Source: Paenibacillus sp. YPG26
GTDB taxonomy: Bacteria > Bacillota > Bacilli > Paenibacillales > Paenibacillaceae
Reading direction: 5' to 3'
Assembly: GCF_023704175.1 (NCBI RefSeq)
Contig: NZ_CP084530.1
Coordinates: forward strand, 368,501 to 432,500
DNA length: 64,000 nucleotides
Shown: positions 1-64,000 of the stretch, one piece after another
Position numbering within the stretch: the stretch's first letter is position 1
Layout of the letters: each line of letters opens with the position of its first letter
Notes under the pieces: model-generated
Databases searched by the model: none
Told to the model about the DNA's origin: nothing
Seen by the model: the letters and a program-made list of their open reading frames with translations, nothing else
Made by a program: the position numbers and the translations under genes

Positions 1-1
1 C

Positions 2-1399
2 TACATCGTGCAGAACATTACCGGAGAGCCGTTTGAGGAATATTTGGACAAGCATATTTTCAAGCCGCTTAACATGACGCATACAAGCATGAAGATGACA
101 CCGGAAGTCACCTCGAACCTGGCAACCGGGTATGATCAGAAGCGGAAGCCGCACCCGGTCTACCCCAACGTGCCAACCATCGCTCCGGAGGGGGGCATGT
201 TCTCGAACGGCAGCGACATGGCGAACTACATAATCGCGATGTTAAATGGAGGGAAGCTCGGGGAGACACGTATTCTGGAGGAGAAAACAGTCAAGGAGAT
301 GCAGGCTGTTCACTATTCTGCCGCGACGGATGTACCGATCGCCTCATATGGCTTCGAATCATTCATGCATGCGAAGCATAACGGGCAGTTAGTGATCGGC
401 AAAGGCGGAGATCTGGACGGCTATCACTCCTGGATGTGGTTGCTGCCGGATCAAAAGGTCGGCGGCCTGATCTTGACGACGAGTGATGCAACCGCCAGTG
501 TGAGAGACCGCTTTTTTGCTGCATTTATGGATCATTATTATCCGAAGCAGGAAGCACCGAAGACATACCAGAATGCTGCCAAGGCCGAACTGGCACGGTT
601 CGAAGGTATCTACCGCGGTCTTCGAACGCCGCTGCTGTTCTCGAAAGTGACTGCGGAAGAGGGCCATCTAACAGTTCAGGATGGGACAGGAACCCATACG
701 TTGAGACAGATCAGCCCTCTCCGGTTCGAGGATGAGAAGGGTGTGCCCGCCGCCTTCAAGGAAGCTGCGGACGGCGGTATCGCCTACCTGTACTACACCT
801 CTCCGGACAGCATGTCCGAGAAGCTTCCGGCTCCTGACAAGTACGGCGATGTCCCAGACAGCCACACTTATGCGGATTATATATATCAGCTGCGCGCCCT
901 TGGCGCGTTCAACGACAAAGGGCAGACATCCTTTGGACCGAAGCAGACGATCAGCCGCGGGGAGTTCGTGAGTGCTCTCGCCCGCTTGGCCGGTCTGCAG
1001 GCCTCCCAGACGGCGAGCGCCTTCGCCGATATGAAGGGCCGCCCGGATGCGGCCGCTGTACAAGCCATTGCTGAGCTTGGCGGTATTACCGGTACGCCGG
1101 AGCAGCGATTTGAACCGGACCGGGCTATTACCCGGCAGGAAGCCGCAGCGATTATCGCACGAGTGGCACGCGCTGCTCTGTTCTTCCCGCAGATGTCCGT
1201 GAACCTCAAAGTCAAACCCGCGGCCTGGGCGCAGCAAGACGTTGAGCTTGTCGTCGGCATGGGCTTATATGGTCCGGAGACCAGACCGGATGCCCAGGGT
1301 GCCGTCGATTACGAGCCTGCTCGCCCGATGCTGAAGCAGGAAGCGGCAGCGATGCTCGCCCAGCTGCTGCTCAAGGCATTGTCCGGCGTACAGAACTAA
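2..1399 (+). CDS. Serine hydrolase (beta-lactamase/PBP-like) with C-terminal SLH-type domains, 5' truncated
   Basis: The gene enters from the left edge and its start is not visible; an in-window GTG at 8 is only an internal codon. The first ~180 residues match the C-terminal half of the class C beta-lactamase/penicillin-binding family (PF00144). The stretch KGGDLDGYHSW near residue 138 corresponds to the third active-site box (K/H-x-G) of these serine hydrolases. The SxxK serine box must lie outside the window. A linker of about 100 residues follows. Residues ~280-460 then hold three SLH-like segments, seen by the ISRGEF, ITRQEAAAI and LKQEAAAML signatures. SLH domains bind secondary cell-wall polymer, so the enzyme is probably displayed on the surface, where it may trim peptidoglycan or short peptides. 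The SLH copies are divergent, so anchoring is inferred. A hairpin follows the stop. Confidence 0.85.
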   Translation, partial: YIVQNITGEPFEEYLDKHIFKPLNMTHTSMKMTPEVTSNLATGYDQKRKPHPVYPNVPTIAPEGGMFSNGSDMANYIIAMLNGGKLGETRILEEKTVKEMQAVHYSAATDVPIASYGFESFMHAKHNGQLVIGKGGDLDGYHSWMWLLPDQKVGGLILTTSDATASVRDRFFAAFMDHYYPKQEAPKTYQNAAKAELARFEGIYRGLRTPLLFSKVTAEEGHLTVQDGTGTHTLRQISPLRFEDEKGVPAAFKEAADGGIAYLYYTSPDSMSEKLPAPDKYGDVPDSHTYADYIYQLRALGAFNDKGQTSFGPKQTISRGEFVSALARLAGLQASQTASAFADMKGRPDAAAVQAIAELGGITGTPEQRFEPDRAITRQEAAAIIARVARAALFFPQMSVNLKVKPAAWAQQDVELVVGMGLYGPETRPDAQGAVDYEPARPMLKQEAAAMLAQLLLKALSGVQN

Positions 1400-1404
1400 A
1401 CGAA

Positions 1405-1444
1405 TCAGCCCCGGCCTCCATCACAAGATGGGAGCCGGGGCTGA
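1405..1444 (+). terminator. Hairpin after the SLH serine hydrolase
   Basis: The arms 1405-1415 and 1434-1444 are perfect 11-base reverse complements (TCAGCCCCGGC / GCCGGGGCTGA), with partial extension inward. The following T tract is weak, so this is a probable but not ideal intrinsic terminator. Confidence 0.65.
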
Positions 1445-1698
1445 ATTTGAATTGAACGGAATATAGTTCGGGCTGTAAAGGGTGAATGACGTCTACCCTG
1501 GCGGTACACAAAGTCCTCAACTTATTCCTAAGGTCAAGGTCTCCAAACCATAATCCAGTTCCTAAGGTCTACTAACCATAATTCAGCCAGCCCTGTTACG
1601 TTGGTTGAACAGCGGATAGCCATGCCTACATGCGTTATTTCGTGGACATCGCCAGTTCTCGGGCGAGCAAATGGTCTGCAGCATTATGGGCACCGGGT

Positions 1699-1833
1699 GC
1701 CGGAAGCGGCGCAGCCTTCCGGCTAGGCAAGCGTGGACGTGCCGCGGTCAGACCGGCATGTCCTTGCGGCCCCTGTGCATGGGCTTCCCGCACAAGGGGC
1801 AGGCCTTCGCGGCGAGGCCATGGTCCCTCGCCG
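1699..1833 (-). pseudogene. Detached copy of the 3' end of the zinc-ribbon helicase gene
   Basis: This 135-base stretch aligns without gaps to 5506-5640 in the same orientation, with about 10 differences (about 93 percent identity). On the minus strand it still encodes the helicase C-terminus including the CPLCGKPMHRGRKD zinc-ribbon half, a stop codon and the downstream hairpin. No helicase body is attached: homology stops abruptly at 1833. It is either the relic of a second helicase gene or one arm of a duplication created when the intervening 3.7 kb was inserted. Confidence 0.8.
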
Positions 1834-1884
1834 CAAACAAATGGAGACAGGTGAGCAGGGTTGCGAGGTTACCTGGCGATGAAG

Positions 1885-2271
1885 AGCGCCGTCAAGTCAG
1901 CGGGTCCACCCCGCAGGATATCGACATGATCAGCGCCCACGCCACCAGTACGGAGATGGGCGACCTGGCGGAGACGATGGCGATCAAGAACTGCTGGGCG
2001 AGGCGGCGCACCGTGTTCCGGTCACGGCTAACAAATCCATGCTGGGACACATGTTCGGAGCTGCCGGTGGGGCCGAAGCCATTGCCCTCGTACAAAGTCT
2101 GCGGGAAGGCATCATACCCCGACAATCAATCTAGATCAGCCGGGTGAGGGCTGCGACCTTGACTATGTGTCGAATACCGCCCGGACGGGCACGTTTGAGG
2201 TAGGATTGTCGAATTTCTTTGGTTTCGGCGGGCATACGGTGATTGTGCTGAAGAAGTATGCGGGTGAATGA
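1885..2271 (+). pseudogene. fabF-type 3-oxoacyl-ACP synthase II remnant (C-terminal third)
   Basis: Joined across two frame changes, this encodes the C-terminal part of a FabF-family condensing enzyme. HATSTEMGDLAET contains the first catalytic His region, [14 protein letters not shown] the second His/Lys region, and [15 protein letters not shown] the family C-terminus ending at TGA 2269-2271. A base is missing after the AIK codons near 1987 (reading must shift to give ELLGEAAHRVPVT). A C is missing near 2119 (IIP must be followed by PTINLDQPG). Nothing upstream of about 1885 matches the family, so the N-terminal two thirds with the active-site Cys are gone. Sequencing error could explain one frameshift but not the missing N-terminus. 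Confidence 0.8.
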
Positions 2272-2336
2272 GAGTAGGGATGGGGCGTAACTAATGGATT
2301 AAGCTCCCTTCATCTACTCTTATAAGAACATAAAGA

Positions 2337-2371
2337 GAAGCGAGGGATTATAAGTACCCTCACTTCTTTTT
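2337..2371 (+). terminator. Intrinsic terminator downstream of the fabF remnant
   Basis: Arms 2337-2346 and 2357-2366 (GAAGCGAGGG / CCCTCACTTC, one mismatch) are followed by TTTTT. It probably belonged to the decayed gene just upstream. Confidence 0.7.
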
Positions 2372-2588
2372 AGCGTAATCAAGTTCAATGATATCTTTAG
2401 CGAGAAATCAGCATCTGCTTCTCTGATTCTGACTGTCTAATTTCAACACTGCCTATGTATAGTTTTATCTGATCGACTAATTTGCTCCATAGAAATAATC
2501 ATGTATACAATAAAATCAAACCGTGTTAAAATTTTCAAAAAAACGAAAGGAGTATGGGTTAATTAGATTTAAACTTGGAGGTGTTTTA

Positions 2589-2990
2589 ATGACCAAACGA
2601 TATGCATATTTCTTTTTTTGGACTATTGGGTTTATATTAATTTTATATTTAGCAAGCCAATCTTTGCAATACTTCAATACTAAATCTGATGAAACATTTA
2701 ACGCTTCATACAAATTTTGGTCATTGGGAATAGCTAACATCATTATCGGTATTTACTTTTCATTGTATAGGGGGATACCCAAAAAAATTATATTCAATTC
2801 ATTTCAGCTCGTTATACTTATTATAAGTTTTATATTTACCGCTTATCCATTTCTAATATTTTACTTGGGATTACCTAATTTATTAGGAATAGATATTGTA
2901 ATGGTTTATAACAACGAAAGTAGTATTCTTATTCCAGTCCTATTTGGTTTTTCCATAGTCAATACTTTTTTTGGGTTTAAAACCGACTAA
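2589..2990 (+). CDS. Small four-helix membrane protein, unknown function
   Basis: A 133-residue, AT-rich gene. I chose ATG 2589 because GGAGGTG lies seven bases upstream; the frame is open further upstream but has no better start. Hydrophobic segments lie at about residues 8-25, 45-62, 68-90 and 105-127, giving four probable transmembrane helices with short loops. I recognise no family. It is followed 83 bases later by a secreted protein on the same strand. Both are much more AT-rich than the flanking core genes, which suggests acquisition together. A membrane protein beside a secreted protein is a common immunity/toxin or exporter/substrate layout, but nothing in this sequence proves either. 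Confidence 0.75.
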   Translation: MTKRYAYFFFWTIGFILILYLASQSLQYFNTKSDETFNASYKFWSLGIANIIIGIYFSLYRGIPKKIIFNSFQLVILIISFIFTAYPFLIFYLGLPNLLGIDIVMVYNNESSILIPVLFGFSIVNTFFGFKTD

Positions 2991-3073
2991 ATAGATAAGT
3001 TTTATTAGACATGTTTGAATAATAGTAGTAAGGTAAATTTGTGGTAAAATAATACTAATTAGGAGGTTATTGT

Positions 3074-3808
3074 ATGTCTAAACGTATCTTTAGTTTGTTC
3101 TTTTCATCGTTTATTGCACTTTTATTAGTTGTTCCAGTGGTGAATGCAGCTCCTCCGGATACTCATCTTAAACTGTTAAAGAAGAATACTGAAATTAAGG
3201 ACCAAACAGAATTGATTAATAGAGCAAAAAACAACATTTCTGATCTCCCTCTTGAAGAGCAGGTAAGTACAAAGGAAATTACTTCTTCTTCTAAAAAAAA
3301 GCTACTATATGTTACACAATATAAGACGGCACAATTATTGACTGAAGAGCAGGACACAACAAATGACAATATCATTTCTACTTACGCTCTAACAACTCTA
3401 GCAAGTTATAGTGCCTCAAAGTATAACAGTGGATGGGACAAAACTTCTTCGGTAAAAGCAGAATCAACAATTTACGTTACTTATGTTTATGATAGTCACG
3501 GAGTGAAATACTGGAAGTCGGCAGGGGTTAGTGGTGGATGGGGAGTATACGCTTCGGGCATTTCAGTAACTAATAAAAAGGTTATTTATGGAGTATATGG
3601 AGTTCCAGAGGGTGGTGGTTTAACTCAGGTTAGCGAAACTAAGTATCCCACTGGTTCCACGTTTGAATATACATCACCAACGTCATGGAAAGCTGTACTA
3701 CCAACAGCAACTGGTCAATTAGCGCCAAAAGTTGGCGTAACTACATCGGCCACATTATCTGGATTTGGTGATACTTGGAGTCTTGAGTTAGTAAACTTTT
3801 TTGCTTGA
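3074..3808 (+). CDS. Secreted protein of unknown function, possible bacteriocin-like
   Basis: A 244-residue protein starting at ATG 3074, with TTAGGAGG about seven bases upstream. Residues 1-25 form a clear Sec signal peptide (positive N-terminus, hydrophobic core, cleavage near VNA-AP). Residues 26-115 are charged and could be a propeptide. From about 115 the protein becomes Ser/Thr/Gly/Tyr-rich with repeated aromatic residues (YNSGWDKTSSVKAEST, VSGGWGVYASG) and looks like a beta-rich exported domain. There is no cysteine, catalytic signature or cell-wall anchor. From memory the NSGWD..SVKA pattern resembles proteins labelled geobacillin-26-like in Bacillaceae. I cannot verify that, so the function is left open. 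The gene ends at a strong terminator and sits in an AT-rich island. Confidence 0.8.
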   Translation: MSKRIFSLFFSSFIALLLVVPVVNAAPPDTHLKLLKKNTEIKDQTELINRAKNNISDLPLEEQVSTKEITSSSKKKLLYVTQYKTAQLLTEEQDTTNDNIISTYALTTLASYSASKYNSGWDKTSSVKAESTIYVTYVYDSHGVKYWKSAGVSGGWGVYASGISVTNKKVIYGVYGVPEGGGLTQVSETKYPTGSTFEYTSPTSWKAVLPTATGQLAPKVGVTTSATLSGFGDTWSLELVNFFA

Positions 3809-3878
3809 TAAATTTACTATACGCGCCTCATAAGACGCTCAGTAACTTTAAGAGACGCAAAATTGAATAGATACCCTT

Positions 3879-3912
3879 AAAACCGGATTCGATTTTGTGG
3901 ATTCGGTTTTTT
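3879..3912 (+). terminator. Intrinsic terminator after the secreted protein
   Basis: A stem of about 13 pairs (3879-3891 with 3898-3910, three G-U wobbles) around AAAACCGGATTC / GGATTCGGTTTT is followed by TT and a T-rich tail. Confidence 0.8.
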
Positions 3913-4058
3913 CCTTTTGAATTGCTTAAATTAAAGCTCTTATAGATGATACTTTAAATAAGTTCCAACTCAATAATCCAACTTGTGTAGAGAGCGGCCT
4001 AAATAGCTCTCTATCTGACACTGGTCAAGACCCCATTTAGTAGACATTAAAAAAACAC

Positions 4059-4943
4059 CTAGGCTGCAAACTGGCGTCGGTAGTCTACCGGCGTCAGTTT
4101 ATCTAATTTACGCTGTGGTCGTCTTCGGTTGTAAAATCGTATGTATTTCTCGATTCTTCTTTGTGCCTCAGCCATTTTTCGGATATCATAAGGATAGAGT
4201 CCTTCCGTTTTGAGATGCGAGAAGAAGCTCTCCATAGAGGCGTTGTCTAGACAATTGCCCCGGCGTGACATGCTGATTTGGGCGCCAACCTTTGGCAGCA
4301 TGTCGTGGTAAGCATGAGACGTGTACTGGAATCCCTGGTCGCTGTGAACGACCAATCCGGTCACGTCTTTTTGCTTGGCAAATGCTTTGGCAAACGTCTG
4401 TAGAACCAACTCATTGTCGTTACGTTCGCTCAGCTGGTAGGCAACAATTTCGTTGTTGAACAGATCTTTTATTGCTGAAAGATACAGCCAGCGTTCACCT
4501 ACACGGTATTGGGTCACATCCGTCACCCATTTCTGGTTTGGTTTTTCCGCTGTAAAGTCTCGCTTCAGTAAGTTCTCTGCTACTCGTTCCCCAGTTTGGT
4601 ACGCAGGGCTTACCCGGCGTTTACGGCGAATACTGGCCTGAATGCCGAGTTTTTGCATAAGACGCAATACCTTCTTGTGGTTCATCCAAATGCCGTCATC
4701 CTTCCACAAGAACAATTGGAGCTGGCGGTACCCGTATTTTCCTTCGTAACGCTTGTAGACTTTACGGATTTGTTGTTTGGCTTCGGCGTCGCGGTCGTTT
4801 CCCTTTCGCTTCAAATAGGCATAGTAACCGCTTTTGGAGACGCCAAAGAGTTGGCATAAGTCTGCAATTTTCCCTAGAGTTGCCGCTTTCTCGATGAGCT
4901 TAAAGCGTTCTTCCTTGCCTCCTGCATCCAGATTTCCAAGCAC
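4059..4943 (-). CDS. IS3-family transposase OrfB (DDE integrase domain)
   Basis: A 294-residue frame with the HTH_21 region at the start (LCQLFGVSKSGYYAYLKRKG) and an rve integrase core. The DDE triad is visible: D in WVTDVTQYRV, D in VHSDQGFQY, and E in NASMESFFSHLKTE. OrfB has no independent strong ribosome site. The frame begins exactly after an A-AAA-AAG slippery heptamer in orfA (plus-strand positions 4943-4949). A -1 slip there joins ..NDMLKK to VLGNLDAGG.., giving the OrfAB fusion that acts as transposase in this family. Length and motifs look complete. Confidence 0.95.
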   Translation of the reverse strand: MLGNLDAGGKEERFKLIEKAATLGKIADLCQLFGVSKSGYYAYLKRKGNDRDAEAKQQIRKVYKRYEGKYGYRQLQLFLWKDDGIWMNHKKVLRLMQKLGIQASIRRKRRVSPAYQTGERVAENLLKRDFTAEKPNQKWVTDVTQYRVGERWLYLSAIKDLFNNEIVAYQLSERNDNELVLQTFAKAFAKQKDVTGLVVHSDQGFQYTSHAYHDMLPKVGAQISMSRRGNCLDNASMESFFSHLKTEGLYPYDIRKMAEAQRRIEKYIRFYNRRRPQRKLDKLTPVDYRRQFAA

Positions 4944-5209
4944 TTTTTTAACATGTCATTCTCCCGCTTGAGCTTTTGGACATACCGGTCTTGATCGATA
5001 TATTCTTTCCGCCTTCCCCGCTGATCTAACAGGCCATACTCACCTAGTTCCCGGTATTTTCGCATCCACCGCTTCATTCGATCTTTGTCCTGAATGCCCA
5101 GATGTTCGTTGATTTCCCGATATGTCCATTTCTCCTCAACGTGAAGCCGAATCGCCTCTAACTTTAATTCTTCCGAATACTGTTTGAGTTTCTGTCCTTT
5201 AATCGCCAT
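4874..5209 (-). CDS. IS3-family OrfA (helix-turn-helix, leucine zipper)
   Basis: A 111-residue protein. I chose the ATG at 5209 (MAIKGQKLKQ) because AAGGGG lies just upstream. A longer frame to 5257 runs into the terminal repeat. Residues ~10-60 form the HTH that recognises the IS ends (YSEELKLEAIRLHVEEKWTYREINEHLG). Residues ~85-105 form a coiled coil (VQKLKRENDMLKK) used for multimerisation. The 3' end overlaps orfB by 70 bases and contains the slippery heptamer, so part of the product should be read through into OrfB. Confidence 0.93.
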   Translation of the reverse strand: MAIKGQKLKQYSEELKLEAIRLHVEEKWTYREINEHLGIQDKDRMKRWMRKYRELGEYGLLDQRGRRKEYIDQDRYVQKLKRENDMLKKCLEIWMQEARKNALSSSRKRQL

Positions 5210-5505
5210 AAAAATGCACCCCTTAGAATTCATCGGAATAACCAGGGGTTTTTCCAATGTCTATTCTAAGGGGTGCACTTCAACACCTTATTAGGGGGTT
5301 ATTTATTAGTACTTTAGTAAAGATTTAACAGATCAATTTTTAGTTTGAATCCGTGCAATATCACAGTGTATCTGAAATGAATCTGACGGATGCAAAGGCT
5401 GAGGTAGAATCATAATTTCACAGTTAGCACTAACACTTCAGAATCTCGGACAATCTTATGTCACGCTCGAGAGGCTGCTTAGTATATGTTGGTCTAAAGA
5501 AGGGG

Positions 5506-5530
5506 GCCGGAAGCGGCGCAGCCTTCCGGC
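5506..5530 (-). terminator. Hairpin downstream of the helicase gene
   Basis: GCCGGAAG (5506-5513) pairs with CTTCCGGC (5523-5530). It lies just past the helicase stop and is followed on the minus strand by a mixed C/T tract. The same hairpin is conserved in the duplicated copy at 1699-1723. Confidence 0.55.
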
Positions 5531-5554
5531 AAGACAAGCAAGGACGTGCCGCAA

Positions 5555-7903
5555 TTAGACCGGCACGTCCTTGCGGCCCCTGTGCATGGGCTTCCCGCAC
5601 AGGGGGCAGACCTTCGCGGCGAGGCCATGGTCCCTCGCCGTAACCCGGGTCCAGGCGATACAGCCTGGACCTTGGCACAGCCAGGCGGCGACGCTCTCCG
5701 TGCGCGTCGCCGCCGCTGCACCGCCGCTGCGGGCGCTTCGCCCGTCCGCAGCGCGGCTCCCGCTGCGGGCGTAAGCCACGCCCGCAGCCACTTCCCTTCG
5801 AGCGCGCGAAGCGCTCGAAGGGGTGGCCGCGCCTTCGGCTGCATCGCCGCCGAAGGCCGAGAGCAGAAAGCGCGAGACGGCCGCTTTCTTGCCGCGGTAC
5901 CTTGCGGGGGAGCTGATGATCAGCTCCTCCTTGGCGCGGGTGATCGCGACGTAGGCAAGCCGCCGCTCTTCTTCCAGGGCGGCTGTCCCCTTGGAGGCAC
6001 CGCCCACTTCGGAATAGGCGGTGTCCTTCATGCGGTCGGCTTCGATCGCCGAGCTGTGCGGCAGGCTGCCTTCGATGGCGCCGATCAGCATCACAACCGG
6101 GAACTCAAGCCCTTTGGACCGGTGGATGGTCATCAGGGCTACACGGTTCCCCTGTTCCCGGGATTTGTCGCTGCTCTGCTCCCGGCTCTTCTGGATCACA
6201 TCGCTGATGAATCCAAGGAAGCCTACTACTGTATCGAAGCGATCTGCAGAAGCTTCCAGTTCATCCAGCATCTCCTTAATCATTTCCTTGTGCTGGGTCA
6301 GCAGCTTCCGTTCATCCGCCTCGACATAAGCATTGTAGAATTTCTCTCTCATCCGGGCGATGGCCGCCGCTGGTCTCATCCCGGAGAGCGTGCGGATCAG
6401 CTCAAGCCGGTCCTGGATCTTGGCCAGCTGGAAGTCCTTAAGCCCGGACAAGGTCAGCAGATGAACCAGCGGGCCTTTCTTGGCCCGAATCGATTCCTGC
6501 TGGACAATATGGGACATGCCCCGTTCCCGGTTGATATAGAGCGTTGGGAGCACGCTCTCCATCGCGGTGAAATCCCGCCGGTTGAGGCCCAGTCTTAGGT
6601 GGTCCACAAGCGGGAGTACTAGGGCATTCTCATAGAGGAGCTGACCATCTCCATATTCAATATATGGAATCTCCCGGATCATGAGCTGCTCCAGAATGGC
6701 CCGGTTGTTGCTGGTTGCCCGGTAGAGCACGGCGTAGTCCCCATAATTCCGTCTGCCGGCCCGAACCTCATGCTCAATGCGGTCGAGAGCCAGCCGCGCT
6801 TCTTCGTCACTGGAGAGCGGGCGCGTGTACATCGGCCCCGAAGCTCCTGATCTAACCGCCTCCAGTGTCTTGCTTCTGCGGTGCTTGTTGTGCCGGATTA
6901 CTTCATTGCCAAGACCGACAATCCGTGTCCCGGAGCGGTAGTTAATAGTAAGCGTAATGACTTTGGCCTTCGGGTAAGTCTTCTCGAATTCCAAAATATA
7001 CTCGCTGCGCGCCCCGTTAAATGAATAGATGGTCTGATCATCATCGCCAACCACCATGAGATGATCCTGCGGGGCGGCGATCAACTTGACCAGCTCATAC
7101 TGCAGATGGTTCGTGTCCTGGAACTCATCCACCATAATATAACGGAAGCGGTCCTGAATGGTGCGCAGCAGGGAGGGACTCCCCTTCAGCAGCCGGTAGG
7201 CCAGGATCAGGACATCATCGAAGTCCATCTTCTCGTGATCGAGCTTCCACTGCTCATACTGCAGTAGAATGCGTTTGGTCTCCCGCTCGGTCACACTGTC
7301 TTCAGGCATATCGGGGAGATCTACCAGATTGGTCTTGTAGGAGGAAAGCATGGACAGCAGTGTCTCCGGCTGATAAGCATCCTGAAGACCCATTTCCCGC
7401 ATAATCTGCTTGAGCAGAATGTGCTGTCTGCGGGTCTCGCTCCAGATCTCCAGCTCATTGCCCTGCCTGCGAATCAGCTGCAGGAAGAAGGAGTGGAATG
7501 TCCGCGCCTGCAGGAGACGGACATCGTGCGGATGAATGCCCGGCAGAACGGCAATCCGGTCGCGCATCTCCTGGGCGGCCTTGCTGGAGAAAGTCAGCAG
7601 CAGAATTTCCCGCGGATCGACACGTCTTACCGACAGCAGATAACCGGTGCGGCAGATCAGGACGGAGGTTTTGCCGGAACCGGCCCCGGCCAGGGTCAGC
7701 AGCGGTCCCTTGAAATGGCGCACCGCTGCAATCTGCGACGCATTCAGCAGAATACCGCTGGCTTCCAGCGTACGGAAATAACCGGCATCCGGATCGCCTC
7801 CGCCGACAATCTCGCGGCTGGTCCTGGCAGCGGCCACCCTGGCTTCGGGAACGTGCTGCCGGGCCGCGCCCGCGGGTATTTTATTGAAAATGGATTCTCC
7901 CAT
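5555..7903 (-). CDS. UvrD/PcrA-type superfamily 1 DNA helicase with C-terminal zinc ribbon
   Basis: A 782-residue ATP-dependent 3'-5' DNA helicase. Walker A GAGSGKT is at ~74-80, Walker B VDEFQD at ~257, motif III GDDDQTIY follows, motif V is TIHRSKGLEFP, and motif VI YVAITRAKEEL lies near 654. After the helicase core comes an Ala/Arg/Ser-rich linker of ~60 residues, extremely GC-rich in DNA. It is followed by a zinc ribbon (CQGPGC..CPLCGKP, residues ~740-778) that replaces the usual PcrA C-terminus. I chose the ATG at 7903 because AAGGTGAG is four bases upstream; an ATG at 7918 lacks a ribosome site. It probably unwinds DNA in repair or replication-conflict clearance, and the ribbon may contact RNA polymerase or DNA. 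It is a single gene convergent with the upstream island. Confidence 0.93.
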   Translation of the reverse strand: MGESIFNKIPAGAARQHVPEARVAAARTSREIVGGGDPDAGYFRTLEASGILLNASQIAAVRHFKGPLLTLAGAGSGKTSVLICRTGYLLSVRRVDPREILLLTFSSKAAQEMRDRIAVLPGIHPHDVRLLQARTFHSFFLQLIRRQGNELEIWSETRRQHILLKQIMREMGLQDAYQPETLLSMLSSYKTNLVDLPDMPEDSVTERETKRILLQYEQWKLDHEKMDFDDVLILAYRLLKGSPSLLRTIQDRFRYIMVDEFQDTNHLQYELVKLIAAPQDHLMVVGDDDQTIYSFNGARSEYILEFEKTYPKAKVITLTINYRSGTRIVGLGNEVIRHNKHRRSKTLEAVRSGASGPMYTRPLSSDEEARLALDRIEHEVRAGRRNYGDYAVLYRATSNNRAILEQLMIREIPYIEYGDGQLLYENALVLPLVDHLRLGLNRRDFTAMESVLPTLYINRERGMSHIVQQESIRAKKGPLVHLLTLSGLKDFQLAKIQDRLELIRTLSGMRPAAAIARMREKFYNAYVEADERKLLTQHKEMIKEMLDELEASADRFDTVVGFLGFISDVIQKSREQSSDKSREQGNRVALMTIHRSKGLEFPVVMLIGAIEGSLPHSSAIEADRMKDTAYSEVGGASKGTAALEEERRLAYVAITRAKEELIISSPARYRGKKAAVSRFLLSAFGGDAAEGAATPSSASRARREVAAGVAYARSGSRAADGRSARSGGAAAATRTESVAAWLCQGPGCIAWTRVTARDHGLAAKVCPLCGKPMHRGRKDVPV

Positions 7904-8057
7904 CAAACTCACCTTCATTTATTCGTACATATATTTTTATCAGCTTATTAGCATACCTCTATTCTTCCAAACATACAATAAGTAGAGCACTGGGAAGTGT
8001 GCCAAAGCAGAGTTTAGCCGCCTGAATGCTGGAAAATTAATCATTTATAGTCTGCGA

Positions 8058-8086
8058 TTGTAAATCTAGCAGGGTTAAGTTAAGAT
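8058..8086 (+). promoter_or_regulatory. Predicted sigma-A promoter of thiC
   Basis: TTGTAA (8058-8063), a 17-base spacer and TAAGAT (8081-8086), placed just ahead of the hairpin and TPP aptamer that would open the transcript. Confidence 0.5.
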
Positions 8087-8088
8087 AG

Positions 8089-8132
8089 TATAGAAGTTGA
8101 ACTTGTGAACTGCTTATAGTTCAACTTCTATA
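8089..8132 (+). repeat. Perfect 14-bp inverted repeat ahead of the TPP riboswitch
   Basis: TATAGAAGTTGAAC (8089-8102) and GTTCAACTTCTATA (8119-8132) are exact reverse complements with a 16-base loop. It lies at or just after the predicted thiC transcription start, 14 bases ahead of the aptamer. It could be a 5' stabilising hairpin or a protein operator. Confidence 0.75.
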
Positions 8133-8146
8133 CCGACAACTGCATA

Positions 8147-8238
8147 TCAAGCGGGAGCTCAAGGTTTTGGGCTGAGAGGATAGGAATTCCACTATCGACC
8201 GTTATACCTGATCTGGGTAATGCCAGCGGAGGAATTGA
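8147..8238 (+). ncRNA. TPP (THI-box) riboswitch
   Basis: The conserved aptamer blocks are present in order: GCGGGAGCTC, then GGGCTGAGAGGA (8169-8180), then ACCTGATCTGGGTAATGCCA (8206-8225) and GCGGAGGAATTG. These form the thiamine pyrophosphate-binding three-way junction. Downstream, AAATGGAC (8238-8245) can pair with GTCCATTT (8301-8308) around a smaller GAGACC/GGTCTT helix. This gives alternative structures just before the thiC ribosome site, so control by attenuation or ribosome-site masking is likely. High TPP should switch thiC off. Confidence 0.95.
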
Positions 8239-8332
8239 AATGGACGAAGTCTGTCTGCTTCAAGAGACCCTTTTTAGTGTCTGCTAAGAGGTCTTGTTAT
8301 GTCCATTTACACGCTCGGCCTTTCTCGGATAA

Positions 8333-10126
<1,794 letters not shown>

Positions 10127-10139
10127 TATGAACCCCTGG

Positions 10140-10184
10140 AAAAGCCCGAAGGCGTCTAGACGACCCTCAGGGCTTTTCTATTTA
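10140..10184 (+). terminator. Intrinsic terminator of thiC
   Basis: AAAAGCCC (10140-10147) pairs with GGGCTTTT (10170-10177), with further internal pairing, followed by CTATTTAATT. Confidence 0.8.
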
Positions 10185-10437
10185 ATTGTGTCGAAAAATA
10201 GTTATTTATGTCGAATAATCTACAAAAAACAATTTCATATTCGATATAATAGATACATAGACTCTAGTCCATTCCGTGTTGGCGGAAATTAGATAAAGTT
10301 GAGGATTTTTCTGGTTCATTCTACTAGTACTGGATTGAAATAGAGTAAGGAGAGTTCGAGCTTCTAGTTCGTCCGTCAGGTTGACCCGAGATAGTAGTCT
10401 ATTACAATATCGCAAGGAACGGGGAGGTAGCGCGGTC
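10185..10437 (+). promoter_or_regulatory. Leader and promoter region of the M4 protease gene
   Basis: A perfect TATAAT lies at 10245-10250 but its -35 (TACAAA, 18-base spacing) is poor, which suggests an activator. A second candidate, TTGACC at 10381 with ACAATA 17 bases later, sits close to the start codon. A short direct repeat ATGTCGAA/TGTCGAAAA occurs at about 10187-10215. The remainder is a leader with no recognisable RNA motif. Confidence 0.4.
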
Positions 10438-13400
10438 TTGAAGAGTAACAAACTGACCAGAATGTTGATGGTGATCCTGTCCGCAGTCTGTATTACGAAT
10501 GGAGCTTGGGGAATGGGCACTGTCCAGGCATTTGCCGGAGAGGAACAGATTGCCGTACAGCCTAGTTCGGGTGAAGGGCAGCAGACTGAGGACAAATCCC
10601 GCTTTTACAAAGATATCACGTCACCCAGTCTGGCAAGCGACAGCTCGGTACTGAATTTCTTGAAGGAGAATAAGGAGATCACCGGGTTAACAGATCCGCA
10701 GACGAATCTGAAGCTTATTGATAAGAAGCAGGATAAAATTGATCAGACCCATCTTCTATATCAACAGCAGTATCAAGGGATTCCGGTATATGGCAAATAT
10801 ATGCGGGTTCACCTTGACGAGAACAAGCAGGTTCAGGAGGTTGCAAGCCGGACTGAACCGGAGAAAGCGGTTATGCCCGATCAGCTCACAGCTTCCATCA
10901 GCGCAAGTCAAGCTGTGAATATTCTCAAACAGTGGATCGAGGACCAGGAAGGAACGGAGATCAGCTGGGATTCCGCTGATGCCGGTCAGCAGGTGCTTCG
11001 TGCCCCCGGGCCTACAGCCAAGCTGATCATCTATCCCGGAGATCAGGGGTACAGGCTCGCCTACGAGGTTAATGTGACCTATCTCAAGCCCCATCCTGGT
11101 AAATGGACAGCCTATGTCGATGCCGGAAACGGCTCTATTATGGATGAATACAGCACTTCCTATCAGGCAAGAAGCCTGAATCCGTCCAATATGACGACAG
11201 GGGTCAGCACAGGATATAACGGCGATTCCAAATCGTTAAATATTTATAAAGAACCGTCTTCCGGTAAATACCAGCTGCTCGATATCACCAAGCCGATGTG
11301 GCAGATGTACACAGATACCGACCGTGGTGTATTCACCTATGGCTATGGCGGGACGGATAGCTTCGGTAAAATCTACTATGAAAATATCGAAAGCTCCTCA
11401 ACAGCCTTCTCGGATCGCCAGGCGGTTGATGCTCATTTCAATGCAGGCAAGGTCTATGACTATTACTATACCAAGCTTGGGAGAAACAGCGTTGATGCCC
11501 AAGGCAGCCCCATCCGCTCCATTGTTCACATCCCGGATCTCTGGAGTGCGACCAATCAAGGCGGAGCCTGGGATAATGCTGCCTGGTTCGGAGGCTACAT
11601 GCTGTACGGGGATGGAAGCGGATCTTCCAGAGGCGGATTTGACTGCTTGTCCTGCGGACTGGACGTTGTAGCGCACGAAATCACGCATGGCGTGAACGAA
11701 AAGTCTGCGAATCTGGAGTATCAGAATCAATCGGGCGCGCTGAATGAGTCCTTCTCCGATCTGTTCGGCGCCTTAATTGAATCCAACTATGATTCGGCCG
11801 ATACCAAGTGGTGGTTAATTGGTGAAGACTTAAGGCAGGATCGCCGGGCCTTGAGAAATATGAGGAATCCGGGGGATTCGTCCGTTCTCTCCCCGCAGCC
11901 TGCTCATATGAGTGATTACGTGTATCTCCCGAATGACAGTACCCACGATAATGGAGGCGTTCATACGAACAGCGGAATTCCCAATCGTGCCGGTTACCTG
12001 ATGGTAGCCAATCTGGAGCCGCTTCTGGGTACAGCAGGCGCCAAGAATGCTGTAGCCTCGATGGCTTACGATGTGTTAACGAATTATCTTAACGCTACTT
12101 CAAATTTTGTTGATGCCGCGAACGGATATGAAAGTGCCGCGCAGAATTATGTTAAGGCGCATTCCGAGCTTCAGTATAGCCGACAGCAGATTATCCAGGC
12201 GGTGACAAGCGCATGGAACTCGGTGGGCATTCAGACGGCGGATACTGCAGCTCCGGCTTTCACGCAAGGGTATCCGCGTATAGGAACGGTGACGGATGTA
12301 TCAGCGGAAGTGGTTCTGAATGTGGATGAAGCCTCCAAGGTATATGCCAAAGTTCAGCCTGCCGCCGATCCCGCACCTACCCTTGGGGATCTTAAGATGG
12401 CCGCTTCCCAGTCGGCTTCCGCTTATCAGGATCTAACGCTGACTTTTAGCAACCTCAACCCGCAGACCTCATATGTGGTGTATCTGGCCGCCTATGATAC
12501 GACGGGTAACGTAAGCAGCGCTCCGGTGAAGGTGTCTTTCGTTACCAAGCAGCAGGTTAAGCCGGCAGATACGACTGCGCCGGTATTTGCGAATGGTTAT
12601 CCCAAAGCAAGCGCGGTAACAGACAATTCCCTTCATGTGCTGGTGAAGACGGATGAGAATGCGGCGATATATGCTTTGCCAGTTCCGGCAGATCAGTCCA
12701 AGCCGACCCGGGAAGCGCTGCAGCAGCTTGCCCCAACGATTGTAGCGGCGGGGCAGGAAGCAGACCTGTATTTCGATAAGCTTAGTCCCGACCAGGATTA
12801 CATCATCTATTTCCTGGCGAAGGATAATGCTGGCAATACCCAGACAAGTCTTACCGAAGTGCCTGTTCATACGGCAGCCCAGTATGCGGGAGAACCTGTT
12901 CTTACCCTGCTGAATCCTGTTATTCAGGAGGATCTCAGCAATGATGGAACCGTATCGGCGACGCAGTCCTTGTATGTGGACCACGGAACATTTGTTCAGG
13001 ATATAACAGGAGGGGTTGTGCTCGAAGGGCTGCCGGCAGGTCTTGGTTATGAAGCTGTACGGAGCAGTGATCAGCTCGTGCTGATTCGGTTAACGGGGAA
13101 GGCCCTTCGTCATACCCATGCAGATGATACTGTAGTTACAGTGAAGGTGAAGTCTGGATACATCACAGGTGTGGCCTCGGAGATGACAGCAGGAATATTC
13201 ACCCTCGACTTCATGGATCCGGTCACTGTTCCGGCAGATCCTCCAGGTGGCGGGTCGGGCGGAACGGGATCTGGTGACGGCTCCGGTGGCAGCGTCCCTG
13301 GTGGAAGCACGGACGGCGGTTCCGGTGGTGGTGGCATCCCGGGTGGAAGTACGGATGGCGGCTCCGGTGGCGGCTCCGGTGGCGGCACCTCTGGCGGAAG

Positions 13401-14718
13401 CACAGGTGGCGGAGGTTCGGGTGGTGGCGGCGTACCGGCTCTGCCTGAGCAGCCTGATGAAGCAGCAGGACAAGGCTCCTTCAATGATACCGCACCGGGC
13501 TTTGAGTACGTGCCTGCTTCGGATGAAGTGAAGAGCACCCGGCAGGAAGGACAGGAGCAAGCTGTGCTCAACGTGACTGCCGACATAGCCAGCAGTGCGG
13601 TAGGGCGGATGTCATCAGCAGATAAAGTCTGGTTGATCAGACTTGATCATGAAGCTGATGCATGGAAAGTTACTTATCCTCTTAGTGTGCTAAGAAATGC
13701 TCCAGCTATATCGGGTGCGGGTATTAAGCTTAGTACAAGTGCGGGAAGCTTTACGCTTCCGTTATCGGTGCTTAAGGCGGGCATGGTAACTGCCCGGACA
13801 GGAACTTCAGCTGAAGGCTGGAGGGTCGAGATTACAGTCAAGCGGGCAGATGCAGCCGGGCATGCACAGTGGAGCCAGGCGGTCTCCAGATCGGCGGCAG
13901 GCAACCTGCTTCAGCCGGTTCACTTCGAGGCAGCTTTGACGAACAACGTGGAGAGGGTGGCGCTGCAGGACTTTGGCCGGGCTTATGCGGCTCGTACGCT
14001 AAGACTTCCTGCCGGGCTTCCGCAGAATTGGACTGCGGTTACCCTCGGTCCGGATGGAGAGCTTCTCTTTGTCCCGGCTGTCAAGGTGAAAGAGGATGGT
14101 TATGACGCCGTTCAGATTATGACTACTCATACCAGCCTGTATGGTATTGTTGCAGCCAGCAAAAGCTTCCCTGATCTTAACAGCCACTGGTCAAGAGCGG
14201 ACGTTGAACTGCTCGCTTCCAAACTCCTTGTTAAAGGGGTGTCTGCAAGCAGGTTCGAGCCGAATCGTCAGGTTACCCGGGCTGAATTCGCCACATTATT
14301 GGTGCGCGCACTAGGGCTGAGCTTGACCCAGAACCAGACAAGCTTCAAGGATGTTAAGCCAGGAGCCTGGTATGCGGCGCCAATCGAATCGGCTTATCAA
14401 TCTGGCCTGATCCGGGGAACGGGTGCTAACCAGTTCAAGCCTGATGCTCCGGTCACCCGGCAGGAAATGGCGGCGATGCTCGGTTCCGCCATGGATCTGC
14501 TGGGCAGACAGAAGCCGGACAGCGGAAGTGGCATTGCGATCTTCAAGGACCGGGACACGGTAGCTCCTTGGGCAGCATCATCCGTAGATACGGCTGTCCG
14601 AGCTGGACTGCTGCAGGGAAGCGGCGGCCTGTTCAGACCGGCAGCCCCATCTACCCGGGCGGAAGCGACCGTGGTGCTGAAGCGCCTGCTGGTGTTTGGG
14701 CAACTAATGACTAAATGA
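10438..14718 (+). CDS. Secreted M4 (thermolysin-like) metalloprotease with SLH cell-surface anchor
   Basis: A 1426-residue secreted zinc protease. I chose TTG 10438 because GGGGAGG lies ten bases upstream and a signal peptide starts right there. Order: signal peptide (1-~35), FTP and PepSY propeptide (~60-220), and M4 catalytic domain (~290-595) with the zinc motif HEITH at ~413, the third ligand Glu in NESFSDLFG at ~437 and the catalytic His in DNGGVHTNSG at ~508. Two ~100-residue repeats beginning D-T-x-APxFxxGYP follow (~600-830), then a beta domain, a Gly/Ser linker (~935-1000), another beta region and three SLH domains (~1243-1425). Ordinary bacillolysins stop after the catalytic domain, so this is a wall-tethered version. 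Its 3' end is duplicated as debris at 19447-19576. Confidence 0.95.
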   Translation: MKSNKLTRMLMVILSAVCITNGAWGMGTVQAFAGEEQIAVQPSSGEGQQTEDKSRFYKDITSPSLASDSSVLNFLKENKEITGLTDPQTNLKLIDKKQDKIDQTHLLYQQQYQGIPVYGKYMRVHLDENKQVQEVASRTEPEKAVMPDQLTASISASQAVNILKQWIEDQEGTEISWDSADAGQQVLRAPGPTAKLIIYPGDQGYRLAYEVNVTYLKPHPGKWTAYVDAGNGSIMDEYSTSYQARSLNPSNMTTGVSTGYNGDSKSLNIYKEPSSGKYQLLDITKPMWQMYTDTDRGVFTYGYGGTDSFGKIYYENIESSSTAFSDRQAVDAHFNAGKVYDYYYTKLGRNSVDAQGSPIRSIVHIPDLWSATNQGGAWDNAAWFGGYMLYGDGSGSSRGGFDCLSCGLDVVAHEITHGVNEKSANLEYQNQSGALNESFSDLFGALIESNYDSADTKWWLIGEDLRQDRRALRNMRNPGDSSVLSPQPAHMSDYVYLPNDSTHDNGGVHTNSGIPNRAGYLMVANLEPLLGTAGAKNAVASMAYDVLTNYLNATSNFVDAANGYESAAQNYVKAHSELQYSRQQIIQAVTSAWNSVGIQTADTAAPAFTQGYPRIGTVTDVSAEVVLNVDEASKVYAKVQPAADPAPTLGDLKMAASQSASAYQDLTLTFSNLNPQTSYVVYLAAYDTTGNVSSAPVKVSFVTKQQVKPADTTAPVFANGYPKASAVTDNSLHVLVKTDENAAIYALPVPADQSKPTREALQQLAPTIVAAGQEADLYFDKLSPDQDYIIYFLAKDNAGNTQTSLTEVPVHTAAQYAGEPVLTLLNPVIQEDLSNDGTVSATQSLYVDHGTFVQDITGGVVLEGLPAGLGYEAVRSSDQLVLIRLTGKALRHTHADDTVVTVKVKSGYITGVASEMTAGIFTLDFMDPVTVPADPPGGGSGGTGSGDGSGGSVPGGSTDGGSGGGGIPGGSTDGGSGGGSGGGTSGGSTGGGGSGGGGVPALPEQPDEAAGQGSFNDTAPGFEYVPASDEVKSTRQEGQEQAVLNVTADIASSAVGRMSSADKVWLIRLDHEADAWKVTYPLSVLRNAPAISGAGIKLSTSAGSFTLPLSVLKAGMVTARTGTSAEGWRVEITVKRADAAGHAQWSQAVSRSAAGNLLQPVHFEAALTNNVERVALQDFGRAYAARTLRLPAGLPQNWTAVTLGPDGELLFVPAVKVKEDGYDAVQIMTTHTSLYGIVAASKSFPDLNSHWSRADVELLASKLLVKGVSASRFEPNRQVTRAEFATLLVRALGLSLTQNQTSFKDVKPGAWYAAPIESAYQSGLIRGTGANQFKPDAPVTRQEMAAMLGSAMDLLGRQKPDSGSGIAIFKDRDTVAPWAASSVDTAVRAGLLQGSGGLFRPAAPSTRAEATVVLKRLLVFGQLMTK

Positions 14719-14793
14719 TTGATTCATTTTCGGTACTTAACAAAGTTAAATAGTTTTTTATTACAGCGTACTTCTGGGCACGCGACACCAAAA

Positions 14794-14822
14794 AGCAGCG
14801 GAGAAATCCGCTGCTGCCTTTA
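14794..14822 (+). terminator. Hairpin after the M4 protease gene
   Basis: AGCAGCGGA (14794-14802) and TCCGCTGCT (14807-14815) form a perfect 9-bp stem with a GAAA tetraloop, followed by GCCTTTAT. Confidence 0.7.
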
Positions 14823-14900
14823 TAACGAAGTTTTTATTAATCACCACATTCAGGTAGGGGTGGGGTACATATATGATGCCATTCCCCTAATAACGTCGAG

Positions 14901-17312
14901 CTATTCTTCCACTTTGAGTAAAAGTGCAATTGAGTCTCTACTAATCGTTTTTTTCATGTAAAGGGAAGCCGCCAAAAGTAAAACGTAAACAACAAGTAAA
15001 ATCGCAAGAAGAATAGCAATATAATCCTTCGTCGGGTAGGATAGTCGATTTAGAGTAAGGAAAATTGTATACAGACCGGCACTAATAAGAGCGGATAATA
15101 CAAAATAAACATGAATTTCTAGCAGGAGATAGGTGTATACTCCCTTAACCCGCATCCCTAGAGATCTATAGATCCCCCAGTATCTTTTATGAATCTGATA
15201 TTTCCCGTTCAACACGATGTAGATACAAGTAATTGACAAAAAGATAGCAATATAAAAGGTGAAGTTCCCCACTCTGTTTATTATATTTGCCATCCTGCTT
15301 GAGTCACTAATCAGATCAGGTACATGTTGAAATAACCCACCTGGAGTAGTAGCAGCCAATGAATACACCTGGTCATAGATATTCTGTGATTCCTCTTTTG
15401 ACAAGTGATTAGAGGTGTAGACACTTAGATCCTTATAACCCTTCGTAATACCTTTGCTCATTGCATATTTCTCATCAAGCACAAAGGTAATTTCATCTCT
15501 TTTAAGCGTGACATCCTCATAATGTTCCTCAAACGGCCCGACGATGACATTTGCAATCTGAAAGTCCCAGCTATGATTAACCGTTTTTCCCGTTTCGTCA
15601 AGAACGATCTTGGAAAGTGAAATGGTTTTTCCCACTAAAGCGTTCTTTTCGTCAGGTCGAATACCTGGTGAGTATAGGACTACAGGAGGAATGCCTTGGT
15701 CATCTCTTTCCTGCGGCAGATATCTTCTTAATTCATCTATTGGTTTAAGCACAAACCTAACATTTGGCAGAATGATATCATCCTCATATCCTGATTGTTG
15801 GTCTACCTCAAATTTTTGAGCCCAAGAGAGAATGAAAGGCGTAGCATAACTCCGTTTTATAACGGGCATTACATCCGTCATCGAAGGTTCTTTATCAATT
15901 CCTATGATTCCCTTTACACTCTGCAATTTGGCAACCTCTTGAGGTGAATAAGTAATATCTTGAGAAATAAGTACATTATGATGTTCGATTTTTTTAGAAT
16001 AGACATTCTCCTGCGAGGATAAGTAATAATCAATATCTGTCGTCCAGATACCAGCTGCTTCTTTAGAGAAGGCTAAAGCGAATAATACGACTACAATTGA
16101 GATGGTCATCGTCAGAAGCGATAATAGAGTTCTTTTAGGATAAAGGAAAAGTTGTCTAAGTAACTGCTTTATATGGAAATTTCTTACATTGTCCACTAAG
16201 TCATTCAATAGTGTGTTGGAGTGGCTTATAACTGTATCAAAGTTTTGTTTCATACTCTTGCTACGTTGGGTGAGAACAGAAAGTATAGAAGACAAAATAA
16301 TTAGGATATAAATGACAAAAAACCATATTAGGGAACCTGCGGTTAGACCAGAAAAGATAGTTGACCCGTTGGTAGTTCCGATGGTAATTAAATATTGAAA
16401 TAGTAAAAAAAGGGGCAAAGATAATAAGGTTCCCACCAAAAAAATAAAGGTCGTCTGGTAAACAGTTATCTGGTAAAGGTGACGACTTGTACTTCCCAAG
16501 GAGCGAAGCACGGCATAATTAAAATTACGGTTTGCATTAAAGAAAGAAATTAATGTTGGTAAGCCTAGTAAGGAGATGAGTAGAATAACTGTCTGAAGAG
16601 ACATAGATATTTTTGTTAATGCATCAAGATCCTTTAATCCGTTATAGATTAATCGTTCATTTACAAAACCTTGTTTATCATTGTTATTGACTATGTTATA
16701 AGCAGTACCATAGTTTTCATCAGGTGATTTTTCATTGTCATAAGGAATTAGGAAATGACTAGCTTTCTCCGAGAACCTTTGAAAGATGAATAGATTTGGG
16801 AATTGGACTTTCCCTCCATCTATCGACCATCTTGCAGAGTAATTTTCTACAACTCCAACTAATTTCAGGTTCTGTGTCTTTCCGTGCACCTTAACACCGT
16901 GTGCTTTACCTATTTTCCAGTTTGGGTTGATTAGGTTTAGGTAATGAGCTTCGATAGCAACTTCATGCTCTGAAGTTGGCCACCTACCAGACTTAAGACT
17001 AACATGTCCTAGCTCAACAAACTTCGAGCTAACCCATCCTATTGAAGCCTTACGGTTGGTTTCTGGTAAATTTATCGATCCAGTTAATACAAATTGTCCA
17101 TATGATGCTTTGGAAGAATCATTCTTTCTGTCTAGTAACACACCAGAAAACTCACCGTATTGTGAAAACGCATTTTGTTTAATGTTCGATTTAATTATTT
17201 CCGTAGAAGAAAAGATAGCAAGAACTGAAGATATTACAACTGCAAAACATATACCCATGATGATTAGCCGCTTTTTCCTAGCTAACAAGAGTTTAACTGC
17301 CAAATTGACCAT
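14901..17312 (-). CDS. FtsX/MacB-type ABC transporter permease
   Basis: An 803-residue membrane protein with the two-block architecture of large ABC permeases. A transmembrane helix at ~15-40 is followed by an extracytoplasmic domain. Then come three helices (~250-360), a juxtamembrane helix and a second extracytoplasmic domain (~415-690), and three final helices (~690-790). I chose the ATG at 17312 because GGAGGAG lies four bases upstream; it overlaps the end of the ATPase gene by 20 bases, so translation is coupled. Such permeases export peptides or lipoproteins or release antimicrobials from the membrane rather than import. The AT-rich composition sets it apart from the protease gene next door. 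The operon order is secreted protein, VanZ-like protein, ATPase, permease. Confidence 0.88.
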   Translation of the reverse strand: MVNLAVKLLLARKKRLIIMGICFAVVISSVLAIFSSTEIIKSNIKQNAFSQYGEFSGVLLDRKNDSSKASYGQFVLTGSINLPETNRKASIGWVSSKFVELGHVSLKSGRWPTSEHEVAIEAHYLNLINPNWKIGKAHGVKVHGKTQNLKLVGVVENYSARWSIDGGKVQFPNLFIFQRFSEKASHFLIPYDNEKSPDENYGTAYNIVNNNDKQGFVNERLIYNGLKDLDALTKISMSLQTVILLISLLGLPTLISFFNANRNFNYAVLRSLGSTSRHLYQITVYQTTFIFLVGTLLSLPLFLLFQYLITIGTTNGSTIFSGLTAGSLIWFFVIYILIILSSILSVLTQRSKSMKQNFDTVISHSNTLLNDLVDNVRNFHIKQLLRQLFLYPKRTLLSLLTMTISIVVVLFALAFSKEAAGIWTTDIDYYLSSQENVYSKKIEHHNVLISQDITYSPQEVAKLQSVKGIIGIDKEPSMTDVMPVIKRSYATPFILSWAQKFEVDQQSGYEDDIILPNVRFVLKPIDELRRYLPQERDDQGIPPVVLYSPGIRPDEKNALVGKTISLSKIVLDETGKTVNHSWDFQIANVIVGPFEEHYEDVTLKRDEITFVLDEKYAMSKGITKGYKDLSVYTSNHLSKEESQNIYDQVYSLAATTPGGLFQHVPDLISDSSRMANIINRVGNFTFYIAIFLSITCIYIVLNGKYQIHKRYWGIYRSLGMRVKGVYTYLLLEIHVYFVLSALISAGLYTIFLTLNRLSYPTKDYIAILLAILLVVYVLLLAASLYMKKTISRDSIALLLKVEE

Positions 17313-17991
17313 GATACTCCTCCAGTGTCTCAATTTTCCCGTCATTTATGGTCAATTCAATATGATCTTCTTCAATTATTTTCTCTTCGTGCGTTACAAG
17401 AACAAGTGCAACCTCCCTAATTTTTACGGTTCGTGTAAGCAGTTCTGCGATTATTTTACTAGTGGAGGCATCGAGACTGCCGGTAGGTTCATCTGCAAAA
17501 ATAATATTAGGAGAAGTAATCAGCGCTCTTGCTATTGCTACTCTTTGTTGTTCGCCACCGGACAACTGATAGGTTTTGCGGTGAAGCAAGGAACCAATAC
17601 CAATTTCGGAAGCTATATTTGAAATGTCTGAACCACTGATTTTACAACTACGGTTAAAAAACCGTGGGAGTTCAATATTCTCATAAACCGTTAGCTCAGG
17701 AATCAAATTCAGCGACTGGAATATAAACCCGAAATCCTCATTTCTTATTCTCGACTGCTCGTTATCTGACAATTCATAAAAGGACCTCCCTTGATAGTAA
17801 ACACTTCCGGAACTAGGTTTATCAATTCCACCCAATATGTTTAGCAAGGTTGTTTTACCCGATCCGCTTTTTCCCTTAATTACATATGTTTTACCCTTCT
17901 CTATCTCTATAGAACAGTGCGAAATCACTGCAGAATTAGTTAATGCTTTGTATTTCTTGCTGATTCCGGTAGCTTTTAAGATAACTGTCAT
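17293..17991 (-). CDS. ABC transporter ATPase (LolD/MacB type)
   Basis: A 232-residue nucleotide-binding subunit with Walker A GKSGSGKTT, Q-loop region FIFQSLNLIPELTV, signature LSGGEQQRVAIARAL, Walker B IIFADEPTGSLD and switch His VLVTHEE. It resembles ATPases that pair with FtsX-type permeases (LolD, MacB, BceA). AAGAGG precedes the ATG at 17991. The VanZ-like gene ends two bases upstream and the permease overlaps the 3' end, so the three genes form one transcript. Together with 14901-17312 it should form an export or antimicrobial-clearing pump. Confidence 0.93.
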   Translation of the reverse strand: MTVILKATGISKKYKALTNSAVISHCSIEIEKGKTYVIKGKSGSGKTTLLNILGGIDKPSSGSVYYQGRSFYELSDNEQSRIRNEDFGFIFQSLNLIPELTVYENIELPRFFNRSCKISGSDISNIASEIGIGSLLHRKTYQLSGGEQQRVAIARALITSPNIIFADEPTGSLDASTSKIIAELLTRTVKIREVALVLVTHEEKIIEEDHIELTINDGKIETLEEYHGQFGS

Positions 17992-17993
17992 GT

Positions 17994-18554
17994 CTATATA
18001 CCTCTTTTAGTCGATTTATTCAAATGAGAAGAATTCGGGATACCCAATTTTTTATGGAGGAACCTGACAATATAGAATCCAGCTATGCAGCCAGATGTAT
18101 TCAAAATAATATCATCAATATCAATCACTCTTCCGCTAATACCAACTAGAAACAATAGGAACTGTCCCAGTTCTATAATGATACTTATGAGTAGAGCATA
18201 AATAAAAACACCCGTACCCTTCATCAATCGGATGTTGTAGAATGCAAAAGCACCCATGGGGAATATAAGTAATAGATTACCCAAAACGTTCTGAATGGCG
18301 ACTCGTATCGAATGAAATTCGAGATAGCTAAGAATCGTCTTGAATGGTATGAAATTATGGAGAAAACGATCCGATGGCATATTACCTCTGATCCAAACTA
18401 TGTAAATCAGAGTTATACAATAGAGCATATAAAGGCCGAGGAATAGCTCCTTAAGAATATTAATTTTGGTTTTACGAATAAAGAATAGCCTTGCAATAAA
18501 ATATAGAATCAGTAACGGTAAGATGAAAGTAATTACATCTGCTGTATTAAGCAT
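17994..18554 (-). CDS. VanZ-like membrane protein
   Basis: A 186-residue protein with about five hydrophobic segments. It carries the VanZ-family pattern of polar residues in helices: IVWIRGNMPSDRFLHNFIPFKTI, then NVLGNLLLIFPMG, then IIIELGQFLLF and a short D-x-DD-I-x-N-T-x-G motif. VanZ proteins give low-level teicoplanin resistance by an unknown route; many homologues sit beside ABC pumps or lantibiotic genes. I chose the ATG at 18554, five bases after GGAGG; the frame is open to 18602. It is the first gene of the VanZ-ATPase-permease operon. Confidence 0.85.
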   Translation of the reverse strand: MLNTADVITFILPLLILYFIARLFFIRKTKINILKELFLGLYMLYCITLIYIVWIRGNMPSDRFLHNFIPFKTILSYLEFHSIRVAIQNVLGNLLLIFPMGAFAFYNIRLMKGTGVFIYALLISIIIELGQFLLFLVGISGRVIDIDDIILNTSGCIAGFYIVRFLHKKLGIPNSSHLNKSTKRGI

Positions 18555-18637
18555 GTTTGCCTCCAAATGTATCGAAGAATATAGTACCAAAACAAACCTC
18601 AAATTAATGAGGTTTGTTTTGGAATTTATTATACCCC

Positions 18638-19027
18638 TTATTGGTTGATCGTCCCGGAGCCAGTGACATTATCGGCATTCCCACCGGTCTTTACAACATT
18701 AATGGTATAGTTACCAGAGCTGATAACGCCGAAGTTTTTGGTCTGTGTGGTGTTGTCTGCTACAAGGCCAGATACTTTATAAGAGGTGAGCCAGTTTTTG
18801 TAAAGCTCGACAGAATATTTGTCCTTGTAGGGACTTACGTTTCCAGTGTGCCAGTAGGACTCTGCAGTAGCGGTTGTAGAAGTTGATTTATTCGAAAGAG
18901 AATGTACAGTTGTTCCAGAGATTTGAAAATCGATATCAAAACTATAGCTTCCACTATAAGCTGATACGGATACTGCGCCTACAAGAGTAGATGATAGAAC
19001 TAGAAGTGCCATTAGCTTTTTTTTCAT
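18638..19027 (-). CDS. Small secreted protein, candidate peptide antimicrobial or substrate of the neighbouring ABC system
   Basis: A 129-residue preprotein. The ATG at 19027 has AGAGGGA six bases upstream. A Sec signal peptide covers ~1-23 (MKKKLMALLVLSSTLVGAVSVSA, cut before YSG). The mature ~106 residues are Ser/Thr/Gly/Tyr-rich, have no cysteine and look beta-stranded. I recognise no family. The gene lies 83 bases upstream of the VanZ-ABC operon on the same strand. A small exported protein with an adjacent pump and VanZ protein recalls bacteriocin-plus-self-protection layouts such as the lactococcin-972 clusters, but the sequence itself does not match lactococcin 972. The function is unknown. 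Confidence 0.75.
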   Translation of the reverse strand: MKKKLMALLVLSSTLVGAVSVSAYSGSYSFDIDFQISGTTVHSLSNKSTSTTATAESYWHTGNVSPYKDKYSVELYKNWLTSYKVSGLVADNTTQTKNFGVISSGNYTINVVKTGGNADNVTGSGTINQ

Positions 19028-19446
19028 AATAAATCCCTCTAAATTAGTAATATTTACCACATTAATATAATAGTATAAATTGATCCATATTAAATCATTT
19101 TTATACTAATAAGTACTAAAGCACCAGCTAAATAAGTCATTTTTACTACATTTTTCAACGATTTCTATAATAACTATAAATAGTAAAATTTAGGGATTCT
19201 CTAGTAAGGACTTAACGACCCAAGATAAGCTGCTTTCCACTTGTCACAGAAGGTTATTAGTTCTGCTTTGCAGCATCTTCATCGTCGGATCGATATACGG
19301 ATAGAATACCTGTGAGTCCATCAGAGATAAACAGAAGGATATGCTATTTGCCCCGCTCCTTCACATCTTGGAGCAGTTATTTCCGATGTGAGCTTATTCA
19401 GTTGGTGTGGTATCGCATGTAAGCATACCTTGGCACCCTTGTCGGT
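19028..19446. other. Intergenic region upstream of the secreted-protein gene
   Basis: The first ~170 bases are very AT-rich and must hold the promoter of the minus-strand secreted-protein gene; TATACT and TATATT boxes on the minus strand near 19060-19085 are candidates without a clear -35. From ~19200 the base composition returns to that of the core genome. I see no intact gene there, only sequence leading into the SLH remnant. Confidence 0.5.
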
Positions 19447-19576
19447 GGTTACGGCTGTCCGTGCAGGACTGCTCCAAGGAAGCGGTGGCCTGTTCAGACC
19501 GGGAGCGGCGTCTACCCGGGCTGAAGCGACCGTGGTTCTGAAGCGCCTGCTGGTGTTTGGACAGCTGATGATGTGA
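19447..19576 (+). pseudogene. Decayed copy of the SLH-protease 3' end
   Basis: This encodes AVRAGLLQGSGGLFRP, then ASTRAEATVVLKRLLVFGQL and a stop. The same residues close the M4 protease. The DNA from TACGGCTGTCC (19450) onward matches 14589-14718 at roughly 87 percent, in the same orientation, and the match begins abruptly. No start, signal peptide or upstream SLH unit is present. It marks the far border of the AT-rich ABC/secreted-protein island. Confidence 0.85.
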
Positions 19577-19618
19577 CTACAGAGATATTCTTTTAATACA
19601 AGTTAGGCCTATAACTAA

Positions 19619-19667
19619 AAAACGGCAGGTCCCCGGATGATCGGAGGCCTGCCGTTTGGCATTTTTA
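19619..19667 (+). terminator. Intrinsic terminator after the SLH remnant
   Basis: AAACGGCAGG (19620-19629) pairs with CCTGCCGTTT (19648-19657), followed by GGCATTTTT. It survives although the gene it served is gone. Confidence 0.8.
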
Positions 19668-19729
19668 AAGGTGGTAATTAGTTTACTTACGTACCAGGCT
19701 AATTTTTTTGTAAGTATTCGATAAGAGAA

Positions 19730-19880
19730 ATGCCGATCATGCTGCATCGCAGCGGAGTGAACGGAACGATTGTGGAAAAGCGCCAGCGGTCGCCTTTGTT
19801 TCCAGATTCACACCGCCAAATAACTACTAATAAATCTGGAAACAACAGCGATGAGAGCAACGATCCGTTTGCGGAGCGCC
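19730..19880. repeat. Structured intergenic element with nested inverted repeats
   Basis: A small palindrome CTGCATCGCAG (19741-19751) is followed by GTTTCCAGATT (19797-19807), which is the exact reverse complement of AATCTGGAAAC (19832-19842), and the surrounding bases can extend the fold. From memory, sequences of this type (GGAGTGAACGGAACGATTG followed by TTTCCAGATT) recur between genes in Paenibacillus genomes. Only one copy lies in this window, so repetition is not shown here. Confidence 0.5.
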
Positions 19881-19927
19881 GCACAGAACCCCATAGTTTC
19901 TTATTAATGGGTTTTTGTTGGAACGAG

Positions 19928-19956
19928 TTGACAATTAACAAACATAATAATAATAT
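19928..19956 (+). promoter_or_regulatory. Predicted sigma-A promoter
   Basis: A perfect TTGACA (19928-19933), a 17-base spacer and TAATAT (19951-19956), 36 bases ahead of the 19993 start codon. Confidence 0.75.
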
Positions 19957-19992
19957 ATCTATAAATAAACAAACGAATTGAGGTAATAATTC

Positions 19993-21111
19993 ATGATTGA
20001 TTCTGAACTGATTTGGAACGCTTCTTTGTCCGAGCTTGAACGGGGCTATATGGAAAAGGATGACCTTTATATATGTATTTGCTGCGGGAAGAGCTTTGAG
20101 AAAGGGATTATCTATCCCGAGGATGATGTCCTGTACGAGACGAAGAAATATGTCCGTCTGCATATTGAGAAGAAGCATGGCTCCGCCTTTGAATATCTCA
20201 TCAGTCTCGACAAAAGCTTCACGGGATTGTCCGAGATCCAGAGCAATCTGCTGAAGTTGTTTTACCAAGGCAAGAGTGATAAGGAGGTGCAGCAGGAGCT
20301 GGGGAGCGGAAGCACCTCGACCATACGCAACCACAGGTTTGTGCTTAAGGAGAAGGAGCGGCAGGCCAGAGTATTTCTCGCTATTATGGAGCTTCTAAGG
20401 GCGAAGGATAAGCATGCGCCGGCCGTGCTGAAGGTTCAGGCTGGCGGCAGCAAGGATGAACGCTACCGGATTACAGAGACCGAGAAGGATAAGGTGCTTG
20501 CTAAGTATTTCCCATCGGGGACAAGAGGCCCGCTGAAGAGCTTCTCGATGCGGGAGAAGCAGAAGCTGATTATTCTTAACGAACTGTCCAAGCGGTTCGA
20601 GCCGGACCGGATCTATTCGGAGAAGGAAGTTAACGAGATATTGAGCGCGGCCTTTGAGGATTATGCGCTGCTGCGGCGGTATCTGATTGAATACGGATTC
20701 ATGAACAGACAGCCGGACGGAAGTGAGTATTGGCTTGCCGGGCCGGCGGCGGAGCAGGAGGGGAATGCGGTGGACCGCAGACAAGAATTGAAGCTGATGG
20801 CGAAGGAAGTCAAGACTCAGGCAGGCGTATTTCAGATCAGGAACACGAAGAACGGTAAGCTTTATGTGGACAGCACGCCAAATCTCAAAACCATTAACGG
20901 CCAGGAATTCTCGCTCGAAATGGGCTCTCATATGTGCAAGAGCCTTCAGCAGGAATGGAGTGAGATGGGCAAGGAGAACTTCGTGATCGAGGTGCTTGAG
21001 ACGGTGAAGGAGAAGGAAGGCGTGCAGCTGGATATCAAGGATACGCTGAAGAAGCTGAAGGAGAAGTGGCTTAAGGAGCTTCAGCCGTTCGGGGACAGAG
21101 GTTATAACTAA
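19993..21111 (+). CDS. Zinc-finger / HTH / DUF2087 / GIY-YIG-like regulator
   Basis: A 372-residue multidomain protein. Residues ~25-60 carry CICCGKSF..HIEKKH, a probable C2H2-type zinc site. Residues ~75-130 read like a LuxR-type helix-turn-helix (LSEIQSNLLKLFYQGKSDKEVQQ). Residues ~165-250 match DUF2087 (LIILNELSKRF, YSEKEVNEIL, DYALLRRYLIEYGF, DGSEYW). Residues ~275-350 resemble a GIY-YIG module (AGVFQIRNTKNGKLYVDSTPN). The canonical GIY-YIG tyrosines are partly replaced, so nuclease activity is doubtful. The start follows GAGGT at a proper distance. Probably a DNA-binding regulator; its target is unknown. An isochorismatase-family gene follows 25 bases later on the same strand and may share its transcript. 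Confidence 0.8.
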   Translation: MIDSELIWNASLSELERGYMEKDDLYICICCGKSFEKGIIYPEDDVLYETKKYVRLHIEKKHGSAFEYLISLDKSFTGLSEIQSNLLKLFYQGKSDKEVQQELGSGSTSTIRNHRFVLKEKERQARVFLAIMELLRAKDKHAPAVLKVQAGGSKDERYRITETEKDKVLAKYFPSGTRGPLKSFSMREKQKLIILNELSKRFEPDRIYSEKEVNEILSAAFEDYALLRRYLIEYGFMNRQPDGSEYWLAGPAAEQEGNAVDRRQELKLMAKEVKTQAGVFQIRNTKNGKLYVDSTPNLKTINGQEFSLEMGSHMCKSLQQEWSEMGKENFVIEVLETVKEKEGVQLDIKDTLKKLKEKWLKELQPFGDRGYN

Positions 21112-21136
21112 TTGAGCTTAAAGGGGGATGCTTGGA

Positions 21137-21679
21137 ATGAACATGCCGAAGAGCGCGCTTATGATTGTAGATGTACAGTTAGCACCCTTCATATGGGCCC
21201 AGTATGGCGGTAAAGAGCTGTACCAGGCGGAGCAGCTGCTTCGCCATATACAGTCTTTGATTCATACAGCCCGTCTGGCTGGAACTCCAGTCATATACAT
21301 GCAGTATACCGAAGAGGGCGATTCTCCACGCGGCCTGGGACAACCGTTGTGGCAGGTTCATCCCGAGGTGGCCCCGCAGGAAGGAGATATCACTATAGCT
21401 AAATACCATGCGGATCCCTTCTTGGGCACAGAGCTTCACATGAAGCTGCAAGAGCTTGGCATCACACGTCTTGTTATAACAGGAGTACAGACGGAATTCT
21501 GTGTGGAATCGACATGCCGGTCTGCTCACAGCCTCGGTTATGCCAATGTTCTGGTCACGGATGGACACAGCACTTTCGATTCGGATAATCTGACTGCGCA
21601 GCAGATCATTGAGCATCACAATACCGTTCTTGGCAGTCAGTTCGCGGAACTTAAGCGTGCGGAAGAGGTTGTGTTCTAA
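21137..21679 (+). CDS. Isochorismatase-family cysteine hydrolase
   Basis: A 180-residue enzyme of the isochorismatase/nicotinamidase superfamily. The catalytic triad is visible: Asp in ALMIVDVQ (~12), Lys in TIAKYHADPF (~84) and Cys in GVQTEFCVESTCRSA (~117), the last preceded by the usual cis-peptide region. The substrate cannot be read from sequence; these enzymes hydrolyse amides or vinyl ethers. AAAGGGGG is 0 bases from the ATG at 21128 but about ten bases from the ATG at 21137, so I prefer 21137. It lies behind the 19993 gene and ends before a hairpin. Confidence 0.9.
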   Translation: MNMPKSALMIVDVQLAPFIWAQYGGKELYQAEQLLRHIQSLIHTARLAGTPVIYMQYTEEGDSPRGLGQPLWQVHPEVAPQEGDITIAKYHADPFLGTELHMKLQELGITRLVITGVQTEFCVESTCRSAHSLGYANVLVTDGHSTFDSDNLTAQQIIEHHNTVLGSQFAELKRAEEVVF

Positions 21680-21709
21680 CCCGGTATACAGTACCCAAGC
21701 AGACAATGA

Positions 21710-21740
21710 ACCCCCCTGTCCAGAGTGATGGGGGTGTATT
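21710..21740 (+). terminator. Hairpin after the isochorismatase-family gene
   Basis: ACCCCCC and GGGGGT arms enclose a loop of about 13 bases, followed by GTATTAA. A plausible weak terminator. Confidence 0.45.
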
Positions 21741-21847
21741 AACGCTCCGCGGGTGGTAGGTCTGGCCCTTATTTGAATTAGCCTGAATCTGCTGCAGGGG
21801 TTACACTATAGATACAGAAGATGGTCTGGGAAATGGGAGGACATGTT

Positions 21848-22453
21848 ATGTATCAATATGTGGATCAGCAGTTTGATGAAGTGGATTTCAGCCGGAAGGA
21901 TCTGCGGGACGGGGAACTGACGCGGTGTACATTCGTCCGCTGCCGGTTCATCGGGACCTCGTTAGAGGAGATGACTACAGCGGCCTGCCGGTTTGTGGAA
22001 TGTGACTTCACTGCCGCCCATCTGAATGCGTCGATGCACACAGAGTCGGCATTCGAGAATTGTATCTTTCATGATGCCAATCTGTTCGTGTCTAAGTTCA
22101 CGGCATGTAAAATGACGGGTTCCGACTTCACCAAAGCCCGGCTGGATGGAATCACAATCCACAAAGGAGACTGGTCTTATACCAATCTCAGGTCTGCGGA
22201 TCTCACCAAGCAGGACCTGCGGGGGATTCGACTGGTTGAGGCCGACCTCACAGGTGCGAATCTGGAGAAGGCGGATCTAAGAAATGCGGAGCTGACGCGC
22301 ACGCAATTCACCAAGGCGAAGCTAAAGGGGGCCGATCTGCGCGGGGCGGAGGTGGATGGGGTCGACTTCCGTTCTTTCTCTGTCGAAGGAGCCCGAATGG
22401 ACAGTACTCAAGCTGCTGACTTCATGCGGGCCTACGGTGCGAAGGTAGACTAG
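21848..22453 (+). CDS. Pentapeptide-repeat protein
   Basis: A 201-residue protein almost entirely built from A(D/N)LxX pentapeptides, for example ANLFVSKF, LRSADLTKQDL, ADLTGANLEKADLRNAEL and LKGADLRGAEVDGVDF. It should fold into a right-handed quadrilateral beta-helix. Length and layout are similar to Qnr/MfpA-type DNA mimics that protect gyrase from quinolones. Many pentapeptide proteins do other things, so resistance is only a possibility. I chose the ATG at 21848, seven bases after GGGAGG; an earlier in-frame ATG at 21821 has no ribosome site. Monocistronic, followed by a strong terminator. Confidence 0.9.
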   Translation: MYQYVDQQFDEVDFSRKDLRDGELTRCTFVRCRFIGTSLEEMTTAACRFVECDFTAAHLNASMHTESAFENCIFHDANLFVSKFTACKMTGSDFTKARLDGITIHKGDWSYTNLRSADLTKQDLRGIRLVEADLTGANLEKADLRNAELTRTQFTKAKLKGADLRGAEVDGVDFRSFSVEGARMDSTQAADFMRAYGAKVD

Positions 22454-22479
22454 AGTAGAAGCATCGGCTCATTGCAAAT

Positions 22480-22530
22480 AAAGCACCCCCTCTCAGGAAT
22501 GAATTGAATTCCGGGAGGGGGTGCTTTTGT
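22480..22530 (+). terminator. Strong intrinsic terminator, usable from both sides
   Basis: AAAGCACCCCCTC pairs with GAGGGGGTGCTTT, continuing into an inner CAGGAATTC-like stem, followed by TTTTGTCTTG. It separates the convergent pentapeptide and SNF2 genes. Confidence 0.9.
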
Positions 22531-22579
22531 CTTGTTCTCTTGTCTAGCGGTAACAAATAACGGGAACAGGCCTAATAAC

Positions 22580-25500
22580 CTACAGCTCTATGTTCAGAAT
22601 CTCCCGGATATCCTGCTCGGAGAGGGAGGACAATGACTCCTGCCCCGGCTGTATGACTTCCTCGATCAGGTTCTTCTTCCTCTGCTGAAGCTCATACATC
22701 TTGTCCTCTACCGTTCCTTCGGTGACCAGGCGGATCACCTGCACGACGTTCTTCTGACCGATCCGGTGCGCCCGGTCAGCGGCCTGCTGCTCAACCGCGG
22801 GATTCCACCAGAGGTCATACAGAATGACGGTGTCCGCGCCTGTCAGGTTCAGCCCGGTTCCTCCGGCCTTGAGGGAGATCAGGAACAGATCCCCTTCGCC
22901 CTCATTGAACCGGCTGCACAGCTCAACCCGTTCGGCGCCCGGAGTCTGGCCGTCCAGGTAGAAATGCGGCACTCCCTGATACCCAAGCTCCCGCCGGATG
23001 AGGCTCAGCATCTGAGTGAACTGGGAGAAGATCAGCATGCGTTTGCCCGCGCTGCGGCAGTCATCGATAATCTCCAGCAGCTGCTCGAACTTGGCGGAGC
23101 TCCCCGTATATCCTTCAACGAACAGGGCGGGATGGCAGCAGAGCTGCCGCAGCCGGGTTAGCCCGGCGAGGATCTTGATCCGGTGCTTCTGCAGATCATC
23201 CTCCTTGAGATGCTTAAGGGTCTCCGCCTGCAGCTCGGCGAGATAAGCGGCATACAGCTTCTTCTGCTCAGGCAGCAGTTCAGAGGCCTGCACAGTCTCG
23301 ATCTTCTCAGGCAGCTCCTTCAGAACATCGGACTTCAGGCGTCTTAGCAGGAAAGGACGGACCCGTCTGGCAATGGTCTCCCGCGGAAGATCATTGAATG
23401 CCTGCCGGTTCGGGAACAGGGCCGGGAACACGGCATTGAAGATGGACCACAGCTCCTCCAGCCCATTCTCGACAGGTGTCCCGGTCAGGGCGAACCGGTA
23501 CTTGGCTTCAATTGACTTAACAGACTGCGCCGTAAGCGTTCCATGATTCTTGAACGCCTGGGCCTCGTCCATAATCAAGGTATGGAACGGCTCCGCTGCA
23601 TACAGCTCCTTATCCTTTCGAAGAAGGGGATAGGAAGTGATGATGACCTCAGCCGAAGAGCTTCGGCGGAGCAGCCGGCTTCGCTCGCTGGGACTTCCGT
23701 CGGCGATGACCGCCCGCACTTCTGGCGCGAATTTGCCAAGTTCATTCCGCCAGTTATAGACAAGCGAGGCGGGAGCCACAACAAGGATCGGCAGCCCCTG
23801 GCTTCTGGCCTCGGGCAGCACCGAGACGATGAAGGCAATCGCCTGCAGCGTCTTGCCAAGTCCCATATCATCGGCAAGGATTCCGCCGAAATGATAATGG
23901 GCGAGCGTCTTCATCCACTGGTAACCGTATTTCTGGTAATCCCGAAGAACTGTATCCAGCGTGGCTGGAACCGGGAACTCCAGATTGTCTGGATTACGCA
24001 TGTTCTCAAGGAGGCGCCGGAAGGACTTGCCCAGGATCAGCGAGCTGCGCTGCTCATGTCCGTCCAGCAGATGGAGACCGCGGACAGCCGGCACACGAGC
24101 CTGGGCTCCTTCAATATCGGCGAGGCGGATGCCCACTTCATTGATCAGCCTTACAATTTGCTGGAACTCCTCACTTTCGAGCGGCATGAGGGACCCGTTA
24201 GGCATCCGGTAATACTTGCGCTTCTCGCCCAGTGTCTTCAGCAGATTCCGTATCTCCGATTCGGGAATTCCCTCCATCTCAAAGCGGAACTCCAGCCAAT
24301 CGGTACGTTCATCAATATCGGCTCGAATTTTGGGCGGGGTGGGAGCGGCCATGATTCTGACTTTGACGGCGGAAGTAGCGAATACATCCACAAGCTTCTC
24401 CAGCTGTGGAACAATGTGATAGAGGAATTCATATTCCCCGTCCTCGTCCTCCATGAAATAACCGCTGTCGCTCTTCGCGAACGCGCTCTGCTCCATAAGC
24501 TCCATGATCTGCCGCTCTTTCTCGCCATCGCGCATAAGAATGCGGCCTTCTCCACGCTGCGAGCCCCCCGTCTCCAGCGGGTTAATGACAATGTCGCCAT
24601 ACTGGAATTCAAGCCCCGCAAGCAGCTTGTCTCTGATCCGGTCAAGATACAGCCTCGCTGAGAGCGCGGTCTTCATGATCCGGTCCGATACGGCTTCCGC
24701 AATATGGACCTCTCCGAGCTTCATCAGACCTGGAACAACTCTCTCCATGAAAGGTTCCATCTGCTGCGTAGAGATTAGAATCCGGGATTCATGCGAGGAG
24801 TCCAGCATTGTTTTCAGTTCAAGAAGCCGCTTGCAGCGTTCGCCCGGCAGCTTCAGCAGCCTGCCTTCCGTGAGGACAAGGCCATAGGATTCAAGCACGG
24901 TAAGCTCATCAAGGCCTTGAATGTCCAGTTGGTAGCCCTCGCTGCCCGCTTGGTCGAACTCGAACCGCAGAGGCAGTCCTTCATCGGACAGGCGTATTCC
25001 CTCATATGTGCGTTCCTCTTGAATGACCTTCACGGAAGGAATGGCGGTAAGCAGGGGATACAGGTCCTCCCAGAAGGAAGGAGGTACAGGCATTATGCGT
25101 TCCCCACTGGACCTGTTCGTATGAGCCGGATAGCTGGTCAAGGTCTCCCGGTACATTCGTTCATGCTGATAGATGCGGATGATCTGCCGGATTACAGCAT
25201 CATTCTCGGGGCTGAAGCTGTGCAGCTCGGGGACATAGCTGAAATGCTTGGAGAACATTACCGAATCCTGCCGCTCAATGCGTTCCAGGAAGTCCCGGAT
25301 TTTCTGAACGATATAGAGTCTCTTTGAGCCGATCTTCATCTCGATTCCGAACATATATTTATTGTGACTATAGGCAAAAGGACGGCAGATGAACTCCACA
25401 TCCAGCTGCGCTCTCGAATCGAACAGACGAGTGGCGCTGGGACGCGCGGGCTTATCCCGGAACAATCCGAGCAGCTCACCAGCGAGCCGGGAATCCCTCT

Positions 25501-25933
25501 CCTCATAGGGAGAGCTGGAGGGTCTGAAATGCTCGGAGCCTTCGAAATGATACTCGCGCAGAGGCTTCTTCTGCCCGGATTCCTCCGCCTTTCCAGGATT
25601 CACATTGCCGCCAGGAAGCATAGGGCGAACCGTAGAGTATCCGCTGTGCTCGGTCTGGTGGATACTCAACAGGACAGCCGCAATATGCTTACAGTACTGG
25701 AAGCTGGAATAATAAGCAGGACAGGTGCATGTGGCCTCCACATCGCTGTTGCTGTCAATGTTCACTTGTACGTCATAGCTGATTTTGCCATGGACAGCGG
25801 CCGTGAAGCTCCCGGATTCAGGATCGTAGTTCTGAAAGGCGACCCGTCTTCCGGCGTGATAAGCCTCTCCCTGCTCAAAGGATTGCGGTCCGCATAGCAA
25901 TTTGATTATTCGCTGAGTCAGCTGAAAAGTCAT
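22580..25933 (-). CDS. SWIM zinc finger plus SNF2-family DNA translocase/helicase
   Basis: A 1117-residue protein. The N-terminal SWIM zinc finger has CTC at 69-71 and CKH at 81-83. A long middle region, characteristic of bacterial SNF2 proteins, follows. The SNF2 ATPase has Walker A DDMGLGKTLQAIAF near 688, DEAQ box LIMDEAQAFKNH near 788, and the helicase C-terminal lobe with SLKAGGTGLNLT and DRAHRIGQ near 1055. These proteins move along duplex DNA and remodel protein-DNA complexes, often in transcription recycling or repair. The true start is the ATG at 25933 behind AAGGA; the open frame further upstream is the antisense-free overlap with the thioredoxin gene. It lies 13 bases after the thioredoxin-like gene, so they are co-transcribed. 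Confidence 0.94.
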   Translation of the reverse strand: MTFQLTQRIIKLLCGPQSFEQGEAYHAGRRVAFQNYDPESGSFTAAVHGKISYDVQVNIDSNSDVEATCTCPAYYSSFQYCKHIAAVLLSIHQTEHSGYSTVRPMLPGGNVNPGKAEESGQKKPLREYHFEGSEHFRPSSSPYEERDSRLAGELLGLFRDKPARPSATRLFDSRAQLDVEFICRPFAYSHNKYMFGIEMKIGSKRLYIVQKIRDFLERIERQDSVMFSKHFSYVPELHSFSPENDAVIRQIIRIYQHERMYRETLTSYPAHTNRSSGERIMPVPPSFWEDLYPLLTAIPSVKVIQEERTYEGIRLSDEGLPLRFEFDQAGSEGYQLDIQGLDELTVLESYGLVLTEGRLLKLPGERCKRLLELKTMLDSSHESRILISTQQMEPFMERVVPGLMKLGEVHIAEAVSDRIMKTALSARLYLDRIRDKLLAGLEFQYGDIVINPLETGGSQRGEGRILMRDGEKERQIMELMEQSAFAKSDSGYFMEDEDGEYEFLYHIVPQLEKLVDVFATSAVKVRIMAAPTPPKIRADIDERTDWLEFRFEMEGIPESEIRNLLKTLGEKRKYYRMPNGSLMPLESEEFQQIVRLINEVGIRLADIEGAQARVPAVRGLHLLDGHEQRSSLILGKSFRRLLENMRNPDNLEFPVPATLDTVLRDYQKYGYQWMKTLAHYHFGGILADDMGLGKTLQAIAFIVSVLPEARSQGLPILVVAPASLVYNWRNELGKFAPEVRAVIADGSPSERSRLLRRSSSAEVIITSYPLLRKDKELYAAEPFHTLIMDEAQAFKNHGTLTAQSVKSIEAKYRFALTGTPVENGLEELWSIFNAVFPALFPNRQAFNDLPRETIARRVRPFLLRRLKSDVLKELPEKIETVQASELLPEQKKLYAAYLAELQAETLKHLKEDDLQKHRIKILAGLTRLRQLCCHPALFVEGYTGSSAKFEQLLEIIDDCRSAGKRMLIFSQFTQMLSLIRRELGYQGVPHFYLDGQTPGAERVELCSRFNEGEGDLFLISLKAGGTGLNLTGADTVILYDLWWNPAVEQQAADRAHRIGQKNVVQVIRLVTEGTVEDKMYELQQRKKNLIEEVIQPGQESLSSLSEQDIREILNIEL

Positions 25934-25946
25934 TGTAGGATCCTTT

Positions 25947-26273
25947 CTACCGGGTAAGGAAATGCTGCTGCAAGAGCTTGTATAGATGATCCACGGACTG
26001 CATCGCATACTCGAACTGGATAGGCTCTCCAGCTTCAAGCAGAACCAGACAAGGCACGCTTGCGATCCTCCACCGCTCCCGCAGCACGGGGGCGTAGTTG
26101 ATGTTGATTTTGCCAATCTGGATAGATGGGTCGGCCGCCTGCACAATCTCCAGCATCCGTTCGCCCAGCTGGCAGGTGCCGCATAGGGCGGTATAGAAGA
26201 AGACAGCTTCTCTGCCGCTTGCGGGCTGGGTCCTGATTGTAAGCTCCTGCTCCTTCATTTCGGGTAACGACAT
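25947..26273 (-). CDS. Thioredoxin-family protein
   Basis: A 108-residue protein with a thioredoxin fold. The redox motif CGTC is at ~31-34 and the cis-proline loop SVPC at ~73-76. There is no signal peptide, so it is a cytosolic dithiol oxidoreductase. GGGAG precedes the ATG at 26273. It is the first gene of a pair with the SNF2 protein. The functional link is not evident, but the SWIM finger of the partner has oxidisable cysteines. Confidence 0.88.
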   Translation of the reverse strand: MSLPEMKEQELTIRTQPASGREAVFFYTALCGTCQLGERMLEIVQAADPSIQIGKININYAPVLRERWRIASVPCLVLLEAGEPIQFEYAMQSVDHLYKLLQQHFLTR

Positions 26274-26564
26274 TGGCGCACTCCCTTACTCTACGTTGTA
26301 TGAATGATATAACTATATATAACGAACTACACAAGAAATCTACATAGGCTGTATTAGAATACTACCAGTATAGGACTGAACAAGGCTAATTACGAGTCCT
26401 GTCTCTTGAGAGAGGGTTGAGATCCCCCTAGCCTCGTTGCTCTGCTTGGATACAGTCACTGGAATTCTCCCTAAGTGTTGTCCTACTATTACAGTTATCA
26501 TAACATTACTATTACTGAATAACGATGGAGCCAAGAGTATGAATACCGAGGCTGGCAGGGGCTC
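26274..26564. other. Intergenic region without a supported gene
   Basis: The first ~60 bases should hold the promoter of the minus-strand thioredoxin-SNF2 operon. The rest contains no convincing coding frame on either strand. A minus-strand open frame of 138 codons here runs through the YnfA remnant and a terminator and has no ribosome site. Confidence 0.5.
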
Positions 26565-26666
26565 TTGAGTCTGGTTGACCGCCGGAATCCCGATATATAT
26601 GACTGGATTGGCGCGGCTGTCTGTATGATTGGGGCGTCCATCATTCTGTGGGCACCCCGCGGTTAG
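26565..26666 (+). pseudogene. UPF0060 (YnfA) membrane protein remnant, C-terminal end only
   Basis: On the plus strand 26577-26666 reads DRRNPDIYDWIGAAVC, then MIGASIILWAPRG and a TAG. This is the family-specific C-terminus of UPF0060 proteins (..PDRYDWIGAxICLxGxxxxLxAPR). The rest of the ~108-residue protein is absent upstream, so this is a dead fragment. Confidence 0.75.
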
Positions 26667-26732
26667 CATGTGGATGGTGGGATGGTTACCGGCCAGAATA
26701 CCTATTGTGCAAAATAAATACCAGCCCAGCCC

Positions 26733-26776
26733 AAAAACCGGACCGGCAAGGATCACTCCCTTGCCGGCCCGGTTAG
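26733..26776 (-). terminator. Intrinsic terminator of the large SLH surface-protein gene
   Basis: Two-part stem AACCGG-ACCGGCAAGG / CCTTGCCGG-CCCGGTT (26736-26773). On the minus strand it runs into TTTTTGGG. Confidence 0.75.
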
Positions 26777-26826
26777 GTGTCTTACAGTCTGAAATCTATT
26801 AGTTCTGAAATTTATCGGTAGAGATC

Positions 26827-29800
26827 CTATTTTACATTATCGCTTAGCGTCTGTACCCAGATCTCTCCGCCGTCCTTGCGGTTCGATTCATGAGACTGTG
26901 TTGCCTCCTGGATGTCTCCAAACCCCCAATGCGTGGCAGGCACATCCGGAAACTGAGGCTTAAGCCCGGAGAGCGGTCCGCGGTACAGCATCCGGTTGAT
27001 CATTGTCACAGCCTCGGCCCGTTTGATATTTATGTCTGGCTTGAAGGTTCCATTCGGATAACCCGACAAGAACTTTCCGTTATAGAGGTGCTCGATGGCC
27101 GTTGATGCCCAGTGGCCCTTGAGATCAGTGAAATGAACCCGTACCGCCTGGGCAAGATCAATCTTGAGAAATTTAGCCATGACGGTAGCAATTTCTCCGC
27201 GTGTCACCGGCGCTTCCGGACGGAAGGTACCGTCCGCATAACCGCTGAAATAACCTTGCTTGGTGGCGGTGGTAATATAGTCTGCTGCCCAGTGGCTGCT
27301 TGGCACATCGCTATATGATGAATTGCCGCTCTGAACCGGATTCTCGGTAAGCCGGGCAACAATAGCTGCCAGTTCAGCCCGGGTCAGACTTTTGGCTGGC
27401 TTAAATTCGGTATCAGGATAGCCCAGAATATAGCGCTGATGCTTCAGTTCGCCATAGCGGTCCGAATACAGCTTCAGCTTGGCGGAAGCCGCCGCTGTAG
27501 CAGGCTGAGTCTGACTGCCGCTATTCAATGCGGCTCTTAGGTCGTATTCCTGCTCGGCCTTGCTGAGCATAGGCCATTGCACCACGATCCGGTGCGTTCC
27601 GCCTTGGTTGGGTCCGAGTGTGCCAACTGGCCAGGTCACCGTATTGCCTGCAATGGTTCCACCATCGGCTTGCACAACGACCGCCCCTTCAGGCAGAGTC
27701 AGGGTAACCATCCCGCCCGTCAGCGTTCCGTTCCCGGTCTGGCTGTAGTTAACCGTAATTACCGAGTTCTCGCCTTCCTTAATCAGATTCTTATCAAGAC
27801 TGACCGTCACTACCGGGGAAATGGTCGTGTTGACAGGTGCAGTGTTATTTGGAGCAGGATTGTTCGGCACAGGCGTTGATATCGGCTTTAGCGAGATGTC
27901 ATGACGGACGATCTCCAGCTCCACCGGAATGATCGGACTGGTATATGTCTCGTATCCTGACTTGGTCACAACCAGATAATAATCCGTATGGGGGTAGACC
28001 ATATAGGCGTACATTCCGTTCGCGTCACTGAGCTGCTCGGGACTCGCGTTATCGTTGGGCTCAAATCCCGGAATGGCGGGCAGTAATACAGGCTGTCCGC
28101 CTTTGCTGCCGTTGCGCGCCGTAGCTGCATAGTACAGCATAACTTTTGCCCCCTCTACCGGTGCGCCGGTCACACTGTTCGTAATATCCCCGTACGGGTC
28201 AACGAGCTCCTCCGAGATGTTCATTTGCCCGTTATCGGTTACGTGTACTTCACTCTTCTGGACTATAATCTCCTGTCCAGGCTCGATCTCATAACGAATC
28301 TCCATCGTATATGTTCCGATTCCTAGGCCCTCGGCGTTGAACACGCCGTTGGGCTGTGCTGCGAAAGCCTTCGGCGATCCATTCTCCATAATGTAGAGTC
28401 CTGTTGCCGCATTTCTCAGGTAGACCTTCGTCTTCTGTACGAGGTCTCCGCTAATCAATTTGGCACCGCCATTCGGCTGCTTCAACAGAATAATGCCAGT
28501 TGCTGTCTTCGTGGAGTCATAGCTCTCTTGTCCGGTTCCGCTAACATTGCCGACGACAGCGGTCTGGGTATAGGTTACCGGTGTGGATACGCCGCCTATG
28601 TTGACGTTCTGCGTCACACGGATGGTATACACGGCATCGCCTTGTGGCACCGCTAATGAATAGGCACCGTCAGCTCCCGTCACTACGGTCTCATCGAAGT
28701 CTTCTCCCGGAGTAATCACATCGTCGCCATTCAAATCGAGTGTTACCCGAACTTTAGCGCCAGCAACCTTCTCATTGAGAGCGCCCCGGGTGATGATTCC
28801 GCTGATCACAGCCGGCTGAAAAGTCACCTGAATATGATCCTTGGCCGAAATTCCCTTGTCAAGATCCAGCGCCCCTGCTTCAACCCGCACCTTCTGCTCC
28901 TTGTTGGAAGAGAGATTCGAGGAGCGGTAGGTTATTGACGCCCGGCCTTGAGCATCGGTCAGAACAGAAGTGTCTCCCACAAAAGTGCCTAGACCTGACG
29001 GCACAGAGAACACTACCTCGGTGTCCGGTACGGGATTGCCTTCATTGTCCGTCAGCACGGCGGTCAGTTCAGTTGTCGAGCGTCCGTCACCAACGATCCG
29101 ATCCGGCACGGCCTTCAGGGCCAGTGAATAAGCCAGCACCTGAAAGTGATTATCGGCCAGACGGGTCTCGGCGCCCAGCGGTGTGCTGTCGGACTGGAAT
29201 GCGTGGAATTCTGCGGTATAAGAGCCCGCCGCCAGCGGGGCGGTGAGTATATAGCTGGAATTCTCCCACCGTTTGTAGCCGTCTTCCAGGAAGGTGCCTG
29301 GATTAACCAACACTAGGCTCACGGTCTCATCAGCGACTTTGGCCTTAACTTCCTGCGCGGCCAGCGAGCTGACCGCGGATAGCTTCAGCGGATGGCCGGG
29401 TACCGCTTTGACCAAAGCCGGGTCGCCTTCCTGCTTGCTGCCGACCCAGCCATTCAGTGCTTTGTTCATTCGAATAGTCACCTTGGCCGGGAGGCTTGTC
29501 TTGCCATTCTCATCGGTTACCGTGAAGCTGAAGCTATCTGTGCCCGACGTGAACTCGGAAGCCGGTGTGTACAGATAGAGATTGCTGCCTTGGCGGAGCA
29601 GGGTACCCTTAGCTGGCTGATCAGAAATGTTGTAGATCAATTCATCATTCGTACCGTCATCGGTGCCAGCGAGCGTGATCTTAACCCCTTCGCTTCCCTC
29701 ATCCAGCTCCACAAGCTGAGGTTGAGCGAGAGGTATGCCGGCTGCGGTCACCGTCACAGTTACCGTAGCGGGGCTAGACTCCGCCCCGTTCGTATCTTTG

Positions 29801-31122
29801 ACAGTATAAGTGAAGCTGTCGCTGCCGCTGTACCCAGGGTTCGGAGTATAGGTCACCTTGCCGCTGGAGTCCGGGGTCGCCGTGCCGTGCTGCGGCTGGG
29901 TCTTGATGGTCACGGTCGAAGGATCGAGTCCATTCTCGGCATCCGTATCGTTGGCCGTAACGATCACACTTCCAGGTGTGTTCTCGGCTGCGGTTAGCGT
30001 ATCGTTCACCGCATTCGGCACTGTGTTAACTGGCGCGGCCGTCACCGTCACAGTTACCGTAGCGGGACTGGACTCCGCGCCGTTCGTATCCTTGACGGTA
30101 TAGGTGAAGCTATCGCTGCCGCTGTACCCGGGGTTCGGAGTATAGGTCACCTTGCCGCTGGAGTCCGGGGTCGCCGTGCCGTGCTGCGGCTGGGTCTTGA
30201 TGGCCACGGTTGAAGGATCGAGTCCATTCTCGGCATCTGTATCGTTGTCCGTAACGATCACACTTCCGGGCGTGTTCTCGGCTACAGTCAATGTATCGTT
30301 CACCGCGATCGGTGCCGCATTCAGAATCTCTCCCGTCACCGTAACGGGAGGCGAGTAGACGCCAAGTTCTCTCCATGTGGTTGCATCATTAGTGCTAATG
30401 CCCTTCGTGCCTCCGATGTCCTGGTTGAAGGAATTATCCTGGGCCGCCGTCCCGATAATATATTGCAGAGGGGAGGAAGCTGTCACGTTAATTCCCTTAC
30501 CCGCCATGGCGGTGTTAATGTCTGCAACTTTAATTTTGAAAGTCACGAAAAAATCAGCATCTCCCGAAAAGCTGCTTCCGGCAGCCTGCAACAAAGAGAA
30601 GTTCTCGTTGGCGACAGGAGCGTAAGATTTTGTTGGGGGATTGATAATCCCTGTCGTGCTCGGCGACATGTTCGTCTTGTTGGGGTCGGCATAATAGATG
30701 CCGATTCTGCCGTTATTGTTCGTCGGGTTGTATGCGCCCAGGAAAAAGTCGATGCCCCCATCCTGATTAGCATCCACACCTACAAAAGCAAAGCTGCCAA
30801 ACTTGTCTTTCTGGGTGCCATCCAGATTGTTCACCCGGATACGATAGCCGATCTCACCCGCAGCGGAGTCATAGTTGACGTAAAAAGGAGGGTGATCCGC
30901 ATCGCCAACGATATCCTGAGCTACACTGCCGCTTCCGGTCTGCTGATCGCCAATGTAGTCAAATTGGCCATTCTTGGGATAGATGGTCAGCCATCCGTTC
31001 CCGGTTCCTGTAATATCCAGGCCGCTGGCATAGACAGGTTGGGCTTGGGGCAGGGCGGTCATGACCAGCAGCATGATGGCCAGCAGGCAGGTGAATGTTT
31101 TTTTGATGGCTCTGAATCTCAA
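26827..31122 (-). CDS. Large secreted SLH surface protein with cadherin-like, Big-1 and carboxypeptidase-regulatory-like repeats
   Basis: A 1431-residue surface protein. I chose TTG 31122 because GAGAGGGG lies about seven bases upstream and a signal peptide (1-~32, ending PVYA) follows. An N-terminal module (~33-255) precedes two nearly identical 98-residue cadherin-like repeats (~262-458, each starting around AVNDTLT and containing PNPGYSGSDSFTYTVKDTNG). A third, more diverged cadherin-like unit is at ~460-550. A Big-1 domain lies near 665-780, then SdrD/carboxypeptidase-regulatory-like beta domains (~780-1110), a DUF11-like domain and three SLH domains (~1240-1410). There is no catalytic motif. 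It probably acts in adhesion or surface layer structure. Monocistronic with its own terminator. Confidence 0.93.
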   Translation of the reverse strand: MRFRAIKKTFTCLLAIMLLVMTALPQAQPVYASGLDITGTGNGWLTIYPKNGQFDYIGDQQTGSGSVAQDIVGDADHPPFYVNYDSAAGEIGYRIRVNNLDGTQKDKFGSFAFVGVDANQDGGIDFFLGAYNPTNNNGRIGIYYADPNKTNMSPSTTGIINPPTKSYAPVANENFSLLQAAGSSFSGDADFFVTFKIKVADINTAMAGKGINVTASSPLQYIIGTAAQDNSFNQDIGGTKGISTNDATTWRELGVYSPPVTVTGEILNAAPIAVNDTLTVAENTPGSVIVTDNDTDAENGLDPSTVAIKTQPQHGTATPDSSGKVTYTPNPGYSGSDSFTYTVKDTNGAESSPATVTVTVTAAPVNTVPNAVNDTLTAAENTPGSVIVTANDTDAENGLDPSTVTIKTQPQHGTATPDSSGKVTYTPNPGYSGSDSFTYTVKDTNGAESSPATVTVTVTAAGIPLAQPQLVELDEGSEGVKITLAGTDDGTNDELIYNISDQPAKGTLLRQGSNLYLYTPASEFTSGTDSFSFTVTDENGKTSLPAKVTIRMNKALNGWVGSKQEGDPALVKAVPGHPLKLSAVSSLAAQEVKAKVADETVSLVLVNPGTFLEDGYKRWENSSYILTAPLAAGSYTAEFHAFQSDSTPLGAETRLADNHFQVLAYSLALKAVPDRIVGDGRSTTELTAVLTDNEGNPVPDTEVVFSVPSGLGTFVGDTSVLTDAQGRASITYRSSNLSSNKEQKVRVEAGALDLDKGISAKDHIQVTFQPAVISGIITRGALNEKVAGAKVRVTLDLNGDDVITPGEDFDETVVTGADGAYSLAVPQGDAVYTIRVTQNVNIGGVSTPVTYTQTAVVGNVSGTGQESYDSTKTATGIILLKQPNGGAKLISGDLVQKTKVYLRNAATGLYIMENGSPKAFAAQPNGVFNAEGLGIGTYTMEIRYEIEPGQEIIVQKSEVHVTDNGQMNISEELVDPYGDITNSVTGAPVEGAKVMLYYAATARNGSKGGQPVLLPAIPGFEPNDNASPEQLSDANGMYAYMVYPHTDYYLVVTKSGYETYTSPIIPVELEIVRHDISLKPISTPVPNNPAPNNTAPVNTTISPVVTVSLDKNLIKEGENSVITVNYSQTGNGTLTGGMVTLTLPEGAVVVQADGGTIAGNTVTWPVGTLGPNQGGTHRIVVQWPMLSKAEQEYDLRAALNSGSQTQPATAAASAKLKLYSDRYGELKHQRYILGYPDTEFKPAKSLTRAELAAIVARLTENPVQSGNSSYSDVPSSHWAADYITTATKQGYFSGYADGTFRPEAPVTRGEIATVMAKFLKIDLAQAVRVHFTDLKGHWASTAIEHLYNGKFLSGYPNGTFKPDINIKRAEAVTMINRMLYRGPLSGLKPQFPDVPATHWGFGDIQEATQSHESNRKDGGEIWVQTLSDNVK
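29747..30334 (-). repeat. Two tandem 294-bp repeats inside the surface-protein gene
   Basis: GTCACCGTCACAGT starts at 29747 and again at 30041, and the intervening sequence repeats with only scattered differences. The 294-bp period keeps frame (98 residues). The high DNA identity shows recent duplication or gene conversion and gives a substrate for copy-number change. Confidence 0.92.
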
Positions 31123-31274
31123 TATATAACCCCTCTCGTGTAAAATTCGACTTCCTAATGGTTATAATTTACATTAACCTGCCCGCTTGACTTTGAACAA
31201 GCTTGAAGGCTCCTATAATCCAAGTATTGAGGTATTACAAAGAATAAAATTAGTGTTAAGAGAGGCTTAAGAAT

Positions 31275-31300
31275 ACAAAAAACACCCTGTCGGGTGTTCT
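31275..31300 (-). terminator. Intrinsic terminator of the LemA-TPM operon
   Basis: AACACCC (31281-31287) pairs with GGGTGTT (31292-31298) around a TGTC loop. On the minus strand it ends in TTTTTTG. Confidence 0.75.
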
Positions 31301-31433
31301 TGGTCCATAACATTACGTTAGATTTCAGACTCTCTCTCTACTAAGAGGGGCGGACAAGCGAGATGAGTATCGTACTCGCTTACCTCAAGTCTATCCGGGA
31401 CCGCTTGGAGCGAGTGCCGGAGTTGTTCGCGTA

Positions 31434-32561
31434 TCAGAACCTTCGGCTTGCGCCGCCACCGCCAGATGAACCGCCCCCGCCGCCGCGGAAGCCCCCGCCA
31501 CCAGGACCGCCGCGGCCTCCGCCGCCCCATCCGCCACCGCCCCCGCGTCCCATCATGGAGAGCAGGGTCATGGTGATGGCGCCGCGGAAGAAGATGAAAT
31601 CCGCGGCGAGCAGGGCGACGATAACGATTATCCAGATGATCGAAATCCCGCCTCCACCGTCCTGACCGGCGGCAGCGCCTGATTCCGGCAGCACAACAGA
31701 CTCGGGATTCAGCTTATCCTGAACGCCATATTCCGCGGCGACTTCATTGTATAGGGCTCTATAGGTCTGGACAATCGCCTGGTCCGGCTTATTCTCATTC
31801 AGATATGGAATGGCCGTCGTATCGAGAATACGTCCCGCCTTACCGTCAGGAATGGCTCCTTCCAGACCGTAGCCAACTTCGATCCTGGCCTGACGCTCTC
31901 CCATGGAGAGCAGGAACAATACCCCGTTGTTCAGCTCTTTGTTCCCCAGCGCATACTTGCGCAAAGCCTGGTTCCCGTACTGCTCCACATCGGCTCCGCC
32001 GAGAGTGGGTACGGTAAGCACCGCCACCTGGGCCTTGGTCGCATCCTCGAGCGCGCGGCCCAGCTTGTTCAGCTCCGCCTTCTGGTCGGCGGAGAGCAGC
32101 CCCTCAAAGTCCTGGACATAGATATCGCCGACTGGCGAAGGAATGTCCAGGGCTGCAGAGACAGGGGCCGCGCTTCCAAGCAGCAGAAGCAGCAGGAGCA
32201 GCGCAGCGGTCAGCGCGGCAGGCAAGCGGCAGCCGCCCTGGTAGCCGCAGACCGCTCGCCGCCCAGACCGCGGCGAGCCCGGGCTGCCGCCCAGCGCCCG
32301 GCCTGCCGCCCGCGACGCAAGCGAGTTGCTCGCTCGCGGTACGTCCCCGGCTGCCGCCAGCCATGCGCTTTGGCCGTCTCTTCCGGGCACAACCTGCCCT
32401 CCCGCCCGGACCGTTACCCGGCGGCCAGCCCCCGGCTCACTCCGGCGGTCAGCCTTCATTACGCCGCCCGGTCTGCCGCCCAGCACCCGGCCGCCCGCCC
32501 GCAGCGTACCCCCGCTGCCGGAGACTTCCCGGCAGACGGGCCGCTTCACAGGCCCATTCAT
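31434..32561 (-). CDS. TPM-domain membrane protein with Gly-rich tail and unusual N-terminal extension
   Basis: A 375-residue frame whose ATG at 32561 overlaps the LemA stop (ATGA), implying coupling. The TPM domain (PF04536) covers ~140-270 (DIYVQDFEGLLSADQKAELN, GVLFLLSMGERQARIEVGYGLEG). A transmembrane helix follows at ~300-325, then a long Gly/Arg tail ending SSGGGGASRRF. A hydrophobic signal-like helix (LPAALTAALLLLLLLLG) sits at ~112-130, far from the N-terminus. It is preceded by ~110 Arg/Gly/Ala-rich residues encoded by DNA of extreme GC content. Ordinary homologues start at the signal peptide, so either this extension is real or an internal start is used. TPM proteins associate with membranes and are often next to LemA. 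Confidence 0.85.
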   Translation of the reverse strand: MNGPVKRPVCREVSGSGGTLRAGGRVLGGRPGGVMKADRRSEPGAGRRVTVRAGGQVVPGRDGQSAWLAAAGDVPRASNSLASRAAGRALGGSPGSPRSGRRAVCGYQGGCRLPAALTAALLLLLLLLGSAAPVSAALDIPSPVGDIYVQDFEGLLSADQKAELNKLGRALEDATKAQVAVLTVPTLGGADVEQYGNQALRKYALGNKELNNGVLFLLSMGERQARIEVGYGLEGAIPDGKAGRILDTTAIPYLNENKPDQAIVQTYRALYNEVAAEYGVQDKLNPESVVLPESGAAAGQDGGGGISIIWIIVIVALLAADFIFFRGAITMTLLSMMGRGGGGGWGGGGRGGPGGGGFRGGGGGSSGGGGASRRF

Positions 32562-33205
32562 GCCCGCGTACCTGCAGCCGCTATGCTAGAGCGGCTTTCG
32601 CCAAAGAGGTACGAGGTTGACTCGTCTGTATTGAAGTCCACCTGCGGATTCTGTCTGGACTCGGTTGTTGTCTTGAAATATTCCTTCGAATCAAAGCCCA
32701 TCACACCGGCAATCAGTCGGCCGGGGAATCGCTTGATCATCGTATTATACTGGGCGACTGAGTCGTTATAATCTCCTCTTGCCACAGCAATCCGGTTCTC
32801 GGTTCCAGCCAGCTCGTCCATCAGCTGGGTGAAGTGAGCATCAGACTTGAGTGTCGGATAGTTCTCCACCACCACCAAAAGGCGGCCCAAGGCACCTTGC
32901 AGCTGATCATTCGCGGCAGCCTTCTCCTCCGCTGTGCGGGCGCCGCCGAGCGCAGCCCGGGCATCCGTGACCTGCTTGATCACGTCCTTCTCATGCTTGG
33001 CAAATCCTTTTACCGTACTCACCAGGTTCGGAATCAGATCATACCTACGCTGGAGGTCCGTCTCAATCCGGCTCCATTTCTGATCCACGTTCTCCTCGGC
33101 AGTCACATATTTATTATAATTGCCGATCATGAAGATCACGATAATTACCAGTACCGCAGCGACCCCTATAATCGGAATCAGGCACCCTTTTCCTTTGAGA
33201 TTCAT
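32558..33205 (-). CDS. lemA: LemA-family membrane-anchored protein
   Basis: A 215-residue protein. One transmembrane helix lies at ~8-27 (CLIPIIGVAAVLVIIVIFMIG) and is followed by the helical-bundle LemA domain (PF04011): NKYVTAEENVDQKWSRIETDLQRRYDLIPNLV (seen as its first ~30 residues), NYPTLKSDAHFTQLMDEL and GTENRIAVARGDYND. AAGGAGG is seven bases before the ATG at 33205. The last 20 residues are Ser/Ala-rich and the stop overlaps the TPM gene start. LemA-TPM pairs are common, but their role is not firmly known. Confidence 0.95.
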   Translation of the reverse strand: MNLKGKGCLIPIIGVAAVLVIIVIFMIGNYNKYVTAEENVDQKWSRIETDLQRRYDLIPNLVSTVKGFAKHEKDVIKQVTDARAALGGARTAEEKAAANDQLQGALGRLLVVVENYPTLKSDAHFTQLMDELAGTENRIAVARGDYNDSVAQYNTMIKRFPGRLIAGVMGFDSKEYFKTTTESRQNPQVDFNTDESTSYLFGESRSSIAAAGTRA

Positions 33206-33394
33206 TCTGTAACCTCCTTGGTCGTATTCACATATTCTTGGGTTAAGCTCCTATGAAAGGTTATACCCCATCATCTCCGCCGAGAATCTCGCTCGTGTTG
33301 AGTGTACAAGCGCAGCAAGCTTTGAGATAATAGAGTATTATTAACGGTCTGGTACCCATGGAATGCCATGGCCAGCCGGCATATGAGGATGCTA

Positions 33395-34423
33395 ATGGAT
33401 AATTTAACCGAAGCGGTCACGTCTGATGGAAGGCTGGATGATTGCCGCATCTATGCACGTGAGACTCTATATAAGGGAATGAACGGAAGGTTCGTGGAAC
33501 GATTCTACGTATCCCCGCAGCAAAGCTATATCTTCAAGCCGGTAACCCATGCCGGACAGGAAGGCCGGGAAAGCTGGGTCTATGCGCATATTCTGCCTTT
33601 AATTCCGGACGTTTATCCGAAGATACTGGCGGAGTCACGCACTAACGAAGAGACAAGCTGGGCGATATTCGAAGATTTGGGTAAGCTAAATCATGCTTTT
33701 GAATGGGAGCCGATCCTAGAAGTTACACAGGTTATGGCCAGGTGGCATGCTATTCCCGTGGAGCGGCTGCCTGCGCAGACACCGGTTACTGGACACAAGC
33801 CGCGGATTGAGCTTGCTGCCACCGAGATTGTCTCGTGTGAGAAGCAGGCGGCAGCTCTGCTTGCAGAGCTGCCTATTCCCGCCAGGGCCGCGGCCAGGCT
33901 GCTTGAAGCCATCCGGGATCTGGCCGCCATGGGGGAAGGTTCCCCTTACGCAGCTTCCCAGGTGCTTTCGCATGGCGATCTGCACTTAGGGAACTATGCC
34001 AAATCCGGCGAGAAGGTGGTTGTGCTGGACTGGGAGCATGCGCATCTTAATACAATCCACTGGGATCTGTATCACCTGTTGGACATGTCCCATCCGCTTT
34101 TTCCCAGACAGATCAGTCCTTCAACCCGGACTAGGGTTCTAAATGAGTATGCGGCCGAGTCGGCCAAGAACGGCAAGCTTCTGGATAGAGAACGGTTGAG
34201 AGAAGAGTACGCCTTCTTCGCGGCAGTATACTCCGTCTGGATGCTGCTGCTGATCTATAAGGACCTTGGGCAAAAGGAGGCCGTATGGCCTGCTGAACAA
34301 TTACACGCGCAGTGGAGAGAGACGGCGGACAGTCTGGTGCAGTGTATGAGCCTGCTCGGCTTGACAGACAGCGGGGGCGGCATGGACATCAGCAATCATA
34401 TTGAGAAGGCGGTGGGAGAATGA
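33395..34423 (+). CDS. Aminoglycoside-phosphotransferase/choline-kinase-fold protein
   Basis: A 342-residue kinase-like protein. The catalytic loop SHGDLHLGNYA (HGDxHxxN) lies near 195-205 and the metal-binding LDWEHAHLNTIHWDLYHLL near 218-235, the standard APH-family pair. The N-terminal lobe contains VERFYVSPQQSYIFKP, with the nucleotide-binding Lys. Three in-frame ATGs precede; I chose 33395 because GAGG lies six bases upstream. It overlaps the following glycosyltransferase by four bases, so the two work together, perhaps in phosphorylating and glycosylating a surface or spore sugar. It is not likely to be a drug-resistance gene. Confidence 0.85.
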   Translation: MDNLTEAVTSDGRLDDCRIYARETLYKGMNGRFVERFYVSPQQSYIFKPVTHAGQEGRESWVYAHILPLIPDVYPKILAESRTNEETSWAIFEDLGKLNHAFEWEPILEVTQVMARWHAIPVERLPAQTPVTGHKPRIELAATEIVSCEKQAAALLAELPIPARAAARLLEAIRDLAAMGEGSPYAASQVLSHGDLHLGNYAKSGEKVVVLDWEHAHLNTIHWDLYHLLDMSHPLFPRQISPSTRTRVLNEYAAESAKNGKLLDRERLREEYAFFAAVYSVWMLLLIYKDLGQKEAVWPAEQLHAQWRETADSLVQCMSLLGLTDSGGGMDISNHIEKAVGE

Positions 34424-35421
34424 AGAAGGTCGGACTGGTTATGCGCAAAATCCAATTCACTGAAGCCCAAGGGCCGCGCGTATTCGCGGACAGGCTGCGT
34501 CAGATTGGAAGAGAGCTCGGTGTGGATATTGTATTTATCTCTCCGGAACGGCATGTCAGCGGGCATGACTGGCTCCCGGGTTATGAGCACGAGAAGGGGG
34601 ATCTGGTCAACTATGATCTAGTTCTCGATCAGATCTATGAGCAGAAGATTGACCATGTGATCTATACGGTGTCGGGGTTCACCTTCCTGAAGATGTTCCT
34701 GAAGAACAGCGTGCTGTTCCCGCACAGCTTCCCAGACCCCGCACTGACCGGATACGAGATGATGAAGCCATTCTACTCTATTGTGGACAAAGCGATTGTC
34801 CAGACGGACTTCCTGAAGCGGGAGATGGGGCGCAACTTCGGAATTCATGATGTTACAGTGATCCCGATCGGCTTCAACGAAGCCCTGGCTGAGAAGCACT
34901 ATGACCCTTCACAGGTCGTAGACAACCGGATTATGTGGATTGGCAGGGACGAGGAGAACCGGCGGCCTGATCTTGTAGTTGAATACGCGCGGCAGAATCC
35001 GGACAAGGAAGTATTCATGGTGTTCGGTGGGGAACGGTACCGGGAGAGCATGAAGAAATACGACCTTCCGTCCAACATCAAGCTGCAGTTCGCCTTGTCC
35101 CAGAACGAGGTGTTCGCCTTGATGAATTCGTCCAAAGTGTATTGGAGCAGTTCCAAATTCGACACGTTCGCGATGCCGCTGACCGAGGCCATGGCCATGG
35201 GCAAAATCGTCGTCAAGCCGGAGCATCCCTGCTACGGCCATATCCATGCCAGGCATGCCTTTGCCGGGAATGAGGAGAACTGGTTCGAGCTCGTTAATAT
35301 GGCGGCTGGCGCGTCTTATCAGGTATCTGAAGAGAACCGGAGCTACGCCTTCGAGAAGTTCTCAAGCAGGGTAATGAAGCAGGGCTATCAGGATTTCTTC
35401 GACAAGTGGCTAAGAAGCTGA
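34420..35421 (+). CDS. Glycosyltransferase, GT-B fold (GT4-like)
   Basis: A 333-residue protein, starting in the ATGA overlap with the kinase-fold gene. The C-terminal half has the GT4 pattern: VTVIPIGFNEALAE, RIMWIGRDEENRRPD and SSKFDTFAMPLTEAMAMGKIVV, where the E-x7-E-like nucleotide-sugar site is DTFAMPLTEAMA. The N-terminal half is the acceptor lobe. There are no transmembrane helices. The acceptor is unknown. The strict coupling suggests a two-enzyme sugar modification. Confidence 0.85.
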   Translation: MKKVGLVMRKIQFTEAQGPRVFADRLRQIGRELGVDIVFISPERHVSGHDWLPGYEHEKGDLVNYDLVLDQIYEQKIDHVIYTVSGFTFLKMFLKNSVLFPHSFPDPALTGYEMMKPFYSIVDKAIVQTDFLKREMGRNFGIHDVTVIPIGFNEALAEKHYDPSQVVDNRIMWIGRDEENRRPDLVVEYARQNPDKEVFMVFGGERYRESMKKYDLPSNIKLQFALSQNEVFALMNSSKVYWSSSKFDTFAMPLTEAMAMGKIVVKPEHPCYGHIHARHAFAGNEENWFELVNMAAGASYQVSEENRSYAFEKFSSRVMKQGYQDFFDKWLRS

Positions 35422-35663
35422 TCGAGAGGGCGTTAATTTCTGTGTTGGGCAATGAAAGCTGGGGAGCCTTCTGTGTAGAGTCACCCGGCTTATTGGCCTA
35501 TCCTAGGATTACTTTAAGCTCTAAGGTGAGGGTTCCGCTCGTGAGCTATACTGCCTAGCTGAGTATCCGAACACCTGGAGGATGGATGACAAAAAGCCAG
35601 AAGCTAGAAGACAGAAGCTGGAAGTCATAAGCAAGAAGACAGAAGTCAAAAGCAACCGCAACC
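35422..35663 (+). other. Intergenic region with imperfect AGAAGCTAGAAG-type repeats
   Basis: No gene of normal length. From 35582 short A/G-rich units (AGAAGCTAGAAGACAGAAGC, AAGCAAGAAGACAGAAG) lead into the hexanucleotide array. GGAGG at 35577-35581 directly precedes an ATG whose 60-codon frame runs through the array. Confidence 0.5.
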
Positions 35664-35743
35664 GCAAAAGCAAAAGCAAAAGCAAAAGCAAAAGCAAAAG
35701 CAAAAGCAAAAGCAAAAGCAAAAGCAAAAGCAAAAGCAAAAGC
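35664..35743 (+). repeat. AAAAGC hexanucleotide microsatellite, about 13 copies
   Basis: About 80 bases of uninterrupted GCAAAA/AAAAGC units, flanked by AACCGC and CAACCC repeats. Such arrays change length by slippage. In the frame beginning at 35582 the units encode an alternating Lys-Ser tract. Coding status is doubtful because the ATG abuts the ribosome site. Confidence 0.95.
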
Positions 35744-35795
35744 CAACCCCAACCCCAACGCTAGAAGACAGACACCACTTAGGGCAGCCAGCATG

Positions 35796-35836
35796 AAAAA
35801 CACCGCCTCCGGGTAGAATACCGGACAGCGGTGTGA
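35796..35836 (-). terminator. Intrinsic terminator of the small Fur-boxed gene
   Basis: ACACCGC (35800-35806) pairs with GCGGTGT (35828-35834), with an inner TCCGG/CCGGA stem. On the minus strand it is followed by TTTTTCATG. Confidence 0.75.
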
Positions 35837-35928
35837 AGGGACATTTCCTGATATGCTGCTATATAATTGCAGATTCTATATTAGAACCCTAGCCAGTCAG
35901 AGGACTGCGGCTGGGGACTTCATGGAAT

Positions 35929-36075
35929 CTATTGTGTCTTCTTGGATTCGTACATATAGGAAAGCTTGCGGATGATTTCTTTCTGCCATTTCTGGTCGCC
36001 GAGGCTGTTCGCCAGATTGAGAAGATCCAGGTACTCATCAATTCGCTGTGTGCTCTGTGCTGCGGCTGTTCTCAT
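35929..36075 (-). CDS. 48-residue protein behind a Fur box, unknown function
   Basis: A short frame, ATG 36075 to TAG 35929, with AAGGGG eight bases before the start. It reads MRTAAAQSTQRIDEYLDLLN, then LANSLGDQKWQKEIIRKLSY and a charged tail. The composition is that of a soluble amphipathic two-helix protein. It has its own terminator at 35796-35836 and a near-consensus Fur operator 38 bases upstream. It is therefore very probably expressed under iron limitation. By size it recalls the B. subtilis Fur-controlled FbpA/FbpB small proteins that help the FsrA RNA spare iron, but I see no sequence match. The function is unknown. Confidence 0.75.
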   Translation of the reverse strand: MRTAAAQSTQRIDEYLDLLNLANSLGDQKWQKEIIRKLSYMYESKKTQ

Positions 36076-36112
36076 GGACTTTACCCCTTTGTATCAAAAT
36101 AGTTCAATAGAT

Positions 36113-36131
36113 AATAATGAGAATCATTATC
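36113..36131 (-). promoter_or_regulatory. Fur box
   Basis: AATAATGAGAATCATTATC matches the 19-bp consensus GATAATGATAATCATTATC at 17 positions. On the minus strand it lies in the spacer of a possible promoter (TTGGTG, 17 bases, TATCTA) for the 48-residue gene. It is also 165 bases upstream of the formate/nitrite-type channel gene on the plus strand. Confidence 0.8.
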
Positions 36132-36295
36132 ACCAAATCCTTATACTTATATTATGCATGAGCGGTATGAAAATGCAAGATTAAAAGTGACTTTTTTCAA
36201 GAAAATCTGACAGGTTTCAAAATCAGCAACTTGTGTTATAGTACGGGAAACGGGTGATCTGGAATATACATCCATGGTTATGGGAGGAATCAATA

Positions 36296-37096
36296 TTGGA
36301 GACGGAATCGTTATTAAAAGTGGAAGAGCTGGCGCTCAAGAAGTACAAGATTTTTAAGCAGAGCTGGATTCGCTATATTGCTAGAGCCATGCTGGCAAGC
36401 ATGTTCATTGGATTCGGGGTTATAGTGGCCTTTAAGACAGGCAACTTCTTCTATATGGAGAAATCCCCGCTGACTTACCCGATGGCGGCGATTACCTTCC
36501 CAGCTGCGATTATATTGATTGCATACGGGGGCGGGGACCTGTTCACGGGCAACACGTTCTATTATACATATGGAGCGCTGCGCAAAAAGCTGAGATGGAC
36601 TGAAGTGCTGAAGCTGTGGGGGTCCAGCTATCTGGGAAATATACTCGGCGCCTGCGCTTTTGCCCTGCTGATCTATCTTACCGGTCTATTCGACAGCTCT
36701 TCTGTGAACGGATTTCTGTTAAGTGTGGTTGAGTACAAAATGCATGCCCCTACGATGGAGCTGTTCTTCCGCGCCATACTATGTAACTGGCTGGTCTGCC
36801 TGGCGTTCTTCATCCCGATGTCACTCAGCAGTGACGGGGCCAAAATGTTCGCCATGGTGCTGTTTGTATTCTGTTTCTTCATCTCAGGCTATGAGCACAG
36901 TATCGCCAATATGTGCACCTTCGCGATTGCATTGGTGCTGAACCATCCTGGAACCATCTCCATGGCGGGAGTGGTGAACAACCTGATTCCGGTCACACTC
37001 GGGAACCTGGTCGGTGGCGTTCTGCTGATGGGCTTCATGTACTACTTTGTGAACAAGCCTTTCATGGAGGATGGCAACGGAACAATTCGTAAATAG
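36296..37096 (+). CDS. Formate/nitrite transporter (FNT) family channel
   Basis: A 266-residue membrane protein with six hydrophobic helices, typical FNT length. The family signature GGGDLFTGN is at ~87-95, and the paired C-terminal repeat GYEHSIANMCTF near 200 matches the FNT pattern with its pore-lining His. I chose TTG 36296 because GGGAGG ends eight bases upstream; the in-frame ATG at 36254 has no ribosome site. FNT channels move formate, nitrite, lactate or hydrosulfide. Nothing nearby (no formate lyase or nitrite reductase) tells which. Monocistronic. Confidence 0.93.
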   Translation: METESLLKVEELALKKYKIFKQSWIRYIARAMLASMFIGFGVIVAFKTGNFFYMEKSPLTYPMAAITFPAAIILIAYGGGDLFTGNTFYYTYGALRKKLRWTEVLKLWGSSYLGNILGACAFALLIYLTGLFDSSSVNGFLLSVVEYKMHAPTMELFFRAILCNWLVCLAFFIPMSLSSDGAKMFAMVLFVFCFFISGYEHSIANMCTFAIALVLNHPGTISMAGVVNNLIPVTLGNLVGGVLLMGFMYYFVNKPFMEDGNGTIRK

Positions 37097-37102
37097 AGGC
37101 CT

Positions 37103-37150
37103 AAATAATAAAGACATGCCGGGGAAACTTGCGCATGTCTTTGTTATTTA
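37103..37150. terminator. Bidirectional terminator
   Basis: AATAATAAAGACATG pairs with CATGTCTTTGTTATT with nearly full complementarity and A/T-rich tails on both sides. It serves the convergent FNT gene and the small membrane-protein gene. Confidence 0.85.
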
Positions 37151-37155
37151 GGCGG

Positions 37156-37341
37156 TTATTTCATGGTGGACTCTTGGCTGGCCGCGCGCTTGGCGGCGAA
37201 GTAGCCGGTTAGACCCGCTACGAGACTCGGCGGCAGGCTGAACAGAAGAAACCCCCACCGGCCAGTGATCAGACTAATCACCGTGAATACAGCAGGTATC
37301 CCGAGCATAACCGCAATAGCCAGCTTTTGATATTTGCTCAC
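37156..37341 (-). CDS. Small two-helix membrane protein
   Basis: A 61-residue protein with hydrophobic helices at ~6-24 and ~30-50 and a basic C-terminus (AAKRAASQE). I chose GTG 37341 because GGGAG lies about nine bases upstream; an ATG pair at 37359 reads in the same frame but has no ribosome site. No family recognised. Confidence 0.6.
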   Translation of the reverse strand: MSKYQKLAIAVMLGIPAVFTVISLITGRWGFLLFSLPPSLVAGLTGYFAAKRAASQESTMK

Positions 37342-37428
37342 ATGCTTCACTCCCATCATGGACTATACTAAGGTGAATATTACCAGTTCGTGAAGCGATA
37401 ATAAACCATGGACTAAGGAGGAGTACAA

Positions 37429-37890
37429 ATGACAGACACGGAACTCACACCTGAATTATACGAGCTGCTGAGCGGGCAGAATTTAAGCAGCAAGCAGCAG
37501 GAGGCCCTGGTGCTGATGACTGTCAGCGAAGACGGCTGGCCCCATACCGCGATGATCAGCGTGGGTGAAGTTGCTGCCGTCTCGCGGAATATGCTGAGGC
37601 TTGGCTTATGGCCCGGGACAGCTACAACCGGCAATATGCTGCGCACTGGGAAGGCAACCCTAGCTGCATTCTATGCGGGAAAAGCATTCTACACCCGGCT
37701 GCAGCTCCGCCCGCTGGCAGAGCTTGCCGGAGCGAAGCATCCCAGGCAGCGCTTTGAGGCTCAGGTGGTCTCCGTCAAGGCTGACACGGCCAAATACGCC
37801 GAGATCCGAAGCGGCGTCCAGATTGTCCTCCATGAGCCGGAGGCCGTGGTCACCCGCTGGGAAGAGACGGTGGAGGAGCTGCTGAAATAG
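37429..37890 (+). CDS. Pyridoxamine-5'-phosphate-oxidase-like flavin split-barrel protein
   Basis: A 153-residue protein beginning eight bases after AAGGAGGAG. The pattern ALVLMTVSEDGWPHTAMIS near 27-45 is the first strand pair of the FMN-binding split barrel. LGLWPGTATTGNMLRTGKATLAAF near 65-88 contains the flavin-phosphate-binding turn. It could bind FMN, F420 or haem; the substrate is unknown. Single gene. Confidence 0.8.
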   Translation: MTDTELTPELYELLSGQNLSSKQQEALVLMTVSEDGWPHTAMISVGEVAAVSRNMLRLGLWPGTATTGNMLRTGKATLAAFYAGKAFYTRLQLRPLAELAGAKHPRQRFEAQVVSVKADTAKYAEIRSGVQIVLHEPEAVVTRWEETVEELLK

Positions 37891-38040
37891 CGCAGCGCAG
37901 TCACGGGATAAGTCCACAGGGGCAGCCGGGAACATATGTCCAGCCGCCAAATATTCATGTTGCATAAAATTGCTGGGAGAAACCCGGCATGCATGAATTG
38001 TCAATCCAGAACCCGGCACGAACAAAATTTATAGGAACAA
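37891..38040. other. Short intergenic region with repeated CCCGGCA motif
   Basis: No gene. AACCCGGCATG (37981) and AACCCGGCACG (38010) form a short direct repeat of unknown meaning. Confidence 0.35.
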
Positions 38041-38072
38041 GGGCTGGCTCAGACGTTGAGCCAGCCTTTTCT
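38041..38072 (+). terminator. Intrinsic terminator
   Basis: GGCTGGCTCA (38042-38051) and TGAGCCAGCC (38057-38066) form a perfect 10-bp stem followed by TTTTCTT. Confidence 0.9.
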
Positions 38073-38206
38073 TGATGCCTCCTCACCACCTTTCGCTTTC
38101 AATGCTTGGTTTCTATTTTAGCCTCACTTCATACACCTTCCAGCCGTCTGAGCCGGCAGTTTTGTTTCTTCTATATTCTTATAGAAAAACCCTATAATCG
38201 GAAGCA

Positions 38207-38235
38207 TTGACGACTTTTAACTACAGGTGTAAAGT
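38207..38235 (+). promoter_or_regulatory. Predicted promoter of the amino-acid/sulfur-compound operon
   Basis: TTGACG (38207-38212), a 17-base spacer and TAAAGT (38230-38235). Confidence 0.65.
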
Positions 38236-38248
38236 AATCCTCAACATA

Positions 38249-38280
38249 ATTCACACTAACTTAATTGGAATTGTGTGAAT
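38249..38280 (+). promoter_or_regulatory. Inverted repeat in the operon leader, possible operator
   Basis: ATTCACAC (38249-38256) and GTGTGAAT (38273-38280) are exact reverse complements spaced by 16 bases that include TTAATTGGAATT. It lies between promoter and first gene, where a repressor would block. The central TTGGAATT recalls CymR-type cysteine-repressor sites of B. subtilis, which control related transporters, but this is only suggestive. Confidence 0.5.
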
Positions 38281-38311
38281 AAAATAAAACAGTATATTCG
38301 GAGGGTGAAAG

Positions 38312-39133
38312 ATGAAGAGAAAATTAGCTTTTTTGACGGCATTAGGATTATTGGTTGCTATGATAGCGGGCTGCGGGGCTCCCAAGGAGGAGACTCCTAG
38401 CGCAACAGTTAAAGCCGCGAACGGACCGGCAGTGAAGAAGATTATTGTGGGCACAGGGACGCAGTTCACTAACGTGTGCTTTATTGACGAGAACGGGAAG
38501 CTGACCGGATACGATGTGGAGCTGGTCAAAGAGCTGGATAAGCGGCTGCCCGAGTATGAATTTGAGTTCCAGACGATGGATTTCTCCAGTCTGCTGCTAA
38601 GCCTTGAGACGAAGAAGATTGACTTTGTTGCCCATCAAATGGAGAAGAACCCTGAGCGTGAGGCGAAGTATTTGTTCAATAAGGAGCCTTACAGCATCTT
38701 CCTCAATAAAGTTGTTGTTCCTAAGACCAATACAGACATCAAATCCATCGACGATCTGAAAGGCAAGAAAGTCATTACGTCAGCAACAAGCAATGAAGCT
38801 TATATTCTCCAGGAATATAACAAGAAGAATAAGGACGCCATCGAAATTGTCTACTCCAACGCTCCTTCCAATGACAGAACGAATCAGATCCTGACCGGCC
38901 GGGTAGCCGCAACCATTACTACGGATTTCGCGCTTAACGATATGCCGAATGGTGACAAGCTGAAGACCGTGGGCGATGCGCTGACTCATTCAGATGTACT
39001 CTTCGTGCTGCGCAAAGACGAGCAGGAGCTGTCGGATAAGCTGGACCAGGCGATCAAAGAATTGAAGGCTGACGGAACGTTAGCGAAGCTGAGTATTCAG
39101 TGGCTGGGACAAGATTTTACGAAGAATAACTAG
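38312..39133 (+). CDS. Amino-acid ABC transporter substrate-binding lipoprotein (TcyJ/TcyK-like)
   Basis: A 273-residue exported protein, with GGAGGGTG just before the ATG. The lipobox MIAGC places the lipid-bearing Cys at ~21. The mature part matches SBP_bac_3: FIDENGKLTGYDVELVKELDKR, FQTMDFSSLLLSLETKKIDF and the hinge region ITSATSNEAYILQEYN. It delivers an amino acid or derivative to the permeases encoded next. Position at the head of a run whose order equals tcyJK-tcyL-tcyM-tcyN-ytmO-hipO in B. subtilis suggests cystine or S-/N-modified cysteine as ligand. Only one binding protein is present here, where B. subtilis has two. Confidence 0.92.
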   Translation: MKRKLAFLTALGLLVAMIAGCGAPKEETPSATVKAANGPAVKKIIVGTGTQFTNVCFIDENGKLTGYDVELVKELDKRLPEYEFEFQTMDFSSLLLSLETKKIDFVAHQMEKNPEREAKYLFNKEPYSIFLNKVVVPKTNTDIKSIDDLKGKKVITSATSNEAYILQEYNKKNKDAIEIVYSNAPSNDRTNQILTGRVAATITTDFALNDMPNGDKLKTVGDALTHSDVLFVLRKDEQELSDKLDQAIKELKADGTLAKLSIQWLGQDFTKNN

Positions 39134-39288
39134 AAATTTAAATCACTAAAACGGTCTCATTCAAAAATCTGGAGATCACAGCGGCCGGATATCCAAATAT
39201 TCACTGGAGCTGCTGCTGTACTGGCTCATTACAATCTTCAGTCCATGTATACCGGAGCGAAATCGATCAGAAAGGGGCGGTCCCTCAC

Positions 39289-40071
39289 TTGGAGATCACG
39301 TTTGATATATCTTATGTCTTTGATTTTCTACCCAAACTTGCGGCTTACATTCAGATCACCTTGTTCATCGTTGTCTGTTCGGTAGTTCTGGGGCTTGCCG
39401 TAGGTCTCCTATGGGCCCTGCCCCGCATGTACAATATACCGGTATTGAAGAATCTGTCAGCTATTCTGGTGTCTTTTTTCCGCGGAACGCCTGCACTGAT
39501 CCTGTTGTTCCTGATCTATTATGGTGTGCCAGAGGTGCTCAAGCTGGTATACATTGACGTGACGAGGACCTCTGTTCTCGTCTTCGTCATTCTGACGTAT
39601 ACGCTGAACAGCGGGGCTTATATGTGTGAGATCATCCGCGCCGCCGTGTCCGCTGTGGACCGGGGCCAGGTAGAGGCCGCCTATTCGATTGGTATGACGA
39701 AGTATCAGGCGTTCGCCCGGATTATGCTGCCTCAGGCGCTGGCCGTGTCCATGCCGAACTTTGCGAACAAGGTGCTCGCCAATTTGAAAGAGACCTCGCT
39801 TGCCTACACGCTGGGCACGATGGATATCAGCGGCAAAGCGCAGACGCTGGGCAGCTCGACCTTGCATTTTTTCGAGACGTATATTGCCCTGTCACTGATC
39901 TATTTCGTATTAGCCATGATCCTGGAGCAGTTGTTCCTCCTTGCAGAGCGCAGGCTCCATAGACATGAGAGACATTATAGAGTCCGAACAGGCTCCAGGT
40001 GGAGCCTTCGTTCCAAGCAGACGGGGAAGGAGGATGAGGGCTTATTCAGCTCGACCCGCAGTTTATCCTGA
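39289..40071 (+). CDS. Amino-acid ABC transporter permease (TcyL-like)
   Basis: A 260-residue HisM-type permease with about five transmembrane helices. The EAA loop is visible as [30 protein letters not shown] near 120-150 (shown in two parts: ..SIGMTKYQ.., ..ARIMLPQAL..). Start is TTG 39289 with AAGGGG 12 bases upstream; no better start exists. The basic C-terminal tail (~225-260) is longer than usual and overlaps the upstream region of the next permease. It pairs with the gene at 40080 to form the channel. Confidence 0.92.
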   Translation: MEITFDISYVFDFLPKLAAYIQITLFIVVCSVVLGLAVGLLWALPRMYNIPVLKNLSAILVSFFRGTPALILLFLIYYGVPEVLKLVYIDVTRTSVLVFVILTYTLNSGAYMCEIIRAAVSAVDRGQVEAAYSIGMTKYQAFARIMLPQALAVSMPNFANKVLANLKETSLAYTLGTMDISGKAQTLGSSTLHFFETYIALSLIYFVLAMILEQLFLLAERRLHRHERHYRVRTGSRWSLRSKQTGKEDEGLFSSTRSLS

Positions 40072-40079
40072 CGGCATTT

Positions 40080-40754
40080 ATGTACCTGTTCCAGGCACTG
40101 CCGATCACACTGCTGATCACAGCGGTGTCTCTGATCGGGGGATTCATTATCGCGTTACCCGTGGCTCTGGTCCGGATCAACCGGGTGCCGGTGCTGAGTC
40201 AGATCGCTTCAGTCTATGTGACGGTCATCCGGGGCACGCCGATGCTGATGCACCTGTTCCTGATCTATTATGGTCTTCCGATCCTGATTGACAGTGTCTC
40301 CCAGAGGCTGAATCTTGGCTTCACCTCGGTATCCATTCCTATTGTATATTTCGTGTTCATAGCTTTCTCGCTGACAGCTGGGGCCTATATGTCGGAAGTG
40401 ATCCGTTCGGGCATTCAAGCGGTGGACCGGGGTCAGATAGAGGCGGCCTATTCCGTGGGCATGACCCCGGCACAGACGTTCAAGCGCATTGTCCTGCCAC
40501 AGGCACTGGCGGTGAGCCTGCTGAATCTGTCCAGCGAGGTTATCGGCATGCTGCATGGGACAACGTTAGCTTTTACCGTGTCGGTTACGGAGATTAATGG
40601 AAGGGCTAATATCGTGGCCTCGACCAACTGGAAGTTTTTTGAGGCGTATATTGCAGCGGCCCTGATGTTCTGGGGCTTAACGGTATTGATTGAACGGGTT
40701 ACGGCCCGCATCGAGAGGAAGATAAATACGTTCAACCGGGGCGGTGTCGCATGA
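40080..40754 (+). CDS. Amino-acid ABC transporter permease (TcyM-like); start codon uncertain
   Basis: A 224-residue permease from the first canonical ATG. The EAA loop is [16 protein letters not shown] followed by [15 protein letters not shown]. The ATG at 40080 has no ribosome site. AAGGAGG at 40027-40033 instead points, after ten bases, to ATT 40044, which would add IQLDPQFILTAF ahead of MYLFQALP. Homologous permeases usually begin with a short D-P-x-(F/Y)-I stretch just like this, so an AUU start giving 236 residues is likely. The 3' end overlaps the ATPase gene by four bases. Confidence 0.9.
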
Positions 40755-41503
40755 TTGAGATCCGAAATATTACGAAGACATTTGGCAGGCAGGAGGTGCT
40801 TAAGGGCATCGACCTGACTGTGCACAAAGGCGAAGTTGTGGTCATCCTCGGACCCAGCGGGTCGGGGAAGACCACTCTGCTGCGCTGCCTGAATTTCCTG
40901 GAGAAGCCGGACAGCGGCACAGTGAACATCTCGGGAGATGAGGTGAACTGCAAGCGTCCTACCAGGCAGGAGATTCATTCCCTGCGCAAGAAGACGGCGA
41001 TGGTCTTCCAGCATTATAACCTGTTCAAGCATAAGACGGTGCTTGAGAACGTGATGGAGGGCCTTGTCATTGTGCGCAAGCTGGACAAAGCGGAGGCCAG
41101 AGTGAAAAGCATCCAGGTACTGGAAAAGGTCGGGCTTGGAGACAAGCTGGACATGTACCCTAGTCAGCTCTCAGGAGGACAGCAGCAGCGGGTAGGTATC
41201 GCCAGGGCACTTGCCCTTGAGCCCGAAGTCATTCTATTCGATGAGCCAACCTCGGCGCTCGATCCGGAGCTGGTTGGGGAAGTGCTGTCCGTAATCCGCA
41301 AAATCGCCGCTGAAGGCATCACGATGATCGTGGTAACCCATGAAATGGGATTCGCAAGAGATGTATCGAATCATGTGGTCTTCATGGATGGCGGTGTCAT
41401 TGTTGAAGAAGGTAAGCCCAATGAGATCTTCCGGTCGCCGAAGGAGGAACGCACGAAGCAGTTCCTCAAGCGGATTACTCCGGAGCTTACTTATGATATC
41501 TAG
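40751..41503 (+). CDS. Amino-acid ABC transporter ATPase (TcyN-like)
   Basis: A 250-residue GlnQ-type ATPase with Walker [11 protein letters not shown]-loop [16 protein letters not shown], signature [15 protein letters not shown], Walker [15 protein letters not shown] and switch His VVTHEMGFA. It starts in the ATGA overlap with the permease. It energises import by the 38312-40754 components. Confidence 0.96.
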
Positions 41504-41523
41504 GACGAAGGGGGAGATTCCGC

Positions 41524-42564
41524 ATGGGAATCCAATTAAGCATTCTGGATCAAAGCCCTGTCTTCGGAGACGAGACTCCGGAAGAGGCATTTCAGCATAC
41601 GGTAGAACTGGCTCAGATCGCTGAGCGGCTGGGATATTCGAGGTTCTGGGTATCCGAGCACCATGATGGAGATAAGCTGGCGGGGTCATCCCCCGAGGTG
41701 CTTATCGCCTATCTTCTGGCCAAGACGAATCGAATTCGGATTGGCTCCGGGGGCGTGATGCTGCAGCATTACAGCCCTTATAAGGTGGCGGAGAACTTCA
41801 ATGTTCTCTCCTCCCTGGCACCGGGCAGAGTGGATCTTGGAATCGGGCGGGCGCCTGGCGGGCTGCCACGGTCCACCCGGGCGCTGCAGCAGGGCGCAGC
41901 GGATGGGGCGGACTTAACCGGCAAGCTCAAGGAGCTCAGCCAGTATGTGCATAACCGGCTTGCCGAGGATCATCCGCTTGCCGGTCTGCGGGCTACGCCT
42001 GTACCTGGACAGCCGGCAGATCTCTACCTGCTCGGCGCGAGTGTATCCAGTGCGGAGCTTGCCGCCGAGCTCGGGCTGCCCTATGTGTTCGCCCTGTTCA
42101 TCAACAGCGACCCGGTGGTCGCTGAGGACGCTTTTGCCGCCTATACCCGGTTCTTCAACTACGCTAATGGCACCAAGCCCCAGCCTATTCTCGCACTCCC
42201 TGTTGTAGTGGCCGGGACGGACGCCGAGGCAGAAGAGCTGGCCAGTCAGCAGAAGCTGTACCGGGTGTATCTGGACAGCGGGAAGAAGGTTACCGTCGGA
42301 AGCCTGGAGCAGGCGGAGGAGTTCGGAAGGCAGTCGAATGAGGATTACCGGATAGAGGAGCAGCTGGCCGAAGTGATCAAGGGCTCGAAGGAGACTGTCC
42401 GCAGGAAGCTGCTGGAAGTAGGAGAACGGTATGGTGTGGTAGAATACATCGTAAATACGGCATTGCAGGATTTCGGCAAACGGGTTCGTTCATATGAGCT
42501 GCTGAAAGAAGCTTTTACCGAGGCTGCGGTCGTACATACGGAGGGTTCTCTCAAGGAGGAATAA
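41524..42564 (+). CDS. Luciferase-like flavin monooxygenase (YtmO/MsnO8-like)
   Basis: A 346-residue LLM-class enzyme (FMNH2- or F420-dependent TIM barrel). Family features are ILDQSPV at the start, RLGYSRFWVSEHHD near 37, IRIGSGGVMLQHYSPYKVAE near 76 and LGIGRAPGG near 105. GGGGGAG is eight bases before the ATG. It follows the ABC genes by 20 bases and precedes an amidohydrolase by two. In B. subtilis the same neighbours form the ytm operon for sulfur-containing amino-acid derivatives, so it may cleave a C-S bond of the imported compound. The flavin reductase and other ytm enzymes (YtnI, YtnJ, RibR) are not here. Confidence 0.9.
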   Translation: MGIQLSILDQSPVFGDETPEEAFQHTVELAQIAERLGYSRFWVSEHHDGDKLAGSSPEVLIAYLLAKTNRIRIGSGGVMLQHYSPYKVAENFNVLSSLAPGRVDLGIGRAPGGLPRSTRALQQGAADGADLTGKLKELSQYVHNRLAEDHPLAGLRATPVPGQPADLYLLGASVSSAELAAELGLPYVFALFINSDPVVAEDAFAAYTRFFNYANGTKPQPILALPVVVAGTDAEAEELASQQKLYRVYLDSGKKVTVGSLEQAEEFGRQSNEDYRIEEQLAEVIKGSKETVRRKLLEVGERYGVVEYIVNTALQDFGKRVRSYELLKEAFTEAAVVHTEGSLKEE

Positions 42565-42566
42565 GC

Positions 42567-43718
42567 ATGTCATTAACAGATCAGCTTATCGCGATACGCC
42601 GTCAGCTGCATGAATATCCGGAGGTTGCTCACGAGGAGTTCAAGACCAGTGAATCGATACGGGGCTGGCTTGCGGATGCGGGTATCCGTATTCTCGATTA
42701 TGGCCTGAAGACCGGGGTGATTGCGGAGGTTGGCGGTAGTCAGGCGGGCCCGGTGATTGCGCTGCGCGCAGACATCGATGCTCTTCCGATTGAGGAGGAG
42801 ACGGGGCTTGAGTTCGCCTCCAAGATCCCTGGCCGGATGCATGCCTGCGGACATGACTTCCATACAGCGTCGGTGCTTGGCGCCGCCTACCTGCTCAAGC
42901 AGCGGGAGACTGAGCTTGCCGGCAGGGTCCGCTTCATCTTCCAGCCCGCCGAGGAGAAGGCCGAAGGGGCTGAAATTGTGCTGCAGAGCGGTGCGCTTGA
43001 TGGGGTCAGCGCGATCTTCGGCATGCACAATAAGCCGGATCTGCCGGTAGGTACAGTAGGGGTACGTCCAGGTCCGCTGATGGCTGCCGCGGATGGATTC
43101 AAGATCGAGGTGGCGGGGCTCGGAACCCATGCCGCGGTGCCGGAGAACGGGAACGATCCGATTGTGGCCGCTTCCCATATCGTTACAGCACTCCAGTCTG
43201 TAGTCAGCCGTAATGTAGGCTCTCTGAAGAGTGCTGTGGTCAGCGTGACCCGCTTCCACAGCGGCACGGCCTGGAATGTCATTCCGGACAGAGCCGTGCT
43301 GGACGGTACGATCCGCACGTTCGAGCAGGAGGTGCGGACCGGGGTGCTTGCCCGCTTCGAGGAAGTGGTTCATGGAGTGGCGGCAGCATTTGGCGCCAAG
43401 GCCGAGCTGACCTGGATAAAGGGACCGCCAGCGGTGCACAATGATCCGGGCCTTGAAGAGCTTACGGTGCTTGCTGCGAAGAATGCGGGGCTTCAGGTTG
43501 TTCAGACGGATCCGTCTCCGGCCGGAGAAGACTTCGCTTATTACCAGAAGCAGATTCCCGGCTTCTTCGTCTTTGTGGGGACTTCGGGCAGCCGAGAGTG
43601 GCATCATCCTGCCTTCGACCTGGATGAAGGGGCGCTGCAGCTAAGCGCCAAGCTAATGGCGGAGTGGGCAGGACTGGCTATAACTCATTTCAGTCCTGTT
43701 GTAGCCGGGGAGGGCTGA
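42567..43718 (+). CDS. M20-family amidohydrolase (HipO-like N-acyl amino-acid hydrolase)
   Basis: A 383-residue metal-dependent hydrolase. Metal-site motifs are RADIDALPIEEETG near 70-83, MHACGHDFHTAS near 93-104, FQPAEEKAEGAE near 130-141 and the dimerisation/active-site GLGTHAAVPENGNDP near 184. A C-terminal HHPAFDLDE supplies the last His. The family removes acyl groups from N-acyl amino acids. GGAGG precedes the ATG. The operon role is probably deacylation of the imported derivative before or after the monooxygenase acts. Confidence 0.93.
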   Translation: MSLTDQLIAIRRQLHEYPEVAHEEFKTSESIRGWLADAGIRILDYGLKTGVIAEVGGSQAGPVIALRADIDALPIEEETGLEFASKIPGRMHACGHDFHTASVLGAAYLLKQRETELAGRVRFIFQPAEEKAEGAEIVLQSGALDGVSAIFGMHNKPDLPVGTVGVRPGPLMAAADGFKIEVAGLGTHAAVPENGNDPIVAASHIVTALQSVVSRNVGSLKSAVVSVTRFHSGTAWNVIPDRAVLDGTIRTFEQEVRTGVLARFEEVVHGVAAAFGAKAELTWIKGPPAVHNDPGLEELTVLAAKNAGLQVVQTDPSPAGEDFAYYQKQIPGFFVFVGTSGSREWHHPAFDLDEGALQLSAKLMAEWAGLAITHFSPVVAGEG

Positions 43719-43739
43719 GCGATCCGCACTTCATACGAT

Positions 43740-44852
43740 GTGATTGTTGTAGGCGCAGGATCCATGGGGATGAGCGCGGGGGCTCATTTGACCAAGAGGG
43801 GTGTGAACACCCTCCTCATTGATGCCTTCGATCCGCCGCATCAGGAGGGCAGCCATCACGGAGATACCCGCCTGATCCGGCATGCTTACCACGGAGGCCC
43901 TGCTTATATTAACATGGCGCTCCGCGCTCATCAGCTGTGGAATGATCTGGAGGAGGAGACCGGTGAGACGCTGCTCGTCCAATCGGGTGTGCTCAATATA
44001 GCCTCCCCGGCTGTCTATTCCTATAAGACCCGGCTGGAGCACTCCAGGAGTCTGGGGCTGCCGGTGGAGTACCTGGATGCGGATGAGATACGCAGACGAT
44101 GGACAGGGATTGTTGTACCCGAGGATTATATTGGGCTATATGAACCTCAGGCCGGCTATCTGTTGGCCGAGCGCTGTATTTCCGCTTACCGCAAGGTGGC
44201 GGCGTCCGCCGGGGCCAAGCTGCTTACGAATACCCGGGTAGAGCGGCTCGACGCAAGCCCCGGAGGTGTGGCCGTGCATACGTCTAAGGGTGTCTTTCAT
44301 GCCGGTCAAGTCATACTGAGCGCGGGAGCATGGTTCAAGACTCTTGAGCCGTTCCTCACCTTGAAGGTGAAGCCGGTGCGCAAGGTAGTGGGCTGGTTCC
44401 AGCCCTTTAACAGCGGATTCGACGCGGGTAGGTTCCCCGGATTCACGCTCGGAACACCGGAAGGGGGATTCTACGGATTCCCCAGCCTGGATGGAGCTGG
44501 TCTCAAGATAGGCCGCCATGACGGAGGGGTGCCGTGGAATCCGGGTGAGCCGGTTGCCCCGTTCGGCAGTTATGAGGAGGACGAGGGAGATCTCCGCCGG
44601 GCGCTTGAGACTTATATGCCCGGTGCCTCGGGAGTGTTGCACCGGGGTACGGTCTGTAAATATGAATTAACACCGGATGAAGATTTCATTATCGACCGTC
44701 ATCCTGTCTATTCCAATGTGTGGATTGCTGGCGGATTCTCGGGACATGGCTTCAAATTCGCAAGTGTAGTCGGCGAGATTCTCTCTGATCTGGCCACTCG
44801 CGGGGCTGCGTCTTTGGATATCGGTCTGTTCTCTATGAACAGATTCAATTAG
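43740..44852 (+). CDS. SolA-like FAD oxidase (N-methyl amino-acid / sarcosine oxidase family); start codon uncertain
   Basis: A 370-residue flavoprotein from the first canonical start, GTG 43740. The dinucleotide motif VGAGSMGMSAG lies at the very N-terminus, and the flavin-attachment region is GGFSGHGFKFAS near 335. The family (monomeric sarcosine oxidase, N-methyltryptophan oxidase) usually links FAD to a Cys shortly before the C-terminal GxSGHGFK motif. Here VCKYELTPDEDFIIDRHP contains such a Cys. GTG 43740 would clip the first beta strand. GGGGAGG is eight bases before ATC 43722, and starting there gives IRTSYDVIVVGAG, the expected family N-terminus. It is the last gene of the run and is not part of the B. 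subtilis ytm operon. Confidence 0.9.
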   Translation: MIVVGAGSMGMSAGAHLTKRGVNTLLIDAFDPPHQEGSHHGDTRLIRHAYHGGPAYINMALRAHQLWNDLEEETGETLLVQSGVLNIASPAVYSYKTRLEHSRSLGLPVEYLDADEIRRRWTGIVVPEDYIGLYEPQAGYLLAERCISAYRKVAASAGAKLLTNTRVERLDASPGGVAVHTSKGVFHAGQVILSAGAWFKTLEPFLTLKVKPVRKVVGWFQPFNSGFDAGRFPGFTLGTPEGGFYGFPSLDGAGLKIGRHDGGVPWNPGEPVAPFGSYEEDEGDLRRALETYMPGASGVLHRGTVCKYELTPDEDFIIDRHPVYSNVWIAGGFSGHGFKFASVVGEILSDLATRGAASLDIGLFSMNRFN

Positions 44853-44892
44853 TTGCAATAGGCTGAACGAATATACAAAGAGATAAGAACTA

Positions 44893-44917
44893 GCGGGCCG
44901 GAAGGCTCGTTTTTTGT
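44893..44917 (+). terminator. Intrinsic terminator of the transport/monooxygenase operon
   Basis: GCGGGCC and GGCTCGT arms with one G-U pair, followed by TTTTTTT. Confidence 0.7.
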
Positions 44918-45167
44918 TGTTCCCGGGACTGGCAGAGCGGAGCAGAGGAGCTGGCTGAGCCTGTTATCTCATAATGTGCTAAAAATTAGTGACTCTGAGC
45001 CGATATTAATAATAGACTGTGCTTGCTGGATAATGCGGATATGTGAACTTTTTTATTACGGAGTCTTATCGATTAGACTTGCCGCGTTGTCTCTGCAGTC
45101 GGACCTTCTTATGACAATAGAATTGTGGGTAACAGACTTAGAATGCCATGGAAGAAGGAACAGGAGT
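44918..45167. other. Intergenic region ahead of the GGDEF-EAL gene
   Basis: No gene or RNA motif recognised. The open frame continues upstream of 45168, but without a ribosome site and with non-family sequence. Confidence 0.4.
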
Positions 45168-47336
45168 ATGGATAGGATTAATCTTATCGCATTATTTAGT
45201 ATTATATTCGCGCTGGTCGTAGCCTTGGGGCTTCTGGTACTGAGATATCATCTCAAGCGGCTTCATATTAATGAAGAGCGCTTCCAGATCTCTACGAAGG
45301 GCTCAGGCGCCGCGATCTGGGATACGTTAGTTCCAAGCGGAATGTATTATGTCTCGGACAGATGGTATGAACTGATGGGGTATACCCGTGTGGAAGTGGA
45401 CGGAAGGCAGGATGTCTGGGAGCTGCTTGTTCACCCTGATGATTTGGCGGAGGTTCGCCGGAGGAGACGGGAGCACCTGGAAGGCAGGACCCCTTACTTC
45501 AATACGGAATACCGGATGCGGAAGAAGGATGGGGACTACATCTGGTTCTCGGTACGTGGCAAGGCGACCCCGGCAGCCGATGGCCGTCATCTCCGGTTCG
45601 CAGGCTCCATGATCGATATTACGGAGAAGAAGCTCTATGAACTGCGTCTCCAGATGAGCTATGATGAACTCAAAGCGAGTGAGGAGAATTACCGCCATCT
45701 TATTGACGCTGTGAATGATGGAATCTGGGAAATGGATTATAAGAAGCAGGTGCTCCACCCGTCTCCCAGGCTTATCGATATGCTTGGATGTAGGGACCAA
45801 CCGGATTTCGATATGATTCGCCTGTTCCAGAGGATTCATCCTGATGACCGGAGGAAGCTGAAATTAGCCGCGTTACGGCACATCAAGCAGAAGACGGATT
45901 ATTTCCAGGTTGAGTACCGGCTAAGGCAGGAGAGCGGAAGATACAACTGGTATCTGGGGCGGGGAAAAGCGCTGTTCAACGAACAAGGTGAGGTGTATCG
46001 TCTTGCCGGATCTAATACGGACATTCATAAGATGAAGAAGGTACAGGAGGAGCTGCACTTCCTGGCTTATTATGACTCCCTCAGCGGACTGCCGAACCGG
46101 CTGTATATGCTGGAAGACCTGGACCGGTTCTTCAGGGACCCGGCGGGGCAGGCAGCCATATTCTTCATTGATATGGACAATTTCAAGTTCATTAATGATA
46201 CGCTCGGACACAAGTCGGGGGACAAGCTGATTCGTCAGGTAAGTCAGAAGCTGACCACACTGCTGCCTCTAAAAGGAAGACTGTATCGTCTGGCGGGAGA
46301 TGAGTTCGTCTATTTCATCAGGAATGTGGAGAGCAAGGAGGCGGTTCTCTCCATTGCGGACAACCTGATCCGCGCGTTCAAGCAGCCGCTCCAGATTAAC
46401 TCCAGCAATATTTACGCCACGGTCAGTATTGGGGTTGCCTGTTATCCCGAGGATGGGGAGGATACGGAAGAGCTGCTTAAGAATGCCGATGTGGCCATGT
46501 ACAGATCGAAGAAGGCAGGAAAGGGCGTCTACACGATCTTTGACAGGACGATGCACTCGGCACTGGCTGAACGGATGAATATAGACAAGCATCTCAGGAA
46601 TGCGCTTGACCAGAACGAATTCTTGCTGCAGTATCAGCCCCAGATGAATGTGCAGACAGGCCGGATCATTGGCTTCGAAGCCCTGCTTCGCTGGCATAAC
46701 CCGGAGCTCGGAAGGGTGTCGCCCCTGTTGTTCATACCGGTAGCAGAGGACAGCCGTACGATTATTTCCATTGGTGAATGGGCGATGACTACGGCGTGTG
46801 CATTCATGCGTGGAATCCATGAGAGGGGATATCGGGAGTGCAGAATATCGGTGAATATCTCCGTGATACAGATGGTTCAAGAGGATTTCGTCAGCATGGT
46901 GCTGGACATATTGAACCATACTGAACTTGCTCCGCAGTATCTGGAGCTCGAGATTACCGAATCCATCTTCATGGAGTCCTACGAACCGATTATCGACAAG
47001 CTGGAGACCCTGCGCTCATTGGGAGTCCGCATTGCACTGGATGATTTCGGAACCGGATATTCCTCGCTGAGCTATTTGAAGCAGCTGCCGATCTCCACCC
47101 TCAAGATTGATAAAGGGTTCATAGACAATCTGCCGGAAGAGGACAAGAATCGTTCCCTGACCGAGGCAATGATTGAGATTGGGCATAAAATGGGTCTGGA
47201 AGTTGTTGCCGAGGGCGTAGAGAGCAATCAGCAGCTCATGTACCTGCGAGAACACGGATGTGATCTCATTCAGGGTTATTTCCTCAGCAAGCCTGTGGAT
47301 GAAGATGAAGTAGAGGGCCTGCTTGTACGGTATTGA
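45168..47336 (+). CDS. Membrane PAS-PAS-GGDEF-EAL cyclic-di-GMP protein
   Basis: A 722-residue signalling protein. I chose the ATG at 45168 (AAGGA eight bases upstream, followed directly by a transmembrane helix at ~5-25). Two PAS domains lie at ~40-150 and ~160-285, both with the PAC-type WYLGRGKALFNEQGEV / WFSVRGKATP pattern. The GGDEF domain (~295-455) has the active-site motif RLAGDEF near 374, an AGDEF variant, and no RxxD inhibitory site five residues before it. The EAL domain (~470-720) has EALLRW near 503, the metal-site residues in LEITES and DDFGTGYSSLSYL near 624 and KIDKGF, so phosphodiesterase activity is likely. It senses an unknown signal through PAS and sets c-di-GMP. Confidence 0.93.
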   Translation: MDRINLIALFSIIFALVVALGLLVLRYHLKRLHINEERFQISTKGSGAAIWDTLVPSGMYYVSDRWYELMGYTRVEVDGRQDVWELLVHPDDLAEVRRRRREHLEGRTPYFNTEYRMRKKDGDYIWFSVRGKATPAADGRHLRFAGSMIDITEKKLYELRLQMSYDELKASEENYRHLIDAVNDGIWEMDYKKQVLHPSPRLIDMLGCRDQPDFDMIRLFQRIHPDDRRKLKLAALRHIKQKTDYFQVEYRLRQESGRYNWYLGRGKALFNEQGEVYRLAGSNTDIHKMKKVQEELHFLAYYDSLSGLPNRLYMLEDLDRFFRDPAGQAAIFFIDMDNFKFINDTLGHKSGDKLIRQVSQKLTTLLPLKGRLYRLAGDEFVYFIRNVESKEAVLSIADNLIRAFKQPLQINSSNIYATVSIGVACYPEDGEDTEELLKNADVAMYRSKKAGKGVYTIFDRTMHSALAERMNIDKHLRNALDQNEFLLQYQPQMNVQTGRIIGFEALLRWHNPELGRVSPLLFIPVAEDSRTIISIGEWAMTTACAFMRGIHERGYRECRISVNISVIQMVQEDFVSMVLDILNHTELAPQYLELEITESIFMESYEPIIDKLETLRSLGVRIALDDFGTGYSSLSYLKQLPISTLKIDKGFIDNLPEEDKNRSLTEAMIEIGHKMGLEVVAEGVESNQQLMYLREHGCDLIQGYFLSKPVDEDEVEGLLVRY

Positions 47337-47363
47337 ATCAGATGCTATGTTAAGTCAGCACAA

Positions 47364-47408
47364 AGGACAGTTCCAGTCATTCAATATGACGGGCACTGTT
47401 CTTTTTTT
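47364..47408 (+). terminator. Intrinsic terminator of the GGDEF-EAL gene
   Basis: Outer ACAGT/ACTGT and inner GTCAT/ATGAC stems, followed by TTCTTTTTTT. Confidence 0.75.
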
Positions 47409-47515
47409 GGCATGCTCTTGTATCGCAGAGGCAATGTAAGTCTCTGGGGGTTATAATGGGTACAAGAGTAGAGGATCTACTTCGACACTAGGGTAGGAAG
47501 AGGGAGGAATACCTG

Positions 47516-48127
47516 ATGAAACAACGGCATGAAGCCGCTATGGAATATTTGAAGACAGCTGAAGTCTCAGAAAAAAGTCCTCAGATCAGAGAAGCGATTA
47601 ACGAGCTGGATTATCACTTCATTAAGTCTAACGAGGCACCAGTGTTAGCGGATATTTATTTCAAGCTAAAGGACATGGCGCTGCGGAACCGGATACTTGG
47701 CTGTCTTATGCATGTCTCGCATCACGAGCCGGGGCTGAAGCCTTTTTTTCAGGATGCATATAAAAAAGAGCGTTACTTGGACATGAAATTGAAAGCCGTT
47801 CGGGGTCTGGCGAATTATGCGGCAGAGCCTGAAATGGATCAGATTATGGAGCATTTCCTGAAGCTGCTGAAAAAAAGACCGGAACATACCCCTTATAACT
47901 ATCAGGAATACGAATATCTGCGTTCTGCCAGCGGGCTGCCGTACCTGATTAAGAGATATGGGTACTCTTGCTTTGAGAAGGCTCTACTCCAAGTAGAGAA
48001 GCAATATAACGATATGCCGGATGCATTTAAGGGACATCATACTTATGATGAAGAAGGTAACTTCATAGAGCTGAGAAGTGCAGATGAGGTCCAGAAGATG
48101 ATGAATAGATTCTTTGGCAACGCCTAG
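47516..48127 (+). CDS. Helical protein of unknown function
   Basis: A 203-residue soluble protein. GAGGGAGG is eight bases before the ATG. It is predicted almost entirely helical; segments such as LADIYFKLKDMALRNRILGCLMHV and MKLKAVRGLANYAAEPEMDQIME (each read as consecutive helices) look like HEAT-type helical pairs. There is no catalytic motif. Standing alone between a terminator and a convergent gene, it gives no context. HEAT-like proteins of this size are often toxin immunity proteins, but no toxin is nearby. Confidence 0.75.
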   Translation: MKQRHEAAMEYLKTAEVSEKSPQIREAINELDYHFIKSNEAPVLADIYFKLKDMALRNRILGCLMHVSHHEPGLKPFFQDAYKKERYLDMKLKAVRGLANYAAEPEMDQIMEHFLKLLKKRPEHTPYNYQEYEYLRSASGLPYLIKRYGYSCFEKALLQVEKQYNDMPDAFKGHHTYDEEGNFIELRSADEVQKMMNRFFGNA

Positions 48128-48163
48128 ACTCTATTTTTTATTATTTAACACTACACACTTGTC

Positions 48164-48532
48164 TTATTTGTCAGCAATATTGACGGTATTGTCATCTACG
48201 TAATAAATGACATAATTCCCATTCCATATTTTTGTAGTAACTATGGTCTCTTTATTGTCTTTCTTGAAGAAGAATCCAGACCCTTCCTGCTGCCTGAACT
48301 GCCAGCCTTCCCTCTCCATTCGATCTTTAACCAGCTCATTACTGTTCTCATTTAATCCGAGGAACTGCCCCTTGTCTTCCATCTGAATAATAGATACATC
48401 TGTCGTATTTAATTTATACATAAGCTTTAAATTGTTGTAACCAACGTTATTGATGTATGTTGCTCCTAATAGGACTACAAGAACAACAACTCCAATCATG
48501 CTAAATAGGGCAATTCTCCATCTTAACCTCAT
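48164..48532 (-). CDS. Membrane-anchored small protein, unknown function
   Basis: A 122-residue protein with a single N-terminal transmembrane helix (~6-28, ALFSMIGVVVLVVLLGATYI) and a soluble outer domain with alternating strands (GSGFFFKKDN, IWNGNYVIYYVDDN). GGGGG lies eight bases before the ATG. No lipobox. No family recognised. Confidence 0.7.
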   Translation of the reverse strand: MRLRWRIALFSMIGVVVLVVLLGATYINNVGYNNLKLMYKLNTTDVSIIQMEDKGQFLGLNENSNELVKDRMEREGWQFRQQEGSGFFFKKDNKETIVTTKIWNGNYVIYYVDDNTVNIADK

Positions 48533-48824
48533 GCGTTCGTCCCCCAGAAAATAAGAATTGTGGTGACACCGAGTGACAGGGCAGTGAACGTGTGTTTTTT
48601 AATGCAAAGTCTTCTCAAGACTTCTATTGAAATATTCAATCACTGCTATTCTGGTCTGGTGATTAGCCTCGTTAGCCTTGTCCTTGTACGCCAGAAACTC
48701 TTTCAAATCATTAGGATCTCTTTTTTCTCTTCTTTTCCTCCTAATTTGAATGAAGTGTAAATACAGAATTCATCATATACACTAATGGTAGAATATTCAA
48801 TAGGAGGAAAAGTGAGGGTGATAC
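48533..48824. other. Intergenic region between two minus-strand units
   Basis: The left part must hold the promoter of the 48532 gene. A T-rich tract (CTTTTTTTCT-like, ~48720) may help end the sugar operon. A plus-strand open frame of 66 codons here has no ribosome site and is judged spurious. Confidence 0.4.
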
Positions 48825-49682
48825 TCAGACTTCGTTCCAGATCCGCGCCACATTGTCAAAAGCAATTCGGGTTCCTAAGCGGCACTCTTCCATGCCTTCA
48901 TATTCAATCGAGATGTAGCCGTCGTAGCCGGAGCTCTTGACGATCCTTAAGATCTCGTACAGATCCAGGTCGCCCTGACCGGCAATCGCTCCGCGCAGGT
49001 AAGTTCCTCCGGCACTTCGGAACCAGCCTTCACCGGGGTTCCGGGAACCGGGACGAATATAGAAGTCCTTCACGTGAACCATGGAGGCATAAGGAATATT
49101 GCGGCGAACTGCAATCACCGGGTTCTCATCCACACAGACGAAGTTGCCTACATCCAGTGTGGTCTTGAAGTTAGGACGATCTACGGCATGAATTAGCGCC
49201 TGTATGCGGTCACTGGCCTGCACGTAATATCCGTGGTTCTCGGCACTGGTGGTGATTCCATACTGCTTAGCGTAATCCGCAATTCGCTGGCAGGCATGGG
49301 AGATCCGCGGGAGGTCCTCGTTGAACCGCAGGATGGATGTGTCCGTCCTTGAAGCCACATCGTGGCGCATTAACCGGGCGCCCAGCCGGTGAACCCGGTC
49401 CACTTCGGAGATGACCCGCTGAATCTCAGCTTCGTATTCCTCCTCGGTATCTGTAATGAAGTTGGCTCCGATCGCGTAGTTGGAAATGTCCAGCTGCAAA
49501 GCCGATGCCTTCTCACGGATCTGACCTTCCAGTTCAGGATTCTCGCTCAGGTCATACCCAATTGGAACAATCTCGATATGCTCCGCGCCGATGCCGCGGG
49601 TCCATTCCATCACTTCGAGGATGTCCATTTCTCCTGCTTCCAGCGCCTGATACAGGCTGTACGAACTAATCCCGAGCTTCAT
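48825..49682 (-). CDS. Sugar phosphate isomerase/epimerase (AP-endonuclease-2-like TIM barrel)
   Basis: A 285-residue TIM-barrel protein of PF01261. Typical metal-ligand patches are visible: IGAEHIEIVPIG near 31, TSAENHGYY near 165, TLDVGNFVC near 195, MVHVKDFYIRPG near 221 and GYISIEYEGMEE near 255. Such enzymes isomerise or epimerise keto-sugars, often in inositol or rare-sugar breakdown. The start overlaps the preceding homologue by four bases, so the two are translated together. It is the last gene of the three-gene catabolic operon. Confidence 0.9.
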   Translation of the reverse strand: MKLGISSYSLYQALEAGEMDILEVMEWTRGIGAEHIEIVPIGYDLSENPELEGQIREKASALQLDISNYAIGANFITDTEEEYEAEIQRVISEVDRVHRLGARLMRHDVASRTDTSILRFNEDLPRISHACQRIADYAKQYGITTSAENHGYYVQASDRIQALIHAVDRPNFKTTLDVGNFVCVDENPVIAVRRNIPYASMVHVKDFYIRPGSRNPGEGWFRSAGGTYLRGAIAGQGDLDLYEILRIVKSSGYDGYISIEYEGMEECRLGTRIAFDNVARIWNEV

Positions 49683-50566
49683 GAATGCTGCTCCTTATAT
49701 GCCTTGATAAAAGCTACCGCCCGGCGGATATCTTCCTCCGGATTGGCCCCTACTTCCCGCTCAATCGTCAGATATCCAGCATAGCCGATCTCCTGCAAAG
49801 CCGCGAAATAAGCGGGGAAGTCCACTTGTCCTTCGCCGAGCGGGACCTCCTCGAAGGCCGCCCCGGAGGCTGCCATGTCGGCGATCTTCTCATGATCCAT
49901 CGCCCCGTAGCCCAGATAGCCGTACACATCCCTTGGGTCAACGGGTCGCAGACGCTTCCCGTCCTTCACGTGGGTGTGTACAAGGTAATCTGCCAGCAGC
50001 TTCACCCCAGCCACCGGATCGTCTCCGGTCACCATGACCATGTTCGCCGGGTCGAAGTTCACGGACACACCGTTCGTGCTGAGGGTATCCAGGAAGCTTT
50101 TCAGATGAGCGGCCCGCTCAGGCCCGGTCTCAATCGCAAAATAAGCATTCATGCTCCTCGCGTACACCCCGAGCTCCTCGCAAGCCCGCTGCATTGAGTC
50201 ATAGATTCGGCTGCTTGTGTCGTCCGGCACGATGCCGATATGGGTGGTAACCACGCGGGTTCCGAGCTCCGCGGCAAGGTCCAGAATCCGCTTGGACTTC
50301 TCAATCTTCGCCGGATTCGCTTCGGCATCCTGGAAGCCGTGACCCGCCAGGTCCCCGCACAGGGCGGAGACTTCTAGTCCAAGATCTTCAATATAGCTGC
50401 GCAGCTCCCTGCGCTGCGTTCCATTTAAGCGGGCAGGGTCCATCTCGCCGGATACGGCATAGATCTGAACGCCATCAGCGCCCGCTTCCTTCGCTTTTAC
50501 CAAGCCATCTCTAACCCCTACGCCAAAGCTATCGACAATCACGCCGATTTTATTGGTAAGCTTCAT
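49679..50566 (-). CDS. Sugar phosphate isomerase/epimerase, second family member
   Basis: A 295-residue PF01261 TIM barrel with AGADGVQIYAVSG near 28, TTHIGIVPDD near 110, NAYFAIETGPE near 140, VNFDPANMVMV near 170 and LVHTHVKDGKRL near 195. It shares the fold, but not close sequence, with the downstream gene. An ATG 18 bases from the dehydrogenase stop and AGAGG-type spacing support the start. The pair probably performs consecutive steps on one sugar. Confidence 0.9.
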   Translation of the reverse strand: MKLTNKIGVIVDSFGVGVRDGLVKAKEAGADGVQIYAVSGEMDPARLNGTQRRELRSYIEDLGLEVSALCGDLAGHGFQDAEANPAKIEKSKRILDLAAELGTRVVTTHIGIVPDDTSSRIYDSMQRACEELGVYARSMNAYFAIETGPERAAHLKSFLDTLSTNGVSVNFDPANMVMVTGDDPVAGVKLLADYLVHTHVKDGKRLRPVDPRDVYGYLGYGAMDHEKIADMAASGAAFEEVPLGEGQVDFPAYFAALQEIGYAGYLTIEREVGANPEEDIRRAVAFIKAYKEQHS

Positions 50567-50584
50567 CTCTACAGAGCCTCCTTA

Positions 50585-51646
50585 TTATCCGAAATGAATC
50601 TCCCGGCCTTCCTCTGCCGATTGATAGATTGCGTTCAGGATTTTGATCATCTCTACGCCGTCTTCCACCGGGCTGTTCGTCTCTATGAGGCCAAGACAAG
50701 CATCGACAAAATGATTAATTTCGTTATCAAAAGCCTCCTGGAAATTGAATCCAGGCTCGCTAATCTGCGGCTCGATATTGATGATCGTGTTATGCTTCTC
50801 CGTCACAATGGAGAGTGCCGGTTCAATCTCAGCTCCGCCCTTATCCCCGTAAATATTAACTTGAGCCGAGTTCATCTTGGCGTGCAGCGAGAAGCTGACA
50901 TCGACCATCAGGGAGGCGCCGTTCTCGAACCTCACTAGAGCGTTCGCCATATCCTCGACCGTATTCAAGGAAGCATCGTAGTCCGCCGCCTGGTAGAAGC
51001 TGAAGTTCTCAATGTGGGAGCGGTTGCCCAGCTTGCTGTACGTATTTCCGCTGACGGACGTCACTTTGGGTCTGCCCATAAGGTACCAGCATAGATCAAT
51101 CACATGGACGCCGATGTCAATCAGCGGTCCGCCGCCGGAACGCTCCTTGTCCGCGAACCAGCCGCCCGGATTGCCGAGCCGCCGGATGATGCTGGCTTTG
51201 GCAAAATAAATCTCGCCGAGGTCCCCGGCATCTATAAATTTCTTCAGCACTCCAATGTTGGAGGCGTGCCGGCGGACATAGCCGACCTGGAGCAGTCTCC
51301 CGGTACGCTGAACGGCCTCCTCAATCTTCAGAGCTTCGTCCACCGTCTTGCACAGCGGCTTCTCACAGAGTACGTCCTTGCCGGCTTCAAGAGCGGCGAT
51401 ACTGATCTCTGCATGCGTGTTGTTCCAGGTACAAATGCTGACGGCACCCACTTCCGTGTTCGCAAGCAGGTCGTGGTAATCCGTATATACATGAGGGATG
51501 CCGTATTTCTTCGCCGTCTCCTGGGCCCTGGCCTCATTCAGATCACTGATTGCCCACAGCTTGACTTTCGGGTTGGCCTGATAAGCTGACAGATGACTTT
51601 CGGAGATGGATCCGTTACCGATAAGACCGATCTTGAGCTCGCTCAT
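50585..51646 (-). CDS. Gfo/Idh/MocA-family NAD(P)-dependent oxidoreductase
   Basis: A 353-residue dehydrogenase. The Rossmann motif LIGNGSISESHLSAY lies near 7-21, the catalytic Lys motif CEKPLCKT near 93-100, and the substrate-side GGPLIDIGVHVIDLCWYLMG near 170-189 holds the catalytic Asp/His. I chose the ATG at 51646 (MSELKIGLIG), with GGAAG eight bases upstream; the frame is open to 51691. As first gene of the operon it probably oxidises a sugar or inositol hydroxyl, and the two isomerases act on the product. No transporter is linked. Confidence 0.93.
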   Translation of the reverse strand: MSELKIGLIGNGSISESHLSAYQANPKVKLWAISDLNEARAQETAKKYGIPHVYTDYHDLLANTEVGAVSICTWNNTHAEISIAALEAGKDVLCEKPLCKTVDEALKIEEAVQRTGRLLQVGYVRRHASNIGVLKKFIDAGDLGEIYFAKASIIRRLGNPGGWFADKERSGGGPLIDIGVHVIDLCWYLMGRPKVTSVSGNTYSKLGNRSHIENFSFYQAADYDASLNTVEDMANALVRFENGASLMVDVSFSLHAKMNSAQVNIYGDKGGAEIEPALSIVTEKHNTIINIEPQISEPGFNFQEAFDNEINHFVDACLGLIETNSPVEDGVEMIKILNAIYQSAEEGREIHFG

Positions 51647-51777
51647 TGTATGCGCTTCCATCCTTTCGTGATCCGTGAGGGGCTGATACAATAGGATTAT
51701 ATAAGCTGCACGGATATGTGATATATGTTCATTACATTCAATTTAGCATGACTGAAATGCGGGGGTGAATGTGCGGG

Positions 51778-52638
51778 ATGACAAAGTATCTGGATTATAT
51801 GATCAGTTCGGATCCTATCCGGATTTTCAATCCGGCTGTGGAAGCAAGCAAACGGAAGCTGAAGTCAATTGCTGTTGTTAACGCCGGACATCTGCCCGGC
51901 AGAACGCTGCAGCGGAGGGAAGCAAGGTTCAAGTATTGGGCATTCGCCATGATTACGAAGGGCAGCGGCTATTACCAGGTTGACGGCGGTGAAATACAGC
52001 AGGTGGAGGCTGGAAGCTGGTTCTGTCTGTATCCGGGAGCCGTATTTAACTATGGTCCTAAGCAGGGCGGGGTCTGGGATGAGTATTACTTTACGGTGGA
52101 GGGCAGCAGAATTACGGAATGGCTTGAAAGCTGGCTCCCTGATCCATCCCTGGTGAAGACAGCGGTCATTGATGAGAAATTCATTCACAAGATGGAGCTG
52201 ACGTTCATGCTCATGGACAGCGGAGTTCCAAGTAATCTTGACCGCGCCGCCATGATGATCGAGGCGTTCATGTATGAGCTCGTCACCCAGGCGGACCGGA
52301 TTCAGGAGGGCGGCCGGGGAGGGCTGGTGCTCAAGGTGATTGAGGACCTGACAGAGTCCCTGCACACTACGCAAGAGCCAGCAGACCTGGCGGCCAGGCA
52401 CCATATCTCTGTCTCGACACTGCGTAGAATCATCCATGATTACACAGGCTTCCCCCTTAATGAATACATCCACCAGCTGAAGATTGGAGAAGCGAAGAAC
52501 ATTTTGCTTAATACGGAGCTGTCCGTCAAGGAGATTGGCGAAGCGCTCGGTTACAAAGATACGTTCTACTTCTCCAGAGTATTCAAAAGAATTACCGGCA
52601 TCTCGCCGAGAAGCTACCGAGGGCGGGGCGGACAGTGA
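51778..52638 (+). CDS. AraC-family transcriptional regulator with N-terminal cupin-like sensor
   Basis: A 286-residue regulator. The N-terminal ~150 residues form an AraC-type sugar-binding barrel (KYWAFAMITKGSGYYQVDGGEIQQ, then WFCLYPGAVFNYGP). The C-terminal ~100 residues hold two HTH motifs: DLAARHHISVSTLRRIIHDYTG and SVKEIGEALGYKDTFYFSRVFKRITG (each an HTH with the canonical YF-S-R-x-F-K). It is divergent from the dehydrogenase-isomerase operon, the usual place for its activator. ATG 51769 lies directly behind GGGGGTGA; ATG 51778 has better spacing, so the start may be either. Confidence 0.92.
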   Translation: MTKYLDYMISSDPIRIFNPAVEASKRKLKSIAVVNAGHLPGRTLQRREARFKYWAFAMITKGSGYYQVDGGEIQQVEAGSWFCLYPGAVFNYGPKQGGVWDEYYFTVEGSRITEWLESWLPDPSLVKTAVIDEKFIHKMELTFMLMDSGVPSNLDRAAMMIEAFMYELVTQADRIQEGGRGGLVLKVIEDLTESLHTTQEPADLAARHHISVSTLRRIIHDYTGFPLNEYIHQLKIGEAKNILLNTELSVKEIGEALGYKDTFYFSRVFKRITGISPRSYRGRGGQ

Positions 52639-52700
52639 GGTGAGGCGGAGGATACAGTCACTTGAGACGGAGTTCATTATTCACAAGAATAGGAGTTCTT

Positions 52701-52730
52701 TTGACAGTTTAGTAAGTTTAAATGTGATAG
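52701..52730 (+). promoter_or_regulatory. Predicted sigma-A promoter of the lipoprotein gene
   Basis: A perfect TTGACA (52701-52706), an 18-base spacer and TGATAG (52725-52730). Confidence 0.6.
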
Positions 52731-52779
52731 TAAGGTAGAAAACTTTTTAAGTTATGCAAATTTCGAAGGGGGGAGAACC

Positions 52780-53322
52780 ATGGTCAAAAGAATATATCTT
52801 CTACTCTTAGTGTGCGGCTGGTTTCTGGCAGGCTGTACGAATTCTAGAGAAGCTAACCTGGAGCATACCACTCCAGATGGGCCAACTACCGCCATGACTA
52901 TTGCTATAGTTGGCGATGGCCTGAATCCAGTCATTCGGAATGTTAGTTACGTGCCGGTTGAACTCGAAGATTTAGGTAAAGTTCATAGCAGATCATTTGA
53001 TGGACTAATTATATTTAAGGATAAGTTCGACGAAGCGGCACAACCGAAGAACAAACAGTTCTTTAAGAGTATTGACTACCCCGTGTTCTTCATTGGAGCA
53101 GAAGAGATATTAACAGCCGCATTCTATAGCGAAGATATTACACTTGACCAAGTAAAAGGTACGAGATCGGGCCCATACGCTTCGGGGTTTGTCCGAGCTG
53201 AGGAAGGCGGTTATCGAACATGGGATATTGATCTGCCTAATAATCCGACGGATAAAGACAAGGGGCTGAATACGATAATTAGAATCTGCAATATTATAGA
53301 GGATTATAAGAGAACTAAGTAA
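52780..53322 (+). CDS. Lipoprotein of unknown function
   Basis: A 180-residue exported protein. GGGGGGAG is seven bases before the ATG. The lipobox LAGC puts the lipidated Cys at 19. The mature domain has short strands (MTIAIVGDGLNPVIRNV, FDGLIIFKDKFDEA, YPVFFIGAEEI) with no recognised family or catalytic motif. Its base composition is more AT-rich than its neighbours. Single gene. Confidence 0.8.
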   Translation: MVKRIYLLLLVCGWFLAGCTNSREANLEHTTPDGPTTAMTIAIVGDGLNPVIRNVSYVPVELEDLGKVHSRSFDGLIIFKDKFDEAAQPKNKQFFKSIDYPVFFIGAEEILTAAFYSEDITLDQVKGTRSGPYASGFVRAEEGGYRTWDIDLPNNPTDKDKGLNTIIRICNIIEDYKRTK

Positions 53323-53484
53323 CTCTTAGTTGAATCCAACGGATACCCATAGTCCAGACAATCTTTTCAAAGTGTTCTGTCGTTTAATTAATTTTACTTA
53401 GGCGTTCAACCAGACTTGCTGCCGCGCATATCCTAGAGTGTAAGCATTTTTCTTCTGACATTCAAAGGAGCGTGTTGAACTATC

Positions 53485-54609
53485 ATGGCGGATCGGGAAA
53501 AGCATTATTTTGCGCGCGGCAATACGGCTGCTGGATTATATACGTTGTTCGACTCAGTGCTGACCGGACTTGACACAGTGTTCGTGCTGGGTGGACGCGC
53601 GGGGGCGGCCAATGCAAGGGTGCTGCAGGAGCTGGCGGCTGCCTGGAGCAGCAGGGGCTGGAGTGTGCATTATATCCACCAGCCTCTGGACAGTAGGCTG
53701 CTCGAAGGCGTGATTTTGGAAGATGCGCGAATTGGAGTCGTTGACGGGAATGCGTGGGGTGCAGATCCGGTACTGGAGGGTACCGAGATTCGGTACGTTG
53801 ATCTGGAGAGGATACTGGATAAGGAAATTCTGGAGGCTTCAGCGGATGAGCTTGAGGAGTTGGATCAGCAGATCAGCTCGACCTATAATGAGGCCTATGC
53901 TACTTTCCACAAGACCCTGCGGATTCATGATGATTGGGAGAAGTTCTATATCGATAATCTGGACCGGACAGCCGCGAACCACATTGCGGAACAGCTTATT
54001 GAGGAATACTTAATTCCAAGCGCAGCGCCAGCCGGAGAGGGGAACCAGCAAGGAAAAGTGGTTCACCGCTTTCTCGGTGCCGCGACCTGGCAGGGGGCTA
54101 TCGACTATGTGCCGAACCTGACGGAGGATATGAATACCCGTATTTTTGTAAAAGGACGTCCGGGCTCCGGCAAATCGACCCTGTTCAAGAAGCTTGCCGC
54201 CGAGGCGCAAAGCTGTGGTATCCGAACCGAGATCTATCACTGCGGATTCGATCCGAATAGTCTCGACATGCTGATCTTCCCGGAGCTCAGTCTGGCTATA
54301 TTCGATAGCACCGCTCCCCATGAGCATTTTCCTGCCCGCAAGGGGGACTCCGTGCTCGATGTCTACAAGCTGGCTATTGCTGCCGGCACGGATGAAAAGT
54401 ACGCGAGTGAAATCGCCGGGGTTAAGAGCCGTTATACCAGCTCGATGAAAGAGGCCATTGCACTCTTAGAGGGAGTCAAGGATGCCCGGGACCGCATCAC
54501 CGCGATCTATAATGACGCCCTGGATATTCACGCGCTGCATGAATTATCCGCAGAACTGCTGCGGGAAGTGGATCAGCTGCTTGATCCATCGGTGCTGGGC
54601 TCGAAGTGA
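53485..54609 (+). CDS. PRK06851-type P-loop NTPase-like protein
   Basis: A 374-residue protein of a spore-former family with two P-loop NTPase halves. The C-terminal half has an intact Walker A, KGRPGSGKSTLFKK, near 222-232, and a Walker B-like LSLAIFDSTAPHE near 270. In the N-terminal half the corresponding loop reads LGGRAGAANARVL (near 32-44) and lacks the GK(S/T) needed to bind phosphate, so only the second site should be active. AAAGGAG is about 11 bases before the ATG. The biochemical role of the family is not known to me. Confidence 0.85.
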   Translation: MADREKHYFARGNTAAGLYTLFDSVLTGLDTVFVLGGRAGAANARVLQELAAAWSSRGWSVHYIHQPLDSRLLEGVILEDARIGVVDGNAWGADPVLEGTEIRYVDLERILDKEILEASADELEELDQQISSTYNEAYATFHKTLRIHDDWEKFYIDNLDRTAANHIAEQLIEEYLIPSAAPAGEGNQQGKVVHRFLGAATWQGAIDYVPNLTEDMNTRIFVKGRPGSGKSTLFKKLAAEAQSCGIRTEIYHCGFDPNSLDMLIFPELSLAIFDSTAPHEHFPARKGDSVLDVYKLAIAAGTDEKYASEIAGVKSRYTSSMKEAIALLEGVKDARDRITAIYNDALDIHALHELSAELLREVDQLLDPSVLGSK

Positions 54610-54631
54610 AATAACTATTCGCTATAAAATT

Positions 54632-54676
54632 AGAAACAGCAAGTCTCCGGGGGAATGGAGACTTGCTGTTTCTTGT
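54632..54676. terminator. Strong terminator between convergent genes
   Basis: AGAAACAGCAAGTCTCC and GGAGACTTGCTGTTTCT form a perfect 17-bp stem, followed by TG and T-rich sequence. Confidence 0.92.
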
Positions 54677-54767
54677 ATTGGATCCCTGGCGGCTTATCTT
54701 CATGACTTTGTCAGCGGCCGCCTTTGTGTTCAGATATACACTGTCATGACTATTTCAATATGTCGCC

Positions 54768-56150
54768 TTACTTCAAGACATAAGGCAGTTCAAAGGTCCA
54801 CAGGTCCGTACCGTTCTCCTTGGAGTCCGGCCGGTCTACACCAAAGTCATTGTCGTTCACAAGCACCAGGGTATGGCCATTCACCAGGGTAAGGCCCTCG
54901 ATCTTCTCGTTCGGATACTTAAGCTCTACCACGTCGAGAATGGTTCTTTTGATTGGAGGGACAATGCCTGTCTTATCGAACTCTGTAATGCTGAGCTGCT
55001 CCAGGGTCTTACCTGCTTTGGCGGTATCGTCATACTGGCCGAGAATGTTGGTCGCATTGGTCAGGTTGATCTGGTAAATTCGCTTGAGCTGGGCTTTGTC
55101 GCCCGAGTTCTTGTCACGCTCGTCAATCAGCAGTGTGTTCTCATTGACTACGTGGAGGTCGGAGATAACAATATCCGACTGCTTCAGGTCCTTGAACTGC
55201 TTGGCATCCTCAGCGATATAAGCGTACTCGGCAACCGGCTTCAGCGTAGCGAGATCAAGCTTGAGAATCCGGATTGCGCGTGAATTATCGACATTCTTGT
55301 CCGGGTTCCGAAGCGGGCTCTGCATGGCCATGAACAGCCATTTTCCATCAGGGGTAATGCCTACGGCTTCCGCTCCCCGGTTCTGACGACGGGTAAGGTA
55401 GGAAGCTGGAAGCACGTCCTTGAGCGGGAGCTCAGGCGTATTCAGCTCGGAACTGATGCCCTTGGGAGCCAGACGCTGCAGAAGCGTGCCGTCCCGTTTG
55501 ACCTGCACGAGATAGGGGCCGTACTCATCGGAGATCCAGAATGTATCATCCTTAGGATTATAGGCGAGACCTTCCACATCCAGTCCATACGGATCGTAAG
55601 AAATGATATTGGCCGCGGCTTTGTCGTAAGGCACTTCATCCCGTGACTTCAGGTTCGGCAGCCCGGTAATAAGGTTCGTGCCGGTAACCGGGTCTTTGCC
55701 GTTAATTTTCAGCGGAATGGTCTCCAGAATCTTGATCTGGCCCTGGTCCAGCTGGATTTTGTAAATGGTAGGCGTATAGTTCACCATCGGGAAGGTACGG
55801 CGAGTCGAGCCGTTCGCATCAATCTCTCCATTCGGACCACGGTCTGCCGTTGTATAGAAGATATCGTCCGGATCACCCGGAATATGTACGAGGGAGGAAC
55901 CGATCCCAAATTTGATACCCGGGGCAAGATCCGGCTGGTTCAGCGTGTATTTGCCAGTGAGCTTCGGCTTGGCCGTCAGGACTACGCTCGTGTGCGCGGC
56001 ATTCCAATCTTCATATGTACTGATCTTGGTGACCTGACCGTTGACCATATACTCGATTTCAGCAGCTTGGACTGTGGAAGACAGAGCGGAGACGCCTCCC
56101 ACAGAGAGTGCGGCCAGTGCGGCGATGAACCATTTTTTTGACGAAGACAT
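54768..56150 (-). CDS. Secreted phytase-like esterase-domain protein (PF13449)
   Basis: A 460-residue secreted protein. The signal peptide lies at ~1-29 (KKWFIAALAALSVGG, cut after VQA). The body matches the esterase-like activity of phytase family: FGIGSSLVHIPGDPDDIFYTTADRGPNG near 75-102, PYGLDVEGLAYNPKDDTFWISDEYGPYLVQ near 186-215 (in two motifs, LDVEGLAY and FWISDEYGP) and the C-terminal KIEGLTLVNGHTLVLVNDNDFG. These proteins form beta-propellers that release phosphate or act on phosphoesters. AAGGGG is about 11 bases before the ATG. No anchor is seen, so it is probably freely secreted. Confidence 0.92.
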   Translation of the reverse strand: MSSSKKWFIAALAALSVGGVSALSSTVQAAEIEYMVNGQVTKISTYEDWNAAHTSVVLTAKPKLTGKYTLNQPDLAPGIKFGIGSSLVHIPGDPDDIFYTTADRGPNGEIDANGSTRRTFPMVNYTPTIYKIQLDQGQIKILETIPLKINGKDPVTGTNLITGLPNLKSRDEVPYDKAAANIISYDPYGLDVEGLAYNPKDDTFWISDEYGPYLVQVKRDGTLLQRLAPKGISSELNTPELPLKDVLPASYLTRRQNRGAEAVGITPDGKWLFMAMQSPLRNPDKNVDNSRAIRILKLDLATLKPVAEYAYIAEDAKQFKDLKQSDIVISDLHVVNENTLLIDERDKNSGDKAQLKRIYQINLTNATNILGQYDDTAKAGKTLEQLSITEFDKTGIVPPIKRTILDVVELKYPNEKIEGLTLVNGHTLVLVNDNDFGVDRPDSKENGTDLWTFELPYVLK

Positions 56151-56182
56151 AAGTTAAGAGACCCCTTCCAGAAGAGAAATAA

Positions 56183-56196
56183 TCGACTCTAGTCGA
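56183..56196. promoter_or_regulatory. Short inverted repeat upstream of the phytase-like gene
   Basis: TCGACT-CT-AGTCGA, a perfect 6-bp inverted repeat 33 bases ahead of the start codon. It could be an operator; no named family site matches. Confidence 0.35.
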
Positions 56197-56325
56197 CTTG
56201 ATTAGATCTATTCTAGTGTTGATTTATTAGTGGAATGTATGTGGAGCGTCTGGATTATGTAAAAACGTAAACAGGACATAAAAGACAGTCTGCTGTGGCA
56301 CCAGATTTCATACACTCACTAGCAA

Positions 56326-56365
56326 AAAGTCCAGGCGAGTTAAGAGCTCGCCTGGACTTTATTTA
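56326..56365. terminator. Terminator of the FAD oxidoreductase gene
   Basis: AAAGTCCAGGCGAG pairs with CTCGCCTGGACTTT over 14 bases. A/T-rich tails on both sides allow use in either direction; on the minus strand it follows the 56422 gene. Confidence 0.85.
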
Positions 56366-56421
56366 ACAGTAACAGCTTCCCGCGTCGAATGTCCGATAAG
56401 CTCATAAGCTCATCAGAATAT

Positions 56422-57834
56422 TTATGAGCAGGCTGAGGGGCCGCAGGATGGGGCCTTAGCTTCTTCCTCCGAAGCACCACAGCAGCTGCTTGGAGTGGAT
56501 ACTGCGATGGGGATGATCGAGAGCCTCTTTGGAGTGGAAGTGCAGGAGCTGCCGCTCTCCATATCGGCGGGCAAGGATTTGGGCACCGAGCATACACCGG
56601 TTGCAGGAAGGTGGAGCCTGACCTCGCGGGCGGCTTCCTCATCCCCTGCCAAAGCGGCTGTGACGCTGCGGACCTGCTCATACCCTGTGGCAAGCAGGAA
56701 GGTCGGCGCTCTGCCGTAGCTTTTTGAACCCACAATATAGAAGTTCTTCTCTGGCTGACGGAGCTCAGCTTCGCCGTGAGGACGAACGGTGCCGCAGCTG
56801 TGGATGTTGGGATCAATGAGATCGGCCAGTTGAGGAACGGATTCAACAACGGAGTCAGACGCATAGCGCAGCTCGCGCAGGAAGGAGAAGTCAGGTCTTG
56901 ACCCCGTGGCAACAATAACCTCATCAAGGTGATCAATGGAGTAATCCTGGCCTAGCTTTGTTCCGCGAAGGGAGAGCTTGCTGGAGGCCTGATCCTTTGT
57001 AATCTGATGGATAAGAAATGGAGTGTGGACCTGGACATTACCGTTGTGCACGTACCGTTGTGCCCGCATCCCGAGCTCGCCCCGAGCAGGCAGACCATCA
57101 TTCTCTCCGCCTCCGAATACATCTGTCAGAGATTGCTTTCTAAGCACCCAATGAATCGTTGTTGCTGGTACTCGCAGTTTCAATTCATGTAGGAGTGTAA
57201 GCGACTGAATAGCGGAATGGCCGCCCCCCACAACCGCAATATTTTTACCGGCGTATCTGCCTATACTTGAGCCTGAGCTGTCGGGGATGCCATAGGTGAT
57301 GTAGTTCTGGTGCTCCAATTCTCCGTCAGCTGCGTTGCCGCTCGCGCCAATAGGGTTTGGAGTAAGCCAGGTTCCCGTTGCATCGATAACAGCGGAGGCC
57401 TCCACCCGAAGGAGTTCGCCTTGTCTCTCGTATTCAATAACGAAAGGCGCAAGTTCACGGCCGTTCGTCTTCATCTTGTCGAACCCCTTGCGGTGAACCG
57501 CTTTGACCGTCGATTCCAGATGTATATAAGGTCTGATCTGGGCTAACTTGGACAACGGCTCCAGATATAGCTGAACCAGCTCCTTGCCGGTAGGCATATG
57601 ATCCTGCGGCGGTGCGCTCCAGCCTGCTTCGAGCAGCAGCTCCTTGGCGGCTGAATCAATATTGAACTCCCATGGGGAGAACATTCTAACATGGCCCCAG
57701 CCAAGAATGGACGCTCCAATTTGAGCCCCTCTTTCAAATAACACAAAAGGCATGCCGCGCTGTGCAAGTTGAGCAGCTGCCGCCAAGCCTACAGGACCAC
57801 CGCCTAGAATTGCTGTTGGTAACAGGTTTAACAT
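56422..57834 (-). CDS. FAD/NAD(P)-binding oxidoreductase with cysteine-rich C-terminal tail
   Basis: A 470-residue flavoprotein with two dinucleotide-binding motifs: ILGGGPVGLAAAAQLAQRG at ~9-27 and AVVGGGHSAIQS near 205. It is closest in style to class B flavin monooxygenases / pyridine-nucleotide-disulfide-type oxidases, with ATGSRPDFSFLREL near 320. The last ~55 residues are unusual: a Ser/Pro-rich tail with cysteines in SSCTS, SSCCGAS, APSCGPSACS. GAGGAGG is eight bases before the ATG. The palindrome at 57880-57896 lies in its promoter and also upstream of the MarR gene, so the two form one regulated unit. Cysteine tails of this kind suit metal(loid) or thiol chemistry; the substrate is unknown. 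Confidence 0.85.
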   Translation of the reverse strand: MLNLLPTAILGGGPVGLAAAAQLAQRGMPFVLFERGAQIGASILGWGHVRMFSPWEFNIDSAAKELLLEAGWSAPPQDHMPTGKELVQLYLEPLSKLAQIRPYIHLESTVKAVHRKGFDKMKTNGRELAPFVIEYERQGELLRVEASAVIDATGTWLTPNPIGASGNAADGELEHQNYITYGIPDSSGSSIGRYAGKNIAVVGGGHSAIQSLTLLHELKLRVPATTIHWVLRKQSLTDVFGGGENDGLPARGELGMRAQRYVHNGNVQVHTPFLIHQITKDQASSKLSLRGTKLGQDYSIDHLDEVIVATGSRPDFSFLRELRYASDSVVESVPQLADLIDPNIHSCGTVRPHGEAELRQPEKNFYIVGSKSYGRAPTFLLATGYEQVRSVTAALAGDEEAAREVRLHLPATGVCSVPKSLPADMESGSSCTSTPKRLSIIPIAVSTPSSCCGASEEEAKAPSCGPSACS

Positions 57835-57879
57835 GTTGTTGTCCTCCTCAAGTATTGAGTTGTTTTTAATGGGTCATAA

Positions 57880-57896
57880 ACTTGCATAATGCAACT
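57880..57896. promoter_or_regulatory. MarR operator, copy 1
   Basis: ACTTGCATAATGCAACT is a near-perfect palindrome (TTGCA-TAA-TGCAA core). Its reverse complement equals the copy at 58404-58420 except for one base. It sits between the MarR gene and the oxidoreductase gene, 46 bases ahead of the latter. Confidence 0.8.
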
Positions 57897-57919
57897 AATA
57901 ACTTAAAGTTAAACCTCCA

Positions 57920-58369
57920 TTATTTCGGAGGTATACAACAAGAAGCTGATTTCTGCATGGCATCGTTAAGCAGCTTAATAGAGCGGATCACGGTATCGCG
58001 TTCGAATTCAGTCATGGTGGAGAGAACATCGTGCAGCTGGGCATTCACAGTCAGATTAATCCGGTTCTCTATTTCAAGCCCTTCAGTTGTTAAAGACAAG
58101 ATGTTGATGCGATTGTCGGAGGGATGGGGAGTTTTCTTGACCAGTCCCTTGTCTACTAGGGTTTTGATCTGCCTGCTAAAGGTCGTAATATCCATTCCCA
58201 GCGCACCGGCGATCTCCTGCATGGAAGGTTGATGCTGGCGGTTGATCTCGTACAGAATATGACTCTGGACAAGTGAGATCTCCTGGCTGCAGCAGTTGTC
58301 GCAGCAGTGCTCATTCAATATTCCGAAGTTTCTTGAGAGAAGCTGGAACAAATTACGTACATTTTCCAT
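57920..58369 (-). CDS. MarR-family regulator with CC-x2-CC motif
   Basis: A 149-residue winged-helix regulator. The MarR DNA-binding core is at ~50-100 (PSMQEIAGALGMDITTFSRQIKTLVDKGLV, with the wing KTPHPSDNRINILSLT, each typical of the family). Unusual are cysteines C22, C23, C26 and C27 (HCCDNCC) in the first helix and C144-C145 near the C-terminus (SASCCIPPK). They could together bind a metal(loid) or form disulfides as a sensor. AGGAGG precedes the ATG at 58369. It presumably represses itself and the downstream flavoprotein through the two palindromes. Confidence 0.88.
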   Translation of the reverse strand: MENVRNLFQLLSRNFGILNEHCCDNCCSQEISLVQSHILYEINRQHQPSMQEIAGALGMDITTFSRQIKTLVDKGLVKKTPHPSDNRINILSLTTEGLEIENRINLTVNAQLHDVLSTMTEFERDTVIRSIKLLNDAMQKSASCCIPPK

Positions 58370-58403
58370 AGTTAAAACCTCCTGAATCAGTTATAACACT
58401 AAT

Positions 58404-58420
58404 AGTTGCATAGTGCAAGT
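58404..58420. promoter_or_regulatory. MarR operator, copy 2
   Basis: AGTTGCATAGTGCAAGT, with a TTGCA-TAG-TGCAA core, lies 35 bases upstream of the MarR start codon. It matches the copy at 57880-57896 at 16 of 17 positions when that copy is reverse-complemented. Confidence 0.8.
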
Positions 58421-58498
58421 TATATTTCGTGATTGATTCAACATATGGAGATCGGTCACAGCTATTAAAATAAGTTTTGGACTGATCCATAAAAGAAG

Positions 58499-58542
58499 CA
58501 GCGGCGGACCAAATCTTGCGAATAAAGTCTTAGACCGCCACT
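58499..58542. repeat. Hairpin repeat element, copy 1
   Basis: CAGCGGCGGACC..AATAAAGTCTTAGACCGCCACT folds on itself (GGCGG/CCGCC) and is clearly related to the copy at 62721-62765. A similar flank (GGACTGATCCATAAAAGAAG here, AGACTGGACAAAAAAATT there) precedes both. Confidence 0.7.
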
Positions 58543-58589
58543 CCATATAATTATTTGCCCAGCTGGTCAATCTGTCCCGGATATGCCCT

Positions 58590-59036
58590 CTACAGACAGT
58601 TAACAGAACTTAAACTGTTCCATGACTTAGGGTCATGGACTACCCGTTGCATGGTATCCACCGATTTAAAATCATACTGTTCATAAAATGTGTGAGCATC
58701 TTTTGTGAAAAGTCCTGTTGTCTTCACTTGCAAATCCGGATGTTCAATTATACAACTTAATATCCATTTTCCAAGTCCTTTTCCACGGAAATTAGGATCA
58801 ATAATGACATCACAAACCCAAGCGAAAACTACATGATCCGTAATAACTCTTGCAAAGCCGATCTGTTTCCCATATTCAAACAAACCAAAACATAAAGAAT
58901 TGCGCATGCTTTGAACAATAACATCCTTGGGTCGCTCTGAAGCCCAGTAACTATTAGACAGTAGTTCATATACAGCATCTGTATCCATTCTTTCGAAACT
59001 GCAACTAATTAAATAACTATCTTTGTGCCATTCCAT
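58590..59036 (-). CDS. GNAT-family N-acetyltransferase
   Basis: A 148-residue acetyltransferase. The acetyl-CoA pyrophosphate loop DPNFRGKGLGKWIL is near 88-101, with the preceding strand FAWVCDVIID and the C-terminal FYEQYDFKSV. AAGGAGG is six bases before the ATG. It is divergent from the MocR-type regulator at 59157, with a 16-bp palindrome between them, so the two are probably linked. The acceptor is unknown. Confidence 0.9.
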   Translation of the reverse strand: MEWHKDSYLISCSFERMDTDAVYELLSNSYWASERPKDVIVQSMRNSLCFGLFEYGKQIGFARVITDHVVFAWVCDVIIDPNFRGKGLGKWILSCIIEHPDLQVKTTGLFTKDAHTFYEQYDFKSVDTMQRVVHDPKSWNSLSSVNCL

Positions 59037-59123
59037 ATTTGAACCTCCTTGTTTTCTATATCTATATCAGTACAATTTGAGTATACTAACACTTGGGAAG
59101 TAAATATATGGTGATTATATTCA

Positions 59124-59139
59124 TCTGTACAGGTACAGA
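59124..59139. promoter_or_regulatory. Candidate operator of the MocR-type regulator
   Basis: TCTGTAC-AG-GTACAGA, a perfect 7-bp inverted repeat between the divergent GNAT and MocR genes, 18 bases before the regulator start codon. Confidence 0.6.
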
Positions 59140-59156
59140 AAAGAGGTCTCTCTCTA

Positions 59157-60539
59157 ATGAATACAAAATACATGCAAATCATGGATGTAGTTAGGGGACA
59201 ACTGAAAAGTGGACAACTGGGGGCAGGGCATAAACTTCCTTCTATTCGGCAATTGTCCGAACACTTTAGTTGTAGTAAAAACACAATCATACGAGCTTTT
59301 AACGAATTAGAAAAAGAACATTTGATCTATTCGGTTCCTAAAAGTGGATATTATGTTGTAAATGAATCTCAATCATCTAATCCCGATATTATGAACAAGA
59401 AGATTAATTTTTTGTCTGCTGGTCCGGATAAAGAAGCAATGCCCTACCTTGATTTCCAGCATTGTTTAAACCAAGCTATCGACATGTATAAAGATGAACT
59501 GTTTAATTACTCTGATCAACAAGGATTTTACTCACTTCGCCTCCAACTCGTTAAACATCTACAGGACTTACAGGTGTTCACTGTTCCTGAGAGATTGTTT
59601 ATTGTATCGGGATCACAACAAGCTCTTAATCTGTTGGTGTCAATGCCATTTCCTAATGGAAAAAATAATATTTTACTAGAACAACCTACCTATTTTGGTC
59701 TCATCGATTCAGTTCAACTTCATAATAAAACTGCTTTTGGAATTGAACGTACAAAGGATGGCATTGATTTAAATCGCTTAGAGTTTATATTCCGGAACAA
59801 TCAAATTAAATTCTTTTATACTGTACCAAGGTTTCATAATCCACTCGGATACAGCTATACAAACGAACAAAAGAAGAGAATTGTAGAGCTAGCACAAAAA
59901 TACGATGTCTACATAGTGGAAGACGATTACTTGGGTTCACTTGATCCGAATCCGAAATCTGATCCCATGTTCGCTTATGATCCTTCCGGCAGAGTGATTT
60001 ATATTAAGAGTTTCTCCAAAATAATGCTTCCTGGATTAAGACTTGGAGTAGCGGTATTGCCTCATTTAATGGCTAGCACATTTCTGAGATATAAATTTAG
60101 TGCAGATTTCAATAGCTCGGCTCTTTCTCAAGGAGCGTTGGAAATTTACTTAAAAAACGGTATGTTTAATGCGCATATCAAAAAAATTAGAGAACTCTAT
60201 CAAAGAAAAATGCAGTTACTTCAAGATGCATGTGAGCAATATTTACCTTCTAATACGTTATATTCAAAACCTACTTCAGGATTTTTCTTAATCGTATTTC
60301 TTCCTGAACCAATAAAAGCCAAACAAATAGTTGATTTGTTGTTACAAGAGAATATCTTTGTAGATGATGCAACAAGGATGTTTCTACCCGAATACAGAAA
60401 GGAAAATATGCTTCGTTTGAGTGTTTCTCAAGTTGAGGAGAACCTGATCGCTCAAGGGGTAGAACAAATAGCTCGGTGCATCCATTTCATCCAAGAAACG
60501 AAAGGTGTTTATATGCAGAGCCCATCTTCTTTCATGTAA
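59157..60539 (+). CDS. MocR/GabR-type regulator (GntR HTH fused to PLP aminotransferase fold)
   Basis: A 460-residue fusion. The GntR winged helix is at ~5-70 (LGAGHKLPSIRQLSEHFSCSKNTIIRAFNELEK, typical of the family). The aminotransferase class I fold is at ~100-450 with EQPTYFGLI near 180, the PLP-binding Lys in IYIKSFSKIMLPGLRLG near 285 and the Arg of ENMLRLSVSQ near 425. Such proteins use PLP adducts to control amino-acid or vitamin B6 genes. AGAGG is ten bases before the ATG. The divergent GNAT gene is the likely target. Its AT-rich coding style differs from neighbours such as 56422. Confidence 0.93.
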   Translation: MNTKYMQIMDVVRGQLKSGQLGAGHKLPSIRQLSEHFSCSKNTIIRAFNELEKEHLIYSVPKSGYYVVNESQSSNPDIMNKKINFLSAGPDKEAMPYLDFQHCLNQAIDMYKDELFNYSDQQGFYSLRLQLVKHLQDLQVFTVPERLFIVSGSQQALNLLVSMPFPNGKNNILLEQPTYFGLIDSVQLHNKTAFGIERTKDGIDLNRLEFIFRNNQIKFFYTVPRFHNPLGYSYTNEQKKRIVELAQKYDVYIVEDDYLGSLDPNPKSDPMFAYDPSGRVIYIKSFSKIMLPGLRLGVAVLPHLMASTFLRYKFSADFNSSALSQGALEIYLKNGMFNAHIKKIRELYQRKMQLLQDACEQYLPSNTLYSKPTSGFFLIVFLPEPIKAKQIVDLLLQENIFVDDATRMFLPEYRKENMLRLSVSQVEENLIAQGVEQIARCIHFIQETKGVYMQSPSSFM

Positions 60540-60614
60540 GCTATATATTCTCACGAAGTCCGGCATGCAGATGCAAGGAGCTATGGCCATATTCACTTAA
60601 TCTTCCAGTTAGTT

Positions 60615-60652
60615 GAGAGAACCGGCAGCCACGGAAGGCTGCCGGTTCTCTG
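60615..60652. terminator. Bidirectional terminator between the MocR and TetR genes
   Basis: GAGAACCGGCAGCC pairs with GGCTGCCGGTTCTC over 14 bases with a short ACGGAA-type loop. It serves the two convergent genes. Confidence 0.85.
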
Positions 60653-60670
60653 TAATCGTTGAGCTAGTTT

Positions 60671-61282
60671 CTACATTCCCGCGTCATGGCTTGTATGTGG
60701 GGCGGCTGTGAGTAACAACAGCGCTGAATCGATGCAATTATCGATCCATTCCCGATTAGGGATTGATTTCTTTAATACGGTTATTCCGATGAAAGCTACA
60801 ACAAGGGACTGAGCTATTGCCCGACAATTGACCGATCCATTGACCTCTCCAGAAGTTACCCCCCGTTCAAGCGTATCCTCAAATATCGCCGCCAAATATT
60901 GTTGATGCTCGCGTGTCAAAATTTCAAACTTCGCGTCGTGCGGAGCCAGCTCCACCATTGTATTGATGCAGAAGCATCCAATCCGCTCATGCGTTTCGTT
61001 AGGGAATGCCCCTTCTAGAAACAAGAGCCTGAAAGCAGTCTTGACACTAGTAATTTTGTTTAGCTTCAAGCGAACGGATTTAGCATGTAATTGGTTGTAA
61101 TTACGAAGTGCTGATTCAAACAAAGACAATTTGTCTCCAAATGCAGCATATAAACTAGATTTTTGGATCCCCATGCGAGATGTTAAGTCACTTAGTGAAG
61201 TTGCCTCGTACCCTTTTTCCCAAAAAAGATGCATAGCCTCTGTTAATGCCTTTTGTGCATCGAACTCGCGAGCTTTAGCCAT
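60671..61282 (-). CDS. TetR/AcrR-family repressor
   Basis: A 203-residue regulator. The N-terminal HTH is DAQKALTEAMHLFWEKGYEATSLSDLTSRMG, then IQKSSLYAAFGDKLSLFESAL at ~40-60, the standard TetR DNA-reading helix. The C-terminal ligand domain resembles the YxaF/LmrA-type group (MVELAPHDAKFEILTREHQQYL). ATG 61282 lies four bases after GGGAGG; an ATG at 61294 would use no ribosome site. It is divergent from the MFS gene. ACCG(A/T)(A/T)CGGT palindromes lie in front of both genes. Confidence 0.93.
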   Translation of the reverse strand: MAKAREFDAQKALTEAMHLFWEKGYEATSLSDLTSRMGIQKSSLYAAFGDKLSLFESALRNYNQLHAKSVRLKLNKITSVKTAFRLLFLEGAFPNETHERIGCFCINTMVELAPHDAKFEILTREHQQYLAAIFEDTLERGVTSGEVNGSVNCRAIAQSLVVAFIGITVLKKSIPNREWIDNCIDSALLLLTAAPHTSHDAGM

Positions 61283-61298
61283 AAAGCCTCCCAATAAA

Positions 61299-61316
61299 AA
61301 CCGAACGGTACATTAA
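61299..61316. promoter_or_regulatory. TetR operator, copy 1
   Basis: AACCGAACGGTACATTAA, 17 bases before the TetR start codon. It matches copy 2 at 16 of 18 positions, giving autoregulation. Confidence 0.8.
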
Positions 61317-61421
61317 TGTGTTGTGTAAACATAGAATAATGATATCGGAATCATTCGTAGTAGTCAATATTCCGTTGACATGATTGAATTTTCGTGAGTT
61401 AATTAGGTTCGATAATAAAAA

Positions 61422-61439
61422 AACCGATCGGTACACTAA
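61422..61439. promoter_or_regulatory. TetR operator, copy 2
   Basis: AACCGATCGGTACACTAA, containing the perfect palindrome ACCGATCGGT, just ahead of the ribosome site of the MFS gene, so bound TetR would block its transcription. Confidence 0.82.
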
Positions 61440-61452
61440 AGGAGGTTTTTCA

Positions 61453-62694
61453 ATGTCAAGTTCCTCGAAGATCCGTCCGAATTACATGGAGTCAGACGCT
61501 CAACTTTCGAGCGCGGCTCTTTTTCTGTATGCGGTCATCTGCGGTTCGGCTGTAGCCACGGTGTATTATTCCCAACCTTTGCTTGATGCGATTGCTCTAG
61601 ACTTTGGCATCAACAGCACGATCATCGGCACCGTAATAACAGTGACACAGATTTGTTATGCATTTGGATTGTTGTTTCTAGTCCCGCTAGGGGATTTGCT
61701 TGACCCACGCCGGCTCGTAACTGGGATGTTGTTATTTTTAGCGATTGCTTTAAGTATCGTTGCGTTAGCATCGAACACTTTGTTTCTGTTCATCGGCATG
61801 GGAATGGTTGGGTTCCAGGCTGTAGTTGCACAAGCCCTTGTTGCACTTGCCGCTAATCGAGCATCGTTGCACAGTCGTGGCCGGGCCATTGGAGTCGTTA
61901 CAAGTGGTATCGTAATAGGGATTCTATTGGGTCGCACCATTTCGGGCACCTTAGCGGATATGGCCGGATGGCGATCCGTTTATATAGTCACAGCAGTAAT
62001 CATGATCTGCATGGCTTATCTATTCCTAACCGTTACACCCGCTACACGGCGTCCGCCAAGTCAAAACACGTATCGGGGAATGCTCAGCTCTATGAAAGAT
62101 TTATTCGTTCAAATACCGCTATTGAGAATTCGTGGACTACTTGGCTTCTTCATTTTTTCGGACTTTAGTATTTTATGGTCCTCAATGGTATTGCCGTTGA
62201 GCTCCCCTCCACTTTCGTTCAGCCACAGTGTCATTGGATTGTTTGGCCTTGCTGGTATAGCGGGGGCGCTGGCCGCCAGCAGTGCGGGACGACTGGCAGA
62301 CCGGGGGTTAGGACAACGAACGACGGGCATCGCTTTGTTACTGTTAATGTTTTCCTGGATACCCATAGGGTTTTTACAGCATTCCATGTTGCTATTTATC
62401 ATTGGTGTCGTTACGTTGGATTTCGCTGTGCAGGCTGTTCACGTTACAAATCAGAGTATAATATTAAGTGTTCGTCCAGAAGCGAGGAGCAGGCTAACCG
62501 CAGGGTACATGATCTTTTATTCCTTGGGAAGCGCAACAGGTGCATTAGCGTCAACCTGGATTTATTCTTGGGCGGGGTGGTTCGGCGTGTGCATACTGGG
62601 GATCTTGGTAAGCATGATAGCGGTGTTTTTTTGGGCATGTACTTTGAAAATGTCCTATCGTTCTACTCATGCACAGCAGCCCTTCAATATTTAA
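61453..62694 (+). CDS. MFS transporter (drug-efflux type)
   Basis: A 413-residue membrane protein with about 12 hydrophobic helices. The MFS signature loop between helices 2 and 3 reads VPLGDLLDPRRLV near 80, and the motif-C-like glycine-rich helix GIVIGILLGRTISGTLADMAG lies near 155. The second half has RLADRGLGQRTTGI near 280, the mirrored loop. I chose the ATG at 61453, seven bases behind AAAGGAGG. With a divergent TetR repressor and operators, it is most probably a ligand-induced efflux pump; the substrate is unknown. Confidence 0.93.
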   Translation: MSSSSKIRPNYMESDAQLSSAALFLYAVICGSAVATVYYSQPLLDAIALDFGINSTIIGTVITVTQICYAFGLLFLVPLGDLLDPRRLVTGMLLFLAIALSIVALASNTLFLFIGMGMVGFQAVVAQALVALAANRASLHSRGRAIGVVTSGIVIGILLGRTISGTLADMAGWRSVYIVTAVIMICMAYLFLTVTPATRRPPSQNTYRGMLSSMKDLFVQIPLLRIRGLLGFFIFSDFSILWSSMVLPLSSPPLSFSHSVIGLFGLAGIAGALAASSAGRLADRGLGQRTTGIALLLLMFSWIPIGFLQHSMLLFIIGVVTLDFAVQAVHVTNQSIILSVRPEARSRLTAGYMIFYSLGSATGALASTWIYSWAGWFGVCILGILVSMIAVFFWACTLKMSYRSTHAQQPFNI

Positions 62695-62718
62695 GTAATA
62701 GACTGGACAAAAAAATTA

Positions 62719-62768
62719 AACAGCGGCAAACCAAGACTTGAAAAATAAAGTCTTAGACTGTCGCTGTT
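62719..62768. repeat. Hairpin repeat element, copy 2, doubling as terminator
   Basis: CAGCGGCAAACC..AATAAAGTCTTAGACTGTCGCT pairs outer AACAGCG/CGCTGTT and inner AAGACTT/AAGTCTT. It is related to 58499-58542. On the minus strand it runs into TTTAATTTTTTT. It sits between the convergent MFS gene and the 62773 small gene. Confidence 0.7.
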
Positions 62769-62772
62769 GTCT

Positions 62773-62907
62773 TTAATTTGGGAACAAGGGATTCAATTCA
62801 TGCAGGTCCTCATAAACAGGAAATTTTTTCACTGAGTTTGTAACTATCTCACCGCCAGGACACTCCAAGTTTTGCCTGCTTCCCTTAAGGTGCTTTATTA
62901 GGCGCAT
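62773..62907 (-). CDS. Possible 44-residue protein
   Basis: ATG 62907 has AGAGGA five to six bases upstream. The frame reads MRLIKHLKGSRQNLECPGGE, then IVTNSVKKFPVYEDLHELNP, and ends next to the repeat/terminator. No family recognised. It begins only 31 bases after the stop of the PLP-aminotransferase gene. The good ribosome site and terminator favour a real small gene; the size and lack of homology leave doubt. Confidence 0.4.
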   Translation of the reverse strand: MRLIKHLKGSRQNLECPGGEIVTNSVKKFPVYEDLHELNPLFPN

Positions 62908-62938
62908 AGGGTTCCTCTTTTTATGCAAGATGAAAAAG

Positions 62939-64000
62939 TTATTGTTTCTTTGATGAACTACTGCCCCCGTCTGCCAATTCGACAAGCCTCTGGGTGCCTT
63001 CTCTCAATTGCTGCTCATTCAGATAAGAATAGCTGAGGCGTATCCATGATTTGTACTCCTTAAGTGGGTCGCAAATCGCTCCAGGCACAAAGGTGATTGA
63101 TTGCATGATGCACATACTGAGTAAACGTTCAATATCCACCGTTTCCGGAAGCTTCACCCATAAGTTGAATCCACCTGCAGGGGAGTTCCACTCCCAATCG
63201 GTAGCGGACAATTCGTGTTCCGCGATATCCTTGCGGACCATAAGCGCAGTGCGAAGCTTCTCCATATGCTGCTGTAGCCGCTCAGAGAAAAAATAATGCA
63301 GAAAAATTTTCTGATTCACCAAAGGCGTCCCACTGTCCGACAATAATTTGGCTTTTATCAAGTAATTCATGATGGAAGGGCGGCACGCAACGATGGCGAT
63401 ACCGAGACCGGGAGCGATATATTTGCTGAAGCTGCGAAGATAAATGACCCATCCTTCTGTATCGTAAGCAAAAAGAGGCAGTGGCGGCTCTATGCCAAAA
63501 TATATGTCGCGGTATGGATCATCCTCTAATAGCAGACAGTGATACCGCTCGGCAAGCTCAACGAGTCTTTTCCTTTGTTCGGCGGGTACGATATAGCCTG
63601 TTGGACTCTGAAAGGTGGGATTTAGATAAAACAGCCGCGGCTTGTAAGCCTGCATCAGCTTCTCCACCTGCTCCAAATCGTAGCCGTACGGGTGGATCTC
63701 GACTGGAACGATAGTTGCCCCTTGTTTTCTGAATATATCAATCGCGGTGCTGTAGGTAGGACGCTCCAACATAACGACATCCCTAGGCTTGACCAGTGCT
63801 CTGGCAACCAAATCCATGGCCTCCAGCGAACCGCAAGTGATCAACAATTCATCTGCAGACAAGTGAAACCGGTGACAATCGGTAAAGTAACCGCACAACG
63901 CATCCCGCAGCTCTTGGTCTCCTTGCGGAGTAAAGTAGATGCCGAGCATTTTGGGATACAAATCGAACACTTGCTTCACATATTCCGAAAAATAAAGATT
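62939..64000 (-). CDS. PLP-dependent aminotransferase-like protein, probably MocR-type, 5' end outside the window
   Basis: At least 353 codons run off the right edge; the GTG at 63979 is internal to an open frame that continues with NLYFSEYV. Features of aminotransferase class I are LLITCGSLEAMDLVARAL, ERPTYSTAIDIF, LLEDDPYRDIYFG, the PLP Lys in YLRSFSKYIAPGLGIA, and a C-terminal WIRLSYSYLN. The DLYPKMLGIYFTPQGDQELRDALCGYF opening (read as consecutive pieces) is where MocR proteins join their GntR domain to the enzyme fold, so a missing N-terminal HTH is plausible. It could also be a free-standing aminotransferase. Confidence 0.85.
   Translation of the reverse strand, partial: NLYFSEYVKQVFDLYPKMLGIYFTPQGDQELRDALCGYFTDCHRFHLSADELLITCGSLEAMDLVARALVKPRDVVMLERPTYSTAIDIFRKQGATIVPVEIHPYGYDLEQVEKLMQAYKPRLFYLNPTFQSPTGYIVPAEQRKRLVELAERYHCLLLEDDPYRDIYFGIEPPLPLFAYDTEGWVIYLRSFSKYIAPGLGIAIVACRPSIMNYLIKAKLLSDSGTPLVNQKIFLHYFFSERLQQHMEKLRTALMVRKDIAEHELSATDWEWNSPAGGFNLWVKLPETVDIERLLSMCIMQSITFVPGAICDPLKEYKSWIRLSYSYLNEQQLREGTQRLVELADGGSSSSKKQ

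Follow-up and report, generated by a model that had tools for sequence, protein, structure and literature searches.

The region described here lies in a window of 64,000 nucleotides from Paenibacillus sp. YPG26, the window being the whole stretch of DNA that was analysed. In the ORF list of the window, four genes occupy 14901..19027, all on the minus strand and where the first-pass annotation had placed them. The genes and accompanying features are as follows.

18638..19027, minus strand: secreted protein gene (129-aa precursor, 106-aa mature protein; ORF with homologues, no family, beta-sandwich model)
18587..18622, minus strand: stem-loop between the secreted gene and VanZ (folding; putatively of attenuator or mRNA-processing type)
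17994..18602, minus strand: VanZ-like membrane protein gene (202 aa as listed; PF04892)
17293..17991, minus strand: ABC ATPase gene, LolD/MacB-type (232 aa; PF00005)
14901..17345, minus strand: FtsX/MacB-type duplicated permease gene (814 aa as listed; PF02687 in two stretches)
14794..14815, minus strand: terminator-like hairpin closing the run of four genes (consensus scan only)
14566..14710, plus strand: 3' end of a thermolysin/SLH-like gene, the copy on the upstream side of the island (sequence comparison)
19428..19571, plus strand: second, diverged thermolysin-gene 3' end on the island's other side (sequence comparison)

The genes had been described as AT-rich and carried on one strand, and indeed the cassette has a GC content of 37.2% versus 50.4% for the window, which makes it a low-GC island. 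It is located between the thermolysin/SLH-like gene and a gene at 19993-21111. The terminator consensus scan found 6 hairpins versus 3.8 expected in the region, and a promoter scan did no better than shuffles (15 found versus 16.2 expected). Scanning the window with Rfam at gathering score returned a TPP riboswitch alone (8141-8251, 62.2 bits), upstream of a thiC-like gene identified by eye (8357-10126), and the tRNA scan of the window returned none.

The secreted protein has a 106-residue mature part with no Cys and a net charge of 0, following a signal peptide recognized by eye with a putative cleavage site after VSA, in agreement with the cysteine-free exported protein of about 106 residues proposed earlier. 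That it matched no family was also borne out: the protein of the window hit 0 families in Pfam and NCBIfam at E<=1, the 28 aligned members of its family gave scattered weak matches only (1-4 members per match; best E 0.0018), and the family had no sequence match in the PDB. It thus appears from these searches to be a member of an uncharacterised, undescribed family. The AlphaFold model is a beta-sandwich in which blockwise pLDDT values are 94-98 from residue 31 onwards. Its fold arrangement is common to many unrelated surface, capsid and binding proteins, including endospore appendage subunits. One could imagine a secreted carbohydrate-binding effector, directed for example at a wall or environmental glycan and travelling with a resistance module, an option that we consider improbable.

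The three other genes were assigned as initially proposed, with Pfam matches to VanZ, ABC_tran and FtsX. The VanZ protein scored 65.4 bits against PF04892 (cut-off 30.1), placing it in the VanZ superfamily, and an alignment of 9 loci contained 21 invariant positions. Since the listed TTG start sits within the hairpin, we prefer the ATG at 18554, behind a GGAGG motif, as the likely true start (186 aa). The ATPase matched ABC_tran (PF00005) with 117.6 bits; its best NCBIfam models were LolD (208.1 bits) and L_ocin_972_ABC (191.9 bits), both under cut-off, and its closest solved structure was LolD. PADLOC gave matches for the ATPase alone, to generic ATPase models. The permease, whose start is more likely at 17312 (803 aa), matched FtsX (PF02687) in two stretches with 53.1 bits. 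Its model (8 rows) has a mean pLDDT of 64.2 and a pTM of 0.53, and shows two extracellular domains, which are predicted better than the roughly 8 membrane helices (low confidence, under 60). The best PDB fold match was the 799-residue chain A of E. coli YbbAP, taken from its length to be YbbP, followed in order by MacB, a pneumococcal non-canonical ABC transporter, LolCDE, BceAB and YtrEF; the TM-scores of this moderate-confidence model were low, 0.20-0.28 for the best rows. When the permease profile was compared with PDB sequences, the sole match at E<=0.01 was a stretch of YtrF (E 0.0083). A LolD/MacB-type ATPase together with an FtsX permease that carries extracellular domains, the permease part being taken from the model, is the composition of a type VII (MacB-like) ABC transporter. 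Calling the pair an exporter, as had been done, is probably wrong: the secreted protein seems to have a Sec signal of its own, and in its model the permease is similar to MacB, YbbAP, LolCDE and BceAB. Several of these systems work on substrates located within the membrane or at its surface. The title of a report on YbbAP (PMC12646458) speaks of hydrophobic compounds being extracted from the inner membrane.

How regularly the secreted gene occurs beside these partners was assessed over 11 loci (the window, L008-L012, L022, L023, L027, L028 and L029). Searching 195 genomes with the secreted gene matched 7, including its own genome and a weak match in G123 that was later dropped, and a class sample of 398 genomes, with up to 10 candidates scored per genome, matched 4, its own included. 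The G123 match (L007/L013; 28% identity, 2 stops, E 0.0027) was removed before the counts, and the profile finds nothing in L013. In one homologue search of the secreted protein, scoring was confined to the 7,986 candidates with the most shared words, and a single-sequence scan of genome contigs found no relative; a 10-row alignment of the closer family members used as query led to 2 loci (L022 and L023). The homologue in L029 (7411-8555) is very divergent, with 25% identity to the protein of the window and two Cys, and is still paired with VanZ.

VanZ is in the cassette at 10 of the 11 loci and an intact ATPase with a large permease at 9 of them, so that the absence of partners that would have undermined the proposed association was not seen. 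The exceptions are L028, where VanZ is replaced by a membrane protein of 429 aa (8517-9806) that has a permease-prefix match below threshold, L023, which keeps the secreted gene with a truncated ATPase only, and L029, whose contig stops about 120 bases past the secreted gene. The order secreted gene-VanZ-ATPase-permease is found at five loci (the window, L008, L009, L011 and L012). L010 has the order secreted gene-ATPase-permease-VanZ, in L022 and L027 the secreted gene and VanZ are accompanied by an ATPase-permease pair in divergent orientation, and in L023 by a divergent ATPase remnant. In L011 (6726-7771), transposase-like ORFs identified by eye separate the secreted gene from VanZ.

A permease search over the same two sets matched 7/195 and 5/398 genomes, its own in both, with 2 first-look candidates scored per genome in the larger set. 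The secreted gene was found at 9 of 12 permease loci, a count that includes L022, itself found via its secreted gene. The other three (L021, L065 and L066) carry VanZ and the ABC genes without it, a profile check of these loci having found none. These three loci make the dependence one-way within this sample: the secreted gene accompanies the membrane genes, which also occur without it. In L065 and its relative L066, VanZ is part of a protein of roughly 460 aa (PF04892, 71.9 bits in L065), and in L066 (6011-8432) the permease is split into two ORFs. A 733-aa beta-lactamase-like ORF, recognized by eye, lies directly before VanZ-ATPase-permease in L021 (4149-6350), in the place that the secreted gene has elsewhere. 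An ECF-sigma-like gene with a membrane-anchored partner (by eye) is found just upstream of the module in L065 (3530-4956), which suggests envelope-stress control at that locus.

The loci lacking the secreted gene, and the ECF-sigma-like gene beside one of them, would also be expected of an envelope-stress or antibiotic-resistance module, in which VanZ and the ABC pair would detoxify wall-active antibiotics coming from outside, with the secreted protein assisting the pump as a decoy or sensor. The YtrF match of the permease profile argues in the same direction, as does the lipoglycopeptide resistance that VanZ is reported to confer (PMC7146870). Such a module does not readily explain why L023 keeps the secreted gene without a working ABC pair, nor the strong stem-loop that follows the secreted gene, and no two-component system was noticed beside the cassettes when their ORFs were read by eye. 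We regard it as rather unlikely.

The stem-loop was evaluated over the 65 bases past the secreted stop codon. Folding reached z<=-3 at 8 of the 11 loci and, as a control, in 5 of 59 other intervals of 20-150 bases that separate mechanically called ORFs on one strand in these and related loci (Mann-Whitney p=0.001, mononucleotide shuffles). A smaller control set of 34 gaps, for which energies only were computed, had a mean of -11.9. The signal was weaker at L028 (z -2.1), and none was found at L011 and L027. Stem sequences are mostly unlike between loci, and the window and L009 have a stretch in common. The terminator scan flags the stem-loop of the window on the plus strand only because the minus strand is without a T run behind the stem. 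As the scan gives no minus-strand terminator for this stem, we infer, rather than observe, that it acts as an attenuator or mRNA-processing element.

We also asked how the cassette is placed in the genome. The two thermolysin-gene 3' ends that flank the island are 84.8% identical over 145 columns, and a DNA search with this gene end matched 3 of 59 genomes (its own, G027 and G017). The flank was located in two relatives of the same genus (L074 and L075). Both lack the cassette, and about 0.4 and 0.14 kb, respectively, separate their thermolysin-type gene from the homologue of the 19993 gene; in L074, a 98-aa ORF on the other strand stands between them. Because the duplicate 3' end flanks the island and the sequence past the 19428-19571 copy matches the downstream flank of L074, the cassette may have arrived by recombination, bringing along a diverged copy of that 3' end. 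The thermolysin-gene end was not near the cassette in six other permease loci (L008-L012 and L021). Phages (query P0015) and viral contigs gave no match. Among plasmids, one record from Paenibacillus cellulosilyticus was matched by the permease and by P0015, and we take it to be the G101 locus, as P0013, which carries the name of that species, reads the same as the L009 protein.

A patchy, island-borne distribution is hard to reconcile with a surface or matrix protein system, in which the beta-sandwich protein would be structural or binding and the ABC/VanZ genes would place it on the envelope or free it from there. The VanZ and ABC loci without the secreted protein and the secreted gene kept in L023 speak against it as well, and we hold it to be unlikely in spite of a fold shared with many surface proteins, the strong conservation of the secreted protein across loci and its charge, which is not uniform.

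Gene content, linkage, the fold model, the stem-loop and the island with empty sites in relatives are what was observed or computed here, and they show that the gene pattern noted at the outset is real and better supported than by reading the sequence alone. The explanation that we favour, with a probability of roughly 0.5, is a horizontally acquired protein-bacteriocin cassette with immunity provided by VanZ and the ABC pair, its toxicity, target and immunity being inferred. In this model, the 129-aa precursor would be exported by Sec, cut to a folded beta-sandwich protein of 106 residues and released or kept at the surface. On related Gram-positive cells, the mature protein would attach to a component of the envelope, either a precursor or a polymer of the wall. 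VanZ would protect the producer by lowering binding at the surface, and the MacB/YbbP-like pair could use ATP to pull the protein or its complex away from the membrane mechanically. The stem-loop may keep the secreted-gene transcript in excess over those of the immunity genes.

The bacteriocin reading rests on the association of the secreted gene with VanZ and the intact ABC pair in differing arrangements, and on the patchy occurrence among the genomes searched. A parallel for the proposed role of VanZ is its reported effect of lowering the binding of lipoglycopeptides to cells (PMC7146870). Self-protection gains from the VanZ and ABC loci without the secreted gene, the stem-loop, the horizontal acquisition and the parallel with lactococcin 972 described below. 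Against the bacteriocin reading stand the loss of the ABC pair from L023, the lack of VanZ in L028, the fact that the secreted protein is strongly conserved and that its distances correlate weakly with those of its partners (0.25-0.38, compared with 0.84 between ATPase and permease). The original proposal of an antimicrobial and self-protection system is thus strengthened in its linkage, with toxicity and immunity still presumptive and 'exporter' probably a misnomer.

Tentatively, and with the odds somewhat against it, the cassette could represent a new class of folded-protein bacteriocins of Bacilli, unrelated to lactococcin 972, with VanZ as dedicated immunity protein. If true, the VanZ superfamily would gain a native role in protection against surface-binding proteins, the VanZ of glycopeptide resistance would be a by-product of bacteriocin immunity, and predictors built on known families would miss this family of protein antibiotics. 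A natural partner, in cassettes transferable to Bacillus subtilis, would also offer a direct way to ask what VanZ does, and the loci without VanZ (L028), without a working ABC pair (L023) and without the secreted gene (L021, L065 and L066) form a natural series for separating the two proposed protection steps. No prior description of the cassette was found in the titles and abstract openings of the openly licensed literature, which is weak evidence of novelty.

Comparison with known systems places the cassette near several of them. Like MacB, YbbAP, LolCDE and YtrEF, it has a LolD-like ATPase, FtsX domains and extracellular domains between membrane helices; unlike MacB, YbbAP and LolCDE, it showed no partner resembling MacA, TesA or LolA when the cassettes were read by eye. 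Because the TM-scores are low, the relation to type VII ABC systems, as judged from the model, is one at superfamily level. The VanZ protein resembles that of glycopeptide resistance clusters in passing the PF04892 cut-off well, but vanHAX and vanRS were not noticed in the cassettes by eye and VanZ is here paired with a secreted gene. An FtsX-type ABC pair with BceAB among its permease fold matches recalls bacitracin and antimicrobial peptide detoxification, but the two-component system of BceAB-type loci was not noticed by eye beside the cassettes, and we take the permease to be duplicated rather than of the BceB type.

The closest parallel comes from lactococcin 972/streptococcin loci (PF09683, TIGR01654 and TIGR03608). 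PF09683 matched in 24 of 398 class genomes, and three loci were read (L067-L069), of which 2 permeases pass TIGR01654 and 1 ATPase passes TIGR03608. The secreted protein, permease and ATPase of the cassette fail all three family tests. The secreted protein has no Pfam match, its own genome has no PF09683 match, its family profile finds nothing in L067-L069, and hhalign against 16 of the 29 matches listed for the lactococcin 972 family gave 22% over 7 columns. Lactococcin 972 is absent among the fold matches listed for the secreted protein, which is no evidence either way. The permease has no TIGR01654 match at E<=1, compared with 270.5 and 243.5 bits for those of L067 and L068 (cut-off 189.35), and the ATPase, at 191.9 bits, misses TIGR03608 (cut-off 254.85), for which the L067 ATPase scores 298.2. 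Between the permeases, hhalign gave 29% over 81 columns, and a remote FtsX-type link is possible. The cassette further differs by the presence of VanZ and by a mature protein of 106 aa versus a 62-position family model.

In passages of PMC4055356, lcn972 orf2-orf3 are called immunity genes, in places putative. The immunity label is insecure even for these loci, since parts of PMC11796350 describe the B and C functions as unverified in any lactococcin 972 locus and one of its section headings states that streptococcin B inhibits scbBC-expressing strains. The same paper reports scbBC without scbA in 157 of 571 pneumococcal genomes, so that, as far as these passages go, lactococcin 972-type loci also have immunity-only variants, comparable to the VanZ and ABC loci without a secreted gene. 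In both cases the gene of a small secreted protein adjoins those of a small ABC ATPase and of a large permease with many membrane spans, and a strong stem-loop follows the structural gene in one of the three lactococcin 972-type loci as well (L068). Judged by its genes, the cassette is therefore not a member of the lactococcin 972 family but appears to work like a lactococcin 972 locus.
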